64,000 nt of DNA from Lysobacter changpingensis (GTDB lineage Bacteria; Pseudomonadota; Gammaproteobacteria; Xanthomonadales; Xanthomonadaceae): NCBI RefSeq assembly GCF_017308985.1, contig NZ_JADWPE010000002.1:744001-808000 (forward strand). Direction: 5' to 3'. Under the pieces are notes generated by a model. That model saw only the letters and a list, made by a program, of their open reading frames with translations, searched no databases and had not been told where the DNA came from. The stretch's first letter is position 1. The number at the start of each line of letters is the position of its first letter. This document shows, one piece after another, positions 1-64,000 of this stretch. Made by a program: the position numbers and the translations under genes.

Positions 1-150
1 GAAGCGTTCGCCCTTCAGTGCGACGAACAGCGCCGCGCCGCCTTGCGGCAACGCGCGGGTGTCGGTCGCGATGGCATCGACCGTGCGGTCGTCGCCGACC
101 AGGCGGCCGTGCGTCATGCGGGCGATGTCGGAGAGCATGCGCGCCTTCAT
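1..150 (-). CDS. murF: MurF, UDP-MurNAc-tripeptide:D-Ala-D-Ala ligase, N-terminal 50 residues (cut by window edge)
   Basis: MurF adds D-Ala-D-Ala to UDP-MurNAc-tripeptide in the cytoplasm, the last soluble step of peptidoglycan precursor synthesis. Only the first 50 codons are present. The frame reads [19 protein letters not shown], then a DTRALPQG segment of the kind seen in the Mur ligase N-terminal substrate domain; the ATPase and C-terminal domains lie outside the window. The ATG overlaps the murE stop as ATGA, so the two are probably translationally coupled. The call rests on the fragment together with its position after murE in the dcw order; taken alone the fragment would only say Mur ligase. 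Confidence 0.85.
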
Positions 151-1664
151 GGCTGCTCCTCCGCATCCTGCGGACGCAGCACTCGCACATCCATGTGCTT
201 CGCCCCCAGCGCCGCGCGCGCGAACTGCGTGTCGTCGAACGGATGCTGCACGCCCTGGATGTCCTGGTAAGGCTCGTGGCCCTTGCCGGCCACCAGCACG
301 ATGTCGTTCGGCCCCGCCTCGCCCACCGCATGCGCGATCGCCGCCGCGCGGTCGCGCTGCACGGTGACGCGTTCCGGATGCGCGAAGCCGGCCATGATGT
401 CGGCCACGATGACGTCGCCGTCCTCGAAGCGCGGGTTGTCGTCGGTGACGATCACCTCGTCGGCATGCGCTTCGGCGATCGCCGCCATCTGCGGACGCTT
501 GCCGCGATCGCGATCGCCGCCGCAGCCGAACACGCAGACCAGCTTCGCCTGCACGTGCGCACGCAGCGAGGAAAGCGCCTGTTCCAGCGCGTCGGGCGTG
601 TGCGCGTAATCGATGACGACCAGCGGAGCGCGACCGTCGCCGCCGAGGCGGTTCATGCGGCCATGGATCGGCTGGAGCTTCGCAAGCGTCCCGGCGACCT
701 GCGCCGGCCGGTCGCCCAGCGCGAACAGCACGCCGGCCACCGCAAGCAGGTTGTCGACGTTGAAGCGGCCCAGCAGCGGCGACTGCACCGGGTGCGACTC
801 GCGATCAACGACCAGGTCGAAACCGATGCCGGCGTTGTCGAAACGCAGGTTGCGCGCCTGCAGCGTCGCTGTCGCATCGCCGCGCGAACTGACGCCGATC
901 GCACGCACGCCCTGCGGCAGCGTGGCGATGAGCTCGCGACCGAACGCGTCGTCGAGGTTGATCACGGCGGCCTTCAAACCGGGCCACGCGAACAGGCGCG
1001 CCTTGGCGGCGCCGTAGGTCGCCATGTCGCCGTGGTAATCGAGATGATCGCGCGTGAGATTGGTGAACACCGCGACATCGAAATGCACGCCGTCTACGCG
1101 GCCCTGGTCGAGCGCGTGCGAACTGGCTTCCATCGCGATGGCCTGCGCGCCGTCGTCGTGCATCGTCGCGAGCAGTTCGTGCGTTTGCAGCACCAGCGGC
1201 GTGGTGAAGCCGGTCGGCACCACGTGGCCATACAGCCCGGCGCCGAGCGTGCCGACGCTGCCGCTGACGACGCCGCGCGCATGCCACGCCTGCGTGAGCA
1301 GCTGCACGGTCGAAGTCTTGCCATTGGTGCCGGTGACGCCGACGACGGTCATCGCCTCGGTCGCGCGGCCGTGGAAACGGTCGCCCATCTCGCCCAGGCG
1401 CGAACGCAGCCCGGGCACGGCAATGGCATCGCCCGGCGCGGGCAGATCGTCGGGCGCCGGCGGTTCGAACAGGATCGCCGCCGCGCCCGCCGCGCGCGCC
1501 TGGTCGACGAAGCGCAGCCCATGCGCGCCGAAACCGGCGATCGCGACGAAGGCATTGCCCGGACGCACGGCGCGGCTGTCGAGCACCAGGCCGGTGATGG
1601 TCAGATCGGCAGGAATCCCGGCGACGTCCGGCAGCAGTTCGGCCAGCGGCATGAGGCGGCTCAT
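147..1664 (-). CDS. murE: MurE, UDP-MurNAc-L-Ala-D-Glu:meso-diaminopimelate ligase
   Basis: This cytoplasmic ATP-dependent ligase adds meso-diaminopimelate to UDP-MurNAc-L-Ala-D-Glu. The 505-residue protein has the usual Mur ligase length. The ATP loop TGTNGKTS is at about residues 111-118, the SSHAL segment near 181, the lysine expected to be carbamylated near 221 (GAAKARLF), and the DNPR motif at 409-412, which in this family marks diaminopimelate rather than lysine specificity. It overlaps ftsI upstream by 4 bases and murF downstream by 4 bases (ATGA). The start is fixed by the overlap with the ftsI stop. Confidence 0.97.
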
Positions 1665-3598
1665 CGCGCACCTCCGGGCGGGCTGATCATGCCGACCGGC
1701 GCGGGCAGCGCGGCGGAGGCATGCGTCGGCGACGGCAGGACGGTACCGGTCGGCTTGCCGCCGTTCTGCCTGGCGCGCTTGGCTTCGGCGGCGGCCTGTG
1801 CGGCCATCCAGGTGTCGATGTCGTCCGGCGCCACGTCCATCAGGCGCAGCGAACCTTCCATCACGCTCTTGAACACCGGACCGGAGACGTAGCCGCCGAA
1901 GTAGCCCTTCGCCGGATCGGGATCGTTGATCACCACCACCATCGAGAAGCGTGGGTTGTTCACCGGCACGACGCCGGCGAAGAACGACACGTAGCGGCGC
2001 GAATAGCCGCCGGACGCGTTGAACTTGCGCGCGGTGCCGGTCTTGCCGGCGACGTGGTAGCCCAGGATCGCCGCCTGCGTGGCGGTGCCGCCGGACTCGG
2101 TCACGGTCTGCATCATGCGCATGATGGTTCCGGCGATGGCCGGGTCGAGCACCTGCACCGGCTCGTGCCGCTCGCCCTTCACGAACGTCGGCGCGACCAG
2201 CTTGCCGCCGTTGCCCAGCGCGGCGTACGCCTGCGCGATCTGCAACGGCGTGGCCGACAGGCCATAGCCATAGGACATCGTCTGCTTGGTCGTGCCGCTC
2301 CAGCGTGAAGGCGGCGCGAGCACGCCGGACGATTCACCCGGGAAGCCGCTGTGGGTCTTGCGGCCGTAGCCGAAGCGCTTGAGGAACTCGTAGTACTCCT
2401 GGCTCGGGATCTTCGCGACGATCTTCGCCGCGCCGACGTTGGAGCTCTTGGTGATCACGCCCGTGGTGTCGAGCATGCCGTAGTTGCGATGGTCGGTCGT
2501 GCGGAATCTGCCGTTCGGCATCCAGCCCGGGTTCGTGTCGAACATCGTGTGCGGCGTGATGACGCCCGCCTCCAGCGCCGCGGCGACGGTCAGCGGCTTC
2601 ATCGTCGAACCCGGCTCGATCACGTCCGTCACCGCGCGGTTGCGGTGCGTGTCGGGATTGCCGACGCCCACGGCGTTCGGGTTGTAGGTGGGCAGGTTCG
2701 CCATCGCCAGCACTTCGCCGGTCGCGATGTCGAGCACGACGGCCGAGCCGCTGCTGGCGCCGGTGCGCTCCAGCGCGCCGCGCAGTTCGCGCATCGCCAG
2801 GAACTGGATGCGGCGGTCGATGGTGAGCGTGAGGTCGCGACCGGGCTCGGCGGCCTTCACCAGGTCCACGCTCTCGACGATGCGGCCGGCGCCGTCGCGG
2901 ATCACGCGCTTGGCGCCGGGCTTGCCGCGCAGCCAGTCGTCGAACGCGAGCTCCAGCCCTTCCTGGCCGAGATCGTCGATGTTGGTGAAGCCCAGGATGT
3001 GCGCCATCGCTTCGCCCTGCGGGTAGAAGCGGCGGAATTCGCGCTGCGAGAACACGCCGGGGATCCTGGCGGCGAGGATGCGCCTGGCTTCGTCCGGGTT
3101 GATGCGGCGCTTGAGGTAGACGAATTCCTTGCCGGCGCGCTGGCTGAGCTTGCGCGTCAGCGCGTCCGGCGGGACGCCCAGCGCACGCGCGAGCTGCGGG
3201 ATGCGTTCGGGATTCTTCAGCAGTTCCTGCGGGTTCGCCCAGATCGACTCGACCGGCGTGGACACCGCGAGCGGCTCGCCGTTGCGGTCGGTGATCATGC
3301 CGCGCGAGGTCGGGATCGGGATCTCGCGCAGCGAGCGCGCATCGCCCTGCTGGCGGTAGAAATCGTTGCTGATGACCTGCAGGTCCAGCGCGCGGCCGAC
3401 CAGCGCGATCGAGCACAGCCCCAGCGCGCCGCCGACCAGCAGCAGGCGGTTGCGCAGGTTGAATGAGGCGCGGCTGCGACCCTTGCCGGCGGCGCCGCGA
3501 TCGTTGCCGCCGCCGAACTTCTCGCGCAGCGCGAGCACGGCATCGAGCGGGCCGCTGCGACCGGAGGCATTGCGCGGATTGCGGGAGGCGCCGCTCAT
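1661..3598 (-). CDS. ftsI: FtsI (PBP3), septal peptidoglycan transpeptidase
   Basis: FtsI crosslinks peptidoglycan at the division septum and is the target of many beta-lactams. The protein has 645 residues from the ATG that overlaps the ftsL stop. A basic cytoplasmic tail of about 50 residues precedes one transmembrane helix (about 51-70), then the PBP dimerisation region and the transpeptidase domain. The three active-site motifs are present: STMK (serine 331), SSN (385-387) and KTGT (519-522). The frame stays open upstream through ftsL, but that sequence is not FtsI-like. The cytoplasmic tail is Gly, Arg and Ser rich and somewhat longer than in E. coli. Confidence 0.97.
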
Positions 3599-3864
3599 GG
3601 ACGGATCACCACGGTTTCGGCGCCTTCCGGGAACTTCATGCCCAGGCGGTCGCGTGCGACCTGGTCGATGCGGTTGCTTTCCGACCACGTCGCCTGTTCG
3701 AGCTGGAGGCGGCCGAATTCGATGTTGAGTTCGTCGCGCGCGCGCTCCAGCCGGCTCAGCTGCACGAACAGCTGGCGATGCTGGTGGCGCGCCTGCACGA
3801 CGGCCAACGCCGAGACGACGTTGGCCACCACCAGGACGCTCAGCAGCAGCCGGGTGATGCTCAT
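3595..3864 (-). CDS. ftsL: FtsL, bitopic division protein
   Basis: FtsL is a small single-pass protein that forms the FtsQLB complex and helps activate FtsWI. The 89-residue product starts [20 protein letters not shown] (transmembrane) and continues into a heptad-rich coiled coil with many Leu, Arg and Glu, ending in a [10 protein letters not shown] segment as in other gammaproteobacterial FtsL. It sits between rsmH and ftsI with ATGA overlaps on both sides, which supports the identification more strongly than the weakly conserved sequence does. Confidence 0.93.
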
Positions 3865-4997
3865 GGCTGAGCTCCCGCGTGCGGACGTGGCACGTGCATG
3901 CGCGGAGCGCGCGCCTGCGCCCCAGCCGGGAATCGGGTGCGGGGAAGAGTCGATCGCCGGAGCACCGGCTCGCCGGGCGCCATCGCTTCCCACCGGTCTC
4001 CACGGCCCGTTTCCGGCTGTGCCGTGTCGGAGACGCCGTCCGATGCGTTCGCGCCTTCCCCGTTCCCGATTCCCAGCTTCTCCGCCACGCGCAGCACCGC
4101 ACTGCGGGCACGCGGATTCGCCGAGGTTTCCTCGTCCGTCGCCTTCTGCGCCGAACCGATCGCACGCAGCACCGGCGTGAACGCCGCTTCCACCGGCATG
4201 CGGCGGTTGGCCGGCGGCGCCTTGCTGTGACGCGCGATGAACTGCTTGACGATGCGGTCTTCCAGCGAGTGGAAGCTGATGACCGCGAGCCGGCCGCCCG
4301 GCTTCAGGCGCGCGAGCGCGGCGTCGAGGCCGGTTTCCAGATCCGCCAGCTCGCGATTGATGAAGATGCGGATCGCCTGGAAGCTGCGCGTGGCCGGATG
4401 GATCTTCTGGTCGCCGCGCGGCACGACGGATGCGATGAGGTCGGCCAGCTGCGCGGTGCGCTCCAGCGGCTGCGTGTCGCGCCGGGCGACGATGGCGCGG
4501 GCGATCCTGCGGCTCATGCGTTCCTCGCCGTAGGTCCACAGCACGTCGGCGATCTCGCGATCATCGGCGCGCGCGAGCCACTGCGCCGCGCTTTCGCCGC
4601 TGTCCGGATCCATGCGCATGTCCAGCGGGCCGTCCTTGCCGAAGCTGAAACCGCGCTCGGCGACGTCCAGCTGCGGCGACGACACGCCCAGGTCGAACAG
4701 CACGCCGTCGAGGCCGGCGGCGGTTTCGTCCCAATGCGCGAGTTCGGCGAAGCTGCCCCGGAACACGGCGACGCGGGCGTCCTGCGCGAAATCGCGCATC
4801 GCCACCGCAATCGCTTCGGGGTCCTTGTCCATGAGCAGCAGCCGGCCTCCGGGGCCGAGTCGTTCCAGCACGCCGCGCGCGTGACCGCCACGCCCGAACG
4901 TGCCGTCCAGGTACGTTCCATTCCCGCGCACGTTCAGGCCGTCGAGCACCTGCGCGTACATCACGGGAAGGTGGCCGGAAAGCGCGCCGCGCTCCAT
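3861..4997 (-). CDS. rsmH: RsmH (MraW), 16S rRNA m4C1402 methyltransferase with repeat-derived C-terminal tail
   Basis: RsmH methylates N4 of C1402 in 16S rRNA using SAM. The start [20 protein letters not shown], the [14 protein letters not shown]-binding segment, the [12 protein letters not shown] motif and the [13 protein letters not shown] motif are all typical. The ATG at 4997 has a GGTGGGTGG stretch before it; a GTG at 5012 overlapping the mraZ stop (GTGA) is an alternative that adds 5 residues. The family core ends near [13 protein letters not shown]; roughly 60 further Pro, Arg and Ala rich residues follow and are encoded by an inverted repeat (see the repeat at 3925-4077), so this tail is probably not functional sequence. 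Confidence 0.96.
3925..4077. repeat. GGGAATCGGG-type inverted repeat inside the rsmH 3' end
   Basis: The arms at 3925-3947 (GCCGGGAATCGGG, then GCGGGGAAG) and 4055-4077 (CTTCCCCG, then TTCCCGATTCCCAGC) are inverted copies with about two mismatches over 23 bases, separated by about 107 bases. The same heptad-like sequence recurs in intergenic gaps at 19407-19493 and 52686-52806. Here the whole element is read as the C-terminal tail of RsmH. Confidence 0.8.
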
Positions 4998-5008
4998 GCC
5001 ACCCACCG

Positions 5009-5455
5009 TCACAGCTGAAGGTCGAGCAGCTCCTCGCTCAGATCGGCGTCAGAGATCGTCTGACGGATCTGCGCGTGGTGCGCCTGCTCGCTCCACAGTT
5101 CGAACTTGTCGCCCATGCCCAGCAGCACGGCCTTCTTCTCGATCCCCACCGCGGCGCGGTGACTGGCCGGGATGCTGATGCGCCCGTTGCCGTCGAGTTC
5201 GACGAACGCCGCGGCGCCGACGAGCTTGAGCTGCATGCTGCGGTTGACCGCCTTCGCCTTCGGCAGCGCGTTGACCTGGTCGCGCAGCCGCTCCCACGCG
5301 GCCTGCGGGTAGAGGTACAGCGAGCCGGATTCGAAGGGGTTGTAGGTGATGACCAGGCGGTTTTCGCACTCGCGCGCGACGGCATCCCGGTAGACGGTGG
5401 GTACCGCCAACCGGCCCTTGTCGTCGATCGTGATGGCGGTCTCGCCTTGGAACAT
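5009..5455 (-). CDS. mraZ: MraZ, transcriptional regulator of the dcw operon
   Basis: MraZ is a DNA-binding protein of the AbrB or SpoVT fold that represses its own dcw promoter. The 148-residue product starts [20 protein letters not shown] and carries two swapped-hairpin repeats, [10 protein letters not shown] near residue 11 and [11 protein letters not shown] near 90. An open frame continues 17 codons upstream, but the ATG at 5455 matches the family N-terminus. It is the first gene of the dcw operon, about 73 bases after the predicted transcription start, and its stop overlaps a possible GTG start of rsmH. Confidence 0.96.
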
Positions 5456-5534
5456 TGCGCACCTGTTGGGGCCGCCTCTACGGACGGCTTGTTCACGGAA
5501 AACCACAAAAAACCCGGTTTTCCCTCAGATGCCC

Positions 5535-5563
5535 ACCTTAGGCACGCCCCACAGGGTTGTCAA
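5535..5563 (-). promoter_or_regulatory. Predicted mraZ (dcw operon) promoter with possible MraZ boxes
   Basis: Read on the minus strand there is a perfect -35 TTGACA (5558-5563), a 17-base spacer and a -10 TAAGGT (5535-5540). G-rich repeats resembling MraZ boxes lie within and just after it (TGTGGGG, GGTGGGC, TGAGGGA; the last two are 10 bases apart). The promoter elements are seen directly; assigning the G-rich repeats to MraZ is inference from the known TGGGN repeat operator. Confidence 0.6.
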
Positions 5564-5878
5564 CAAGTTTTGGGAGGGAAATTCACCTGTCCCGTCAATG
5601 ACTTGCGAAGAACTTCACAGGTTTGTTCAAGAGTTATCCACTAGCCTTTGTTTCGTCTCAAATTTTGAGACGGAACCTGCGGGTCAACCCGCGTCGGGAC
5701 GAAGTCCCAAAGGGCCGCGGCGCGCATGCTGCCCCGCAGCATCCGCATGTCCATATGCGAAAGTGATCGAAACATGCGAATCATTCGCCAATGACTATTG
5801 CCACTGGGCTGTCCTGACGGGGTACCCGCCTCCCAGAAGCGGCAGCCACACTGGCCCGGATCCGCACCCGAAGCAGCA
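5564..5878. other. Gene-free region between the dcw promoter and the rnpB flanking repeat
   Basis: No convincing coding frame was found. A palindrome of the form GTCTCAAATTTTGAGAC lies near 5656-5672, and a short stem (GGGACGAAGTCCC) near 5697-5709. Base composition is more mixed than in the flanking genes. I see no tRNA or known RNA motif. Confidence 0.4.
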
Positions 5879-5970
5879 GCCCCCTTTAGTAAAGGGGGCG
5901 CCGCGGCAGCGGCGGGGAATTGGAAGCCCCGGAGCTGGGGCCCGAAGTTTTGCGAGCAAAACTTTGGGGC
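5879..5970 (+). repeat. Left copy of the long inverted repeat flanking rnpB
   Basis: It begins with a 21-base palindrome (10-base arms GCCCCCTTTA and TAAAGGGGGC at 5879-5899), passes through GGCGGGGAATTGGA, and ends with a second hairpin AAGTTTTGC/GCAAAACTT (5945-5964) followed by TGGGGC. An inverted copy of the whole arrangement lies at 6385-6479 on the other side of rnpB. It reads like a composite intergenic repeat unit. Confidence 0.75.
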
Positions 5971-6010
5971 TTTTTTGAAGCCGCGAAGCGGCAAGAAAAA
6001 GCGCGAAGCC

Positions 6011-6362
<352 letters not shown>

Positions 6363-6384
6363 ATTCTACTGCTTCGCAGCGAAT

Positions 6385-6479
6385 TGCCCCCAAAGTTTTG
6401 CTGAAGCAAAACTTCGGGCCCCGGCTCACGACCTCCAATTCCCCGCGCCTGCCGGCGCGCCCCCTTTACTAAAGGGGGC
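6385..6479 (-). repeat. Right copy of the long inverted repeat flanking rnpB
   Basis: This is the inverted counterpart of 5879-5970: the palindrome GCCCCCTTTA/TAAAGGGGGC at 6459-6479, a GGGGAATTGGA segment, and the AAGTTTTGC/GCAAAACTT hairpin near 6392-6413. The two copies agree at the conserved blocks and differ in the short spacers. Confidence 0.75.
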
Positions 6480-6540
6480 TGTTCGCATCTTTGGCGTATT
6501 GGTGAGTCCACCGCTGCGCTTCAAAGCCGCCCGGGTTGAG

Positions 6541-6577
6541 CCCCTCTCCCAACGGGAGAGGGGTTGGGGTGAGGGGC
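6541..6577. repeat. CCCCTCTCCC palindromic intergenic repeat
   Basis: A perfect 10-base stem, CCCCTCTCCC / GGGAGAGGGG (6541-6550 and 6554-6563) with loop AAC, is followed by TTGGGGTGAGGGG. This motif is a familiar dispersed repeat in GC-rich proteobacterial intergenic DNA. It lies downstream of rsmI and upstream of rnpB, both on the minus strand. Confidence 0.6.
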
Positions 6578-6637
6578 AACGAAGCGTCAACCGTGGCCGG
6601 GTGGTTCCCGCACAGCGCTAAGCTGTCGCTCCCAGAC

Positions 6638-7504
6638 TCACTCCTCCGCGCCGTACAACGCCTTCCGCGGCGCGCCGCTCAGCTCGGCGGCAAGTTTGGC
6701 CGCCTGCGAGGGCTTGAGGTATTCGGTGAGCTTGGCGTACAGGCGCTTGCCTTCGGCGACGGCGGCATCGGCGTCTTCGCCGGCACCTTCGACGATCAGG
6801 ACGAACTCGCCCTTGCGCTGGTTGGCGTCCGCGCCGACGCGCTGGCGCAAGTCGGCCAAGGTTCCGTCGAGGACGGTTTCGAACAGCTTCGTCAGTTCGC
6901 GCGCGATGGTGCCGCGGCGTGCTTCGCCGAAGGCGGCGGCGAGGTCCTCCAGCGATTCCTCGATGCGATGCGCCGACTCGTAGAAGATCAGCGTGCGCAC
7001 CTCTCCGGCCAGGCGCGACAACCGCTCCCGGCGCGCCGACGCCTTCGCCGGCAGGAAGCCTTCGAACACGAACCGGTCGCTCGGCATGCCGGCGACGCTC
7101 AACGCGGCGATCGCGGCGCAGGCGCCGGGCACGGGCGACACGCGCAGGCCGGCGGCGCGCGCGGTGCGCACGAGGCGAAAACCGGGATCGCTTACCAGCG
7201 GCGTGCCCGCATCGGACACCAATGCGAAGCTTTCTCCCGCCTGCATCCGCGCGACCAGCTGCGCGGCCTGCGCGTCCTCGTTGTGCTCGTGCAGCGCGAC
7301 CAACGGGCGTTCCAGCCCGAAGTGCGAGAGCAATTGCCTTGTGTGGCGCGTGTCTTCGGCGCAGATCGCGTCGACGGACCTGAGCGTGTCCAGCGCGCGA
7401 CTGGAGAGATCGCCGAGATTGCCGATGGGCGTGGCGACGACGTGAAGCGTGCCGGGGGCTTTCGAGCCGCCGGCTTTCGGGACGGCGGGCTGGGACGTGT
7501 GCAT
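6638..7504 (-). CDS. rsmI: RsmI, 16S rRNA 2'-O-ribose C1402 methyltransferase
   Basis: RsmI methylates the 2'-OH of C1402 in 16S rRNA, the same nucleotide whose base is modified by RsmH, which is encoded 2 kb away. The 288-residue protein has the tetrapyrrole-methylase fold signature: LHVVATPIGNLGDLS near residue 20, AEDTRHT near 49, LVSDAGTPLVSDPG near 95, and VPGACAAIAAL near 124. The start ATG is at 7504. It diverges from the LpoA-like gene with a 69-base gap; in many gammaproteobacteria rsmI, lpoA and yraN are neighbours in the same arrangement. Confidence 0.97.
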   Translation of the reverse strand: MHTSQPAVPKAGGSKAPGTLHVVATPIGNLGDLSSRALDTLRSVDAICAEDTRHTRQLLSHFGLERPLVALHEHNEDAQAAQLVARMQAGESFALVSDAGTPLVSDPGFRLVRTARAAGLRVSPVPGACAAIAALSVAGMPSDRFVFEGFLPAKASARRERLSRLAGEVRTLIFYESAHRIEESLEDLAAAFGEARRGTIARELTKLFETVLDGTLADLRQRVGADANQRKGEFVLIVEGAGEDADAAVAEGKRLYAKLTEYLKPSQAAKLAAELSGAPRKALYGAEE

Positions 7505-7527
7505 CGTGCGTCTGCGGTGGGGCCGGG

Positions 7528-7533
7528 TAGAAT
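7528..7533 (+). promoter_or_regulatory. Possible -10 box for the LpoA-like gene
   Basis: A TAGAAT hexamer lies about 40 bases before the start codon in the short rsmI-lpoA divergent gap. No clear -35 element is visible, so this is only a weak prediction. Confidence 0.3.
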
Positions 7534-7573
7534 CCTAACCGGTCCCTCAGGAACGCCGCGTCGCGGCCTTTGC

Positions 7574-8968
7574 ATGCAGATGATCCGAGCTTCCAACGGC
7601 TGGGCGATGAAGTCGATGTGCGCGGCGGCGCTGGCCGCCATGCTGCTGGGCGGTTGCGCCACCGTCTCCACCACCGGCACCACGACCTCGCAGCAGAGCC
7701 GCAACGCGACGATCGCCCAGGCCGGCGAACTGGTGCGCAGTGGTGCCGCGCTCACCGGCGCGGCGCGCGCCGCGAACGATCGTGAGATCGAACGCCTGCT
7801 CTCCACGCTCGACAACGCCACCCTCGCCCGAGAAACCGCGGCGCTGCCGGCAGGCGATCCGCTCTACAACCACGCCGGCCAGGCGCTGCTGCGCCGCGGG
7901 CTGCCGCTGCCGCGACCGTTCGACCGCACCGGCTGGAACTTCGACGCCGCCGGCCGTCCGGCGGCCGACAGCGACGGCTATCGCCCGCCGGTGAAGCTGG
8001 CCGTGCTGCTGCCGATGTCGGGCAACCTCGCCGTTGCCGCGGCACCGGTGCGCGACGGTTTCCTCGCCGGTTACTACGGCGAACCGCGCCGCCGTCCCGA
8101 GGTGAACTTCTACGACACCGCCGGCATGCCGGGCGGGGCCCTCGCCGCGTACGACCGCGCGGCGCTGGAAGGCAACGATTTCGTTGTCGGTCCGCTCGGC
8201 CGCGACGAAGTCAGCGCGCTGTTCGCGCGGGGCACGCTGCAGGTGCCGGTGCTCGCGCTCAATCGCGGCGAAAGCGAACCGCCGGCCGGCAATGCGAGCT
8301 TCTCGCTGTCGCCGGAAGACGAAGGCATCGCCGCGGCCGAATACCTGCTCGGCCTGGGCGCGAAGCGCGTGCTGGTCGTCGCGGCCGTCGACGACACCCA
8401 GCAGCGCGCGGTGTCGAGCCTGCGCGAGCGCCTGGTCGCGCGCGGCGCGACGGTGACCGACGTCGCCGGCGAAGGCACGTCCGATTTCATTCCCTTCGCG
8501 CAGAAGGAAGGCGGCGTGGACGCCGTCTTCCTCGCGGTGAGGGGCAGCAGCGCGCGATTGCTGATGCCCAAGCTCGCGCTCGCGGGCCTTGCGGGCAAGC
8601 CGCGCGTGGCCACCTCGCAGCTGCTTTCGGGCACCGGCAAGGCCGAGGAAGACCGCGTGCTGGACGGCATCGCGTTCCCGACCGAAACCTGGACCACGCG
8701 CGGCGTCCCGGGCCTGCCGCCGGCGACGATCGCCGGTTCGCAGCTCAACAACGCGAAGGGCCCGGCGGCGCGGTTGTTCGCCTTCGGTTTCGACGCGTGG
8801 CAGATCACCGCCTACCTGCAGCGCCTGGCGACCACGGCCGACGGCCACATCGACGGCGCCACCGGCACGCTGCGCCTGGACGGCTACGGCAACGTGCAGC
8901 GCACGCCGTCGTGGTCGACCTTCACCGCCGGCATGCCGACGCCGCTGGCGGATGCGCCCCGCCGCTGA
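7574..8968 (+). CDS. LpoA-like outer-membrane lipoprotein, penicillin-binding protein activator
   Basis: LpoA family lipoproteins reach from the outer membrane to activate PBP1A. The product has 464 residues from the ATG at 7574; in-frame ATGs at 7580 and 7607 are alternatives, and the last gives the neatest signal peptide ([17 protein letters not shown], lipobox LGGC). A short helical segment replaces the long TPR domain of E. coli LpoA, followed by a periplasmic-binding-protein fold ([22 protein letters not shown] onward, VGPLGRDEV, and [16 protein letters not shown]). Neighbours rsmI and yraN match the usual lpoA locus. It overlaps yraN by 17 bases. Confidence 0.85.
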
Positions 8969-9332
8969 CCGGCGCGCGCGCGGCGCGGCGGTGGAAGCCG
9001 CTGCACGCGCGCATCTGGGCCGCGCCGGCCTTCGCGACGTCGCCGCGAACGCGAACTACCGGTTCGGCGAACTCGACCTGGTGATGCTCGACGGCGCCAC
9101 GCTGGTGTTCGTCGAAGTGCGCTACCGGCGCGACACGCGCTTCGGCGGCGGCGCGGCCTCGGTCGACGTGCACAAGCGCCGCAAGCTCGTGCACGCGGCA
9201 AGCGCCTTCCTCGCACACCACCCCCGACATGCGAACGCGCCGTGCCGCTTCGACGTCGTCGAAGCCGAGGGCGACCCGGCGTCGCCGCGCCTGCACTGGG
9301 TAAAAGACGCCTTCCGCGCGGACGACGTCTAG
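8952..9332 (+). CDS. yraN: YraN family protein (UPF0102), predicted endonuclease-fold protein
   Basis: The 126-residue protein has the YraN signature: a helical N-terminus with [16 protein letters not shown], then [14 protein letters not shown] and [16 protein letters not shown], a layout like the PD-(D/E)xK nuclease core (E..D..ExK-like, here EVR rather than EVK). Its biochemical role is not established in the family. It starts inside the 3' end of the LpoA-like gene (17-base overlap), so the two are probably co-translated. Replacement of the usual core lysine by arginine is visible and may affect activity. Confidence 0.88.
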
Positions 9333-9420
9333 GCGAAGATCCGCCAACCCCGAACCGTGCGGACGCGCGTTGAACTCCGACGCGGCATCGGGCCGCGGCA
9401 GTTCAATCGATCAGGGGACG

Positions 9421-10407
9421 ATGATGCGAACGATGATCCGGACGGCCGTTCTGGCCTGTGCGTGGGCGATGGTGCTCGGTGGGTGCTCGCAGCAGCAAGA
9501 GGCGGCAAACGCCGAGATGGCGGCAGCAGCCGAGGATCCCTCACAGGCCACGTCGTCGCAGATGAAGTCGGACACCTCTGCACCCGACGCGCCCGCACCC
9601 GCCACGTCGGCTTTGCCACCTGATGTGCCCTCGCAGCTGCAATCTGCGGCGAACACCCAGACGCCGGAGGGGCGGCGCTTCATCCGTACGGCCAGCGTCG
9701 ATTTCCGCGTCGCGGACGTCTACCGCTCGGCGCTGGCGATCGAGGACCTGGCCGCGAGACACGGCGGCTACGTGGCTCGCAACGTCATGCGCAGCGACGT
9801 CGGCGTGGTCCGATCGCATGCCAGCCGCGATGGCATGCGCGTCGATCTGGCCACCTACACCCTGCGAGGCGCGCTGACCGTGCGGGTCCCGAGCGAACGC
9901 ACGCAGGAGTTCCTGCGCGCGCTCGCCACCCACGTCGAATTCCTCGACGCCCGCACCTTCGAAGCGACCGACGCGCAGTTCGACCTGCTCCGCCAGCAGC
10001 TGGCATACGACCGTCACCAGAACGCCCAACAGGCGCTCGCGAACGCGGCCCGCGCGCCCGGGAAGACCGGCGAGAAGACCGACGCCATCGGCGCACGCGC
10101 CGACGCACAGGCGCAGCGCGACGAAGCGACCGTGGCGCGCGCCGAACTGGAAGACCGCATCGCCTTCGCGCGCATCGACCTGGCCCTGCACCAGGCGCCG
10201 CAGCTGCGTCGTACCGAACGGCCGGACCTCGAAGTGGCGATGCGTCGCGAAGGTCCAAGCTTCTTCGCGCGCCTGGGCGATGCGCTGGCCGAAGGCGGGC
10301 GGCTCGGGCTCAACCTGATCATCGGCCTTGCGTACCTGTGGCCGCTGTGGCTGGGCGCCGCGCTGGCCGTGCTCGCATGGCGCGCGTGGCGCAGGCGCCG
10401 TCGCTGA
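9421..10407 (+). CDS. DUF4349 domain lipoprotein
   Basis: The 328-residue protein has a lipoprotein signal (MMRTMIRTAVLACAWAMVLG, then GC), an Ala, Pro and Ser rich spacer to about residue 80, and then a DUF4349 region: FIRTASVDFRVADVY, GGYVARNVMRS, LTVRVPSERTQEFL, and a coiled stretch with FDLLRQQLAYD and AELEDRIAFARIDLAL. A C-terminal transmembrane helix (LGLNLIIGLAYLWPLWLGAA) ends in a basic tail. An AGGGG ribosome site lies 3 bases before the chosen ATG; the ATG at 9424 has better spacing. The function is unknown; the family is envelope associated. Confidence 0.8.
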   Translation: MMRTMIRTAVLACAWAMVLGGCSQQQEAANAEMAAAAEDPSQATSSQMKSDTSAPDAPAPATSALPPDVPSQLQSAANTQTPEGRRFIRTASVDFRVADVYRSALAIEDLAARHGGYVARNVMRSDVGVVRSHASRDGMRVDLATYTLRGALTVRVPSERTQEFLRALATHVEFLDARTFEATDAQFDLLRQQLAYDRHQNAQQALANAARAPGKTGEKTDAIGARADAQAQRDEATVARAELEDRIAFARIDLALHQAPQLRRTERPDLEVAMRREGPSFFARLGDALAEGGRLGLNLIIGLAYLWPLWLGAALAVLAWRAWRRRRR

Positions 10408-10408
10408 C

Positions 10409-10942
10409 ATGCCGACGATCTTCACGCACGCGGTCGTGCCGCTGGCGGCGGGCATCGCGCTGGGTTCCCGGCGCGTTCCGCCGCACCTGGTCGCGGCAGG
10501 CATGATCTCCGCGATATTGCCCGATGCCGACGTCGTCGCGTTCAAGCTGGGCATCGCGTACGCGGACGATCTCGGCCATCGCGGAGCGAGCCATTCGCTG
10601 TTCTTCGCCGGCGTGGTCGCGATGCTCGGCGCGCTGCTGCATCGGCCGCTGCGAACGTCGCCGTGGATCGCGGCCGTGTGGCTGTTCGCGTGCGTCGCGT
10701 CGCACCCGCTGCTCGACGCATTCACCAACGGCGGCCTCGGCGTCGCGCTGTGGTGGCCGTGGTCGGATGTGCGGCTGTTCGCGCCGTGGCGTCCGATCGC
10801 CGTGTCGCCCATCGGCAACGGGTTCTTCAGCGCGCGCGGCGTGGCGGTGATGGCGTCGGAGTTCCGCTGGATCTGGTGGCCCTGCGCGCTGATCGCAGTG
10901 GCGGGCTTCGCCGCGCGGCGGGCGTTATCCTCGCGTCCATGA
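10409..10942 (+). CDS. YdjM/YbcI-type membrane-bound metal-dependent hydrolase
   Basis: The 177-residue membrane protein starts MPTIFTHAVVPLAAGIALGS. It has the histidine and aspartate motifs of the DUF457 or YdjM family: TH near residue 6, LPDAD near 38, GHRGASHSLFF near 58, and ASHPLLDAFTNGG near 99, with about four hydrophobic segments between. The true substrate is unknown. It begins one base after the previous stop and overlaps the next gene as ATGA, so it belongs to one translational unit with the FAD oxidase. Confidence 0.85.
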   Translation: MPTIFTHAVVPLAAGIALGSRRVPPHLVAAGMISAILPDADVVAFKLGIAYADDLGHRGASHSLFFAGVVAMLGALLHRPLRTSPWIAAVWLFACVASHPLLDAFTNGGLGVALWWPWSDVRLFAPWRPIAVSPIGNGFFSARGVAVMASEFRWIWWPCALIAVAGFAARRALSSRP

Positions 10943-12321
10943 CATCGCTGCCCACCACGCTCGATTCACGGATGCGCTCGCTGCTCGGCGACGCCTGGCG
11001 CACCGACGAAAGCGAGCGGCTTACCTACGCCTACGACAACTCGCGCCGGCAGTCGCTGCCCGATGCGGTGGCGCTGCCAACCTCGCGCGAGCACGTCGTG
11101 ACGCTGGTGCGGGCCTGCCGCGAGGCGCGCGTGCCGGTGATCGCGCGCGGGCGCGGTACCAACACCACCGGCGCGGCGGTGCCGGTCGCCGGCGGCGTGG
11201 TGGTGTCGTTCGAACGGATGAACCGGATCCTCGACATCCGGCCGGGCGATCGCTGCGCGGTGGTCGAGCCCGGCGTGCTCAATGGCGACCTGCAGGCCGC
11301 GCTGAAGCCGCACGGCCTGTTCTGGCCACCGGATCCGACCAGCGCCGGCTACAGCAGCGTTGGCGGCAACCTCGCCTGCAACGCGGGCGGCCCGCGCGCG
11401 GTGAAGTACGGCGCCACGCGCGACAACGTGCTCGCGCTCACCGCGGTGACCGGTGCGGGCGAGCTGATCCACTGCGGCACTGCGACGACGAAGGGCGCGA
11501 CCGGTTACGACCTGCAACGCCTGCTGGTCGGCAGCGAAGGCACGCTGGCGCTGATCGTCGAGGCGAGCCTGCGCCTCACGCCGTCGCCGGCATCGCGGCG
11601 CGCGCTGCGTGCGATCTATCGCGATGTATCGTCCGCCGCGCAGGCCGTCGCCCGCTTGATGGCGCAACCGGTCACGCCGTCGATGCTGGAATTCATGGAC
11701 GCCGATGCGGTGCGCCTCGCGCGCGACGTGGGCGGCGCCGACCTGCCGCCGGATGCCGGCGCGCTGCTGATGATCGAAGCCGACGGCGATGCGCAGACGC
11801 TGCCGCACGACATGGAAGCGCTGATGCGCGCCGCGGCCGGCGACGGGCTCGTGTCGCTCGACGATGCCGCCGATGACGCTGCCCGCGAACGGCTCTGGGC
11901 CGCGCGCAAGGCGCTGTCTCCGTCGCTGCGGACGCTCGCTCCGGGAAAGATCAACGAAGACGTGGTCGTGCCGGTGTCGCGTATCCCGCAACTCGTCGAC
12001 GGCGTACGTGCGCTGTCGCGCGAGTTCGACCTGCCGATCGTCTGCTTCGGCCATGCGGGCAACGGCAACCTGCACGTCAACCTGCTCTACCATCCCGACG
12101 ATGCCGCGCAGACGACGCGCGCGCATGCCGCGATGGCGCGCGTGTTCGCGCTCACCCTGTCGCTGGGCGGCACGCTGTCGGGCGAGCACGGCATCGGCCT
12201 GGCGAAGCGCGAATTCATGCCGCAGGCGATCGACGCGCCGACGCTGGCGATGATGCGCACGGTGAAATCGGCGTTCGATCCGGACGGCATCCTCAATCCG
12301 GGCAAGCTGCTGCCCGATTGA
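10939..12321 (+). CDS. FAD-binding oxidase of the GlcD / D-lactate dehydrogenase family
   Basis: The 460-residue enzyme has an N-terminal PCMH-type FAD domain (VALPTSREHVVTLVRACRE, PVIARGRGTNTTGAAVP, PDPTSAGYSSVGGNLACNAGG, GATRDNVLALTAVTG) and a C-terminal FAD-linked oxidase domain with CFGHAGNGNLHVNLL and SGEHGIGLAKREFM, ending FDPDGILNPGKLLPD. The family oxidises 2-hydroxy acids such as glycolate or D-lactate; the substrate cannot be told from sequence alone. No glcE or glcF partner is adjacent, which slightly favours a stand-alone D-2-hydroxyacid dehydrogenase. The start is set by the ATGA overlap. Confidence 0.88.
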   Translation: MTSLPTTLDSRMRSLLGDAWRTDESERLTYAYDNSRRQSLPDAVALPTSREHVVTLVRACREARVPVIARGRGTNTTGAAVPVAGGVVVSFERMNRILDIRPGDRCAVVEPGVLNGDLQAALKPHGLFWPPDPTSAGYSSVGGNLACNAGGPRAVKYGATRDNVLALTAVTGAGELIHCGTATTKGATGYDLQRLLVGSEGTLALIVEASLRLTPSPASRRALRAIYRDVSSAAQAVARLMAQPVTPSMLEFMDADAVRLARDVGGADLPPDAGALLMIEADGDAQTLPHDMEALMRAAAGDGLVSLDDAADDAARERLWAARKALSPSLRTLAPGKINEDVVVPVSRIPQLVDGVRALSREFDLPIVCFGHAGNGNLHVNLLYHPDDAAQTTRAHAAMARVFALTLSLGGTLSGEHGIGLAKREFMPQAIDAPTLAMMRTVKSAFDPDGILNPGKLLPD

Positions 12322-12331
12322 GCGCGGCGCG

Positions 12332-12517
12332 TCAGAGGAACTGGTCGAGCTTGCGCATCACCAGCATCATGCCGACCACCCAGCACAGGATCACCAGCAG
12401 CACCGCACCCCAGTTGCTGCCGATCCTGCCGCGCCGGCGCTGCATCCAGAAACCCAGCGCCAGCAGCACGGTGGGCACGATGAAGAACAGCATGCCGATC
12501 AGGAACCTCGTTTCCAC
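12332..12517 (-). CDS. Small two-helix membrane protein, unknown function
   Basis: The 61-residue product has two hydrophobic helices (FLIGMLFFIVPTVLLALGFW and NWGAVLLVILCWVVGMMLVM) joined by a short basic loop (MQRRRGRIGS). It converges on the FAD oxidase gene with a 10-base gap. Residue distribution fits a real inner-membrane protein with a positive-inside loop. No family was recognised. Confidence 0.65.
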   Translation of the reverse strand: METRFLIGMLFFIVPTVLLALGFWMQRRRGRIGSNWGAVLLVILCWVVGMMLVMRKLDQFL

Positions 12518-12598
12518 GCGAATCCTCCCTGGGCAAGGACTACCGGCGACGGGCTGATCTTACGATGCTATCGGGCTTCGGCGAGGCCGGCCGCTATT

Positions 12599-12627
12599 GT
12601 AGCCCGGGTAAGCGAAGCGCACCCGGG
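12599..12627 (+). repeat. GTAG-type REP element (single)
   Basis: A GTAG head is followed by a palindrome with arms CCCGGGT and ACCCGGG around AAGCGAAGCGC. Related copies lie at 21837, 24613 and 48561. These have the form of REP sequences mobilised by RAYT-type transposases; no RAYT gene is in the window. Confidence 0.8.
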
Positions 12628-12708
12628 GATCGCCTCGCCCGAATCGTCGATGTCGCCCGCCACCCGACCTCCGGGAAACCGCGAACGGACCTTGTCGGCC
12701 TTCAGCGC

Positions 12709-13677
12709 TCACGCGAAATGCTGATACCCCGCACGACCGGATTCCCACGGCGCACCGAGCGCATCGAACGCCCGCACACCCTCGCCCGCCTCGACGCGAC
12801 CGATGCGCGCGACGGGCGTTCCGGTCTCACGCGCGATCCGCTCGATCTCATCCCGCAGCCCGGACGCAGCGGTGAAGCACAGTTCGTAATCGTCGCCCCC
12901 GGTGGCCTGCAGGGCATGACGCGTCGCATCGTCGAACGCGGCGCGCAGCGCATCCGATGCAGGCAGGCGGTCGAGCTCGACGCGCGCACCGACACCGCTC
13001 GCACGCGCGACATGCGCCAAATCCGCCAGCAGGCCATCGGAAACATCGATGCACGCATGCGCCACGTCGGCGAGTGCCGCGCCGAACGCAAGACGCGGCG
13101 TCGGCCGATCCAGGCGCGCGCGCAGGAACGCGTCGCGCGGCGAACCTTCGTGCCACTGCGCCAATGCGGCGGCGGCGTCGCCGAGCGTGCCGCTGACCCA
13201 GACGTCGTCGTCGATACGAGCGGCATCACGACGCAGCGCGCGGTCCGGCGCCACGAACCCGTGCACGGTCACGCTGATCGAAAGCGGCCCGCGAGTCGTG
13301 TCGCCGCCCACCAGCGCGGCGCGATGCGCGTGGGCGAGTTCGAGAAAACCATCGAGGAAGCCATCCACCCAGGCCGCGTCGCCGCCCGGAAGCGACAGCG
13401 ACAACGTGCACCACGCGGGCTCCGCGCCCATCGCCGCCAGATCGGACAGATTCACCGCCAGCGACTTCCAGCCGACGTCCGCCGGTGCGGTGTCTTCGGG
13501 GAAATGCACGCCCGCGTTGAGCGTGTCTGCGGCTACGACCAGCAGGCGCCCGGTTGGGACCCGCAGCAGCGCGGCGTCGTCGCCGATGCCGAGCACCACG
13601 TCGTCCCGCGCATGCACGCGGCGACGGATGCGGTCGATCAGGTCGAATTCGCGTGCGTCGCGATGCGGATCACTCAC
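12709..13677 (-). CDS. thiL: ThiL, thiamine-monophosphate kinase
   Basis: ThiL phosphorylates thiamine monophosphate to thiamine diphosphate in the cytoplasm. The 322-residue protein has the PurM/ThiL fold motifs: FDLIDRI, VVLGIGDDAALL near residue 29, VVAADTLNAGVHFPED, KSLAVNLSDLAAMGAEP, ALVGGDTTRGPLSISVT, ACIDVSDGLLADL, and GGDDYELCFTA. It follows nusB in the nusB-thiL order common in gammaproteobacteria, with a 70-base gap between them. Confidence 0.96.
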   Translation of the reverse strand: MSDPHRDAREFDLIDRIRRRVHARDDVVLGIGDDAALLRVPTGRLLVVAADTLNAGVHFPEDTAPADVGWKSLAVNLSDLAAMGAEPAWCTLSLSLPGGDAAWVDGFLDGFLELAHAHRAALVGGDTTRGPLSISVTVHGFVAPDRALRRDAARIDDDVWVSGTLGDAAAALAQWHEGSPRDAFLRARLDRPTPRLAFGAALADVAHACIDVSDGLLADLAHVARASGVGARVELDRLPASDALRAAFDDATRHALQATGGDDYELCFTAASGLRDEIERIARETGTPVARIGRVEAGEGVRAFDALGAPWESGRAGYQHFA

Positions 13678-13747
13678 GGGACACTCCGGCGTGTGCGGTT
13701 CGACACTGCCACCGCGACGCGCGTTGCGCGGTCGCGGCGATGCCGCT

Positions 13748-14209
13748 TCATCGCGGACGCGGCGCCTTCACTTCCGTCGCGCGCCACTCGGCGGCGGCGT
13801 GATCGAGCACGCCGTTGACGTAGGTGTGCCCGTGTTCGGCACCGAAACGCTTCACGGTTTCGATCGCCTCGTTGATGACCACGCGGTACGGCACGTCCGG
13901 GCGCATGCGCAGCTCGTACGCCGCGATGCGCAGCGCGGCGCGCTCGATGGCGTCGACCTGCTCGATGTCGCGATCGAGGAACGGCTTGAGCGCATCGTCC
14001 AGCGATTCGACATTCGCTTCGACGCCGCGCACGAGGTCCTCGAAATACTCCAGGTCCGCCTGCTCCTTGGCCTGTTCGTGGGCGAACTGCGCGATCACCT
14101 CGCGCGCGCTCGATCCCGACATCTGCCATGCATAGACCGCCTGCAACGCGCGGCGGCGCGCACGCGAACGGGCGACAGGATCGATTCCATCCGGACGACG
14201 ACGGTTCAT
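13748..14209 (-). CDS. nusB: NusB, transcription antitermination factor
   Basis: NusB binds boxA RNA with NusE (S10) and supports rRNA antitermination. The 153-residue helical protein shows [15 protein letters not shown], a conserved middle ([22 protein letters not shown]), [35 protein letters not shown] split over two helices, and a C-terminal [10 protein letters not shown]. The basic N-terminus ([20 protein letters not shown]) is usual. The start overlaps the ribH stop as ATGA, so the rib genes and nusB form one transcription unit. Confidence 0.96.
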
Positions 14210-14673
14210 GGCAATTGCCCCAGCAGATGACTCATTTCAAGTGCGGCCAGCGCCGCTTCCTCGCCCTTGTTGCCGTGCGTGCCACCGGCGCGGGCCTCGG
14301 CGTCCTCGTGGCGCTCCACGGCGAGCACGCCGTTGGCGACCGGGAATCCGTACTCCAGTTGCACGCGCATCAGGCCGTCCGAACACCCGTCGGCGACCTG
14401 CTCGTAATGACGCGTATCGCCGCGCACGACGCAGCCCAGCGCGACCACGGCGGCATGCCGGCCGGCCTTCGCCAGGCGCGTGGCGACGACGGGGATTTCC
14501 CATGCGCCGGGCACGCGGATGACGTCGACCGCGGACTCGTCCACGCCGTTCTCGGCGAAGGTCTTGCGCGCGCCGGCGACCAGCGTATCGGTGATGCGCG
14601 GGTTCCAGCGGCTGGCGATGATCGCGAATCGCGCGCCCGGGGGGCTGCGCAGGTCGCCTTCGAAGTGGGTCAT
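14206..14673 (-). CDS. ribH: RibH, 6,7-dimethyl-8-ribityllumazine synthase
   Basis: RibH condenses 3,4-dihydroxy-2-butanone 4-phosphate with the pyrimidinedione to give lumazine, the penultimate riboflavin step. The 155-residue protein has the expected motifs: [45 protein letters not shown], and [20 protein letters not shown]. The frame extends upstream, but MTHFEGDL at 14673 fits the family N-terminus. The stop overlaps the nusB start. Confidence 0.96.
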
Positions 14674-14742
14674 GGGGCGTTCTTGGTGAAGGGCGGGGAT
14701 TCTAGCGCGATGTCGGCGTGGGCGCCGTGGAGCCCTCGCCGC

Positions 14743-14817
14743 CACGAACGAGAGTGGAGGAACGAGTGAGGCAATCGTCGCTCGTCGCCCGTCGCTCGTT
14801 CCTAGTCACTCGTTTCC
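14743..14817. repeat. AACGAG-type inverted repeat at the ribBX 3' end
   Basis: The left arm near 14743-14771 (CGAACGAG, GGAGGAACGAGTGA) and the right arm near 14791-14817 (TCGCTCGTTCCTAG, TCACTCGTTTCC) are approximate inverted copies. The right arm supplies the last codons of ribBX (ETSD and stop). A sister element at 36193-36295 lies in gspI. Confidence 0.6.
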
Positions 14818-15923
14818 GGTCCCGGCACGTACTCCACCACCTCCAGCCCGAACCCGGCCAGCCCGATCTGCTTGCGCGGCGTGCCCAGCACGCGGAGCTT
14901 GCCCAGGCCGAGGTCCGCGAGGATCTGGCCGCCGGCGCCGTTGCGCCGCCACTCGGCGAGCGCGTGGCCGCGGGTCGGGCCGGCCTCGTCGGCATGCTGC
15001 GGCGCGCGGATGCGGGCCAGCAGCGCGTCGGCATCGGCGTGGTCGGCCAGCAGCACCAGCGCACCGCGGCCTTCGGCGGCGATCGCCTTCAGCACGTCGC
15101 CCACGGCCGGGCCGAAGTCCGGGCGCCGCCAGTGCAGCGCGTCGGCGAGCGGATTCTGCACGTGCACGCGCACCAGCGTCGGCGTGGCCGCGTCGGGCGT
15201 GCCGCGACGCAGCGCGAAATGCAGCGCGTGGCTGAGGCGGTCGCGGTAGGTGAACAGTTCGAACGGACCGTGCTCGGTGTCGATCTCGCGCGCATCCACG
15301 CGCTCGACCGTGTGTTCGGTCTCCAGGCGATAGCGGATCAGTTCCTCGATCGAACCGATCTTCAATCCATGCTCGGCCGCGAACGCCTCCAGTTCCGGAC
15401 GACGCGCCATGCTGCCGTCGGCGTTGAGGATCTCGACCAGCACGCCGGCGGGTTCCAGGCCGGCCAGCAGCGCCAGGTCGCTCGCCGCCTCGGTATGCCC
15501 CGCGCGATTGAGCACGCCGCCGGGCTGCGCTTGCAGCGGGAAGATGTGGCCGGGCTGCGAGAGATCGCTTGCAGAAGCGTCCGGCCGCACGGCGGTGCGC
15601 ACCGTATGCGCGCGGTCGTAGGCACTGATGCCGGTGGTGACGCCTTCGGCCGCCTCGATGCTGACGGTGAAGTTGGTGTGGTGCGGCGAGGTGTTGTCGC
15701 GCACCATCGGCGGCAGGCCGAGCTGGCGGCAGCGTTCGCGCGTGAGCGACAGGCACACCAGGCCGCGCGCGTGCGTGACCATGAAGTTGATGTCCTGCGG
15801 CCGCACGAGTTCGGCGGCCATGATCAGGTCGCCTTCGTTCTCGCGGTCCTCGTCGTCGACGATCACGACCATGCGGCCGTTGCGGATTTCTTCGAGCAGT
15901 TCGGGAATCGGGCTGAAAGGCAT
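14802..15923 (-). CDS. ribB: RibBX, DHBP synthase fused to a degenerate GTP cyclohydrolase II domain
   Basis: The N-terminal half makes 3,4-dihydroxy-2-butanone 4-phosphate from ribulose 5-phosphate. Motifs are [20 protein letters not shown] near residue 19, [11 protein letters not shown], and [14 protein letters not shown]. The C-terminal half (about 200-373) has the outline of GTP cyclohydrolase II ([37 protein letters not shown]) but lacks the three zinc cysteines and the CDCG region, so it should not act on GTP. This matches the RibBX variant known in Proteobacteria. The ATG at 15923 has AGGGGG 7 bases before it. A true RibA must be elsewhere. Confidence 0.93.
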
Positions 15924-15933
15924 GTCGTTCCCC

Positions 15934-16533
15934 CTATTCGGCACGGCCGGCGAGCAGCCGCTCGACGTAGCGCGCGACCAGATCGATTTCCAGGTTCACC
16001 GCGTCGCCCACCTGCGTATGCGCGAAACGCGTGTGCGCGACGGTGTGCGGGATCAGCGCGACTTCGAAACCCGCATCGTCCACTTCGTTCACCGTGAGGC
16101 TCACGCCGTCGACGCAGATCGAGCCTTTCTTGGCGATGTAGCGCAGCAGCGGCGCCGGTGCCGAGAAACGCCAGCGCTGCGCGCGCGCATCGGGTTCGAT
16201 GCGCTCGACGCGGCCGAGTCCGTCGACGTGTCCGCTGACCAGATGCCCGCCGAGGCGATCGGTCGGGCGCATCGCGCGCTCCAGGTTCACCGCGTCGCCG
16301 ACGGCGAGCGCGCCGAGCGTGGTGAGCGCGAGCGTTTCGTTCGATGCATCGGCCGCGAAGCTGCGCGCGCCGTACTCGATGACGGTGAGGCAGACGCCGT
16401 TGACGGCGATGCTTTCGCCCAGCCGCACGGCGTCGAACGCGAGCGTGCCGACGTCGACGGTGAGGCGGACGTCGCCGCCGCGGTGTTCGAGCGAAGCCAG
16501 GCGGCCGACGCCTTCGATGATGCCGGTGAACAT
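15934..16533 (-). CDS. ribE: RibE (RibC), riboflavin synthase alpha chain
   Basis: Riboflavin synthase dismutates two lumazines to riboflavin. The 199-residue protein has the two lumazine-binding repeats: MFTGIIEGVGRLASLEHRGG with SIAVNGVCLTV near 41, and HLVSGHVDGLGRV with SICVDGVSLTVNEV near 138. It is the first gene behind the FMN riboswitch and terminator and leads into ribBX (10-base gap), ribH and nusB, so FMN level should set expression of the unit. Confidence 0.97.
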   Translation of the reverse strand: MFTGIIEGVGRLASLEHRGGDVRLTVDVGTLAFDAVRLGESIAVNGVCLTVIEYGARSFAADASNETLALTTLGALAVGDAVNLERAMRPTDRLGGHLVSGHVDGLGRVERIEPDARAQRWRFSAPAPLLRYIAKKGSICVDGVSLTVNEVDDAGFEVALIPHTVAHTRFAHTQVGDAVNLEIDLVARYVERLLAGRAE

Positions 16534-16611
16534 CAGCGCGCCTCCTGCTTGGAAGCGGCATGGGTAGTGAAGCGCTGGGTCATTGAAACGTTTCTCGATC
16601 TGGAGTGAACG

Positions 16612-16634
16612 AAAAACGCCTCAAGGCATGAGGC
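16612..16634 (-). terminator. Intrinsic terminator of the FMN riboswitch expression platform
   Basis: On the minus strand a GCCTCA...TGAGGC stem (16618-16623 with 16629-16634, 5-base loop) is followed by a GTTTTTC run (T's at 16612-16616). It lies between the aptamer and ribE. A second hairpin with GC-rich arms lies at 16640-16660, between the aptamer and this stem. The arrangement fits FMN-controlled termination. Confidence 0.75.
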
Positions 16635-16659
16635 AGGCGCACGGCACGGGGCCGTGTGC

Positions 16660-16851
16660 GGCTGTCTTCTTTCATCCGGACTTTCCGGGAAGCTCGCGCT
16701 TTCCGACCGTCGGCTCCGGCATTGGACCGGATCTGCTGACCCTCTTCGCCATGGGCGGCGAGGCGCTCGCGGGCTCGTGCGAACGACGCTGCCGACAGCG
16801 CCATCGCACCTACCGCCGGTGGGGAATCTCACCCCGCCCTGAAGACGTTAC
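16660..16851 (-). promoter_or_regulatory. FMN riboswitch (RFN element) upstream of ribE
   Basis: The minus strand carries the conserved RFN blocks in order: TCTTCAGGGCGGGGTGA, TTCCCCACCGGCGGTA (16811-16830 region), a variable GC-rich arm containing AGCCCGCGAGCG, GGTCAGCAGATCCGGT, GCCGGAGCCGACGGT, and finally GGAAAGTCCGGATGAAAGAA. FMN binding normally switches off riboflavin genes by termination or by hiding the ribosome site. Here a terminator hairpin follows directly, which supports transcriptional control of ribE-ribBX-ribH. Confidence 0.96.
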
Positions 16852-16958
16852 GTGTTGTGGATGCCGGCGAACCGGCGCGGGGATTCTAGCACCCGCGCCC
16901 CGGGAGGCCCGCCGGACGGACTGTTCCGCGTCTGGCGCCTACCCGGCACCGGCGGGTT

Positions 16959-17720
16959 TCAGGCCTTCTGCCGCAGGTGCAGGAACAGCGGCCAGCGGAT
17001 TGTCCGGGTCTCGTCCGGATCGCCCCAGCTCGCCGCCAGTGAGGGCGCGTGCCGCGCCACCGGGTCCTCGCCCGCATCCGCCGCGCACCGCGCGACGGCC
17101 GACATGCTCGACAGATAGCGCAGGAAATGCGCCAGCGACCACTCCGCCTCCAGCCACAGCGCGGGGGCCGGCAGCGCGGGGAACGGCCAGTCGTAGCCGG
17201 CGTAGTGCGCGTCGATCTGCGCGCGTTCGGGCGGCCAGTACGGATCGATGCGCGCGCGGAAATCCTCCACGGCTTCGACCATTCCTTCCGGCGCGACGAA
17301 ATCCGCATAGCCCCACGCCGCCAGCACGCCGCCCGGCGCGAGCACGCGTTCGCATTCAGCGAAGAACGTCAGCCGGTCGAACCAGTGCAGCGCCTGCGCG
17401 ACGGCGACGAGCCCGACGCTCGAATCCGGCAGCGATGCGCGCTCGCCGGGCTCCACCGCAAGACTCACGCTGTCCGTGCCCGGTTGTGCCCAATGCTGCG
17501 CCAGTTGCTTCGCGCTCGGCTCGGTCGCGTGCACGTGCGCGAAGCGCGCGGCGAGCCCGCGCGTCGCCTGCCCGCTGCCGCAGCCCGGCTCCCACACGCG
17601 CGCGTCCCGCGGCACGACCGCGGCGATCGCGTCGAAGAGTTCGTCCGGGTACTCCGGGCGCGCCTGCGCGTACGCATCGGCGATGCCGGAGAAGTGGTCC
17701 TTGAAGTTCGCGCCGCTCAT
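16959..17720 (-). CDS. Class I SAM-dependent methyltransferase
   Basis: The 253-residue protein has a Rossmann methyltransferase core: DHFSGIADAYAQARPEYPDEL, the SAM loop VWEPGCGSGQATRGLA near residue 42, HATEPSAKQLA (acidic loop), and a post-core ALHWFDRLTFFAECERVLAPGGVLAAWGY. The FDRL plus YPDEL layout resembles the trans-aconitate and related small-molecule methyltransferase group. The substrate is unknown. It lies between ribD and the riboswitch on the same strand; there is no sequence evidence that it works in riboflavin synthesis. Confidence 0.85.
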   Translation of the reverse strand: MSGANFKDHFSGIADAYAQARPEYPDELFDAIAAVVPRDARVWEPGCGSGQATRGLAARFAHVHATEPSAKQLAQHWAQPGTDSVSLAVEPGERASLPDSSVGLVAVAQALHWFDRLTFFAECERVLAPGGVLAAWGYADFVAPEGMVEAVEDFRARIDPYWPPERAQIDAHYAGYDWPFPALPAPALWLEAEWSLAHFLRYLSSMSAVARCAADAGEDPVARHAPSLAASWGDPDETRTIRWPLFLHLRQKA

Positions 17721-17741
17721 GTGCGCCTCCTCAGGCGTCGA

Positions 17742-18869
17742 TCAGGCCGTCGGCTCCTGCGCGGAAGCCTCCGGGCGCAGCAGCAGGCGGATGTCCTGCC
17801 CGATGTAGCGCGATTCGACGATCGACATCTTCAACTTCTGCGCCATCGTGTCGATCGCCAGCCCGTCGAACATCGGGCGCGCGCGTTCGCCCAGCAGCAC
17901 GGGCGCGACGTAGAGCAGCACTTCGTCGACGAGTCCCGCACTGAGGAAACCACCCGCCAGCGTGGCTCCGGCTTCGAGCTGGATCTCGTTGACGCCGCGT
18001 TCGGCGAGCAGGCGGAGCACGGCGTGCAGGTCGAAGCGACCTTCGCGCACGGGCACGGCGGCATGCTGCGCGACCAGTCCGCGCGGCGGCTTGGCATCGG
18101 GCGCGTGCAGGTACAGCGTCGGCGCGTCGCCTTCGCGCACGCGGCCACGTGCGACGGTCGCCAGTCCCGGATCGAGCACCACGCGCATCGGCGGCACGAA
18201 CGGCGTGTCGTCGTGCATGCGCACGGTCAGCGCCGGATCGTCGGCGAGCACGGTGCCCGCGCCAGTGACGATCGCGCCGCTGCGCGCGCGCCAGTGCTGC
18301 ACGTCCAGGCGCGAGGCCTCGCCGCTGATCCATTTCGATTCGCCGCTGGCGAGCGCGCTGCGCCCGTCCAGGCTCGTGGCGAGCTTCACGCGCAGCCATG
18401 GCCGGCCGCGCTCGACGCGCGAAAGGAAGCCGCGGTTGAGCGCGCGTGCCTGCGTTTCCATCAAGCCCGAAGCGACTTCGATTCCCGCTGCACGCAGCTT
18501 CTCGAAACCGGCGCCATCGACCTGCGGAAACGGATCGCGCATCGCCGCGATGACGCGCGCCACGCCCGCGGCGATCAACGCATCCGCGCACGGGCCGGTG
18601 CGGCCGACGTGCGCGCACGGCTCCAGCGTGACGTAGGCGGTCGCGCCCTTCGCGCGTTCGCCGGCATCGCGCAACGCGTAGACCTCCGCGTGCGGTTCGC
18701 CCGAGCGCTGGTGCCAGCCTTCGCCGACGGCCTCTTCGCCATGCGCGATCACGCAGCCGACCATCGGATTGGGCCTGGTCGTGTAAGCACCGCGCTCGGC
18801 CAGGCGCAGCGCGCGCGCCATCATGGCGTGGTCGGTGGCGGTGAAGGCGTCGATCGGACGCTGGCTCAT
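17742..18869 (-). CDS. ribD: RibD, bifunctional pyrimidine deaminase / reductase
   Basis: RibD deaminates and then reduces the first riboflavin pyrimidine intermediate. The 375-residue protein has the deaminase zinc motifs (GEPHAEVYAL and TLEPCAHVGRTGPCADAL) in residues 1-150 and the reductase domain after that (RPWLRVKLATSLDGRSALASG, WRARSGAIVTGAGTVLADDP, and EAGATLAGGFL). Its ATG shares one base with the nrdR stop (TGATG), giving a nrdR-ribD unit as in E. coli and many relatives. It is upstream of the FMN riboswitch, so it is not under that switch unless read through. Confidence 0.97.
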   Translation of the reverse strand: MSQRPIDAFTATDHAMMARALRLAERGAYTTRPNPMVGCVIAHGEEAVGEGWHQRSGEPHAEVYALRDAGERAKGATAYVTLEPCAHVGRTGPCADALIAAGVARVIAAMRDPFPQVDGAGFEKLRAAGIEVASGLMETQARALNRGFLSRVERGRPWLRVKLATSLDGRSALASGESKWISGEASRLDVQHWRARSGAIVTGAGTVLADDPALTVRMHDDTPFVPPMRVVLDPGLATVARGRVREGDAPTLYLHAPDAKPPRGLVAQHAAVPVREGRFDLHAVLRLLAERGVNEIQLEAGATLAGGFLSAGLVDEVLLYVAPVLLGERARPMFDGLAIDTMAQKLKMSIVESRYIGQDIRLLLRPEASAQEPTA

Positions 18870-19390
18870 CAACGTTTCCTGTTGCGCGGCGAGGACTCGG
18901 CTTCTTCTTCCAGCAGCGGCAGCTGGCCCTCGCCGGCATTGTCGCTCTCCAGGCGGTCGAGTTCCTCGCGGAAATCGGCCACGTCCTGGAACGCGCGATA
19001 CACCGAGGCGAAGCGCACGTAGGCGACGTGGTCGAGTTTGCGCAACTCGGTCATGACGAAATCGCCGACGCGACGCGACGGCAGTTCGCGTTCGGCGGTC
19101 ATGCGCAGGTGGTGCACTACGGCGCGCACGGAGGCTTCGATCTGCTCTTCCGACACCGGGCGCTTCTGCAGCGCGCGATCGAAACTGGCGCGCAGCTTGC
19201 GCGCATCGAATGCCTCGCGCCGACCGTCGCTCTTGATGATCAGCGGCAGCTTGAGCTCAATGGTTTCCAGCGTCGAAAACCGCTCGCCGCAGGCTTCGCA
19301 GACGCGACGACGGCGGATCGTCGCGCCGTCGTCGGACACGCGCGAGTCGATCACGCGGGTGTCGGGGTGTTGGCAGAAGGGGCAATGCAT
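18869..19390 (-). CDS. nrdR: NrdR, transcriptional repressor of ribonucleotide reductase genes
   Basis: NrdR is an ATP/dATP-sensing repressor that binds NrdR boxes at nrd promoters. The 173-residue protein starts [17 protein letters not shown] with a zinc ribbon (CPFC and CEAC pairs in residues 3-34), then [16 protein letters not shown] and an ATP-cone domain ([16 protein letters not shown]). The length and motifs are standard, with a C-terminal acidic extension ending NRKR. It lies between glyA and ribD, as in many gammaproteobacteria. Confidence 0.97.
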
Positions 19391-19406
19391 CAGCGAGCCG
19401 GCAAAG

Positions 19407-19493
19407 GAGAATGGGGAATGGGGAATCGGAAAGCGAGGCCAAGGCGACGGGCGCCTGCTCCGGGCATTCCCGATTCCCGATTGCCGATTCCCG
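19407..19493. repeat. GGGAATCGGGAA heptad inverted repeat between glyA and nrdR
   Basis: The left arm 19407-19429 (GAGAATGGGGAATGGGGAAT) and the right arm 19465-19493 (CATTCCCGATTCCCGATTGC then CGATTCCCG) are built from 7-base units and are inverted relative to each other around a GC-rich spacer. The element fills the 105-base gap between the glyA stop and the nrdR start and should form a long hairpin in the glyA mRNA. Confidence 0.75.
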
Positions 19494-19495
19494 TA

Positions 19496-20749
19496 TCAGC
19501 CATACACCGGGAACTTCGCGCACTGCGCCGTCACCTTCTCGCGCACGGCGGCGATGACGCTCTCGTCCTTCGGCGCGTCGAGCACGTCGCAGATCCAGTT
19601 GGCGAGCTCGATGCAGTCGGCCTCGCCGTAACCGCGCGTGGTGACCGCCGGCGTGCCGATGCGCAGGCCGGAGGTGACGAACGGCTTCTGCGGGTCGTTC
19701 GGCACCGCGTTCTTGTTGACGGTGATGTGCGCCTTGCCGAGTGCGGCTTCGGCGTCCTTGCCGGTCACGCCCTTGCCGATCATGTCGATCAGCATCAGGT
19801 GGTTCTGCGTGCCGCCGGACACGATCTTGTAGCCGCGCGCAATGATCGTCTTCGCCATCGCCTGCGCGTTCTTCACGACCTGCTGCTGGTAGGCGGTGAA
19901 TTCCGGCTCCAGCGCTTCCTTGAAGGCCACGGCCTTGGCGGCGATGACGTGCATCAGCGGCCCGCCCTGGATGCCCGGGAAGACGATCGACTGCAGCTTC
20001 TTCTCGATCTCCTCGCCGGCGCCCTTCGCCACGATGATGCCGCCGCGCGGTCCGCGCAGCGTCTTGTGCGTGGTGGACGTGACCACGTGCGCGTGCGGCA
20101 GCGGGTTCGGATACACGCCGGCGGCGACGAGGCCGGCCACGTGCGCCATGTCGACGAACAGGTACGCGCCGACCTTGTCGGCGATGGCGCGGAAGCGCGC
20201 CCAGTCGATCTGCTGCGAATAGGCCGAGAAACCGGCGACGACCATCTTCGGCTTGTGCTCCAGGGCGAGCTTCTCGACTTCGTCGTAGTCGATCAGGCCC
20301 TGGTCGTTCACGCCGTACTGGATCGCGTTGAACAGCTTGCCGCTGACGTTGACCTTGGCGCCGTGGGTCAGGTGGCCGCCGTGGGCGAGCGACATGCCGA
20401 GGATCGTGTCGCCCGGGTTGAGCAGGGCCAGGTAGACCGCCTGGTTGGCCTGGCTGCCCGAATGCGGCTGGACGTTGGCGTAGTCGGCCCCGAACAGCTG
20501 CTTCAGGCGCTCGATCGCCAACTGCTCGGCCACGTCCACGTACTCGCAGCCGCCGTAGTAGCGCTTGCCCGGGTAGCCTTCGGCGTACTTGTTGGTCAGC
20601 ACGCTGCCCTGGGCCTCCATCACGCGCGGGGAGGCGTAGTTTTCCGAGGCGATCAGCTCGACATGGTCCTCCTGGCGGCGCGCCTCGTTGGCGATGGCCT
20701 GGGCGAGTTCATCGTCGTAACCGGCGATGCGGGCGGAGCTGGGGAACAT
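19496..20749 (-). CDS. glyA: GlyA, serine hydroxymethyltransferase
   Basis: This PLP enzyme converts serine to glycine and supplies 5,10-methylene-THF. The 417-residue protein has [20 protein letters not shown], the [18 protein letters not shown] segment, [32 protein letters not shown], and the PLP lysine in [14 protein letters not shown] near residue 230. It is the first gene of the minus-strand run leading to nrdR-ribD. It diverges from the LpxO-like gene. Confidence 0.98.
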
Positions 20750-20834
20750 TCGGCAACCTCGGGCGTGGGGTGGTCAGGGGCCGGCGAGGCCCGGAAAGCT
20801 GCCGCGGCCGGGTCGAAGATGGTAGCCCAGGGCT

Positions 20835-20840
20835 TAAAAT
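20835..20840 (+). promoter_or_regulatory. Possible -10 box for the LpxO-like gene
   Basis: TAAAAT lies about 78 bases before the GTG start, in an otherwise GC-rich divergent region. No recognisable -35 is present, so support is limited. Confidence 0.3.
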
Positions 20841-20917
20841 GCGGCCAGCGAGCACGCCGGCCCATGGGCCGTCAAGGCGAGCTTTCCGCCCCCCACCCCA
20901 CAGGGAATCCTCCGACC

Positions 20918-21823
20918 GTGAAATGGGTCTTCGTCCTGCTGTTCCTCGCCAGCGCGGTGTACGTGCACTACCGCGGCCGGGTGCGGCACCGCCTGGGCCG
21001 GCAATTGCTGGACCACTCCACCTTCATGGCCCCGATCAACGTGCTGATGTACGCGTTCTCGCGCGTGCCGACCACGCCGTTCATCGCCGATCCGGGCCGC
21101 CACTTCCCCGAGCTGGAACCGCTTCGCCAGAACTGGCGGGCGATCCGCGCCGAAGCCCTCCGCCTGCGCGAGCTGCAGCACATCAAGGCGGCCGAGGGCT
21201 ACACCGACGTCGGTTTCAACTCGTTCTTCCGCCGCGGCTGGAAGCGCTTCTACCTGAAGTGGTACGACGACGCCCACCCGTCCGCCGCCGAGCTGTGCCC
21301 GCAGACCACCGCGCTGCTGAAACAGATCCCCAGCGTGAAGGCCGCGATGTTCACCGAGCTGCCCCCGGGCAGCGAGCTGCGCCCGCACCGCGACCCGTAC
21401 GCCGGGTCGCTGCGCCTGCACCTGGGTCTGGAAACGCCCAACGACGACGGCTGCTTCATCGAGGTCGACGGCCAGCGCTACAGCTGGCGCGACGGCGAGT
21501 GGACGATGTTCGACGAGACCTACATCCACAGCGCCCGCAACGACACGCAGGGCAACCGGATCATCCTGTTCTGCGACGTGGAGCGTCCGCTGCACACCGC
21601 CCCGGCGCGGGTGTTCAACCGGTTCGTCGCGCGGAACCTGATCGCCGCCGGCGCCTCGCCGAACCAGGAAGGCGACAGGACGGGCGGCTTCAACCGGCTC
21701 TTCAAGTACTTCTATGCCCTGCGCCTGAAGGCCAAGGGCCTGCGCGAGCGCAACAAGTCGCTCTATTACGGGCTGAAGTACGCGGCGGTGGCGCTGGTGG
21801 TGGCGCTCATCGTCTGGATCTGA
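20918..21823 (+). CDS. LpxO-like aspartyl/asparaginyl beta-hydroxylase (lipid A 2-hydroxylase family)
   Basis: LpxO family enzymes are Fe(II)/2-oxoglutarate dioxygenases at the inner membrane that add a 2-hydroxyl to a lipid A acyl chain. The 301-residue protein starts at a GTG (MKWVFVLLFLASAVYVHYRG, a transmembrane anchor). It has an HxD metal pair at about 157-159 (RPHRDPYAG), the distal histidine in YIHSARND near 204, and a basic GNRIILFCD segment near 212. A second hydrophobic helix ends the protein. The GTG matches the N-terminus expected for Xanthomonad relatives. The substrate is inferred from family; some relatives hydroxylate other substrates. Confidence 0.85.
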   Translation: MKWVFVLLFLASAVYVHYRGRVRHRLGRQLLDHSTFMAPINVLMYAFSRVPTTPFIADPGRHFPELEPLRQNWRAIRAEALRLRELQHIKAAEGYTDVGFNSFFRRGWKRFYLKWYDDAHPSAAELCPQTTALLKQIPSVKAAMFTELPPGSELRPHRDPYAGSLRLHLGLETPNDDGCFIEVDGQRYSWRDGEWTMFDETYIHSARNDTQGNRIILFCDVERPLHTAPARVFNRFVARNLIAAGASPNQEGDRTGGFNRLFKYFYALRLKAKGLRERNKSLYYGLKYAAVALVVALIVWI

Positions 21824-21836
21824 CGTTCCTGCGCGT

Positions 21837-21918
21837 GTAGCCCGGGCAAGGCCGAAGGCCGCACCCGGGAGCCCGCCGCGGCCCGAACCCCGGGGTGCGC
21901 TCCGCCTACCCGGGCTAC
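21837..21918. repeat. Paired, inverted GTAG-type REP elements (BIME-like)
   Basis: One REP at 21837-21869 (GTAG head, then arms CCCGGGC and CACCCGGG around AAGGCCGAAGGC) is followed by an inverted REP at 21889-21918 ending GGGCTAC. Together they can form a large cruciform just after the LpxO-like gene. Confidence 0.85.
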
Positions 21919-22059
21919 AGACGCCCGGGTTTCCCAAGCTGAAGCCAGCGCGCCTCCCGCGCTGGGAAAGCCGCCCCTTCTGCGGGATAATCGCCGCTTC
22001 CACCCGCCCGACCAGGCCACTCCCGGCCGGCATGGGCGCGTCCCGGTTCCGGAGAGCGC

Positions 22060-23721
<1,662 letters not shown>

Positions 23722-23783
23722 GGCGACGACCGACGCTCGCCTGCAAAGGCGGGCGTCTTCGCAATGGAACAAGGAACGCCACG

Positions 23784-24599
23784 ATGAGCTTCATGCAGAC
23801 GCTGCGCGCACGATGGACGCAGGCCGGTTCGCTGGTCTGCGTCGGCCTGGACCCGGAACCGGCGAAGTTCCCCGCGATCTTCGCGAACGACGACGACGCG
23901 GTCTTCAACTTCTGCCGCGCCATCGCCGATGCCACCGCGCCGTATGCCTGCGCCTTCAAGCCGCAGATCGCGCACTTCGCCGCACTCGGCGCGGAAGGCG
24001 CGCTGGAGCGGCTGATCGCGCACATCCACGCGCGACATCCCGGCGTGCCGGTGATCCTCGACAGCAAGCGCGGCGACATCGGCAGCACGGCGCAGCATTA
24101 CGCCACCGAGGCGTTCGATCGTTACGCCGCCGACGCGGTGACCGCCAATCCCTATCTCGGTCGCGATTCGGTGCAGCCGTTCCTGGATCGCGCCGATCGC
24201 GGCGTGGTGATCCTGTGCCGCACGTCGAATCCGGGCGCGGGCGATCTGCAGGACCTCGTCATCGATGGCCGGCCGCTCTACCAGCACGTCGCCGAGAAGG
24301 TCGCGCGCGAGTGGAACACGCACGGCAACTGCTCGCTGGTGGTCGGCGCGACCTGGCCCGCGCAGCTGAAGGAAGTCCGCGCGATCGTCGGTTCCGACGT
24401 GCCCTTCCTCGTCCCGGGCGTGGGCGCGCAGGGCGGTGACGTCGAAGCGGTGGTGACCCATGCGAAGAGCGCGGACGGCGCCGGACTCATGGTGAGCAGC
24501 TCGCGCGCGATCCTGTACGCATCGAAGGGCGACGATTTCGCCGACGCGGCAGCGAACGCGGCGCGCGAACTGCGCGACCAGATCAACCGCTTCCGCTGA
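23784..24599 (+). CDS. pyrF: PyrF, orotidine 5'-phosphate decarboxylase (type 2)
   Basis: PyrF decarboxylates OMP to UMP, the last step of pyrimidine synthesis. The 271-residue length and the active-site segment VILDSKRGDIGSTAQHYA (near 91-108) mark the type 2 family rather than the shorter E. coli form. Further motifs are LVCVGLDPEPAKFP near 18, VTANPYLGRDSV, and FLVPGVGAQGGDVEA. A GC-rich hairpin at about 23734-23759 lies between ettA and pyrF but lacks a clear T run. Confidence 0.96.
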   Translation: MSFMQTLRARWTQAGSLVCVGLDPEPAKFPAIFANDDDAVFNFCRAIADATAPYACAFKPQIAHFAALGAEGALERLIAHIHARHPGVPVILDSKRGDIGSTAQHYATEAFDRYAADAVTANPYLGRDSVQPFLDRADRGVVILCRTSNPGAGDLQDLVIDGRPLYQHVAEKVAREWNTHGNCSLVVGATWPAQLKEVRAIVGSDVPFLVPGVGAQGGDVEAVVTHAKSADGAGLMVSSSRAILYASKGDDFADAAANAARELRDQINRFR

Positions 24600-24612
24600 G
24601 TCCAGCAGTCTT

Positions 24613-24641
24613 GTGGCCCGGGTAAGCGGAGCGCACCCGGG
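24613..24641 (+). repeat. GTAG-type REP element, head variant GTGG
   Basis: The same palindrome as the other REPs (CCCGGGTAAGCGGAGCGCAC then CCGGG) with a GTGG head. It lies between pyrF and the permease gene. Confidence 0.75.
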
Positions 24642-24758
24642 ACTTGCGGCGGCGCGAGGCTCATCCCGTGGCATGTCGCGACCATTTCCCGATGCTGCCG
24701 CACGCCGCCGCAGGCTAACCTCTCCAGTCTGCCGCACTCCCCTCCCCCAGGACCCGCC

Positions 24759-26102
24759 ATGGCACGCCCCGCCTTCCGCGCGCTGGATTCGCTGTTCAGG
24801 TTGCGCCAGCACGGCACCGACGTGCGCACCGAAATGGTCGCCGGCCTGACTACGTTCCTCACGATGTCCTACATCGTGTTCGTGAACCCGAGCATCCTCG
24901 GCAATACCGGCATGGACACCGGTGCGGTGTTCGTCGCGACCTGTCTTGCAGCGGCGATCGGCACGCTGGTGATGGCCTTCGCCGCGAATTACCCGGTCGG
25001 CATGGCGCCAGGCATGGGCCTCAACGCGTTTTTCGCCTTCACCGTCGTCGGCGCGATGGGCTACACGTGGCAGCAGGCGCTGGGCGCGGTGTTCGTCTCG
25101 GGCGTGGTGTTCCTTCTGCTCACCATCACCGGCGCGCGCGCGTGGCTGATCGCGGGCATTCCGCATTCGCTGCGCAGTGCGATCACCGCAGGCATCGGCC
25201 TGTTCCTCGCGATCATCGCGTTGCAGAAGTCCGAACTGATCGTCGGCGATCCCGACACGCTGGTCGCGCTCGGCGATCTGCGCGAGCCCGAACCGCTGCT
25301 GGCCGTCGCCGGCTTCCTTCTGATCGCCGTGCTCGAAGCGTGGCGCGTGAAGGGCGCGATCCTGATCGGCATCCTCGCCGTCACCGGCGTCGCGCTGCTG
25401 TTCGGCCGCGTGCAGTACCACGGCATCGTCGACGTGCCGCCAAGCCTGGCGCCGACGTTCCTGCAGCTGGACATCGCCGGCGCGCTCGGCGGTGGCGACG
25501 GGTTCTCGATCGCGGCGATGCTGCACGTCGTCATCGTGTTCGTGCTGGTGGAAGTGTTCGACGCCACCGGCACGCTGATGGGCGTCGCACGCCGCGCGGG
25601 CCTGCTGCCGCTGGACGATGCCTCGGCCGCGCAGCAGAAGCGTTTCGGCCGCGCATTGTTCGCCGACAGCTCGGCGATCCTGGCCGGCTCGGTGCTCGGC
25701 ACCAGCAGCACCACGGCGTACATCGAAAGCGCGTCGGGCGTGCAGGCCGGCGGGCGCACGGGACTCACCGCGCTCGTGATCGCCGCGCTGTTCCTGCTCG
25801 CGCTGCTGTTCTCGCCGCTGGCGTCGATGGTCCCCGCATACGCGACCGCGCCCGCCCTGCTCTACGTCGCCGGCCTGATGCTGCGCGAACTGGGCGACGT
25901 GCACTGGGACGACCTCACCGAAGCCATCCCCGCCGCGCTGTGCACGCTGGCGATGCCGTTCACCTACTCCATCGCCAATGGTCTGGCGTTCGGCTTCATC
26001 GCCTACGCCGTGCTGAAGCTGTTCACCGGCCGCGCCCGCGAGGCGCACGCGGCGGTGTGGCTGGTGGCGGTGCTGTTCGTGCTGCGGTTTGCGTTGGAGT
26101 GA
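24759..26102 (+). CDS. NCS2-family (AzgA-like) purine permease
   Basis: The 447-residue inner-membrane protein has about 12 to 14 hydrophobic helices. It begins with the group signature TDVRTEMVAGLTTFLTMSYI and has VNPSILG near 47, MAPGMGLNAFFAF near 88, VEVFDATGTLMGVARRAGLL near 265, and the GTSSTTAYIESASGVQAGGRTGL segment split near 310-330. These place it with AzgA/GhxP proton-coupled permeases for adenine, guanine or hypoxanthine. The exact substrate is not certain. Confidence 0.9.
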   Translation: MARPAFRALDSLFRLRQHGTDVRTEMVAGLTTFLTMSYIVFVNPSILGNTGMDTGAVFVATCLAAAIGTLVMAFAANYPVGMAPGMGLNAFFAFTVVGAMGYTWQQALGAVFVSGVVFLLLTITGARAWLIAGIPHSLRSAITAGIGLFLAIIALQKSELIVGDPDTLVALGDLREPEPLLAVAGFLLIAVLEAWRVKGAILIGILAVTGVALLFGRVQYHGIVDVPPSLAPTFLQLDIAGALGGGDGFSIAAMLHVVIVFVLVEVFDATGTLMGVARRAGLLPLDDASAAQQKRFGRALFADSSAILAGSVLGTSSTTAYIESASGVQAGGRTGLTALVIAALFLLALLFSPLASMVPAYATAPALLYVAGLMLRELGDVHWDDLTEAIPAALCTLAMPFTYSIANGLAFGFIAYAVLKLFTGRAREAHAAVWLVAVLFVLRFALE

Positions 26103-26129
26103 CGACGCCGGGCGGCGTTTGAGCTCCGC

Positions 26130-26339
26130 TCACTCATCGCGTTGTTTCGTACGCAACAACATCTCCAGCCCCGCGAAGATGAGGCCGGCTCCGGCCGGCA
26201 CTTTGTATTCGCCAAACGCGATCGGCCAGCGATGAATCACTCCATCACGGGACGCGATGAGGGTGAGACCAGCGCTCACAAGCGTGGATGGCCACAGCAG
26301 ATCGCCGAGCTTCGCCGAACGGACCGTAGGTGTACGCAT
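26130..26339 (-). other. Short open frame after the RHS remnant, doubtful gene
   Basis: From the ATG at 26339 a 69-residue frame reads MRTPTVRSAKLGDLLWPSTL, with two hydrophobic stretches (LVSAGLTLIAS and VPAGAGLIFAGLEMLL) and a basic end. It overlaps the RHS remnant in another frame. It may be the surviving tail of a small membrane protein joined to the RHS fragment by recombination, or chance. I do not recognise a family. Confidence 0.3.
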
Positions 26340-26644
26340 CCTTGCGGGTTCCCGTGCTGCTCGCGGTGGCGACAACGCTGCCGAGCTGGTCGCGGTACAG
26401 CCACGTCTTGGCGGATTGATCGATCAGCCCGGGTTTCGGGCGATCAAGGCGAAGTCGTTACCGTCGACGTCCGGTTTCCCGCGGCGTCGTACGTGTAGTT
26501 GACCATCGTGGTCGTGGTACCGACCGTGTACACGACGCGAATCACGCGTCCGAGCGAGTCGTAGGTGTAGGCCACGGAGCCTGCATATGCCTGCGATCCG
26601 AGCAGCAAGCACGAGACGATCAATGCGGCGCAGAAATGCTTCAT
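26245..26644 (-). pseudogene. Decayed RHS/YD-repeat protein fragment (frameshifted)
   Basis: The ATG at 26644 follows AGGGGAG. It gives a signal peptide (MKHFCAALIVSCLLLGSQAYA) and two YD units (YTYDSLGRVIRVVYT and NYTYDAAGNRTSTV), then stops at 26444. In the next frame (26454 to 26245) the sequence resumes as RHS: SAKTWLYRDQLGSVVATAS, then DAYTYGPFGE, which is the conserved end of an RHS core. So a short internal-deleted RHS gene is broken by a frameshift. Full RHS proteins exceed 1000 residues; this is a relic, with no toxin or immunity gene recognisable. Confidence 0.75.
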
Positions 26645-26851
26645 GCGTACTCCCCTTCTCTCCATGATCCGGGAGTCACGTTATCTCCGCATTCAGACAG
26701 GCACTACGCGTAAAAGTCGTAGCGACTTCCTCGTATTGACGCTCGCGTAGCGCCGCTATTCGCTGCCAATCCGGAGCTTTTCCGCTCCCACAAGAACCGT
26801 GCGGGATGGCGAACGTCGCGCACATCACCGCGCACGAACACTGAGATCTGC

Positions 26852-27580
26852 ATGGACAACAGCACCTCATCCAATGAAGATCGACTGATAGCCGCGATCC
26901 TTGCGCTCGGGTTGCCACTGTTTATGGTCGTGTGGTTGATGGATCCGACGACACTGACCGCCGACGACAAGTACGGATTCACGCCGGACGATGCATTGCA
27001 GATCGAATGGATTCCAGCGACATCGCCGGCAAAGCCCACCCATGCAATGCAAGCGATCAGCGTGCCTGATGTCGTGCCGGAGCCCTCGACCGAAGAGCTG
27101 CCAACGCCGAGTTCCGACGCGCCAACCACCTCGGTCGCCACGCAAGAAGATGCAGCTCCCGTCGGCCTTCCCGTCGACACCTCTGGTTCCGTTTACGACC
27201 CAAGCCGCACACAGACGGTTGCGCCCGACGCCAGGGCATTCGTGCGATTGACCCCGGCGAACGATGAAACGACTGCCGCACACCTCGACGGCGCTTCCTG
27301 GATCGAGAATCCGCCGGCCTTTTCCGAATCCCTGCGGACACAGTCGAACGCGCGTGTCGTTCTCGAACTCGAGGTGGACGAGACTGGAGCCATCACTCAC
27401 GCCGCCATCGCCGAATCCAGCGGCTCTGAGGAGATCGACCTGAGTGCAATGAGCGCCGCTCACGCGTGGCATTTCGAGCCGGAACGTCGCGCCGGCATCG
27501 CTGTCCGGACAACCGTGCGCCTGGATGTCGTCGTACAGGTGGAAGGGAACGGCGGCGCCGAAGACAGCCAACCGCTATGA
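26852..27580 (+). CDS. TonB-like protein (energy transducer C-terminal domain)
   Basis: The 242-residue protein has a short cytoplasmic start, one transmembrane helix (IAAILALGLPLFMVVWLMD, residues about 13-31), a long Pro, Thr and Ser rich periplasmic stretch, and a C-terminal TonB-like domain (VVLELEVDETGAITHAAIAE then SAAHAWHFEPERR). TonB proteins pass proton-motive force to outer-membrane receptors with ExbBD. No exbBD or receptor gene is adjacent, and the proline-rich spacer is weaker than in classic TonB. The stop overlaps the converging glycosyltransferase by 6 bases. Confidence 0.65.
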   Translation: MDNSTSSNEDRLIAAILALGLPLFMVVWLMDPTTLTADDKYGFTPDDALQIEWIPATSPAKPTHAMQAISVPDVVPEPSTEELPTPSSDAPTTSVATQEDAAPVGLPVDTSGSVYDPSRTQTVAPDARAFVRLTPANDETTAAHLDGASWIENPPAFSESLRTQSNARVVLELEVDETGAITHAAIAESSGSEEIDLSAMSAAHAWHFEPERRAGIAVRTTVRLDVVVQVEGNGGAEDSQPL

Positions 27581-28444
27581 CTTGAGTCGCGCCCGCAGGT
27601 ACGCCACCGGAAACCGCAACCAGACCGCCGCGAACACCGCCGCCGACATCGCGATGCCGCGACGCGGCGCTTCGAACTTGCGGTAATAACGCCACAGCCC
27701 GCGATGCTTGTGCCATTCGACGAAGAACGGACGCGAGCGGCTCGATACGCCGCGCACGTGCAACACGCGGACGTGGTTGGCGACGGCGACCAGCGCGCCG
27801 GATTCGCGGGCGCGACGCGAGAGGTCGAGATCCTCGGCGTGCAGGCGATAGCCTTCGTCGAAGCCGTGCAGGCGTTCGAACAATGCGCGCGGCATGAGCA
27901 TCAATGCGCCCGACACCGCTTCGACCTGCTGCAGCGCGCGCGTGTCGTCGATGGGCAATTCGAGTTTCGGTGCGGGCGTGCCGCCGAGTGCGGCGGTCAG
28001 CATCGCGCCGAAGTCTGGGTCGCGCCGGCGCGCGGCACCGTCGCGCACGCCCTCGTCGTCGACCAGGTCGGCGCCGAGCAGCGCCTCGCCCTGCCTTGCC
28101 GCGAGTGCGCGCAGGCGCGCAAGCGTGTCGCGTTCGACCAGGCAATCGGGATTGACGAACGCGAGCCACTGCACGCCCTCGCCCGCGTCGCGCGCGCCCT
28201 GGTTGCAGGCGGTGCCGAAGCCGGGATTGTCGGGATTGGCGATGAAGCGCACGCGCGCATCGTGGCTGGCGTGGCGCTGGACGATCTCCAGCGTGCCGTC
28301 GTCGGAGTTGTTGTCGACCACGCGGATCGCGTGCACGCCATCGGCCGCGCGCAGGCGCGTCAGGCAGTCGTCGATGGTTTCGGCGCTGCGGTAGGTCACC
28401 ACCACCGCGGCGATGCCGGCGCTGGCGTCAGGCGAAGAGATCAC
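27575..28444 (-). CDS. Family 2 glycosyltransferase, WbbL/rhamnosyltransferase-like
   Basis: The 289-residue protein has a GT-A fold: IAAVVVTYRSAETIDDCLTR, VVDNNSDDGTLEIVQ, and GFGTACNQGA near 74-94, NPDCLVERDTLARL near 104 (DxD-like region), and SGALMLMPRALFERLHGFDE with YRLHAEDLDLSRRARESG. These features match rhamnosyl- and N-acetylglucosaminyl-diphospholipid transferases of surface polysaccharides. The GTG start at 28444 lies inside the end of the upstream glycosyltransferase (17-base overlap). The acceptor is unknown. Confidence 0.85.
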   Translation of the reverse strand: MISSPDASAGIAAVVVTYRSAETIDDCLTRLRAADGVHAIRVVDNNSDDGTLEIVQRHASHDARVRFIANPDNPGFGTACNQGARDAGEGVQWLAFVNPDCLVERDTLARLRALAARQGEALLGADLVDDEGVRDGAARRRDPDFGAMLTAALGGTPAPKLELPIDDTRALQQVEAVSGALMLMPRALFERLHGFDEGYRLHAEDLDLSRRARESGALVAVANHVRVLHVRGVSSRSRPFFVEWHKHRGLWRYYRKFEAPRRGIAMSAAVFAAVWLRFPVAYLRARLKS

Positions 28445-29285
28445 GTTGCGGTTCCGGAGGTCCGAGGTGTTCGAGCAGCGCCGCAAGCTGCGCACGCGAC
28501 GCGCGCAGTGGGTCCTGCATGAGGTGGTTCGCCAGACGCGCGTGCCAGTCGGGCCAGCGCGCGGCGAGCGCGTCCATGTCGCCGTCGAACGGCACGCCTT
28601 CGCCACGGCGCGCGACGAAGGCGGTATCGCACAGGGCGTTGCGCCAGCCCAGGCCGGACAGGCGCAGCGACAGATCGATCAGCGCCGCATACCACGAGCC
28701 ATAACTGCTCGCGTCGAGTCCGCCCGCACGACGTCGCGCCGTGCCGCGCAGCAGCACGGCGTGGCTCACGGCGGCGGGAAGTTCCGGGTGCAGCGCCGGC
28801 ATCGCCTTGGCGGCGCGCGCGACGCGTTCGAGATCGTCAGGTACCGGTTCGATCTCGCCGATGCGCGGCCACGAGGCGGCTTCGCCCGCGTTGCTCCACG
28901 GCGTGGCGGTCGCGATCGCGCCATCGCCGGCGAGGCTGGCGACGAGTCGTGCGAGCCAGCCGGGCGCGGGTAGCGAATCGCTGGCGAGCACCGCGACGTC
29001 GGCATCGCCGCATGCGCCCAGCACTTCGTCCAGGTGCGCGACTTCGCCGACGCTGCGCTGGCGGCGCGTGTAGTCGGCCTTCAATGCGGTGCGCGCGATC
29101 CAGCGTTCGATGATCGCGTAGCCGCGCGGGCCGGCCTGCGCGTCGTCGGCCAGCCACACCGGCGTGCCCGGCGCGGTGGCGGCGTCGAGTGCGGCCAGGC
29201 AGGCGTCGAGCGCGTCGTCGTCCGGGCCGACCGGGACGACGACGATGGGCCCGACGACCGCCGGCGAGGCGGTCGTCTTCGTCAC
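28428..29285 (-). CDS. Glycosyltransferase family 2-like protein, coupled to gspD
   Basis: The 285-residue product starts at a GTG that overlaps the gspD stop (GTGA). It opens PIVVVPVGPDDDALDACLAAL and continues WLADDAQAGPRGYAIIERWI, VAVLASDSLPAPGWLARLVA, AVSHAVLLRGTARRRAGGLD and YAALIDLSLRLSGLGWRNAL, the plan of a GT2 transferase with nucleotide-sugar domain and acceptor region. No signal peptide or membrane span is seen. It sits between the type II secretion operon and a second GT2 gene with overlapping frames, so all three are likely co-translated. Confidence 0.75.
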   Translation of the reverse strand: MTKTTASPAVVGPIVVVPVGPDDDALDACLAALDAATAPGTPVWLADDAQAGPRGYAIIERWIARTALKADYTRRQRSVGEVAHLDEVLGACGDADVAVLASDSLPAPGWLARLVASLAGDGAIATATPWSNAGEAASWPRIGEIEPVPDDLERVARAAKAMPALHPELPAAVSHAVLLRGTARRRAGGLDASSYGSWYAALIDLSLRLSGLGWRNALCDTAFVARRGEGVPFDGDMDALAARWPDWHARLANHLMQDPLRASRAQLAALLEHLGPPEPQRDLFA

Positions 29286-31534
29286 TGTTGCTGGCCTGGG
29301 CGGCGAGGCTTCTTCTGCAGCGGCTCCATCGCGCGGAAACGACGGGTGTATTCGTCGGTGAGATTGCGCGCTTCCTGCGGGTTGCGCACGATCGTCGGCG
29401 TGAGCAGCACGATCACTTCGTTGCGCGTCTTGCTCGAACGCTGCTGGCCGAACAGGCCGCCGATCACCGGGATGCGGCTCAGGCCCGGGAAACCCGACGC
29501 TCCGCGTTCGACGCTGTCGCTGATGAGGCCGGCGAGCATCACCGTGTCGCCGCTCTGCACCGCGGCTTCCGTCTTGAGCTTGCGCGTGTCGATGCGCACG
29601 TTGCCGTTCTGGTCGGCGGTGGACTGGGCGCCGGGCGAGCTGACTTCCTGCACCATGTCGAGGAACACCACGCCATCCTTCGCCACGCGCGGGCGCACCT
29701 TGAGGATGATGCCGGTGTCCATGTACTGCACCTGGCTGTAAGTGTTGTCGCTGCCGGTGGTCGGATTGAAGGTGACGGACGAGATCGGAATCTTGCTGCC
29801 GACGTTGAGCGTCGCCTCGGCGTTGTTGCGCACGACCACGGACGGCGTCTGCAGCAGTTGCAGGTCGGTGACCGAATCCAGTGCGCTGATGACCGCCGCC
29901 GCATTGCGGCCGAGGAAGGTCCACGCCAGGCCGCCGCCCCCTTCGCCGTCGCCGGGCAGGATGCTGCCGGCGAGCGTGCTCCACGTCGTGCGGCCGACCG
30001 CGCTGGGCAGGCCTGCGTCGGTGACGGCGCGTTCGAAGTACCAGTTGACGCCGTATTTCAGGTCGCCTTCGAGCTGCACCTCCACCACCTGGGCTTCGAT
30101 GTGCACCTGCATGGGCATCACGTCGAGGCGTTCGATCACGTCGCGGATCGACTTCCATGCCGACGGACTGCTGCGCACGATGATCGAGTTGGTTTCCTCC
30201 ACCGCCGACACGCCGACGCGGTCGCCGTTGACGTCGAGGGTGAGGGCGGCGTTGCCGTTCTGCTGCTGGCCCAGCGACAGCGTGCCATTGGAGCCGGTAC
30301 CGCTTCCGGTGCCGGTGTCCATGCCGGTGCCGTCCTGGTAGTTGCCGAGCGTCGCGGTGCTGCCGGCGTCGGTGTCCTTCAGCTCCACCGATTCCAGTCC
30401 CGGCATGAGCGAGGGCGGACCACCGGTCCCGCCCGCGCCACCGCCGCGCCCGGACCCGAACACGTCCGCCAGGCGGTCGGCGAGGTCCTTGGCCTTGATG
30501 TACTTCAGCTCGTACGAGAACAGCTGCACGCTGCCGCCGGCGCTGTCGATGCGGTCGAGCCACTGCTGGATGTCGTCGAGGTAGTTCGCCTGCGAGGTGA
30601 TGACCAGCACCGCATTGGCGCCTTCCAGCGGCATGAAGCGGAACATGCCCGCGACCGGCGACTTGCTCTGTTCGCCGAACACTTTCTCCAGGTCGGCCAC
30701 GACCTGGGACGCCTTGCCCGACTGCAGCGGGAACACGCCCACCGACATGCCCGACAGCCAGTCGACGTCGAACACCTCGATCGTGCGCATGTAGTTTTCG
30801 AGTTCCGCGCGGCTGCCGCCGACGGTGATCACGTTGCGCGAGTTGTCGACGTTGACGATCGCGTTCGGCCGCGCGTACGGCTTTAGGATCTTCTCCATCT
30901 CCGTCGCCGAGACGTACTTCAGCGGCACCGTGCGCACTTCGAAACCGCGCGCGGTGCTCGGCGCGCCGGTGCGCGCGGCGACGTTGCCCGCCAGCGCCTG
31001 GTCGGCCGGCACGATGTTGTAGCGACCGCCGTTGTAGACCAGGCGGGCGTTGTTCCAGCCCAGCACCATCTCCAGCAGGTTCAGCGCTTCGGCCGGGCTC
31101 ACCCGCTTGGGCGTGGCGAGCGTGACCGTGCCCTGCACGCCCGGCGCGATCACGTAGTTCTGGCCGAGCATGTCGCCCAGGATCGCCTTGACCACCGCAT
31201 GCAGCGATTCGCCTTCGAAATTGAACGTGGCCGCTCCCGTGGTCCCGCCCAGGCCCGGCGGCGGCGCGGAGGCCGCGCTGCGGTTGATGACCTGGCCGGT
31301 GCCGCGACGGATCTGCGGACGCGCGTCGCCGCCGGCGGTGGACTCGGGCAGGGTTTCCTGGGTCGTGGCGCCGGGCGCCGTAGCGGGTGCGCCAGCCTGG
31401 CCGGGTGGCACCTCGGCGCGGCGGATGTCCGGCACGGGTGCGGTCGCGCACGAGGCCAGCAGGCTGGCGATGGTCGCGGTCGCGATCGCCTGTGCGGCGA
31501 GGCTGGGGCGGAGCTTCATCGGACGAGGCTTCAT
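29282..31534 (-). CDS. gspD: GspD (XpsD), type II secretion secretin lipoprotein
   Basis: The secretin forms the outer-membrane channel of type II secretion. The 750-residue product has a lipoprotein signal ending LLASC, a Pro/Ala/Gly spacer, the N0 domain (FNFEGESLHAVVKAILGDML), repeated N1-N3 domains (VPLKYVSATEMEKILKPYAR, VFPLQSGKASQVVADLEKVF, ELKYIKAKDLADRLADVF) with a Gly/Thr rich insert, and the secretin core (MPMQVHIEAQVVEVQLEGDL to VPVIGGLFGQQRSS-like end, with EVIVLLTPTIV). The chosen ATG is at 31534; a TTG at 31546 overlapping the gspN stop is possible. Being a lipoprotein itself, it may not need a pilotin. Confidence 0.95.
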   Translation of the reverse strand: MKPRPMKLRPSLAAQAIATATIASLLASCATAPVPDIRRAEVPPGQAGAPATAPGATTQETLPESTAGGDARPQIRRGTGQVINRSAASAPPPGLGGTTGAATFNFEGESLHAVVKAILGDMLGQNYVIAPGVQGTVTLATPKRVSPAEALNLLEMVLGWNNARLVYNGGRYNIVPADQALAGNVAARTGAPSTARGFEVRTVPLKYVSATEMEKILKPYARPNAIVNVDNSRNVITVGGSRAELENYMRTIEVFDVDWLSGMSVGVFPLQSGKASQVVADLEKVFGEQSKSPVAGMFRFMPLEGANAVLVITSQANYLDDIQQWLDRIDSAGGSVQLFSYELKYIKAKDLADRLADVFGSGRGGGAGGTGGPPSLMPGLESVELKDTDAGSTATLGNYQDGTGMDTGTGSGTGSNGTLSLGQQQNGNAALTLDVNGDRVGVSAVEETNSIIVRSSPSAWKSIRDVIERLDVMPMQVHIEAQVVEVQLEGDLKYGVNWYFERAVTDAGLPSAVGRTTWSTLAGSILPGDGEGGGGLAWTFLGRNAAAVISALDSVTDLQLLQTPSVVVRNNAEATLNVGSKIPISSVTFNPTTGSDNTYSQVQYMDTGIILKVRPRVAKDGVVFLDMVQEVSSPGAQSTADQNGNVRIDTRKLKTEAAVQSGDTVMLAGLISDSVERGASGFPGLSRIPVIGGLFGQQRSSKTRNEVIVLLTPTIVRNPQEARNLTDEYTRRFRAMEPLQKKPRRPGQQQ

Positions 31535-31542
31535 GCAGTCTC

Positions 31543-32385
31543 TCAAGGCGTCTGGGCCGGGGGTTGCGCGGATTGCTGCTGCCGCATCTGCGCGCGACGC
31601 GCTTCGATCCGCTTGCGGATGGCTTCCATCTGCGCCTCCGGCGTCATCGGCGTGTTTTCGCTGGGTTCGGGCGCAGGCGGCGGGGCCGGCTGCGCCTGGG
31701 GGTTGGCATTGCCGTTCGCGCTGCGGTTCTGCGCGGCGGCGTTGTTCGCCGGACGCGCGTTGGCGGCGGGGCGTGCGGCGCTGGTCGAAGCGCTCGGCGG
31801 CGGCGCGACCGGAACGCCCACCGGCTGCGCCCGGTTCGCACCGGGCAGCGCGTTGTTCACCGCGGTCGGCGGCTGGCCGCCCTGCCCGTCGAACACGCGC
31901 AGCATCATCTCGCGACGGCCTTCTGGACCTTCGAACACGGCGCTGCGTGCATCCAGCGCGGTCAGACGCCAGGCCGGATGCGATTCGGGCACTTCGCCGA
32001 GCCTCACGCGCACCGATTCGCTGCCGTCGGCCGGCTGCAGGATCGCCATCTGCAGGGTCGGCGTAATCAGCACGCTGGTCAGCACGTAATCGAACGCGGT
32101 CTGCTGGCCTTCGCCCTCGCCTTCGCCCTGCAGGAAGAACGGCTTGGGCTGGCGGTCCTGCGAGAACAGCGGACGCTGCGCGATGGCCGCGTACTGCGAC
32201 AACGGGCCGAGCCGTTGCGGCGCGGGAGGCCGCGCGTTCGGCAACGGGCGCAGCAGGCCGGGGTCGGCGTCCAGGGCCTGCGCGTGCCGGCCCATGCCGA
32301 ACACCGCCAAGCCCCAGGCGAGCACCGCCCAGCCGGCGACGGTCGCCAGCAGCCAGGTGCGCGGACCGGCGTCGTCAAGGCGCAC
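31543..32385 (-). CDS. gspN: GspN (XpsN), inner-membrane type II secretion component
   Basis: The 280-residue protein has one N-terminal transmembrane helix (WLLATVAGWAVLAWGLAVFG), a periplasmic domain with AAIAQRPLFSQDRQPKPFF and VLTSVLITPTLQMAILQPAD, and a long Pro, Ala, Asn and Gln rich tail. The RPLFSxxRxP motif is shared with the homology region of GspC. There is no PDZ domain and no separate gspC in the operon, so XpsN probably fills the GspC role of linking XpsL/M to XpsD. GTG start, overlapping the gspM end by 11 bases. Confidence 0.85.
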   Translation of the reverse strand: MRLDDAGPRTWLLATVAGWAVLAWGLAVFGMGRHAQALDADPGLLRPLPNARPPAPQRLGPLSQYAAIAQRPLFSQDRQPKPFFLQGEGEGEGQQTAFDYVLTSVLITPTLQMAILQPADGSESVRVRLGEVPESHPAWRLTALDARSAVFEGPEGRREMMLRVFDGQGGQPPTAVNNALPGANRAQPVGVPVAPPPSASTSAARPAANARPANNAAAQNRSANGNANPQAQPAPPPAPEPSENTPMTPEAQMEAIRKRIEARRAQMRQQQSAQPPAQTP

Positions 32386-33046
32386 GCGGCACCTCCGCGG
32401 TGTTGGGCGAGGGACGCAGGTAGCCGTAGAGGTCGAAGCTCACGTCGAGTCCGCCGTCGCCGCTGGGCTGGTTCGCGCCGGGCAGGAAGTAGCCGCGCGA
32501 GGACAACAGGTTGAGGTTGCCGACGAACAGGCGCGGCGATCCGCTTTCCAGCGCGTACAGCACGCTCGCCAGTTCCGGCGTGCCGCAGCGCAGGCGCACC
32601 TGCACGATCACGCGCGCGTAGCGTTCGCGGCGCGGCTCGCTGAGCGGCGAGCGGTTGCTGATCGCGCAGCTGCGATTGCCCGGGCTGGCCTCGGCGACGA
32701 CACGTTCCAGCCGCTGCACGAGGCCGGCGGTCGCCAGTTCCGCGCTGCTTTCGGGAAGGAATCCGGGCGAACGCGCCTGCTGCGCACGCACCTGCGCGAG
32801 GCGCTGCTGCACCTGCGGCGCCTGCTGCAGCTGCATGCGCTGGCGCAGTTCGCGCTGCTGCAGGGTTTCGACGCGTTCGTTGGCTTCCAGCATCGGCGCG
32901 GTGAACCACGGATGCACGAGCACCAGATAGCCCAGCAGCAGCGCCGCGAGCAGCAGGCCGAGCGCGAGCCACTGGTCGCGGCCGATGCGTCGCGCCGGCG
33001 TCGCCATCGGCGCCTGCGCCTGCACGGAGGTCGGTTCAACCGCCAT
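32375..33046 (-). CDS. gspM: GspM (XpsM), inner-membrane type II secretion platform protein
   Basis: The 223-residue protein has a short cytoplasmic start, a transmembrane helix (WLALGLLLAALLLGYLVLVH, about 26-45), a coiled-coil stretch (ANERVETLQQRELRQRMQLQ) and a PilO-like ferredoxin-fold periplasmic domain (YARVIVQVRLRCGTPELASV then LYALESGSPRLFVGNLNLLS). GspM pairs with GspL around the platform. It overlaps gspL by 11 bases and gspN by 11 bases. Confidence 0.9.
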   Translation of the reverse strand: MAVEPTSVQAQAPMATPARRIGRDQWLALGLLLAALLLGYLVLVHPWFTAPMLEANERVETLQQRELRQRMQLQQAPQVQQRLAQVRAQQARSPGFLPESSAELATAGLVQRLERVVAEASPGNRSCAISNRSPLSEPRRERYARVIVQVRLRCGTPELASVLYALESGSPRLFVGNLNLLSSRGYFLPGANQPSGDGGLDVSFDLYGYLRPSPNTAEVPRAP

Positions 33047-34253
33047 CGGCGTCCTCCGGCTGCGGTTGCGGGGGTGCGCGCTGCGCGGCGGGCGCGGGCG
33101 CGCCGAGTTCGGCGGTCAGGGTGAAACGGTCGCGGCTGGTCACGGGATCGGGCATCAGCGCGCCGGTCAGCGACGGCGCGCGCCACAGCCTGGATCCCTG
33201 CAGGCGCTGCACCAGCGACGGCGCCTCGCGGCTGAGGCCGATCATCAGCAGGTTGCCGTCCTCGACGGCGAGCTTTTCCAGGTACGTGCTGTCGGGCAGG
33301 CGCCGGGTGAGTTCGTCGAGCACTTCCACCGTGGTCGGCCGCTGCGCGCGCTCGCGGTCGAGGAAGGCCTGGCCTTCGATCAGGTCGATCAACGCCTGCC
33401 GCTGCGCCGCGGCGTCGCGCGCGGCGGTCGCCTGCTGGGCGATGCGCGCTTCGAGTTCGTCGGCCGCCGCGCGGCGATTGGCGAGCAGCTGCCACATCGT
33501 CGCGGCGACGGCGATCACCGCCAGCGCGGCAAGCGCGAGGTTCCAGTAGCGGAAGGCATCGCCGTGGCGGCGACGCAGCGCTGGATCGAGCAGGTTCACG
33601 CCCAGCGGCATGCCGTTCTCGGCGCACAGGTCGATGCCGGCCAGCGATCCGGCCATCGGGCCGAGCGCCGCCATCGGCGCCTCCAGGCGCTGGCGCGGCA
33701 CGACGACGAGTTCGGCCTCGATCAGCCCATCGGTATCGCGACGGCCGAGCACGCGCGCGTCGAAGGCGACGGTGTCGGCGGAGAACGGGGTCTGGCGGTC
33801 GATCTCGAAACCGACCACGTCGCGGAGCCGGTCGCCCGCGGCGCCCGGCAGGGTCAGTCGGCGGCGCAGGCCGGCGGCGGCCGGCAGGAGCAGCCAGCGC
33901 GGCAGGTCGGCCAGGCGCGACGGAAGCAGCGTCGCCAGCGGATCCACCGGCGCGACGATGGCGTCCTCGTCCGGCAACGCCAGCTGCGGCACCGCGCCGA
34001 GGTCGCGGAGATCGCCGGCCTGCTGGAGCCGCAACTGCACCGCATCGCCCTGCACCTGCAGCAGCAGCCGGCCGCGATCGAACCCGAGCACGCGGCGCAC
34101 CCGCGCCGGCAGCCAGGCGGCGAGGTTGTGCGCCCACCAGTGCGCGAACCCGCCCGCGCCGGGCGCGAGGCGCGCGCCCAGGCGACGCAGCCGGTCCTGC
34201 GCCCAGTCGGCGGCAGGCCGGTTCGGGGACCGGCTTTCGCTCCTAGCGTTCAT
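33036..34253 (-). CDS. gspL: GspL (XpsL), cytoplasmic/inner-membrane platform protein binding GspE
   Basis: The 405-residue protein has a cytoplasmic actin-like domain like PilM (LLLQVQGDAVQLRLQQAGDL, FEIDRQTPFSADTVAFDARV), a transmembrane helix near residues 235-255 (NLALAALAVIAVAATMWQLL), and a periplasmic PilN-like part with coiled coil and LDELTRRLPDSTYLEKLAVE. GspL recruits the ATPase GspE to the membrane. The start overlaps the gspK stop as ATGA. Confidence 0.93.
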   Translation of the reverse strand: MNARSESRSPNRPAADWAQDRLRRLGARLAPGAGGFAHWWAHNLAAWLPARVRRVLGFDRGRLLLQVQGDAVQLRLQQAGDLRDLGAVPQLALPDEDAIVAPVDPLATLLPSRLADLPRWLLLPAAAGLRRRLTLPGAAGDRLRDVVGFEIDRQTPFSADTVAFDARVLGRRDTDGLIEAELVVVPRQRLEAPMAALGPMAGSLAGIDLCAENGMPLGVNLLDPALRRRHGDAFRYWNLALAALAVIAVAATMWQLLANRRAAADELEARIAQQATAARDAAAQRQALIDLIEGQAFLDRERAQRPTTVEVLDELTRRLPDSTYLEKLAVEDGNLLMIGLSREAPSLVQRLQGSRLWRAPSLTGALMPDPVTSRDRFTLTAELGAPAPAAQRAPPQPQPEDADGG

Positions 34254-35143
34254 CGCGGTGATGCTCCCTCCTCCCAGCGCAACGGCACGTACGCCATGCC
34301 AGGCAGGCCTCCTCCGCCCGTACGAACCACCGCTCGCAGCAGCGACTGACGACCATCCGGAAGCCGCGCGCGGCTGTCGATACTATAGGTGCCGCTGCCG
34401 GCGCCGGCCATGTTCGGGCCTGTCGAGGCGCCGTCCACGGGCAGCGAACCGGCCGGTCGACCGCGCTGGGCCACCAGCTCGGCGCCGTTCAATCCCATCG
34501 CATCGAGCAGTACCGCAGACGCATACGCGGGATCCGGCTGGGCTCGGCCGCTGAAGACGGTCAGGTCCGGTTCCAGCTTTGCGTACAGCTCCGGCGTCAT
34601 GCCCAGCACCTGCAGCAGTTCGGCCACGCTTTCGAAGTCCGCGTCCTTGGCGCCGTAGGGGCGGCCGGCAGCTTCGTAGTCCCCGTCCTCGGCGCCGCCG
34701 GCGGGCTGGGTCAGCGGGTCCGCATCGCGCCAGTCGATGATGGCCCCGGCGATGCGCCCGGCCTCGGACGGCTCCACGCCGTGGCGCTGGATCAACGCGG
34801 CGAGCAGCGGATGCGGCGCCTGGTTGATGTCGAGCTTGCCGTTCTCGTCGACGATCCTCACCTCGACCTGCGCATCGCCGAAGCGCCAGGGGTGCGGCTG
34901 GCCGTCGGGCTTCCACTGCAGGCGCGCGTCCGGCAGCGCGACGCGGGTCAGCGAATATTCCAGCCCCGCGCGCGCGGCGTTGGACGCCACCAGTCCGCGC
35001 ACCAGCACGCGGCCCTGCAACGCCTCCACGCGTGCGGCGAGCGCGAAACCGCCGATCAGCGCGGTCAGCAGCACGATCAGCCACAGCACCAGGATCAGCG
35101 CGGCGCCGCGTGCGCGTGAGGGAGTCCGCGGCGCGCGCGTCAT
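34250..35143 (-). CDS. gspK: GspK (XpsK), minor pseudopilin at the tip
   Basis: The 297-residue product starts MTRAPRTPSRARGAALILVL: a prepilin leader cleaved after ARG, then a hydrophobic helix without the usual Glu+5, which is characteristic of GspK. A large globular domain follows with VDENGKLDINQAPHPLLAAL, IIDWRDADPLTQPAGGAEDG and FESVAELLQVLGMTPELY, the GspK alpha-domain. It caps the I-J-K tip complex. Start set by ATGA overlap with gspJ. Confidence 0.94.
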   Translation of the reverse strand: MTRAPRTPSRARGAALILVLWLIVLLTALIGGFALAARVEALQGRVLVRGLVASNAARAGLEYSLTRVALPDARLQWKPDGQPHPWRFGDAQVEVRIVDENGKLDINQAPHPLLAALIQRHGVEPSEAGRIAGAIIDWRDADPLTQPAGGAEDGDYEAAGRPYGAKDADFESVAELLQVLGMTPELYAKLEPDLTVFSGRAQPDPAYASAVLLDAMGLNGAELVAQRGRPAGSLPVDGASTGPNMAGAGSGTYSIDSRARLPDGRQSLLRAVVRTGGGGLPGMAYVPLRWEEGASPR

Positions 35144-35787
35144 TGCGTCTGCACCGGTTGTGCGTACGCGCTGAACGCCGGCGCGAGCGGCAGCGAAACG
35201 ATCAGCGGCGGCCATGGCACGCCGTCGCGGTCGACCATCGTCACTTCCACCAGCAGCGGCAGCTGTTCGGTCGCTTCCCACGTGTCGAGCCACTCGCCGA
35301 GGCGCCCCTCCTGATCGAGCGCGCGATAGCGGAAGCGTGCTTCGCGCAGGTTCCCCACCAGTTGCTCCGGCGGGCGCGGATCGCGCTCCTCCACGGTCTT
35401 GCCGGCCTGCACCATGCTCAGCGCGAGCGTCATCCGCACGCCCTCGCCTGCGTCCTCGATGCGGAAATCGTGCAGGTATGGGCCGCCGCGTCCGAGGTAA
35501 TCGGGAATGTCGGCGACGAAGCGCATGCGCTCGCGCTCGCCGATGAAACGGATGGCGATCGCGCGCGACTGGTCGATGTCGAACGGGATCGGCCGCGTGC
35601 CGGTGAGGCGCGCGCGCAGGAAGCCTTCGACCGTGCGCATGCGCTCGCTGCGACCGGCCATCGCCTCGCCGCGCGTGGTCGTGCGTGTGGCGGCGCCGAG
35701 CGTGGCGAACGCCAGCGAAAGGCCCGCGACGAGCAGCACCATCGCGATCAGCACTTCGATGAGGGTGAAGCCACGCGCGCGGGTCAT
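35140..35787 (-). CDS. gspJ: GspJ (XpsJ), minor pseudopilin
   Basis: The 215-residue product has a standard prepilin start (MTRARG / FTLIEVLIAMVLLVAGLS) with Glu+5, then a beta-rich domain with SERMRTVEGFLRARLTGTRP and WLDTWEATEQLPLLVEVTMV. It joins GspI and GspK at the pseudopilus tip. Overlaps gspI and gspK by 4 bases each. Confidence 0.94.
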   Translation of the reverse strand: MTRARGFTLIEVLIAMVLLVAGLSLAFATLGAATRTTTRGEAMAGRSERMRTVEGFLRARLTGTRPIPFDIDQSRAIAIRFIGERERMRFVADIPDYLGRGGPYLHDFRIEDAGEGVRMTLALSMVQAGKTVEERDPRPPEQLVGNLREARFRYRALDQEGRLGEWLDTWEATEQLPLLVEVTMVDRDGVPWPPLIVSLPLAPAFSAYAQPVQTQ

Positions 35788-36296
35788 GGCAGCACGCCTC
35801 CGCTGCCGGCCGCGGCGATGCGCAGCGTGCGCAGCTGCAGGCGCTGCCCCGGCCCGTCGCCCCACTGCATCGCCAGGGTGATCTCGAACAGTTCCGGCCC
35901 GCCGAGCGTCATCGGCTGGCCGCTGGCGGCCACCGCGGGATCGCGCCACGGCGCCACGCGCAGGCGCCAGCGATAACGGCCCTGCTCGAACTCGCCATCG
36001 CGCTCGCTCGCCGCCAGGCGCTCGCCGACGCCGACCTGGTCCATCACCGACTGCGCGTACATCGCGGCGCGTCCGGCGTCGGCCGATTGCCGTACCTGCC
36101 GCGTCGAACCCGACAGGATCCCGAGCAGCAGCGTGAGCGCCATCGCGAGCAGCGCGAAGGCGACGATGACTTCCAGCAGCGTGTAGCCGGTCTGGAGCGA
36201 GGAACGAGCGGAGAGGAACGAGGAACGCGTCGAAAGCGCGCATCGGCGCGTGGCCGTGACTGGTTTCCCGTTCCTCTCCACCCGTTCCCCGTTCAT
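35784..36296 (-). CDS. gspI: GspI (XpsI), minor pseudopilin with unusually long leader
   Basis: The 170-residue product has the pseudopilin segment TG / YTLLEVIVAFALLAMALTLL with Glu+5, then SADAGRAAMYAQSVMDQVGV and a small beta domain. The leader before the cleavage glycine is about 37 residues (MNGERVERNGKPVTATRRCA onward) instead of about 6 to 10, and is encoded by an AACGAG-type inverted repeat. No ATG, GTG or TTG lies between codon 6 and the cleavage site, so a normal short leader is not available. Start at 36296 overlaps the gspH stop. Confidence 0.9.
   Translation of the reverse strand: MNGERVERNGKPVTATRRCALSTRSSFLSARSSLQTGYTLLEVIVAFALLAMALTLLLGILSGSTRQVRQSADAGRAAMYAQSVMDQVGVGERLAASERDGEFEQGRYRWRLRVAPWRDPAVAASGQPMTLGGPELFEITLAMQWGDGPGQRLQLRTLRIAAAGSGGVLP
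36193..36295. repeat. AACGAG-type inverted repeat coding for the gspI leader
   Basis: The left arm 36193-36228 (GGAGCGAGGAACGAGCGGAG, AGGAACGAGGAACG) and the right arm 36268-36295 (CCCGTTCCTCTCCACC, CGTTCCCCGTTC) are imperfect inverted copies around a GC-rich spacer. A related element sits at 14743-14817. Confidence 0.7.
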
Positions 36297-36745
36297 GGCT
36301 GGGCCTGCGCGCGCCGCAGCTTCACTTCGCCGGTGAGCCAGGCGACGTCGATATTCCACGCTGCCCGGCGCGCGGCGAGCTGCACGCGGCCACCGGTGCT
36401 GGCGCCGTCGGGAAAGAACACGATCGCGCCTTCGCCGCGTCGCGGCTGCACTTCGCGCGCGGCGGTGAAGGTGATGCGCAACGAAGGCGGGATGTCGCCG
36501 CGGCGCCCCATCGGCGCGGCCCAGGCGCGCTTGGCCGGATCGAGCGTGAAGCGCTGCGGTTGCCCGGTCGCGATCGCGTGGGTGCGGGTGAAACGCAGCG
36601 CGGCGGACACCTGCTTCGCGCTGGAACGCAGCTGCATGCCTTCGCGACCGCCGCTCATCGCCGCCAGCGCGAGCACGCTGATGGCGGCGATCAGCGCGAT
36701 CACCAGCAGCATTTCCAGCAGGGACACACCCCGCGCGCGATGCAT
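36293..36745 (-). CDS. gspH: GspH (XpsH), minor pseudopilin
   Basis: The 150-residue product has a short leader (MHRARG) and pilin helix VSLLEMLLVIALIAAISVLA with Glu+5, then AKQVSAALRFTRTHAIATGQ, typical of GspH/FimT, and a C-terminal GAIVFFPDGASTGGRVQL. It links the tip to the major pseudopilin GspG. The gap to gspG is 27 bases; the gspI start overlaps its stop. Confidence 0.95.
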   Translation of the reverse strand: MHRARGVSLLEMLLVIALIAAISVLALAAMSGGREGMQLRSSAKQVSAALRFTRTHAIATGQPQRFTLDPAKRAWAAPMGRRGDIPPSLRITFTAAREVQPRRGEGAIVFFPDGASTGGRVQLAARRAAWNIDVAWLTGEVKLRRAQAQP

Positions 36746-36772
36746 GGCCGAATGCCCCCGCTGGGCTCGCGC

Positions 36773-37207
36773 TTACTCGTACTTGATGTCGCCGTCGACG
36801 CTGGTGCCGCCCGGCTTTCCATCCTTGCCCAGGCTGACCAGGTCGAACGGGCCGCTTTCGCCCGGCGCGCGGTATTCGAGCGCGTGGCCCCAAGGGTCCT
36901 TCAGCTCGGCCGGCTTCGCGTACGGGCCGAGCCAGCCGTTCACGTCGGCGGGTTGGGTGACCAGTTCCTCCAGCGAGGTCGGCAGGCGGCCGGTGTCCAT
37001 CTGGAACGACTCGACCTTCCCGGCCATCGTCTGCACCTGCGCCTTGGCGATGTTGTAGTCGCCGCGATCCTTGCCGCCCAGCACGCGGCTGCCGACGAAG
37101 GCCAGCACCGCGCCGATCAGCACGATCACGATGATGATCTCGATCAGGCTCATGCCGCGCTGGCGGGCGGCCGATGGCGAACGGGTCGGTGAACGGCGGT
37201 TGCGCAT
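36773..37207 (-). CDS. gspG: GspG (XpsG), major pseudopilin
   Basis: The 144-residue product has a basic leader of 18 residues ending ARQRG, then MSLIEIIIVIVLIGAVLAFV with Glu+5, followed by VQTMAGKVESFQMDTGRLPT, LKDPWGHALEYRAPGESGPF and DLVSLGKDGKPGG, the last matching the calcium-site region of GspG. It polymerises into the pseudopilus. A 200-base gap with no gene separates it from gspF. Confidence 0.96.
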   Translation of the reverse strand: MRNRRSPTRSPSAARQRGMSLIEIIIVIVLIGAVLAFVGSRVLGGKDRGDYNIAKAQVQTMAGKVESFQMDTGRLPTSLEELVTQPADVNGWLGPYAKPAELKDPWGHALEYRAPGESGPFDLVSLGKDGKPGGTSVDGDIKYE

Positions 37208-37410
37208 GTGGGTTCCTTTGGAGTCCGGAAGAGGGGATGTTTACCCGAAAACGATTGCAAGTGGACTGACTGCGGGGGGCGATGTTCAGTTCCTGCGATG
37301 CCGGTGTGAAGGGGCATATGTCGCCTTGCGGGCCTCGCGGCGCGCTTCGTCGCGATGCCGCCCCGCTGCGTGAGGCGTCCGCGAGCGGGCCGCAGACCCG
37401 CATTGCGGAC

Positions 37411-38628
37411 TCACCCTATCGCGTTCGTCAGCCCGTACAGCGGCATCAGCACCGCCAGCACGACGACGCCGACGACCGCCGCCAGCACGATCGTCACCAC
37501 CGGCACCAGCGCGGCCAGCATGCGGTCCAGCGCCAGCGAGGTTTCCTGTTCGAACGTCTCGGCGGTCCTGACCAGCATCGCGTCCAGCGCGCCGGACTCC
37601 TCGCCGACCTGGATCATCTGCAGCGCCAGCCGCGGATAGCGCTTGCCCCGGCCGAGCGCGGTGGACAGCGCGACGCCGTTCTTCACTTCCTGCGCTGCCG
37701 CGTCCACGTCCGCCGCCAGCACGCGATTGCCCAGCACGTTGCGGCCGATGCCCAGCGCGGTGATCAGCGGCACGCCGTTGCGCACCAGCGTGCCGAGCGT
37801 GCGCGCCAGTCGCGCGGTTTCGGCCTTGGCGACCAGGCCGCCGACGAAACGCCGCTGCAGCAGCCATGCATCGAAGGCTTCGCGGAACACCGGATCGCGA
37901 CGCTTGCGATCGAACCACCACAGCGCCAGCGCAGGCACCGCGAGCAGCAGGATCCACCAGTCGCGCACGAACAGGCCGATGGCCAGCACGATCTGCGTGA
38001 ACACCGGCAGCTCGGCATCGAGACTTTCGTACATCGCGCCGAACTGCGGCACCACGTAACCGAACAGGAACAGCAGGCTGCCGCCGACCATCAGCAGCAG
38101 GATCGCGGGATAGATCAGTGCGTTGACGACGCGCCCCTGCAGGGCGCGCGTGCGTTCCAGGTAATCGGCCAGTCGCGCCAGGGTTTCCTGCAGGCTGCCG
38201 CCGGCTTCGCCCGCGCGCACCATGTTCACGTACAGCCGCGAGAACGTGCCGTGCTGGCGCTCCAGCGCCGTCGACAGCGAACTGCCGCCGCGCACCGCAT
38301 CGCGCACATCGCCGATCGTGCGACGTGCGGTTTCGTCCTCGGGCAGTTCGAGCAGGATCGTGAGCGCGCGATCCAGCGGCTGTCCCGCCCCGAGCAGCGT
38401 CGCAAGCTGTTGGGTGAACTGCACCAGTCGCGCACCGGCAAAAGGCTTGGCCTTGAACAGCCCTTTCCACACCGACGCCCCGGACGCCTCGCTGGCGAGC
38501 TTCGCCTCCACCGGCAGATGCCCCTGCTCCTGCAAGCGCGCGACCACCTCCGCACTGCTGCCGGCTTCCATCTGGCCGTCGAGCAGCTCGCCGCGCGGGT
38601 TGAGGGCCTTGTAGTGGTAGAGGGGCAT
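37411..38628 (-). CDS. gspF: GspF (XpsF), polytopic inner-membrane platform protein
   Basis: The 405-residue protein starts MPLYHYKALNPRGELLDGQM and has two copies of the T2SF domain (FTQQLATLLGAGQPLDRALT near 130 and LARTLGTLVRNGVPLITALG near 275) with transmembrane helices near 165-195, 215-235 and at the C-terminus (VPVVTIVLAAVVGVVVLAVL). It forms the membrane core on which the pseudopilus is assembled. Four bases separate it from gspE. Confidence 0.96.
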   Translation of the reverse strand: MPLYHYKALNPRGELLDGQMEAGSSAEVVARLQEQGHLPVEAKLASEASGASVWKGLFKAKPFAGARLVQFTQQLATLLGAGQPLDRALTILLELPEDETARRTIGDVRDAVRGGSSLSTALERQHGTFSRLYVNMVRAGEAGGSLQETLARLADYLERTRALQGRVVNALIYPAILLLMVGGSLLFLFGYVVPQFGAMYESLDAELPVFTQIVLAIGLFVRDWWILLLAVPALALWWFDRKRRDPVFREAFDAWLLQRRFVGGLVAKAETARLARTLGTLVRNGVPLITALGIGRNVLGNRVLAADVDAAAQEVKNGVALSTALGRGKRYPRLALQMIQVGEESGALDAMLVRTAETFEQETSLALDRMLAALVPVVTIVLAAVVGVVVLAVLMPLYGLTNAIG

Positions 38629-38632
38629 GGCG

Positions 38633-40354
38633 TTACGCGTCCTCGGTGACGCGCAACACTTCCTCGATCGTCGTCTCGCCGCGCAGGGCCTTGGCGATGC
38701 CGTCCTCGTACATCGTGCGCATGCCGTTCTGGCGCGCGATCTGCTCGATCTCGCCCATGCCGGCGTGGCGCATCACCGCGCGACGGAGTTCGTCGTTCAT
38801 GACCAGGAACTCCATGATGGTCGTGCGGCCCAGGTAACCGGTCGTCGCGATCGGCGACGGCATCGGGTGGTACAGGAAGATCTCACCTTCGGGCTGGTAG
38901 CGGCGTAGATCGAAGCGCTCGATTTCCTCCGGCGAGGCGGGATAACGACGCGCATGCGTCTGTTCCAGGCGGCGGACGAGGCGCTGCGCGAGGATGCCGT
39001 TGATGGTGGAGGTCAGCAGGTAATCCTCCACGCCCATGTCGAGCAGGCGCGTGATGCCGCCGGCCGCGTTGTTGGTGTGCAGCGTGGACAGCACGAGGTG
39101 GCCGGTGAGCGCGGACTGGATCGCGATGCGGCACGTTTCCAGGTCGCGCATTTCGCCGATCATGATGATGTCGGGGTCCTGTCGCACGATGCTGCGCAGC
39201 GCGTGGGCGAAATCGAGCCCGATCTGCGGCTTGGCCTGGATCTGGTTGATGCCTTCGATCTGGTATTCGACCGGGTCCTCGACCGTGATGATCTTGACGT
39301 CAGGCGTGTTGAGTTTGCTCAGCGCGGTGTACAGCGTGGTCGTCTTGCCCGAGCCGGTCGGGCCGGTGACCAGCAGGATGCCGTGTGGCTGGTCGAGCAC
39401 CTTCTGGAACTGCGGCAGGAACGCGTCCGTGAAGCCCAGGCGCTTGAAGTCGAACACCACCGTTTCGCGATCGAGCAGTCGCATCACCACGCTTTCGCCG
39501 TGCGCGGTCGGCACGGTGCTCACGCGCAGGTCGAGTTCCTTGCCCTGCACGCGCAGCATGATGCGGCCGTCCTGCGGCAGGCGGCGCTCGGCGATGTTGA
39601 GCTTGGCCATGATCTTGATGCGGCTGATCACGGCGGCGGTGAGGTTCGCCGGGGGGCTTTCGCCTTCGCTGAGCACGCCGTCGATTCGGTAACGCACCTT
39701 CAGGCGGTTCTCGAACGGCTCGATGTGGATGTCGGACGCGCGCAGTTCGACGGCGCGCTGGATGATCAGGTTCACCAGCCGGATCACCGGCGCTTCGGAT
39801 GCCAGGTCGCGCAGGTGTTCGACGTCGTCGAGGTCGCCGCCCGCGCCTTCGCCCTCGGCGGTTTCGACGATCGCGCCCATCGCGCTGCGGCCCTGGCCGT
39901 ACCAGCGTTCGACGAGGTCGCCGATTTCCGAACGCAGGGCCACGGCGGGATGGATGTCGCGCCCGGTCGCCAGGCGCAGCGCGTCGCGCGTGTATTCGTC
40001 CTGCGGATCGGCCATCAGCACGTCGACGGCGGCTTCGCTCTCGCCGACCGGACAGACGGCGAACTGCTTCATGAAGCGGGTGGACAGCGCGACGCCTTCG
40101 GGCGGCAGCTCCGGTGCGTCCTTGATGGCGACCAGCGGCAGGCCGAGGACTTCGGCGCAGGTTTCGGCGTGGTCGCGCTCGGACACCAGGCCTAGCCGGG
40201 CGAGCAGCGCCAGCAGGCTGCCCCCGGTTTCCTCCTGCAGGCGGCGTGCGCGGGTGAGGTCGGCATCCTTGAGGCGGCCCTTGGCGAGCAGCGCGTCGAC
40301 GATGCGGTGCTCGGCGTCCGAGGGGGGAATGAGATCGTTGGCGACGGCGTTCAC
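38633..40354 (-). CDS. gspE: GspE (XpsE), type II secretion ATPase lacking the tetracysteine zinc motif
   Basis: The hexameric cytoplasmic ATPase powers pseudopilus growth. The 573-residue protein begins at a GTG (40354) that fits Xanthomonad XpsE. It has the N1E domain (RIVDALLAKGRLKDADLTRA), Walker A GPTGSGKTTT (331-340), Asp box, Walker B region DPDIIMIGEMRD (393-404), and His box LSTLHTNNAAGG (422-433). Residues 459-510, where GspE proteins usually carry CxxC...CxxC, contain no cysteine. An upstream GTG at 40438 would add 28 residues. It is the first gene of the T2SS operon and diverges from a TPR gene. Confidence 0.95.
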   Translation of the reverse strand: MNAVANDLIPPSDAEHRIVDALLAKGRLKDADLTRARRLQEETGGSLLALLARLGLVSERDHAETCAEVLGLPLVAIKDAPELPPEGVALSTRFMKQFAVCPVGESEAAVDVLMADPQDEYTRDALRLATGRDIHPAVALRSEIGDLVERWYGQGRSAMGAIVETAEGEGAGGDLDDVEHLRDLASEAPVIRLVNLIIQRAVELRASDIHIEPFENRLKVRYRIDGVLSEGESPPANLTAAVISRIKIMAKLNIAERRLPQDGRIMLRVQGKELDLRVSTVPTAHGESVVMRLLDRETVVFDFKRLGFTDAFLPQFQKVLDQPHGILLVTGPTGSGKTTTLYTALSKLNTPDVKIITVEDPVEYQIEGINQIQAKPQIGLDFAHALRSIVRQDPDIIMIGEMRDLETCRIAIQSALTGHLVLSTLHTNNAAGGITRLLDMGVEDYLLTSTINGILAQRLVRRLEQTHARRYPASPEEIERFDLRRYQPEGEIFLYHPMPSPIATTGYLGRTTIMEFLVMNDELRRAVMRHAGMGEIEQIARQNGMRTMYEDGIAKALRGETTIEEVLRVTEDA

Positions 40355-40520
40355 GCTTGTCAGGTCGTTGCCGACCGTCCTCCGCGATGGGGCCTTCGAC
40401 TTTAGCAGGCCGAGGTTGACGGAAGCGCGCAGGCCCACGCGCTTTTGTCACCACGCCCTTCCCTGACGCCGGCCCGCGCCGATCGCGTACGCTTGGCCCC
40501 GTTCACAGGGGAGACAACGC

Positions 40521-41054
40521 ATGAAGATCCGTTACGCCGCAGCAGCGGCCGTCGCCGTGTTCATCGCCGGCGCCGGCGCCGGTTACACCGCGCAAAAGGC
40601 GCAGCGCACCGCGCCGGACATGTACCACGCCAGGCAGAACCAGGACGCCGCGAAGGCGCTGCTCGCCGCCGCGCGCATCCAGGCCGGCAAGGGCAGCTGG
40701 GAGCAGATCGCGGTGGGCCGCGTGTATTACCTCGGGGGATTCAAGGCGGAAGGCCAGGCGATCTTCGACGCCATCCTCAACGGCAAGCACGAGGACAGCG
40801 ACGTGTTCCGCATCGCCCGCGTGTACAGCGAAGCCGGTGAATGGTCCCGGGCGCAGCCGCTGTTCCAGCAGTATTTCAAGACCACCGACGACGACGGCAC
40901 CGGCCTGGCCGAAGTCGGCGCGCTCTACCTGCTCAACGGCGACCGGCAGACGGCCGAGCAGATGTTCGACCGCTCGGTCGCGATCGAACCGGAAGACCTG
41001 TGGGCGACGCTGCACATGGCGGGCGCGTATCTGGACGTCAAGCCGCAGGAGTGA
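40521..41054 (+). CDS. TPR-repeat protein with N-terminal membrane anchor or signal
   Basis: The 177-residue product has an N-terminal hydrophobic segment (YAAAAAVAVFIAGAGAGYTA) and then about three TPR-like helical pairs (AAKALLAAARIQAGKGSWEQ, DVFRIARVYSEAGEWSRAQP, GLAEVGALYLLNGDRQTAEQ). It may be a periplasmic scaffold. It diverges from gspE, but there is no direct evidence that it works in secretion. Confidence 0.75.
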   Translation: MKIRYAAAAAVAVFIAGAGAGYTAQKAQRTAPDMYHARQNQDAAKALLAAARIQAGKGSWEQIAVGRVYYLGGFKAEGQAIFDAILNGKHEDSDVFRIARVYSEAGEWSRAQPLFQQYFKTTDDDGTGLAEVGALYLLNGDRQTAEQMFDRSVAIEPEDLWATLHMAGAYLDVKPQE

Positions 41055-41166
41055 GGCGGCTCGGCTTCGGCGTAGTCGCTTGCAGGGGCGCGCAGGTGGC
41101 GACGCCGATGGCGGGCGTATCCGGTGTTCCTGAGCCGATGCGTCGGTGGAGTGGATGCCAACCCAG

Positions 41167-41200
41167 CTCCGGTGTCCTCAGCAGGAGCCGGTGTTTTTTT
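41167..41200 (+). terminator. Intrinsic terminator after the TPR gene
   Basis: An imperfect stem (CTCCGGTGTCCT with AGGAGCCGGTG, loop CAGC) is followed by seven T (41194-41200). It lies about 110 bases after the TPR stop. Confidence 0.7.
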
Positions 41201-41207
41201 GCGTCTG

Positions 41208-41467
41208 CCGTCGTTCCCGCGAAGGCGGAAATCCATGTATCCGCGGCGATTCCGCTCTCCGGAAGCGGTGATGCACGCAAGCCTGGATCCCCGCCTTCGC
41301 GGGGATGACGTCTGGATGGCGGGTACGCCGCGCGCCTGTGTGCCTGGGGGCCGACTTTCGCCGGCGCGACGTACTGACTGGAGATGTTCGACACCAGGCT
41401 CCGAGCGCCGTCGGAAGGAGCGGCACTCTTCTGCCCTCGTTCCCGCGAAGCGGGAATCCACGCATCA
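41208..41467. repeat. Cluster of CATCCCCGCGAAGGC-type palindromic repeats
   Basis: Three partial copies fill this gap between the TPR gene and purL: near 41210-41236 (CGTTCCCGCGAAGGCGGAAA), an inverted one near 41283-41310 (CTGGATCCCCGCCTTCGCGG), and a third near 41438-41461 (CGTTCCCGCGAAGCGGGAAT). Related copies are at 46760-46918, 56134-56165 and 62036-62070. No coding region is convincing from 41055 to 41557. Confidence 0.7.
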
Positions 41468-41557
41468 CGCCGCGTCGCTTCCTCGCGACTTCGCGAAGAA
41501 AAATCGCTATGAGACGCAACGGGGCCACTCGCCCCGTCGCGCACTCTCAGCGACCGC

Positions 41558-44500
41558 TCACCCCACCCACACCCGCGCGTTGCGGAACAGGCGCATCCAC
41601 GGCGAATCGTCGCCCCACTCCGCCGGCGCCCAGCTGAGGTTCGCCGTGCGCAACGTGCGCTCGGGGTGCGGCATGAGGATGGTCGCGCGGCCGTCGGCGC
41701 TGGTGAGTCCGGTGATACCGTCCGGCGAACCGTTCGGATTGAGCGGGTAACGCGTGGCCGCGTGGCCGTTGCCGTCCACGTAGCGCAGCGAGACGTGCGC
41801 GGCGCTCTGGTCGAGCGGGCTGTCGAACTCGGCGCGGCCTTCGCCATGGGCGACGGCGACCGGAATCCGCGAACCGGCCATGCCGCGCAGGAACAGCGAC
41901 GGCGATTCGACGACTTCCAGCAGCCCCGTGCGCGCTTCGAACTGTTCGCTGCGGTTGCGCAGGAACTTCGGCCAGTGCCCGGCACCCGGGATGATCGGCT
42001 TGAGCTGCGAGAGCATCTGGCAGCCGTTGCACACGCCCAGCGAGAAGCTGTCCGGGCGCGCGAAGAACGCCGCGAACGCGTCGCGCAGCGCGCTGCGTTC
42101 CAGCACCGACGTCGCCCAGCCGCGGCCCGCGCCGAGCACGTCGCCGTAGCTGAAACCGCCGCACGCGGCGATGCCCTTGAAGTCGGCCAGGTCGAAGCGG
42201 CCGGCGATGAGGTCGCTCATGTGCACGTCGACCGCTTCGAAACCGGCGCGCGTGAAGCCCAACGCCATCTCGATCTGGCCATTGACGCCCTGCTCGCGCA
42301 GGATCGCGACCTTCGGCCGCACGCCGGTGTTGATGAACGGCGCGGCGATGTCGTCGGACGGATCGAACGTCAGCTTCGGCTTCAGGCCCGGCGCGTTGAA
42401 GTCGCGCGCGACGGTGCGTTCCTCGTCGGCACCTTCCGGGTTGTCGCGCAGCTTCTGGATCGCGTGGCTGGTGGACCACCACGCGTCGAAGAGCTCTTCC
42501 CAGCGCCATTCGACCAGCGTCCGGCCGTCATCGCGCACACGGATCGCCGGCGCGGTGGTCGGGCGGGCGATGCGCTGCGCGCAGTCGATGAGGCCGTGGC
42601 GCGCGACGAGGTCGGCGAATTCGGCGCGATCCTCGACCGACACCTGCACGATCGCGCCGAGTTCCTCGTTGAACAGCGTACGGAACGGATCGTCGCCCCA
42701 GCCGTCCAGCGTGATGTCCAAGCCCATGCGCGAGCAGAACGCCATTTCGCACAGCGCCGCGAACGCGCCGCCGTCGGAACGGTCGTGGTACGCGCGGACC
42801 AGGCCGGCTTCGCGTGCATCGCGGATGAGTTCGAAGAAATCGCGCAGGCGCTGCGGGTTGTCGAGATCCGGCACGCCGAGCGGGCCGGAGAACGCGGGCA
42901 GCGAACCCTGGCCGTCCGCGGCGTCGGGATGGCATTGCGCCAGCACCGAACCGCCCAGGCGCTGCTTGCCTGCGCCCAGGCCGATCAGCCACAGCTCCGA
43001 TTCTTCCTCGCGCGCCAGCAGCGGCGTGAGCTGCGCGCGCACGTCGACGACCGGCGCGAACGCGCTGACGATCAGCGACACCGGCGACACCGACTTGTGC
43101 GCTTCGCCATCGGCATGCCACTGCGCCTGCATGGACAGCGAGTCCTTGCCGACGGGGATGCTGAGGTCGAGTTCCGGGCACAGTTCCAGGCCCACGGCCC
43201 TGACCGCGTCGAACAGCCGCGCGTCCTCGCCGTCGTGGCCGGCGGCGGCCATCCAGTTCGCCGAAAGCTTGATGCGGTCCAGCGATTCCACCGGCGCGGC
43301 GCACAGGTTGGTGATCGCCTCGCCGACGGCCATGCGCGCGGCGGCGGCGGCGTCGATCAGCGCCAGCGGCGTGCGCTCGCCGATCGCCATCGCCTCGCCG
43401 ACGAAACCGTCGAAGCCCGCGAGCGTGATCGCGCAATCGGCCACCGGCACCTGCCAGGGGCCGATCATCTGGTCCCGCGCGGTCAGGCCGCCGACGCTGC
43501 GATCGCCGATGGTGATCAGGAAGTTCTTCGATGCGACCGACGGATGCGCCATCACGCGCAGCGCGGCATCGCGCAGTTCCAGGCCGTCCCAGCGCAGCGC
43601 GGGCCACGGCGCGGCGGGCGGGCGGCGCGTGTCGCGGTGCATCTTGGGCGGCTTGCCGAACAGCACGTCCATGGGCAGGTCGATCGGCCAGTCGCGGCCG
43701 GCTTCGCGTGCGGTTTCGCGCGTGGCGCCGTAACCGACGACCAGCCGCTCCTCCGCCGTCGCGAAACCGACGGCGGCGAACGGGCAGCGCTCGCGCTCGC
43801 AGATCGCGGCGAATTCCTCGACGCGGTCGGCCGGCACGCCGAGCACGTAACGCTCCTGCGATTCGTTGCACCACAGCTGCATCGGCGAGAGCGAGGGATC
43901 GTCGCTGGGCACCTTCGCCAGATCGATGATGCCGCCCAGACCGGAGTCGTGGAGCAGTTCGGGAATCGCGTTCGACAGACCACCCGCGCCGACGTCGTGC
44001 GCGGTCGCGATGGGATTGTCCTCGCCGCGCGCGACGCAGCGGTCGATGACTTCCTGGCAGCGGCGTTCCATTTCCGGGTTGTCGCGCTGCACGCTGGCGA
44101 AATCGAGTTCCTCGTGGCTTTCGCCCGAGGCCACCGAACTGGCCGCGCCGCCGCCCAGGCCGATGAGCATGGCCGGGCCGCCGAGCACGATCACCGCATC
44201 GCCGGGCTGCAGGCCGAGCTTCTTCACCTGCACGCGATCGATCGCGCCCAGGCCGCCGGCGAGCATGATCGGCTTGTCGTACGCACGTGCGTGCGCACCT
44301 TCATCCAGCTCGAAGCTGCGGAAATAGCCGGTGAGGTTCGGGCGGCCGAATTCGTTGTTGAACGCGGCGGCGCCGATCGGGCCTTCGATCATGATTTCCA
44401 GCGCGGACGCCATGCGCGGGTTGAGCGAACGCTCGCGCTCCCACGGCTGCGGCAGCGTGGGAATGCGCAGGTGCGACACGCTGAAACCGCACAGGCCCGC

Positions 44501-45466
44501 CTTCGGCCGGCCGCCACGGCCGGTCGCGCCTTCGTCGCGGATCTCGCCGCCGGCGCCGGTGGACGCGCCGGGGAACGGCGCGATCGCGGTGGGATGGTTG
44601 TGCGTTTCGACCTTGATCGCGAAGGCCGAATCGACCTGCGCTTCCTCGCGGTACGCATGCGTCTGCGGGTCGGGGCGGAAGCGACGGCTCGCGTAGCCTT
44701 CGACCACTGCCGCGTTGTCGCTGTACGCCGAGAGCGTGTACTCCGGCGTGGTCGCGTGCGTGTGCTTGATCATCTTGAACAGCGAGGTCGTCTGCTCGAC
44801 GCCGTCGATGGTCCAGGATGCGTTGAAGATCTTGTGGCGGCAGTGCTCGGAATTGGCCTGCGCGAACATCATCAGCTCGACGTCCGACGGTACGCGACCC
44901 AGCGCGCCGTAGCGCTCGCGCAGGTAGGCGATCTCGTCGTCGGCCAGCGCCAGGCCCAGGCGGGTGTTCGCCAGTTCCAGGTCGGCCAGCGGGATGCGCT
45001 CGAGTTCGCCGCGCACCGGCACGGAGAACAGCGCGATGGCGTCTTCGTGCGCTTCCAGCAACGACTGCGTCATCGGGTCGTGCAGCACCTTCGCCAGCGC
45101 GCCCTGCGTCGGGGCGTCCGACGGCCAGCCGGCGAGGTCGTAACGCGTACCGCGTTCGACGCGCTTCACCGGGAGCTCTGCGCCGTGCAGAAGCTCGGTC
45201 GCCTTGCTCGCCCAGGGCGACAGCGTGCCCAGGCGCGGCGTGACGTAGCGCGATACCGCGCCGTCCGCGCGCGGTGCGGCATCGAAACCGGCCTGGAGGA
45301 TGCGACGCAGCGCGTCCGCGTCGGGCGTCGCGCCGGCGTCCGGCTCGACCCAGTAGACGGGCCATGCGCCGAGAAGGCGGACGGACGGATGGAGGGCTTG
45401 CAGTCGGGCTTGGAGCCGTTCCAGTCGGAACGGCGACAGGGCGGAAGCGCCCTCGAGGACGATCAT
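41558..45466 (-). CDS. purL: PurL, phosphoribosylformylglycinamidine synthase
   Basis: PurL converts FGAR to FGAM using glutamine and ATP in purine synthesis. The 1302-residue single-chain form has the N-terminal PurS-like part ([20 protein letters not shown]), the synthetase domains with [46 protein letters not shown] and ISDGG-like [14 protein letters not shown], and a C-terminal glutaminase domain with [36 protein letters not shown] (catalytic Cys) and MPHPERTLR. The ATG at 45466 matches the Xanthomonad N-terminus; an ATG at 45499 would add 11 residues. Confidence 0.97.
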
Positions 45467-45551
45467 GTCCGGGGAACCGTGCAACGTCGGGCCCGCCATT
45501 GTACCCAAGCGCCCCGCGCCCCGCCGCCGAAACCGGCCGGATCGGGGTCCG

Positions 45552-45584
45552 AAAACGCCGACGCCGCCCCTCGGGCGGCGTCGG
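45552..45584 (-). terminator. Intrinsic terminator after the DsbC-like gene
   Basis: Perfect 12-base stem CCGACGCCGCCC / GGGCGGCGTCGG (45573-45584 with 45558-45569, 3-base loop) followed on the minus strand by CGTTTTC. It lies 32 bases after the stop codon of the DsbC-like gene and upstream of purL. Confidence 0.8.
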
Positions 45585-45615
45585 AACGTCGGGTCGGGCT
45601 TCCAGTTGCGGCTTG

Positions 45616-46458
45616 TCAGATGCCCGGCGTCGCGGACGCGGTGCGGGCCTGTTCGGCGGCGAGCTTGTCCAGCGTCTCGCGCAGGGCGGCCGGCGGGACG
45701 TAGCCGCCGACCTGGACGCCTTCGGCCGTCAGGATCATCGGCGTGCCGGTCAGGCCGACGCGCTGGCCGACGTCGTACTGCTGGTTGACGCTGCTCTTGC
45801 AGTCGGCCTTGGTCGGGCCGTGGTCGTTCTTGGCGTCGGTGAGCGCCTTGCGGCGGTCGGGCGCGCACCAGACGGCGACCATCTTGCGGTAGTCGTCGCT
45901 GCCCAGGCCCATGCGCGGGAAGGCGAGGTATTCGATGGCGATGCCTTCGCGGTTGTACTCGGCGATCTGGCTGTGCAGCTTGCGGCAGTAGCCGCATTCC
46001 ACGTCGGTGAAGACGGTGACGGTGTACTTGGGCTTGGCCGGCGAGAAGACGATGCGCTCGCTGGCGGGGATGGTGGCGACCAGTTCCTTGCGCAGGCCCG
46101 CCATGGCGTCTTCGCTGAGATTCTTCTTCGCGGTCACGTCGAACAGCGCGCCGCCGGAGCCCGGCAGGAACAGGTAGCGGCCGTCGTCGCTGACGTAGAC
46201 GACCTGGCCGGCGACGATGGCCTCGCGGAAGCCCGGCATCGCCGCCGGCGCGACGCGCTCGACTTCGACCTGCGGGTTCAGCGTGCGCACGGCCTCGATG
46301 GCGCGGGCCTCGGGCGTGCCGGCGGCCGGCTTGGGCGCGGCGATCGGCTTGGCGGCGGCGGTGGTCGCCGTCGAAACCGGGGCCTTGTTGTCGCCGGGCG
46401 CCTGGGCGCAGGCGGAAAGACTGATGGCGCCGAGCACGGCGAGGACGAGTCGTTTCAT
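45616..46458 (-). CDS. DsbC-like thiol:disulfide interchange lipoprotein
   Basis: DsbC isomerises wrong disulfides in the periplasm. The 280-residue product has a lipoprotein signal ([17 protein letters not shown]), an Ala/Pro/Thr spacer, a dimerisation domain ([20 protein letters not shown]), and a thioredoxin domain with [15 protein letters not shown] (CGYC at 155-158) and the cis-Pro loop LTGTPMILT. Classic DsbC is soluble; the LSAC lipobox suggests this one may be membrane anchored. The extra C at 17 is the predicted lipid site. Confidence 0.92.
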
Positions 46459-46738
46459 TCGCGATCCTGTCGGGCGGCCATGGGGCCGCGAGGGGGAATG
46501 GCCGATTGTGGCACGGGGCTGTGGCGGGGCGAGTGTCGTAGGTCCCGGTGTGGGGCGGGGGTTTGGGTGGGGGTTCATGGGGTGCGGGCGTCTGGGACGA
46601 TCGCTTTCGGTGTCGGCGCAGGCTTGTCGCGGGGGCGGTGTTGGGGCGGGTTGCGGTTTGGGTTGTTGCCGTTGTAGATCAATCCGCATTCCTCAAAGAT
46701 CGTTGCCCCGGGAGGCACGTCACCGCTGGAAGGAAGAA
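46459..46738. other. Gene-free stretch upstream of the DsbC-like gene
   Basis: G-rich on the plus strand (repeated GGGGCGGG and GTGGGG-like runs near 46515-46670). Frames are open but show no protein-like sequence. No promoter could be assigned with confidence. Confidence 0.35.
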
Positions 46739-46759
46739 CCTCACCCCAGCACCAGAGGC

Positions 46760-46977
46760 TCGTCATCCCGGCGAAGGCTGGGATCCAGGCCCGCAACGCT
46801 CGGGCACTCCCTTCCCGGTGAACCATTCCACCTCCATTCCAGCGGAAGCTGGAACCCATTTTTGCTTTTGCTTTTGCTGTTGCTGTTGCCGATCCCGCCC
46901 TTCGCCGGGATGACGAGCAAGAGCAAGGCAACTGCAAACGCAACTTGCAACTGCAAACGCAACCGCAAAAGCGCCGC
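46760..46977. repeat. Nested inverted repeat: CATCCCGGCGAAGG arms around TTGCTTTTGC tracts
   Basis: The outer arms 46760-46789 (CGTCATCCCGGCGAAGGCTG) and 46889-46918 (CCCTTCGCCGGGATGACGAG) are inverted copies. Inside lie a TTCCAGC/GCTGGAA hairpin and a low-complexity TTTTTGCTTTTGCTTTTGCT tract (46859-46890). The complementary GCAAAAC/GCAACTGCAAACG tract follows at 46927-46975 outside the right arm. The whole region can fold on itself. Confidence 0.65.
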
Positions 46978-47060
46978 TTCGAATCGCACTTCGCCGCCAT
47001 CCATGGCGTCACGCAACCGGCTTCGGGTCGCCCTGCCCGGCCTTCCGTGGTCGGGCGTTC

Positions 47061-47095
47061 GCGACCGCGCGCCAGTGGCGCGCAAGCGCGGTCGC
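47061..47095 (-). terminator. Strong hairpin directly after xerD
   Basis: GCGACCGCGC (47061-47070) and GCGCGGTCGC (47086-47095) form a 10-base perfect stem touching the xerD stop codon. No T run follows, so it may be a stabilising hairpin or Rho-linked end rather than an intrinsic terminator. Confidence 0.45.
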
Positions 47096-48049
47096 TCACC
47101 CCCTGGGATGATGCTTGGCGTGGAGCTGCTTGAGCTGCTCCCGCGCCACCAGCGTGTAGATCTGCGTCGTCGAGAGGGAGCTGTGCCCCAGCAGCATCTG
47201 CAGCGCGCGAAGGTCGGCGCCGCGGTTGAGCAGGTGCGTCGCGAAACTGTGGCGCAGGCCATGCGGGCTGATGCGGTCCGGGTCGATGCCGGCAGCGGCG
47301 GCGTATTTCTTCACCAGTTGCCAGAACTGCTGGCGCGTCGGCGCCTCGCCGTTCGCGGAGAGAAACAACGGCGCGAGCGAACGCTTGCCGGCAAGCTGCG
47401 GACGTGACTGCGCGAGGTATTTCTCCAGCCAGTGCTGCGCCTCCTCACCCAGCGGCACCAGCCGTTCCTTGCTGCCCTTGCCCATCACGCGCAACGCGCC
47501 CTGGCGCAGGTTCACCGCGGTCGCGGGCAGGTTCACCAGTTCGCTCACGCGCAGGCCGGCGGCGTACATCAACTCGAGCATCGCGCGATCGCGCAGGCCC
47601 AGCGGCGTGGCGATGTCGGGCGCGGCGAGCAGCGCATCGATCTGGCTTTCCGCCAGCGCTTTCGGCAACGAACGCGGCAGCTTCGGCGGATCGAGCAGCG
47701 CCGTCGGATCTGCCGCGCGCGCACCGCGCCGCACGAGCCAGCCGTAGAACGCGCGCAACGCCGAGAGCAGGCGCGCGTTGCTGCGCGGCGAATAGCCCTG
47801 CTGCGAACGCCACGCCAGGTAGTCGAACAAGGCGGCGCGATCGGCGTCGGCAAGGCCGCCCCTGCGACCCGAGCGGTAGCGCGCGAGCAGTTCCAGATCG
47901 CGGCGATAGCTGTCGAGCGTGGGCTGCGCGAGGCCGTTCTCGGCCCAGATGGCATCGAGGAAACGGCCGATCAGCGCGGCATCGTCGTCGGGCAGCGGCG
48001 GCAGCGCCATGGCGATGGAACGGCGTTGCGCGGGCGTACGTGCGGTCAT
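47096..48049 (-). CDS. xerD: XerD, tyrosine recombinase for chromosome dimer resolution
   Basis: XerD with XerC resolves chromosome dimers at dif. The 317-residue protein has an N-terminal SAM-like core-binding domain ([20 protein letters not shown]) and a catalytic domain with Arg in [13 protein letters not shown], Lys in [12 protein letters not shown], the HxxR box [28 protein letters not shown] and the tyrosine in that last motif. The choice of XerD over XerC rests on overall similarity ([17 protein letters not shown]). A later ATG at 48010 is an alternative start. Confidence 0.94.
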
Positions 48050-48078
48050 CGCCGCAGCTTAGCGGCTATCCTGATGCG

Positions 48079-48549
48079 ATGGCATCGACTCCCGCATCGC
48101 CCCGTCCTTCCGCGCTCATCGGCTGGCGCATGCTCGCGCTCGTCTACGACATGTGGCCGGTGATCGCGATGTGGATGGTCGCCTCGCTGTTGTTCACCGT
48201 CGGCTTCACGCTCAGCGGCCATGCGAGTCGCGAGAACATCGCGCCGTTCAGCGCCCTGCAGTGGCTGCTGTGGCTGGTGTGCTGGCTGATCACCGCCGGC
48301 TACGCACTGTTGAGCTGGCGGCGCGGCGGGCAGACGCTGGGGATGCGGCCGTGGCGGTTGAAGGTCGTCGCCGCCGACGCTGTCTCGGCGCCGGAACTGC
48401 GTGCGCTCACGATCCGGTTCGTGGTCGCAACGTTTTCGCTGGCGCTGGCGGGGCTGGGGTTCTGGTGGGCGTGGGTCGATCGCGAACGGCTGACCTGGCA
48501 CGACCGTGCGAGCGGCACGCGGATGGTGCGGTTGCCCAAGCGGACGTAG
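48079..48549 (+). CDS. RDD-family membrane protein
   Basis: The 156-residue protein starts with SALIGWRMLALVYDMWPVIA (RDD-type Arg and Asp in the first helix), has three or four hydrophobic helices, and the conserved GGQTLGMRPWRLKVVAAD and WHDRASGTRMVRLPKR segments. RDD proteins are suspected transporters or stress-related membrane proteins; no function can be assigned here. It diverges from xerD with a 29-base gap. Confidence 0.85.
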   Translation: MASTPASPRPSALIGWRMLALVYDMWPVIAMWMVASLLFTVGFTLSGHASRENIAPFSALQWLLWLVCWLITAGYALLSWRRGGQTLGMRPWRLKVVAADAVSAPELRALTIRFVVATFSLALAGLGFWWAWVDRERLTWHDRASGTRMVRLPKRT

Positions 48550-48560
48550 GTGATGCGGTT

Positions 48561-48637
48561 GTAGCCCGGGTAAGCGAAGCGCACCCGGGAAGGAGATGCG
48601 GCTGCGATCCCGGGTGCGCTTCGCTTACCCGGGCTAC
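48561..48637. repeat. Paired, inverted GTAG-type REP elements (BIME-like)
   Basis: A REP at 48561-48589 (GTAG head, CCCGGGTAAGCGAAGCGCAC then CCGGG) and a perfect inverted partner at 48609-48637 ending GGGCTAC, separated by 19 bases. They lie between the convergent RDD and lptG genes. Confidence 0.88.
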
Positions 48638-48685
48638 AGACGCTGACGCGGCATGACGTGCAGGTGTGCGCACGCCCGCAGGTTT

Positions 48686-49786
48686 TCATCCCGATCGTCG
48701 CTTGAACAGGAAGTACGACACCCCGAGCATGACGAACGTCGGCAGCAGATAGGCGAGCCGGAAGTCGAACTTCACCACCTTCGCCAGCCCCACCGCCTGT
48801 GTCTGCAGCTGCCAGAAGATGAGCGCGAACACGATGCCGATGAACAACCGCTTGCCCATGCCGCCGCTGCGCAGCGTGCCGAACGCGAACGGAACCGCGG
48901 CCAGGCACAGCGCCAGCACGTTGAGCGGATAGAACCAGCGGCCCCAGTAGTGTTCCTGGAACTCCGAGGCGTCCAGGTCGTTGCGCTGGCGATACTCGAT
49001 GGCGGCGCGAAGGGCCATCGCCGAGAGATAGCGCGGGCGCTCGGTTCCGGACGAGAGCGCGGCGGCGTCGAGCTGCGATTCCCAGCGCTCCTCGGGCACC
49101 TTCACCTGGCGCACCGAACGCTCCTCGAAATAGTTGCGCGTCACGTCGCGCAGCACCCAGCCGCCGGGGCGGTGCTGGGCGACGCGCGCGTTGGCCAGCG
49201 AGCGCAGGTGGCCGTCGGGGGCGAACTCGAACAGCTTCACGTCGTTCAGTTCGAGGAAGCGTTCGCCATCGCGCTCGCGCTCCTGCCCGCCGGCGGCGTG
49301 GAGGATCGTCTCGCCCTCGCGCGCCCAGAGTCCGGTGTACTGCGCCACCACGGTGTTGCCGGACTTGGCCGAGGACTTCAGCGCATCGGCGCGCTGCTGC
49401 GCCCACGGCGCCACGCTCTCGCCGTTGAACACCATCAGCGCGGTCAGCAGCGCGAGCGCGCCCGCCACCGCCAGGCCGAGCCGGCGACGCGACAGGCCCA
49501 GGGCGCGCAGCGCGGTGAGTTCGGACGTGGCGGCGAGCTGGCCCAGCGCCATCAGCGAACCGATCACCGCGGCATAGGGGAACAGGTAATACAGCCGTCG
49601 CGGAATGCTGAGCGCCATGTAGACGAACGCCTCCGACAGGCCGTACTTGCCCTTGCCGATGTCGCCGAACTCGCTCACCAGGCCGAGCATCACGTCCAGG
49701 CCGGCCAGCACCGCCCAGGTCAGCGCGACCGTGCCGAGCACGACGCGACCGACGTATAGGTCGTGGATCTTCGGGAACGGCTTCAT
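48686..49786 (-). CDS. lptG: LptG, LPS export ABC permease
   Basis: LptG and LptF form the inner-membrane permease that extracts LPS with LptB2 and passes it to LptC. The 366-residue protein has the Lpt layout of three N-terminal helices, a periplasmic beta-jellyroll (about 135-265), and three C-terminal helices. Motifs are YVGRVVLGTVALTWAVLAGL, AATSELTALRALGLSRRRLG (coupling helix near 90-110), and FYPLNVLALCLAAVPFAFGT. Start at 49786 overlaps the lptF stop as ATGA. The REP pair lies downstream. Confidence 0.95.
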   Translation of the reverse strand: MKPFPKIHDLYVGRVVLGTVALTWAVLAGLDVMLGLVSEFGDIGKGKYGLSEAFVYMALSIPRRLYYLFPYAAVIGSLMALGQLAATSELTALRALGLSRRRLGLAVAGALALLTALMVFNGESVAPWAQQRADALKSSAKSGNTVVAQYTGLWAREGETILHAAGGQERERDGERFLELNDVKLFEFAPDGHLRSLANARVAQHRPGGWVLRDVTRNYFEERSVRQVKVPEERWESQLDAAALSSGTERPRYLSAMALRAAIEYRQRNDLDASEFQEHYWGRWFYPLNVLALCLAAVPFAFGTLRSGGMGKRLFIGIVFALIFWQLQTQAVGLAKVVKFDFRLAYLLPTFVMLGVSYFLFKRRSG

Positions 49787-50889
49787 GCGGCCGCTCCGTT
49801 CGCGGCGGGTGCGCTCTTGCGGCGGCCCACGCGGCCGTCGGTGAAGTACAGCCACAGCGCGATCGCCATGATGGGCACGACCAGCCACCATAGGCCCAGG
49901 CCGGTGGCGATCTTGCCGTCCTCCAGCCAGCCGCGGCCGGCGGTCATCAGGTTCTGGCCGATCAGGTAGGCGAGGAAGCCGACCAGGATCCGCCCGTAGC
50001 GCGCCTGCCGCGGCATGCTGCGCGCCAGCGGCACCGCCATCAGCGCGAAGGCCAGCGCGAGCAGCGGCGGCGCGATGCGGTAATGCAGCTGCGCGCGCGC
50101 CTCGCGGCTGCCGTCGGCGAGCAGCATGAGCGTGGGCTGCATTTCCGGCGCATCCGGGTCGTAGCGTTCGTCGTTCGCGGGCAGCAGGATCTCGTTGCGC
50201 GCGTAGCGCAGCAGGCGGAAATCCTTCGCCCCCGTGGCCTGGCCTTCGATCTGGAAGCCGTGGTTCAACGTGAGATAGCGGTGGCCGGCTTCATCGACGG
50301 TGAGCTTGCCGTCGTTGGCGGTGATCACGTCGAGGCGGCCCTCGCCGTTGTCGCGATAGACGAAGATTTTTTCCAGGCCGCTGCCGTCCTTGGACATGTT
50401 CGACACGTAGATGACCCCGCCGTCGCCGGGAATGCCGGTGAAGGCGCCCGGTTCCAGCCCGGCCATCACCAGGCTGCGGTTGGCGTCGTTGATCATCTGC
50501 TTGGAGATGCGATCGGCCCACGGCCCCAGCCACAGCGAACACGCGGCGACCACGCCCACCAGCGGCCCGACCACCATCAGCAGCGGCCGGAGCATGCGTC
50601 GCGGGCCGACGCCGATCGAGGCGATCACCGGCATTTCCGAATCGCGGTACAGCCGGCCCACGGCCATCATGAGGCCGAGCATCAGCGCCAGCGGCAGGAT
50701 CAGCGGCAGCCACTTCAGCAGCACCAGCCCGAGCTGCGCCATCATCAATCCGGCCGGAACGCGGCCCCGGGCGATGTCCTGCAGCACATCGGTGAACGCG
50801 CCACCGACGGTGACGATCAGCAGGACGATCAGCGTGGCAAGGATCGCCTGCGCGAATTCGCTGATGAGGTAGCGGTCCAGCTTGGGCAT
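49783..50889 (-). CDS. lptF: LptF, LPS export ABC permease
   Basis: Partner of LptG. The 368-residue protein starts MPKLDRYLISEFAQAILATL and has three helices, RLYRDSEMPVIASIGVGPRR as the coupling segment, a periplasmic domain with GGVIYVSNMSKDGSGLEKIF and FQIEGQATGAKDFRLLRYAR, and three final helices (PPLLALAFALMAVPLARSMP). An open frame runs upstream but the ATG at 50889 matches the family. It diverges from pepA across a 326-base gap. Confidence 0.95.
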   Translation of the reverse strand: MPKLDRYLISEFAQAILATLIVLLIVTVGGAFTDVLQDIARGRVPAGLMMAQLGLVLLKWLPLILPLALMLGLMMAVGRLYRDSEMPVIASIGVGPRRMLRPLLMVVGPLVGVVAACSLWLGPWADRISKQMINDANRSLVMAGLEPGAFTGIPGDGGVIYVSNMSKDGSGLEKIFVYRDNGEGRLDVITANDGKLTVDEAGHRYLTLNHGFQIEGQATGAKDFRLLRYARNEILLPANDERYDPDAPEMQPTLMLLADGSREARAQLHYRIAPPLLALAFALMAVPLARSMPRQARYGRILVGFLAYLIGQNLMTAGRGWLEDGKIATGLGLWWLVVPIMAIALWLYFTDGRVGRRKSAPAANGAAA

Positions 50890-51143
50890 CGGGTCGGTCG
50901 GGCCTGGGCGTTTCGGGGGAAGGACGGGCCAGTGTGGTGCAACGGACGCATGCAGCGCGTGGGCATCCGCCGTGGGCCGCCCTGCGCCCGAGCCTCCGCC
51001 TTTGCCGCCGCGACCGTCGCCGCCGGGCCCCACCGTTCCGCGGGCCGGGTGTGTGCGGCCTGCTAGAATCGGAGGTTCGTCCGAGGGCGTGAGGCGGCTG
51101 CGCGATGCGCGGCCCGGGATCGAATCCCCCTCACCGCCCAATT
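50890..51143. other. lptF-pepA divergent intergenic region
   Basis: No gene is supported here. A TAGAAT hexamer at 51064-51069 is a possible -10 for pepA, but no good -35 was found. The tandem palindromes at 51144-51180 lie at the pepA side. Confidence 0.4.
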
Positions 51144-51180
51144 GTACGGAACTGTCGTACTCCGTACGGAACTACCGTAC
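51144..51180 (+). promoter_or_regulatory. Tandem palindromic operator-like repeats upstream of pepA
   Basis: Two near-identical 17-base sites, GTACGGAACTGTCGTAC (51144-51160) and GTACGGAACTACCGTAC (51164-51180), are spaced exactly 20 bases start to start, that is about two helical turns. Each has inverted GTACG / CGTAC ends. They end 35 bases before the pepA ATG. This layout is what a cooperative dimeric regulator would use. The regulator is unknown. Confidence 0.5.
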
Positions 51181-51215
51181 GGAGCTGCCTCTCAATCTGC
51201 CCGGGAATCTGTTGG

Positions 51216-52694
51216 ATGGCCCTCGAATTCGACCTGAACCGCGACGCGCCCGCCGCCGCCCACACCGATTGCATCGTGGTCGGCGCCTTTGCCGACAACA
51301 GCCTGACGCCCGCGGCGAAAGCCCTCGATGAGGCCAGCAACGGCCGCATCCGCGCCCTGCTCGAGCGCGGCGACGCCAGCGGCAAGACCGGCAAGACCGC
51401 GCTGCTGCACGACCTGCCGGGCGTGACCGCGCCGCGAGTGCTGGTGATCGGCCTGGGCGAAGCCGGCAAGTTCGGCGTGCCGCAGTACCTCAAGGCCGTG
51501 GGCGACGCCGCCCGCGCGCTGAAGAGCGGCCCGGTGTCGACGGCGCTGTTCACGCTGTCCGAACTCGACGTCGCCGGCCGCGACAAGGCCTGGAACATCC
51601 GCCAGGCCGTGATCGCCGCCGACCACGCCTGCTATCGCTACACCGCCACGCTGGGCACCTCGCGCAAGAAGGACGAGCCGGGCCTGCGCACGTTCTCCGT
51701 GCTGGGCGACGACGCGCTCGCGCTGGCGCAGGGCCAGGCGATCGCCGCCGGCGTGCAGTTCTCGCGGGAGCTGGGCAACCTGCCGCCGAACATCTGCAAC
51801 CCCGCGTACCTGGCGCAGCAGGCACAGGAATTCGCCGGCCGCTTCCCGACCACCTCGTGCGACGTGCTCGACGTGGCGCAGATGCAGGAACTGGGCATGG
51901 GCTCGCTGCTGGCCGTGGGCCGCGGCTCGGCCAATCCGCCCAAGCTGATCGTCCTGAAGTACAGCAATGGCGGCGACGCCAAGCCGTACGTGCTCGTCGG
52001 CAAGGGCATCACCTTCGATACCGGCGGCATCAACCTCAAGACGCAGGGCGGCATCGAGGAAATGAAGTACGACATGTGCGGTGGCGCCACCGTCATGGGC
52101 ACCTTCGTCGCCGCGGTGGGCATGCAGCTGCCGATCAACCTCGTCGTGGTCGTGCCGGCCGTGGAAAACATGCCCGACGCCGATGCGTACCGCCCGTCCG
52201 ACGTACTCACCAGCATGTCCGGCAAGACGATCGAAGTGGGCAACACCGACGCCGAAGGCCGCCTGATCCTGTGCGACGCGCTGACCTATGCGCAGCGCTT
52301 CGAACCGCAGGCGCTGGTCGACGTGGCCACGCTCACCGGCGCATGCATGATCGCGCTGGGCAAGTTCGCCTCCGGCCTGATGAGCAAGCACGACGACCTG
52401 GCGAACGAACTGCTCGACGCCGGCGAGAACGTGTTCGACCGCGCGTGGCGCCTGCCGCTGTGGGACGAATACCAGACGCTGCTGGAATCCAGCTTCGCCG
52501 ACGTCTACAACATCGGCGGCCGCTGGGCCGGCGCGATCACCGCCGGCTGCTTCCTCGCCCGCTTCGCCGAAGGCCAGCGCTGGGCGCACCTGGACATCGC
52601 CGGCTCGGCGTCGGACGAGGGCAAGCGCGGCATGGCGACCGGCCGCCCGGTCGGCCTGCTGAGCCAGTGGCTGCTGGATCGGGCCGGGAATTGA
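51216..52694 (+). CDS. pepA: PepA, leucyl aminopeptidase (M17)
   Basis: PepA is a two-metal hexameric aminopeptidase; in E. coli it also binds DNA with XerCD, and xerD is 3 kb away here. The 492-residue protein has the N-terminal macro-like domain and the catalytic domain with [19 protein letters not shown] (metal Lys/Asp), [27 protein letters not shown] (metal Asp and Glu, active Arg), and a C-terminal [20 protein letters not shown]. The ATG at 51216 is chosen because the longer frame adds unconserved sequence. Confidence 0.96.
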
Positions 52695-52806
52695 GAACCG
52701 GGAATTGGGAATCGTGAAACACGCGCACGACGCAGATGGACTCGCTTCGAGTCATGAGGCCTGTCGCTCCTACGATTCCCCATTCCCCACTGCCGATTCC
52801 CGATCC
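52686..52806. repeat. GGGAATTGGGAATCG heptad inverted repeat between pepA and holC
   Basis: The left arm near 52686-52714 (GGGAATTGAGAACCGGGAAT, TGGGAATCG) and the right arm near 52775-52806 (CGATTCCCCATTCCCCACTG, CGATTCCCGATCC) are inverted heptad repeats. They fill the gap just after pepA and end a few bases before the holC ATG. Confidence 0.75.
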
Positions 52807-52808
52807 TG

Positions 52809-53231
52809 ATGGCACGCGCCGATTTCTACCTGATCCAGAAGGAGCGTTTCCGCGAGGAACCGCTCCTGCTGGTCTGCGAGCTGGCCCGCAAGGCGCACGA
52901 CGCGAACCTGTGGACGCTGGTGCTCGCGCGCGACGCCGAACAGGCCGAGCGACTGGACGAGCTGCTGTGGGAATTCGACGAGGACGCCTACATCCCGCAC
53001 CAGTTGGCCGGCGACGACGAGGACGAACTCGCGCCCGTGCTGATCGCCACGCCCGACACCGACACGCCCATGCGCGCGCTGGTGATCAACCTGCGCGACG
53101 AACCGGTCAACGGCAGCTTCGACCGCGTGCTGGAAGTGGTACCCGCCGACGACAGCGCGCGCGGCCCGCTGCGCGAACGCTGGAAGCAGTACCAGTCGCG
53201 CGGGCTGGAACTGAAGAAGTACGACATGTGA
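52809..53231 (+). CDS. holC: HolC, DNA polymerase III chi subunit
   Basis: HolC (chi) links the clamp loader to SSB. The 140-residue protein starts MARADFYLIQKERFREEPLL and has ACELARKAH-like CELARKAHDANLWTLVLARD, LDELLWEFDEDAYIPHQLAG, and VLVINL-like ALVINLRDEPVNGSFDRVLE, all consistent with chi. Order pepA-holC-valS is the common gammaproteobacterial arrangement. Its psi partner may be the gene at 57215-57643. Confidence 0.95.
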   Translation: MARADFYLIQKERFREEPLLLVCELARKAHDANLWTLVLARDAEQAERLDELLWEFDEDAYIPHQLAGDDEDELAPVLIATPDTDTPMRALVINLRDEPVNGSFDRVLEVVPADDSARGPLRERWKQYQSRGLELKKYDM

Positions 53232-53238
53232 GGAGCGG

Positions 53239-53336
53239 TGATGGGTGATTCGTGAATGGTGATTCGTTGAAGCCAAGCACGTACGCCGCCCCCTCCCGCT
53301 CTTTCGAATCACGAATCACCAATCACGAATCACGGC
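53239..53336. repeat. GATTCGTGA-type inverted repeat between holC and valS
   Basis: The left arm (GGGTGATTCGTGAATGGTGA, 53243-53266) and the right arm (CGAATCACGAATCACCAATC, 53308-53336) are inverted and made of 7 to 8 base units. This is the same design as the GGGAATCGG elements, with a different unit. Confidence 0.7.
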
Positions 53337-53339
53337 ATC

Positions 53340-56120
53340 ATGTCCTCCCTCGCCTCCTCCTACGACCCCAAGCAGTTCGAAACCCGCCTCTACCAGGAGT
53401 GGGAAGCCAGCGGCGTATTCCAGCCGCGCGGCGAAGGCGAGCCGTATTCGATCCTGCTGCCGCCGCCGAACGTCACCGGCACGCTGCACATGGGCCACGC
53501 GTTCCAGCACACGCTGATGGACGCGCTGATCCGCTACCACCGCATGCGCGGCTACGACACGCTGTGGCAGATGGGCACCGACCACGCGGGCATCGCGACG
53601 GAAATGGTCGTCTCGCGCAACCTCGCCGCCGAAGGCGCGGGCGAGACGCGCGACTCGCTGGGTCGCGACGGCTTCATCGCCAAGGTCTGGGAGTGGAAGC
53701 AGCAGTCCGGCGACACCATCGAGAAGCAGATGCGGCGCATCGGCGCGTCGGGCGACTGGTCGCGCAGCGTGTTCACGATGGACCCGATGGCCGCCGAGGC
53801 GGTGATCGAGGCGTTCGTTCGCCTGTACGAGGACGGCCTGATCTACCGCGGCCAGCGCCTGGTCAACTGGGATCCGGTACTGAAGACCGCGATCTCCGAC
53901 CTTGAAGTCGTCAACGAGGAGGAAGACGGCTTCCTGTGGTCGATCAGCTATCCGCTGACCGACGGCAGCGGCGAACTCACCGTCGCCACGACGCGCCCGG
54001 AAACCATGCTCGGCGACGTCGCCGTGATGGTGCATCCGCAGGACGAGCGCTACACGCACCTCATCGGCAGGACCGTCACGCTGCCGCTCACCGGCCGCGA
54101 AATCCCGGTCATCGCCGACGATTACGTCGATCGCGAATTCGGCACCGGCGTGGTGAAGGTCACGCCGGCGCACGACTTCAACGACTACGCGGTCGGCCAA
54201 CGCCACAACCTCGAACTGATCAACATCTTCACCCCCACCGCGGCGGTGAACGAGAACGCGCCGGAGAAATACCGCGGCCTGGACCGCTACGAGGCGCGCA
54301 AGGTCGTGCTCGCCGACCTGGAAGCCGCAGGCCGCCTCGTCGAGACCAAGCCGCACAAGCTGCAGGTGCCGCGCGGCGATCGCACCGGCCAGGTGATCGA
54401 GCCGTACCTCACCGACCAGTGGTTCGTGAAGATGGACGGACTGGCCGCGCGCGGGCTCGAACTGGTCGAGAAGGGCGACGTGAAGTTCGTCCCGGCGAAC
54501 TGGATCAACACCTACCGCCACTGGATGGAAAACATCCAGGACTGGTGCATCAGCCGCCAGCTGTGGTGGGGCCACCGCATCCCGGCCTGGTACGACGACG
54601 ACGGGAGGATCTACGTCGGCCGCACCGAGGAGGAAGTGCGCGCAAAGCGGGGCCTCGGCTCGAACGTGACGCTTTCGCAGGACAGCGACGTGCTGGAGAC
54701 GTGGTTCTCCTCGCAGCTGTGGCCGTTCTCGACGATGGGCTGGCCGGACGAGCAGGCCATGGCCGAGCGCGGCTTCGATCGCTACGTGCCGTCGAGCGTG
54801 CTGGTCACCGGCTTCGACATCATCTTCTTCTGGGTCGCGCGCATGATCATGGCGACCGACCAGTTCACCGGCCGCGTGCCGTTCCGCGACGTCTATGTCA
54901 CCGGCCTGATCCGCGATTCGCACGGCCAGAAGATGTCCAAGTCCAAGGGCAACGTGCTCGATCCGCTGGACCTGATCGACGGCATCTCGCTCGACGATCT
55001 CGTCGCCAAGCGCACCGGCGGCCTCATGCAGCCGAAGATGGCCGAGAAGATCGAGAAGGCGACGCGCAAGGAATTCCCGGACGGCATCCCCGCCTTCGGC
55101 GCCGACGCGCTGCGCTTCACCATCGCAGCACTGGCCACGCACGGCCGCGACATCAAGTTCGACCTCGGCCGCGCCGAGGGCTACAAGAATTTCTGCAACA
55201 AGCTGTGGAACGCCACGCGCTTCGTGCTGATGAACACCGAAGGCGCGAACTTCATCGGCGTCCCGGACCCGAAGACCGATGCCGAGCGCTGGATCCTCTC
55301 GCGCCTGGCGAAGGTCGCCGCCGAGGCCGAGCAGCATTTCGCCGGCTACCGCTTCGACCTGCTGTCGCAGGCGCTGTACGAATTCGCGTGGAACGAGTTC
55401 TGCGACTGGTTCGTCGAGCTGGCCAAGCCCGCGCTGCAGGGCGAGGACGCCCTCGCCGCCAACAGCACGCGCCACACGCTGCTGTTCGTGCTCGAACGCC
55501 TGCTGTCGCTGCTGCACCCGCTGATCCCGTTCGTGACCGAGGAGCTGTGGCAGCAGGTCGCGCCGAAGCTCGGCGTCGGCGAAAAGACGATCATGCTGCG
55601 CCCGTACCCGCAGGCATCGGACTTCGCTGGGCAGGACTACGCCGCGGCCGAAGGCGATGTCGAATGGCTCAAGGCGATGGTCACCTCGCTGCGCAAGATC
55701 CGCAGCGAGCTCAACGTCGCGCCGTCGAAGACCGTGCCGTTGCTGCTCGCCGATGCGGGCGCAAGCGATCGCGAACGCGCGGCGCGTTTCGACTCGCAGT
55801 TGCGCTTCCTGACGCGCCTTGAGTCCATCGCGATCCTCGACGACGCGAACGCCGCGCCGGCCGCCGCCACCGCGCTGGTCGGCGAACTGAAACTGCTGGT
55901 GCCGCTGGAAGGGCTGGTCGACCTTGGCGCGGAGCGCACGCGCCTGGACAAGGAACTCAAGCGCGTCGATGGCGAGATCGCCAAGTGCCACAACAAGCTG
56001 GCGAGCGAAACCTTCGTCGCCAACGCCCCGCCGGCGGTGGTCGAACAGGAGCGCAAGCGCCTGGCCGACTGGAACCTGCAGCGCGACGCGCTGGCGGTGC
56101 AGCGCGCGAAGCTGGGCTGA
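53340..56120 (+). CDS. valS: ValS, valyl-tRNA synthetase
   Basis: Class I synthetase charging tRNA-Val. The 926-residue protein has [20 protein letters not shown] (HIGH motif as HMGH near residue 50), [10 protein letters not shown], the editing domain ([20 protein letters not shown]), and the KMSKS motif as [14 protein letters not shown] near 529. A C-terminal coiled-coil tail ([20 protein letters not shown]) is present. The start [20 protein letters not shown] is standard. Confidence 0.98.
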
Positions 56121-56133
56121 CGCGTCCGCTTCA

Positions 56134-56165
56134 CTCGTCATCCCGGCGGAAACCGGGATGACGAG
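56134..56165. repeat. CTCGTCATCCCGG perfect inverted repeat after valS
   Basis: CTCGTCATCCCGG (56134-56146) and CCGGGATGACGAG (56153-56165) form a perfect 13-base stem with a 6-base loop CGGAAA between the convergent valS and the next gene. It is the core of the CATCCCGGCGAAGG family and could serve both strands as a terminator-like hairpin. Confidence 0.75.
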
Positions 56166-56193
56166 GCGGGTGTTTCCGAAGCGTCGCGCCGCC

Positions 56194-56682
56194 TCACTCC
56201 GCCGCGTCATCTCCCTCGAACGCGGTACGCGAATTCACGTTCTGCGGCTTGATGCCGCGCGATCGCGCTTCCAGTTCCGCGACATCGACCGGCTTCAACA
56301 CGCACTCCGCCGCCGATGCCGCCGGCAGATGGATCGCCGCGCCGCTCAGCTTCACGTAGACGGGTTTCCGGGTGCGCTTGCCGTTGCGGGTGAAGTACAC
56401 GCCCTGATGATTGCGCAGCACGACCGCGTTGGCGCCCTTGTCCGCCGCGGCGCCGGCGAGTTTGCGCAGTGCGCGCGAGTAATCGACGGTGGGCACGTTG
56501 TCGTCCTGCGTGATCTCGCTGACGCGCTCGCCCGCCGTGACGACGACGGCGCCGAGCTTCTCGTGATCGCATCCCGGCGATTCCCACACCACCGGGACCA
56601 CCGGTTCGGCCGCGTGCAGCGGCGTGAGTCCGAACAGCATCGCGATCACCATCGCCATCGCCAACGCCCTGCCCTTCCCCAT
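56194..56682 (-). CDS. Secreted protein of unknown function
   Basis: The 162-residue product has a signal peptide (MGKGRALAMAMVIAMLFGLT then PLHAA) and a mature part with a cysteine near 38 (WESPGCDHEKLG), VVTAGERVSEI, LAGAAADKGANAVVLRNHQG, and a late cysteine (AAECVLKP). The KGANAVV segment resembles the DUF4156/YbjQ-like envelope proteins, but similarity is too thin for a call. It follows rimI on the same strand. Confidence 0.7.
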   Translation of the reverse strand: MGKGRALAMAMVIAMLFGLTPLHAAEPVVPVVWESPGCDHEKLGAVVVTAGERVSEITQDDNVPTVDYSRALRKLAGAAADKGANAVVLRNHQGVYFTRNGKRTRKPVYVKLSGAAIHLPAASAAECVLKPVDVAELEARSRGIKPQNVNSRTAFEGDDAAE

Positions 56683-56723
56683 TGCCGCCTCCCGCACCCA
56701 AGGTGAGGGGCATCCTCGCGCGA

Positions 56724-57218
56724 TCAGTCTTCCGGCGGCAACAGCTCGATGGCCATCACCAGGGCGTCCTCGCGGCCGTCCCGCGCCGGGTAGTAGCGCG
56801 GACGGCGGCCGATCTCGTTGAAGCCTTCGGAGTGGTAGAGCGCGATCGCCCCCGCGTTGGAGGGGCGCACCTCGAGGAACACCCGCTCGGCATTGCGCCC
56901 GCGCGCGACGCGGACCAGCGCGCGCAGCAACTGGCGGCCGAGCCCGCGCCCCTGGAAGGCCGGATCGATGCAGATGTTGAGCACGTGCGCCTCGTCGGCG
57001 GCGATGCTCATCAGGAAATAGCCGATGATGCGGCTTTCGTGCTGCATCACCCACGCGGGGTAATCGGCGCGCAGGCAGTCGCGGAAGATCCCGACCGTCC
57101 ACGGGAATTCGTAGGCGCGGATCTCCACCGCGTGCACGGCGTCGAGATCGTCCTCGCGCATCGGACGCAGCGCGCCGGGCAGCGGGCGTTGGCCGGCGTC
57201 GGAGGCGAGCGCATTCAT
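56724..57218 (-). CDS. rimI: RimI, ribosomal protein S18 N-alpha-acetyltransferase
   Basis: RimI acetylates the N-terminal alanine of S18. The 164-residue GNAT protein has LRPMREDDLDAVHAVEIRAY, FPWTVGIFRDCLRADYPAWV, AHVLNICIDPAFQGRGLGRQ (acetyl-CoA loop near 90-105) and ALYHSEGFNEIGRRPRYYPA. The start ATG overlaps the stop of the upstream gene (ATGA). Upstream neighbour and overlap match the holD-rimI order of E. coli. Confidence 0.94.
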   Translation of the reverse strand: MNALASDAGQRPLPGALRPMREDDLDAVHAVEIRAYEFPWTVGIFRDCLRADYPAWVMQHESRIIGYFLMSIAADEAHVLNICIDPAFQGRGLGRQLLRALVRVARGRNAERVFLEVRPSNAGAIALYHSEGFNEIGRRPRYYPARDGREDALVMAIELLPPED

Positions 57219-57643
57219 CCGCGCGATGTCCTGCGCAGTGCGCGCAGCCGCGGCCACAGCGCGCGCTTGGCGGCGGCGTTGCCGCGCAGCGCGGCGAGGT
57301 CGCCGGCGAGGTCGCGCACGCGTGCTTCGTCGGCACCGCCGCTGGCGCGCATCAGCGCCTGCATCAGGCGGTCGCCGCCTGCCGCGCGTGCCGGGGCCGG
57401 CCTCGCGGGCGCGGGTCGCGCCGGGCGCTCCTCGCGTGCGAGCAACGCCGCCGCTTCGCGCATCGCGGCGCCCGCACCGGAGGAGCCGGCTGGGGCTTCG
57501 CGTCCACGCTCGTCAGGGCCGCGTTCGTCGGGCGACTCCGGCTGCCGCTCGGCGACCAGCGCCTCCGCCGGCGCGATGGACCACACCGTGTGGCCCATGG
57601 CCTCCAGCCATTCGCGCTGCTCGGCGGTCCACGGCTCGGTCAT
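57215..57643 (-). CDS. holD: Probable HolD, DNA polymerase III psi subunit (divergent)
   Basis: The 142-residue protein overlaps rimI downstream and pssA upstream by 4 bases each. Its start, RREW-like QREWLEAMGHTVWSIAPAEA (about residues 9-28), lines up with E. coli psi (R-x-W-x-x-x-LGI-x-x-W-S), the peptide that docks on the clamp loader. Its end, AALRGNAAAKRALWPRLRAL (about 117-136), lines up with the psi C-terminal helix (LRANPTARAALWQQI). The middle is an Ala, Pro and Arg rich linker in place of the first half of the psi fold. The call rests on my recall of E. coli psi and the holD-rimI order. Confidence 0.6.
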   Translation of the reverse strand: MTEPWTAEQREWLEAMGHTVWSIAPAEALVAERQPESPDERGPDERGREAPAGSSGAGAAMREAAALLAREERPARPAPARPAPARAAGGDRLMQALMRASGGADEARVRDLAGDLAALRGNAAAKRALWPRLRALRRTSRG

Positions 57644-58416
57644 GACGCGATCTCGCTCCCCGGTGCGCGACGCACGCGGCGGAACGCGGCGTACACCGGT
57701 CCGGACAAGGCGTACAGCGCGCCGATCGCCAACAGCACGCGCGGCGGATCGATGGCGATGCCGACCAGCACCGCCAGCACCACGATGATGGCGAGGAACG
57801 GCACGCGGTCGCTCTTCGGACCGCCGCCCTTGAAGCTGAAATAGCGCATCCGGCTGACCATCAGCAGGCCCGCCGCCACGGTGACGCCCAGCGCGAGGTA
57901 GCGCAGCTGCTCGCCGGTGAAGCCCAGGTCGTCGCAGGTCCACACGAAGCTGGCGACCAGCCCCGCCGCGGCGGGACTCGCCAGGCCGATGAACCAGCGC
58001 TTGTCCACTTGGCCCACCTGCGAATTGAAGCGCGCCAGCCGCAGCGCCGCGCAGGCCGCGTAGACGAACGCGGCGACCCAGCCGATCTTGCCGGGGATCG
58101 CGCCGTCCAGCCGCATCTCCTGCAGCGCCCAGTGGTACATGACCAGCGCCGGCGCCAGGCCGAAGCTGACCAGGTCCGCCAGCGAGTCGTACTGCACGCC
58201 GAATTCGCTCTGCGTGTTGGTCAGGCGCGCGACGCGGCCGTCGAGGCCATCGAGGATGCCGGCGACGAACACCGCGATGCAGGCGTCGTCGAAGCGGCCC
58301 TGCGTGGCGGCGATGATCGCGTAGAAGCCGGCGAACAGGCCGCCGGTGGTGAACAGGTTGGGCAGCAGGTAGATCCCGCGGCCACGCGGGCGTGGGGGCT
58401 GTTGCGTGTCGTCCAT
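57640..58416 (-). CDS. pssA: PssA, CDP-diacylglycerol:serine O-phosphatidyltransferase
   Basis: Makes phosphatidylserine in the inner membrane, the precursor of phosphatidylethanolamine. The 258-residue protein has the CDP-alcohol phosphotransferase motif DG-x2-AR-x8-G-x3-D-x3-D as LDGLDGRVARLTNTQSEFGV then QYDSLAD (about residues 60-85), with eight or so hydrophobic helices. The start MDDTQQPPRPRGRGIYLLPN at 58416 is chosen; an ATG at 58434 adds six residues. This is the multispan form, not the soluble E. coli form. Confidence 0.94.
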   Translation of the reverse strand: MDDTQQPPRPRGRGIYLLPNLFTTGGLFAGFYAIIAATQGRFDDACIAVFVAGILDGLDGRVARLTNTQSEFGVQYDSLADLVSFGLAPALVMYHWALQEMRLDGAIPGKIGWVAAFVYAACAALRLARFNSQVGQVDKRWFIGLASPAAAGLVASFVWTCDDLGFTGEQLRYLALGVTVAAGLLMVSRMRYFSFKGGGPKSDRVPFLAIIVVLAVLVGIAIDPPRVLLAIGALYALSGPVYAAFRRVRRAPGSEIAS

Positions 58417-58642
58417 GTGGGGGGCAGTCGGCATGACGGATCGGGGAAGCGGCGGACCGCGACAGGAAAGTGTAAGTCCATCGGCGCGCGACCCGGCATC
58501 CCCGGGACGGTCGCCGCGTCGCGCGGGCAACGAGACCCAGGCCACATAAGTGGACGATAGCGGCTCCCGGCGCTTGCCTGCGGCCGGTCGCGGTGCTGCA
58601 ATCGCGGCCATTCCCCCGCCCGACCGCGCCCCGGAGCCCTGC

Positions 58643-59053
58643 ATGTCCAGCCCGATCCGCCTGCTGCCCGGCCTCCTGGCCGGCCTGAGCCTGCTCATCG
58701 CGACCCCGGCCTTCGCCGCGAAGGTCTACCAGTGGAAGGACGAGAAGGGCGTTACCCACTATTCCGACGCGCCGCCGCCGGACCAGTACATCAAGGGCCG
58801 CAACCTGACCGACAAGGGCGGCACGGCGGAGGCCGCGCAGCCGGCCAAGCCCGTCGTCAACGCCAACTGCTCCAATGCGCGCAGCAACCTGGCCGTGCTC
58901 AAGGACGGCGGCGAGGTAGGCATCGACGAGGACAAGGACGGCAAGCCCGACCGCAGCCTCAACGAGACCGAGCGCGCCAACCGCACTGCGCTGGCCGAAG
59001 CTCAGATCAAGACCTACTGCGAGAGCCCGGCGGTCGCCAGCAGCAACACCTGA
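58643..59053 (+). CDS. DUF4124 domain periplasmic protein
   Basis: The 136-residue product has a signal peptide (IRLLPGLLAGLSLLIATPAF, cleaved after AFA) and the DUF4124 signature KVYQWKDEKGVTHYSDAPPP. The rest is hydrophilic with two cysteines (NANCSNARSNLAV and TYCESPAV) that could form a disulfide. The family is common in gammaproteobacteria and has no assigned function. Confidence 0.85.
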   Translation: MSSPIRLLPGLLAGLSLLIATPAFAAKVYQWKDEKGVTHYSDAPPPDQYIKGRNLTDKGGTAEAAQPAKPVVNANCSNARSNLAVLKDGGEVGIDEDKDGKPDRSLNETERANRTALAEAQIKTYCESPAVASSNT

Positions 59054-59176
59054 GCCGCACCGCAGGCGCGTCCACCGAAGCCGGCCCCGCGCCGGCTTCG
59101 TCGTTCCGGGCGTCCGGCGGGGCCGGGAACGCATGGCAGAATGGCCGCCTCCCTTACGTTCGAAAGCCCCACGCCG

Positions 59177-60889
59177 ATGCGCCTGTCGCAGTTCCACCTC
59201 CACACCAGCAAGGAAACCCCCGCCGAGGCCGAGGTCGTCAGCCACAAGCTGATGCTCAAGGCCGGCATGATCCGCAAGCTCGCCGCCGGCCTGTACACCT
59301 GGTCGCCGCTGGGCCTGCGCGTGCTGCGCAAGGTCGAACGCGCCGTGCGCGAGGAAATGAACGCCGCCGGCGCGATCGAGGTGCTGATGCCGGCCGCGCA
59401 GCCGAAGGAACTGTGGGAAGAAACCGGCCGCTGGGAGAAGTTCGGCGGCCAGCTGCTGAAGATGCAGGATCGCAAGGAAGCCTGGTACTGCTACGGCCCC
59501 ACGCACGAGGAAGTCATCACCGACTTCGCGCGCAACGAGCTGTCCAGCTACAAGCAGCTGCCGGTCAACTTCTACCAGATCCAGACCAAGTTCCGCGACG
59601 AGATCCGCCCGCGCTTCGGCGTGATGCGCGCGCGCGAGTTCCTGATGAAGGACGCCTACTCCTTCCACGTCACCGACGAGGACCTCGATCGCGAATACCG
59701 CAACATGTACGAGACCTACGGGCGCATCTTCACGCGCCTGGGGCTGAAGTTCCGCGCGGTGTCCGCCGACAGCGGCGCGATCGGCGGCGCGGTGTCGCAT
59801 GAGTTCCAGGTGCTCGCCGATTCGGGCGAGGACGCGATCTTCTTCTCCGACGGTTCGGACTACGCGGCGAACGTCGAGCTGGCCGAAGCGATCTCGCCCG
59901 GCCCGCGCCCTGTCGCAAGCGAAACGATGCGCCGGATCGACACGCCGCACCAGAAGACCTGCGAGGACGTCGCCGCGCTGATGGGCATCACGCTCGATCG
60001 CACGGTGAAGTCGGTCGCGGTCATGGGCGCGGACGCCGAAGGCAATCCGCAGTTCGTGCTCGCGCTGGTGCGCGGCGACCACGTCGTGAACGAGGTGAAG
60101 CTCGCCAAGCTTCCCGGCCTGGGCGAATACCGCCTGGCGACGGAAGCGGAAATCGCCGGACACCTCGGCAGCGAGCCGGGCTTCCTCGGCCCGGTGAACC
60201 CGGAAAAGAAGATCCGCATCGTGGCCGACCGCAGCGTCGCGGCGCTGGCCGACTTCGTCGTCGGTGCCAACGAAAAGGGCTTCCACCTCGCCGGCGTGAA
60301 CTGGGGCCGCGACCTGCCCGAGCCCGATGAAGTCGCCGACATCCGCAACGTCGTCGAAGGCGATCCCTCGCCCGACGGCCGCGGCACGCTGCAGATCGCG
60401 CGCGGCATCGAGGTCGGCCACGTGTTCCAGCTCGGCCGCAAGTACACCGAGGCGATGAAGCTCACCGTGCTCGACGCGAACGGCAAGGCCGCCACGCCGT
60501 CGATGGGCTGCTACGGCATCGGCGTGTCGCGCATCGTCGCCGCCGCGATCGAACAGAACCACGACGACAACGGCATCGCCTGGCCCGAGCCCATGGCGCC
60601 GTGGCGGGCGGTGGTGTGCGTGATCAATCCGAAGAACGACGCGACCGTCGCGCAAGCCGCCGAAGCGTTGTACCGCGACCTCAACGCCGCCGGCATCGAA
60701 ACCGCGCTGGACGATCGCGGCCTGCGCCCGGGCGCGATGTTCGCCGACATGGAACTGATCGGCATCCCGCACCGCGTGGTCGTCTCCGAACGCGGCCTGG
60801 CCGCCGGCACCTTCGAGTACCGCCACCGCCAGGCGAGCGAGGCGGAAAACCTGGATCGCGCGGGCGTGTTCGCGAAGTTCGGGAAGTAG
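59177..60889 (+). CDS. proS: ProS, prolyl-tRNA synthetase (bacterial type with INS editing domain)
   Basis: Class II synthetase charging tRNA-Pro. The 570-residue protein starts [20 protein letters not shown] and has [40 protein letters not shown] (motif 2 region), [20 protein letters not shown], the INS trans-editing domain inserted at about 225-410 ([10 protein letters not shown] and [20 protein letters not shown]), and [20 protein letters not shown] (motif 3). An upstream ATG at 59141 adds 12 unconserved residues and is rejected. Confidence 0.97.
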
Positions 60890-60912
60890 ACGCGCATACC
60901 GCGTCTTCGAAG

Positions 60913-60936
60913 CCCTGTCCCGGATCCGGGACAGGG
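60913..60936. repeat. Perfect 24-base palindrome after proS
   Basis: CCCTGTCCCGGA (60913-60924) and TCCGGGACAGGG (60925-60936) form a continuous perfect palindrome about 24 bases after the proS stop. In RNA it can form a strong hairpin with minimal loop. Confidence 0.7.
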
Positions 60937-61028
60937 TGACCCGCTGCCCCGGGGTCGCGTTCCTACGCCTGCTTTCGACCCAGGGATGGACCTCTGCTGC
61001 GGCAGTTTTGAATCAAGGACCGGAGCGC

Positions 61029-61385
61029 ATGACGAGCCAGTCTGTTCTCCTGATAGTCGCCGGTTGCGCAGGCTGATTCTGGTTCTCGCTCAGTCCCGGA
61101 TCGTGGCTTGGCTTTTCGCTGTCGAGCGGCGACTGGGGATGGCTGCTTCGTGAGCGCGACAGCGAAAAAAATACGCAACGATCGGAACTTCGCCTCGCGG
61201 GCCGTCGCTCGCTCGTGAGCCACTGCACGCTTCTCGCCGTCGGGCTCGCTGCTGGCGTGAACAGCGGCAACTGCGACGTTTCGGAAGCCCTGGCCGTAAT
61301 GACGGTCGTAAGCGGAGGCTTGTTCGCCGGCTTCCTGCTCCTGCTCTGGTCGACCCGGCCCGGGGGCTGGTACGGGCACCGATGA
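61029..61385 (+). pseudogene. Possible small membrane protein gene interrupted by an in-frame TGA
   Basis: After a GGAG site, the ATG at 61029 opens MTSQSVLLIVAGCAG, meets a TGA at 61074-61076, then stays open in the same frame for 102 more codons: FWFSLSPGSWLGFSLSSGDW, a charged loop (LLRERDSEKNTQRSELR), and two hydrophobic segments (HCTLLAVGLAAGV and VMTVVSGGLFAGFLLLLW) before TGA at 61383. The hydrophobic pattern fits a membrane protein better than a chance frame. It could be a nonsense-mutated gene, or the real start could be a GTG at 61215 (56 residues). No family was recognised. Confidence 0.35.
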
Positions 61386-61473
61386 TGGAATGGTCAAACG
61401 CTTCTGGCCGAACCCAATACCGCGGCGAAACAGCCGGTCCCCGGCCGCGCTTCGTTTACGACGCCTGCCGCCG

Positions 61474-61527
61474 GCGATTATCATCGGGAAAATGCGCGGT
61501 AAATGGCCGCGATTATTCCCCGATAAT
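61474..61527. promoter_or_regulatory. AT-rich inverted repeat upstream of the H-NS-like gene
   Basis: Inverted segments GATTATCATCGGG (near 61475) and CCCCGATAATC (near 61518) surround GAAAATGCGCGGTAAATGG and a second ATTATT tract. It is the most AT-rich spot around and lies about 25 bases before the ribosome site. H-NS proteins favour such DNA, so autoregulation is possible. Confidence 0.4.
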
Positions 61528-61548
61528 CCCGTCCGCCCGGAGGCTCCA

Positions 61549-61920
61549 ATGTCGATCAATCTCGATGCGCTGTCCGCGAAGGAACTCGACGCGCTGATCA
61601 GCCAGGCGAAGAAGCGCAAGACCACGCTGAGCAAGCGCAAGCCGATCGCCGTGGTGCGCAAGAAGCTGACCCAGCTCGCCAAGGCCGAGGGTTACAGCAT
61701 CGCCGAGCTGTTCGGCGGCTCGTCGGCCCCGGCGTCCGCCGCACGCGCCGCGAAGGCGCCCGCCCGAAAGGTGTCGAAGAACGCCGGGAAGCCGGTCGCG
61801 CCGAAGTATCGCAACCCGGCGAACCCGTCGGAAACCTGGGCCGGGCGCGGCAAGCAGCCGCGCTGGCTGGCGGCGCAGACGAGCGCGGGGAAGAAGCTCG
61901 AGGATTTCCTGATCAGGTGA
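61549..61920 (+). CDS. H-NS family nucleoid protein (XvrA/HvrA-like)
   Basis: The 123-residue protein starts MSINLDALSAKELDALISQA, a helical dimerisation part with many Lys and Arg, then an Ala/Ser/Lys linker (AARAAKAPARKVSKNAGKPV), and the DNA-binding end APKYRNPANPSETWAGRGKQ then PRWLAAQ, the H-NS minor-groove loop. A GGAGG site lies 5 bases before the ATG. Proteins of this group regulate AT-rich or acquired genes and virulence functions in Xanthomonads. Confidence 0.93.
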   Translation: MSINLDALSAKELDALISQAKKRKTTLSKRKPIAVVRKKLTQLAKAEGYSIAELFGGSSAPASAARAAKAPARKVSKNAGKPVAPKYRNPANPSETWAGRGKQPRWLAAQTSAGKKLEDFLIR

Positions 61921-61953
61921 TCTAGGGATCGCCTGTCGCCTGTACGACCAGAG

Positions 61954-61983
61954 CGCCGGCCATGTGCCGGCGTTTCTGTTTTC
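61954..61983 (+). terminator. Intrinsic terminator after the H-NS-like gene
   Basis: Stem CGCCGGC (61954-61960) with GCCGGCG (61966-61972), loop CATGT, followed by TTTCTGTTTT. It is 33 bases after the stop codon. Confidence 0.78.
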
Positions 61984-62035
61984 AGGGGCACTGCGAGATG
62001 TCGTGGAATTACGGAGCCTGCGGACAGACAGCCAT

Positions 62036-62070
62036 CAGCCTGGATCCCGGTCTTCGCCGGGATGACGGGA
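62036..62070. repeat. CATCCCGGCGAAGAC-type repeat, single copy
   Basis: CTGGATCCCGGTCTTCGCCG followed by GGATGACGGG is one copy of the same family seen at 41208, 46760 and 56134. Confidence 0.6.
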
Positions 62071-62091
62071 AAAGAGGTCCGGACGTTCGCT

Positions 62092-62147
62092 CTCCCGACT
62101 CCCGACTCCCGACTCCCGACTCCCGACTCCCGACTCCCGATTCCCGA
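62092..62147. repeat. Tandem heptanucleotide repeat (CTCCCGA x7 plus TTCCCGA)
   Basis: Seven perfect copies of CTCCCGA (62092-62140) and one TTCCCGA (62141-62147) lie just 13 bases beyond the stop of the ThrE-like gene. The unit matches the 7-base units in the GGGAATC inverted repeats elsewhere in the window. Confidence 0.9.
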
Positions 62148-62160
62148 TTCCCCCAAGGCT

Positions 62161-63411
62161 TCAAAGATTCCGCCGGGCCGGCAACAACAGGTTGCCGAAC
62201 AAAAGACCCGCGATCAGCGCCAGCAGGATGTTCAGTACCGCCAGGATGGCGGCCTGGCCGGCGTCGATGTCCTGTTGCTGGATCAGCGTGAGCAGGCCGC
62301 GCAGGCTCACGCTGCCGGGCACCAGCATGATGATGCCGGGCACGCGCAGGATCGCGCCGGGACGGTTCCACCAGCGCGCGTACGCATTGCCGGCGGCGGT
62401 CAGCACGAGCGCGGCGAGGAAGATGCCCGCCGGGCTGCCGAACGCCTGCCCGCCGAAGCGCGACACGAGGTAGCCGCCGGCCGCCGCCGCCATCACCTTC
62501 GGATAGTCGCGCCACTGCGCGCGGAACAGCACCGCGAAGGCGAACGCCGCCAGCGTCAGCGCGCCCCACTCCACCCATTCCGGTTGCGGTCGCGAGGCGC
62601 GCACCTGCGCGTCCAGGCCGGCGACCTTCGCCAGGTACAGCGCGATGATCGTGCCGATGGCGAGCTTGAGCACCGTCGTCACCGCACCGGCGAAACGCGC
62701 CGTGCCGGACACCAGGTGCTGGCTGGTCAGCTCGTTCATCGCGTTGGTCAGCGCCATTCCGGGCAGCAGCACGATCAGCGAGGCGATGATCACCGTGTTC
62801 TGGTTGAGCGGCGCGACGAACGAGGCCACCAGCAGCGTCACCAGTGCCGCGAACATCGCGGTCACCGCTTCCAGTGCTTCCTTGAAGCGCGGGTGCGATT
62901 CGGACCACTGCACCAGCAGGCCGATCATCAGCCCGTTGACGCCCGCCACGCCGATGTCGAGCCACGGCAGCCGCAGCACGCCGGCGATGCCGAGCGCGGC
63001 CAGCCCGTAGGCCAGCACCTGCATCGCGCGGAAGCGGAACGTCGACGGCGTGTCCAGGGCGCTCATCTGCGCGTGCGCGTCGACCAGGCCGAGCTTGCCG
63101 GCGAGCACCTCCTCGGCGATGCGGTCGGTTTCGGCCAGCCGGTGCAGGTCGGTCTCGCCGGGTGGGAGGCGGATGACGCGCGTGGTGTCGCTCTCGCCCG
63201 GCGCGCGTTGCGGGTCGGCGAAGGTGAGGATCAGTCCCGTCGGATTCGACCACGGCTCGCATTCCAGGCGCAGGCGGTGCGCGACGGCGCTGATCGAGCC
63301 CTCCAGGCGCTGCGCCGTGGTGCCGTAGGCGTGCAGGCGCTCGGCCAGCTCGATCACGAAGTTGATGCGTGCGGCGTAAGTGGCGGCGCTGAGGGGAGGC
63401 GGATTCGACAT
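62161..63411 (-). CDS. ThrE-family threonine/serine exporter
   Basis: The 416-residue inner-membrane protein combines a DUF1212 N-terminal part (RINFVIELAERLHAYGTTAQ, RLEGSISAVAHRLRLECEPW, and LVDAHAQMSALDTPSTFRFR) with a polytopic region of about ten helices (GVAGVNGLMIGLLVQWSESH and VPGIIMLVPGSVSLRGLLTL). This matches single-chain ThrE, which exports threonine and serine by proton antiport. The substrate is a family-level inference. An ATG four codons earlier (63423) is an alternative. Confidence 0.88.
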   Translation of the reverse strand: MSNPPPLSAATYAARINFVIELAERLHAYGTTAQRLEGSISAVAHRLRLECEPWSNPTGLILTFADPQRAPGESDTTRVIRLPPGETDLHRLAETDRIAEEVLAGKLGLVDAHAQMSALDTPSTFRFRAMQVLAYGLAALGIAGVLRLPWLDIGVAGVNGLMIGLLVQWSESHPRFKEALEAVTAMFAALVTLLVASFVAPLNQNTVIIASLIVLLPGMALTNAMNELTSQHLVSGTARFAGAVTTVLKLAIGTIIALYLAKVAGLDAQVRASRPQPEWVEWGALTLAAFAFAVLFRAQWRDYPKVMAAAAGGYLVSRFGGQAFGSPAGIFLAALVLTAAGNAYARWWNRPGAILRVPGIIMLVPGSVSLRGLLTLIQQQDIDAGQAAILAVLNILLALIAGLLFGNLLLPARRNL

Positions 63412-63540
63412 GCGCGGAAGCATCGCATGCGGCCGTGCCGCGTGGCAGCGGGGCGGATGCGCATGGACACCTTCGCGCCGCGTTCGCGGCGGGCGCGATA
63501 CGCAGGCTGCTATCCTCGCGCCATTGCCTTGGCCCGCCCG

Positions 63541-64000
63541 ATGACGGAATCCACCGCGCACCCGCCGCAGATCGACGCCGACGGCCCCTCGCCGTCGCGA
63601 CTGCGGCTGTCCGGGTCCTGGACGCTCGACTACGCCGGGCAGATCGGCACCGCGCTGGGCGGCGCGCCCGGTGGCGTCGAGGCGATCGACGCCACCGGCG
63701 TGGAGCGGCTGGATTCGGTCGGCGTGTTGCAACTGCTGCGCTTCGCGCGGCGCAGCAACCTCGATTTCGACGTCTTCACCTTCCACGACTCGCACCGCGC
63801 GCTGGTCAGCGCGATCGAGGACGTCGCCGACGACCGCCCGCGTCGCAAGCGCGAATACGGCGTCAGCGCGGCGCTGGCCCGCCTGGGCCGCGCGGTGCAC
63901 AACAACTGGCACGAGGCGCTGGCGCTGGTGGGCTTCCTCGGCGAGACGCAGCTGAAGCTGCTGCGCATGTTCAAGGAGCCGGCCCGCTTCCGTCCCACGG
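63541..64000 (+). CDS. MlaE-family ABC permease with N-terminal STAS domain (cut by window edge)
   Basis: The frame from the ATG at 63541 runs open to the end (153 residues visible). Residues 1-100 form a STAS-like domain (LRLSGSWTLDYAGQIGTALG, IDATGVERLDSVGVLQLLRF), followed by RLGRAVHNNWHEALALVGFL and GETQLKLLRMFKEPARFRPT, the start of the MlaE (YrbE) permease domain. Such proteins move phospholipids between the membranes together with an ATPase and an MCE-domain protein, which would be expected just downstream. Confidence 0.85.
   Translation, partial: MTESTAHPPQIDADGPSPSRLRLSGSWTLDYAGQIGTALGGAPGGVEAIDATGVERLDSVGVLQLLRFARRSNLDFDVFTFHDSHRALVSAIEDVADDRPRRKREYGVSAALARLGRAVHNNWHEALALVGFLGETQLKLLRMFKEPARFRPT

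What the first reader, a model, noticed from the sequence alone, without database searches (positions are those of the whole stretch)
57215..57643. Candidate holD (psi) that keeps only the clamp-loader peptide and the C-terminal helix
The protein's first 30 and last 30 residues align by eye with E. coli psi (W and LG spacing at the start; LR-x-NxxAxxALW at the end), while the centre is a Pro/Ala/Arg rich linker. It sits directly upstream of rimI with an ATGA overlap, as holD does in E. coli, and holC is in the same window. If right, this is a stripped-down psi that may tether chi without the full fold, in a lineage where holD is often not annotated.
Basis: partly seen in the sequence, partly recalled or inferred. 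Interest (0 to 1): 0.7.

Follow-up and report, generated by a model that had tools for sequence, protein, structure and literature searches.

The report
Stripped-down clamp-loader psi from glycosylase
A small gene next to rimI in a Lysobacter-like bacterium looks like a shrunken form of the DNA-replication subunit psi, keeping its two binding ends but not its folded middle, and its relatives suggest that psi itself began as a DNA-repair enzyme.

Summary
The gene is real: window 57643-57215, minus strand, 142 aa, overlapping pssA and rimI. It is the only PF03603 (psi) place in its genome, but scores below Pfam's cut-off (14 vs 22.2 bits). A 32-member family profile puts E. coli psi first in the PDB (E 0.009). 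Profile-profile comparison with other psi proteins gives P=1e-12, 0 of 150 decoys. AlphaFold2 shows no beta strand.

The larger result is among the neighbours. In 104 of 140 GTDB-Gammaproteobacteria loci, a family-4 uracil-DNA glycosylase lies within 1.3 kb upstream of rimI, and 92 of these carry the psi peptide. With both ends cut off, psi and UDG cores still align (P=8e-7, 0 of 300 decoys). I conclude that psi is a decayed UDG and the window gene a late stage of that decay. Many bacteria thought to have chi without psi probably carry psi as an intact-looking UDG. Binding is inferred, not shown.

The parts
57215..57643 (-). holD-like CDS, 142 aa plus stop (reduced psi)
57572..57643 (-). residues 1-24: N-terminal clamp-loader-type peptide (MTEPWTAEQREWLEAMGHTVWSIA)
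   Evidence: peptide HMM built only from other psi proteins: E=0.043 at residues 8-21; profile match to UDG-borne peptides, P=4.8e-5
57380..57571 (-). residues 25-88: A/P/R/E-rich linker, variable in length, low model confidence over about residues 31-60; contains one predicted helix 57-71
57344..57373 (-). residues 91-100: helix DRLMQALMRA, counterpart of E. coli psi DPLVSDVLRA and of UDG LLxxMLxAIG
57221..57289 (-). residues 119-141: C-terminal helix LRGNAAAKRALWPRLRALRRTSR, counterpart of E. coli psi LRANPTARAALWQQ
56724..57218 (-). rimI, ATGA overlap with the holD-like gene
57640..58698 (-). CDP-alcohol phosphatidyltransferase gene (pssA-like), ATGA overlap with the holD-like gene; its true start was not determined
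52809..53231 (+). holC (chi); keeps W at E. coli W57, has Y at F64, keeps R128

Best explanation
The gene encodes a reduced psi (HolD). Its N-terminal peptide docks on the collar of the clamp loader (DnaX), its C-terminal helices grip chi (HolC), and a flexible linker joins them, so that chi and its SSB contact stay tied to the polymerase. The protein descends from a family-4 uracil-DNA glycosylase that stood beside rimI and carried the same N-terminal peptide. Catalytic motifs were lost first (E. coli-type psi), then the beta sheet (window gene and relatives). Shown here: descent from psi, the order of retained elements, the predicted absence of strands, the UDG-psi relation. Inferred: both binding events and the tether function.
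For: Psi descent: only PF03603 place in the genome. Window protein alone against psi HMMs: E=0.0033 and 3.4e-4 with an effective database of 1000, and 0 of 1323 decoys at or below 0.01. The family profile (window plus 31 of 51 named relatives) ranks E. coli psi first, E=0.0086-0.011 in three entries of the same protein. hhalign of 19 stripped proteins against other psi sets: P=1.8e-9 to 1.3e-12, 0 of 150 decoys each. Same neighbour rimI. Fold: no strand in the models of the window protein or of an 84-aa Luteimonas relative. Partner: W57 kept in 21 of 21 chi sequences read, R128 in 21 of 21, position 64 F in 18 and Y in 3 (window and two relatives). W57 and F64 are buried at the chi/psi interface, and YoaA binds the same chi site with its last 18 residues (PMC8378479, passages), so a C-terminal helix can suffice. 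UDG origin.
Against: Alone, the protein misses Pfam's cut-off (14 vs 22.2 bits), has no NCBIfam match and no PDB match. In one search the two blocks are weak one by one (i-Evalues 1.6 and about 380); only the sum is good. The psi profile A1 run over the genome did not list this gene and gave one other place, E=0.119, with a stop inside. The window protein alone does not match the UDG profile (E=0.26). Foldseek found no PDB match to the model. Part of the comparison psi sets (6 of 15 D, all 19 O) was picked with help of a C-terminal pattern, which favours agreement there. No binding could be tested.
Confidence: 0.8

Rival explanations
1. It is a psi descendant that kept only the clamp-loader contact (loader stabilisation) and no longer holds chi; chi then works with another partner such as a YoaA-type helicase.
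For: The psi fold is gone in the model. In E. coli chi is shared with YoaA through the same site (PMC8378479, passages), which could by itself keep W57 conserved.
Against: The C-terminal helix, not the N-terminal peptide, is the most conserved part: KR[AS][LF]W in 51 of 51 named relatives, though the search pattern itself contained AKR[AS]LWP.
Confidence: 0.12
2. The clamp-loader peptide is a portable tag fused separately to a UDG and to an unrelated psi fold, so psi is not a decayed UDG.
For: The window protein matches UDGs significantly only through the peptide (hhalign residues 2-29).
Against: With peptide and C-terminus removed, nine psi proteins found by PF03603 alone (7 over Pfam's cut-off) align with 92 UDGs in the right order, P=8.2e-7, score 46 against a maximum of 19.8 in 300 decoys. 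One alignment of graded intermediates finds solved UDGs (1e-38) and the psi entries (0.11-0.19) in one search. The neighbour rimI is shared.
Confidence: 0.1
3. It is an unrelated small protein and the likeness at both ends is chance or low complexity.
For: Single-sequence scores are weak; the linker is low-complexity.
Against: Family-level profiles with 0 decoys, three elements in order, conserved position beside rimI.
Confidence: 0.03

Closest known systems
E. coli psi (HolD), Pfam PF03603, PDB 3SXU/1EM8/8GIY
   Same: N-terminal W..LGI..WS-type peptide, helix DPLxxxxLRA, C-terminal LRxNxxAxxALW, gene before rimI
   Different: Window protein has no predicted strand; the middle is a low-complexity linker; it scores under the Pfam cut-off
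Pseudomonas psi (PMC3197488, abstract and passages)
   Same: Divergent psi with a flexible, probably unstructured stretch; peptide and chi-binding residues kept, as those authors report
   Different: Pseudomonas psi is larger and keeps the folded core; the window protein lost it
Family-4 uracil-DNA glycosylase beside rimI with a psi peptide (this study; solved UDG relatives 1UI0, 4ZBX)
   Same: N-terminal peptide, LLxxML helix, C-terminal LLRxPxxKRxxWxDL; same gene neighbour
   Different: Window protein has none of the iron-sulfur cysteines or catalytic motifs and no UDG domain
C-terminal chi-binding tail of the helicase YoaA (PMC8378479, passages)
   Same: A short C-terminal helix as chi ligand at the W57/F64 site (analogy)
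   Different: No sequence relation tested here; YoaA is a helicase

Membership tests
psi / HolD (PF03603) | Score over Pfam's gathering cut-off | tested here: not met
   14 bits against 22.2. Only 10 of 185 class genomes pass it, so it misses most psi
psi / HolD (PF03603) | Clamp-loader-type N-terminal peptide (sequence) | tested here: met
   Peptide HMM made from other psi proteins, E=0.043 at residues 8-21; hhalign P=4.8e-5 to UDG-borne peptides
psi / HolD (PF03603) | C-terminal LRxNxxAxxALW helix (sequence) | tested here: met
psi / HolD (PF03603) | Folded alpha/beta psi domain with a beta sheet | tested here: not met
   AlphaFold2 model all-helical, same for an 84-aa relative; a prediction, not a structure. 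Hence 'psi descendant', not member of the fold-defined domain
psi / HolD (PF03603) | Gene directly upstream of rimI | tested here: met
psi / HolD (PF03603) | Binds chi and DnaX | not testable with these tools
   Single-chain prediction only; chi interface residues conserved
Family-4 uracil-DNA glycosylase (TIGR00758 / PF03167) | Four-cysteine iron-sulfur site, GEAPG motif, HPxxLL motif | tested here: not met
   Absent from the window protein (no PF03167 match)
UDG-borne psi of the neighbours | Intact UDG motifs together with the psi peptide | tested here: met
   For the 92 proteins of set U, not the window gene: GEAPGxxED 87 of 92, CxxC 87, KCxP 86, HPx[aromatic] 90; all in one protein 81 of 92; in 15 psi proteins 0, 0, 0 and 1

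The most novel reading that the evidence does not exclude
Psi is a uracil-DNA glycosylase that lost its enzyme. In much of the beta/gamma-proteobacteria the 'missing' psi is still a complete family-4 UDG, tied by its first 20 residues to the clamp loader and by its C-terminal helix to chi, so uracil repair rides on the replisome. E. coli psi is the decayed form, and Lysobacter/Luteimonas have the end stage, a small all-helical tether.
Probability: 0.6. Interest if true: 0.87.

Novelty: new variant of a known kind. Interest (0 to 1): 0.74.

Why it matters
A review states that chi is found in more proteobacteria than psi, that psi may simply be too divergent to detect, or that chi may bind tau directly (PMC3290774, passages). 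The present data offer a third answer that can be tested at once: in many of these genomes psi is a UDG. It would give psi an evolutionary origin, place a repair glycosylase at the clamp loader, and show how little of psi is needed, down to about 82-84 aa in Luteimonas (L311, L317).

Tried and rejected
Led nowhere or spoke against: phmmer of the window protein against PDB, 0 hits. NCBIfam, no match. Foldseek of the model, 0 matches. Psi profile A1 over the whole genome: one chance-like place with a stop, window gene not listed. U profile against the window protein: E=0.26. 10 of 32 A3 members match PF03603 at E<=1, best 0.029; 12 other families match one member each.

The beta-proteobacterial case is weaker than it looks by eye. 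The UDGs of Mycetohabitans rhizoxinica and Ca. Vallotia lariciata begin MTQLDAILEELGIAPLWVRR and MAQLNMILEELGITSLWVFR, but the psi-peptide HMM gives E=0.87 and 74, and Pfam shows no PF03603 match at E<=1. Their UDG part does match the psi HMM (2.4e-7, 3.2e-7).

Considered and rejected: that UDG-4s everywhere carry the peptide. Of the 30 best phylum UDG-4 loci (of 113 genomes with a match), 27 lie outside the class and none matches at E<=1; the 3 inside give 0.00019, 0.38 and 0.97. Many non-class UDGs begin instead with YLREIGVxTP or FYADIGVD; I left it open whether this is an older docking peptide.

Limits of the sets: U (92) was chosen by UDG or C-terminal pattern plus an N-terminal pattern that fixes [ML], a G-like position and a hydrophobic position; W (84 of 92), R (78) and Y (65) were not selected. 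The 140 loci are the best-scoring rimI places of the 152 genomes with a match in a draw of 185, G000 left out, the list being cut. Of the 19 'none' loci at least one (L073) is a window-type psi that the HMM missed. 51 of the 56 named loci gave proteins; 5 were left out. Start codons of the shortest ones are uncertain.

Literature: nothing linking psi and UDG was found in searches (0, 25, 5, 0, 0 and 19 papers; listings only, none on this link by title). This open-access library lacks Gulbis 2004, Marceau 2011, Simonetta 2009 and Jarvis 2005. Gulbis 2004 may already remark on a fold likeness of psi; I could not read it.

Full report
What is there. The ORF at 57643-57215 (minus strand) encodes 142 aa. 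It overlaps rimI by ATGA and is itself overlapped by the gene before it, a CDP-alcohol phosphatidyltransferase. holC lies 4 kb away. Homologues occur in 29 of 59 genomes of the relatives set, and in 26 of 29 genomes the ORF was printed directly before rimI. A scan of named genomes gave 56 loci in Lysobacter (closest L. soli and L. arvi), Pseudoxanthomonas, Luteimonas, Thermomonas, Arenimonas, Vulcaniibacterium and others. Selection is purifying over the whole gene (dN/dS about 0.27-0.34 in four pairs).

Is it psi? Alone it is borderline: PF03603 E=0.062, 14 bits against a cut-off of 22.2; no PDB or NCBIfam match. In the genome it is the only PF03603 place at E<=10 (E=3.54). As a family it is clear. 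The profile of the window protein and 31 named relatives gives six PDB hits at E<=10; the best three are E. coli psi (0.0086, 0.0089, 0.011; three entries of one protein), matching the helix DxLxxxxLRA and LRxNxxAxxALW in order, each block weak by itself. Profile-profile scores of 19 stripped proteins against other psi sets are far beyond 150 column-shuffled decoys each (P=1.8e-9, 1.5e-11, 1.3e-12). The other psi sets are anchored by profile A1, whose five PDB hits at E<=10 are all E. coli psi (best 4.4e-6).

Anatomy. Three elements are kept: residues 1-24, the helix at 91-100 and the helix at 119-141; between the first two lies a linker of variable length. AlphaFold2 (32 sequences; mean pLDDT 78.2, pTM 0.41) gives helices 7-15, 26-32, 57-71, 92-100, 106-113, 116-119 and 123-141, block pLDDT 93-95 over 91-140, and no strand. 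An 84-aa Luteimonas relative without the linker gives the same picture (mean pLDDT 83.1). The 51 named proteins read are 76-182 aa long.

Where psi comes from. PF03603 hits in 185 class genomes fell repeatedly on the first 25 residues of ORFs of 220-300 aa. These ORFs are family-4 UDGs, mostly beside rimI. I fetched 140 rimI loci. With HMMs, 104 have a UDG within the stretch: 92 with the psi peptide by an HMM made only from non-UDG psi proteins, 6 weak, 6 without. A further 17 have psi without UDG and 19 neither. The peptide HMM hit no other ORF among 2246. In the 92 proteins of set U the consensus is RRQYLDAMGIDVWVRR, with W in 84, and the enzyme motifs are intact in 81. The psi HMM (set D) finds 92 of 92 UDGs at E<=1e-4 and 0 of 1152 decoys at E<=0.01. 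After cutting off the peptide and the C-terminus, nine psi proteins found by PF03603 alone still align with the UDG core: LIIGEAPG with the first psi strand region, LLxxMLxAIG with psi helix 1, PKVILxxG with the next strand (Prob 91.6, P=8.2e-7, score 46; best of 300 decoys 19.8; reversed 10.2). Graded intermediates exist, and their joint profile finds solved UDGs (1.6e-38) and psi entries (0.11-0.19).

The window's own lineage. In 29 rimI loci of its order (23 from other families, 6 from its own), 0 have a UDG core at E<=1e-5. 25 have a D- or X-type psi by HMM at E<=0.01; two of the other four (L213, L227) read as psi by eye. Some keep a fuller fold by sequence (for example L206, L209, L210), while others are about 80 aa (L213, L216, L217; L025). 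The window genome still has other UDG-superfamily genes, an Ung-type and a UdgX-like one, without the peptide.

Mechanism. In E. coli the N-terminus of psi binds domain III of the three DnaX subunits and chi binds the SSB tail (PMC3290774, passages). chi W57 and F64 are buried against psi, and YoaA takes the same site with its last 18 residues (PMC8378479, passages). The window HolC keeps W57 and R128 and has Y at 64, as do the two other family members read. So the simplest reading is a flexible tether: peptide on the collar, helix on chi. This step is inference.

Wider point. holC is found in 156 of 185 class genomes and 144 of 150 phylum genomes, while recognised psi is rare (10 of 185 over the Pfam cut-off). 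Of the 92 peptide-bearing UDG loci, 90 are in genomes with holC; but 130 of the 140 genomes have holC, so this is no independent correlation. Outside the class the psi peptide was not found on UDG-4 (0 of 27), so the partner of chi there stays open.

Noticed in passing
L166 (G190, rimI-upstream locus): The UDG beside rimI seems split by an intein-like insertion ending ...VVHNC just before the conserved CRPPNNRDP; judged by eye only.
   Followed up: no
L237-L264 except L256 (non-class phylum UDG-4 loci): Many family-4 UDGs outside Gammaproteobacteria have another N-terminal extension, YLREIGVxTP or FYADIGVD, followed by a linker; possibly an older docking peptide.
   Followed up: partly
L160 (G115) and L172 (G215): Psi proteins of two other families also look strongly reduced (about 94 aa, and a long P/A/E-rich linker), suggesting that reduction happened more than once.
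   Followed up: no
L342 2132-3124 (Candidatus Vallotia lariciata plasmid, 61 kb): An insect endosymbiont keeps tsaB-rimI-UDG on a small plasmid with 27 listed features; in this beta-proteobacterium the UDG follows rimI instead of preceding it.
   Followed up: partly
window 51105-56120, + strand: An aminopeptidase-like ORF, holC and a valyl-tRNA-synthetase-like ORF stand in a row; the names of the two outer ORFs are recalled from sequence, not searched.
   Followed up: no
window HolC residue equivalent to E. coli chi F64: F to Y change at the psi-facing position in the window and the two relatives read, F in the other 18 chi sequences; it may track the reduced psi.
   Followed up: partly
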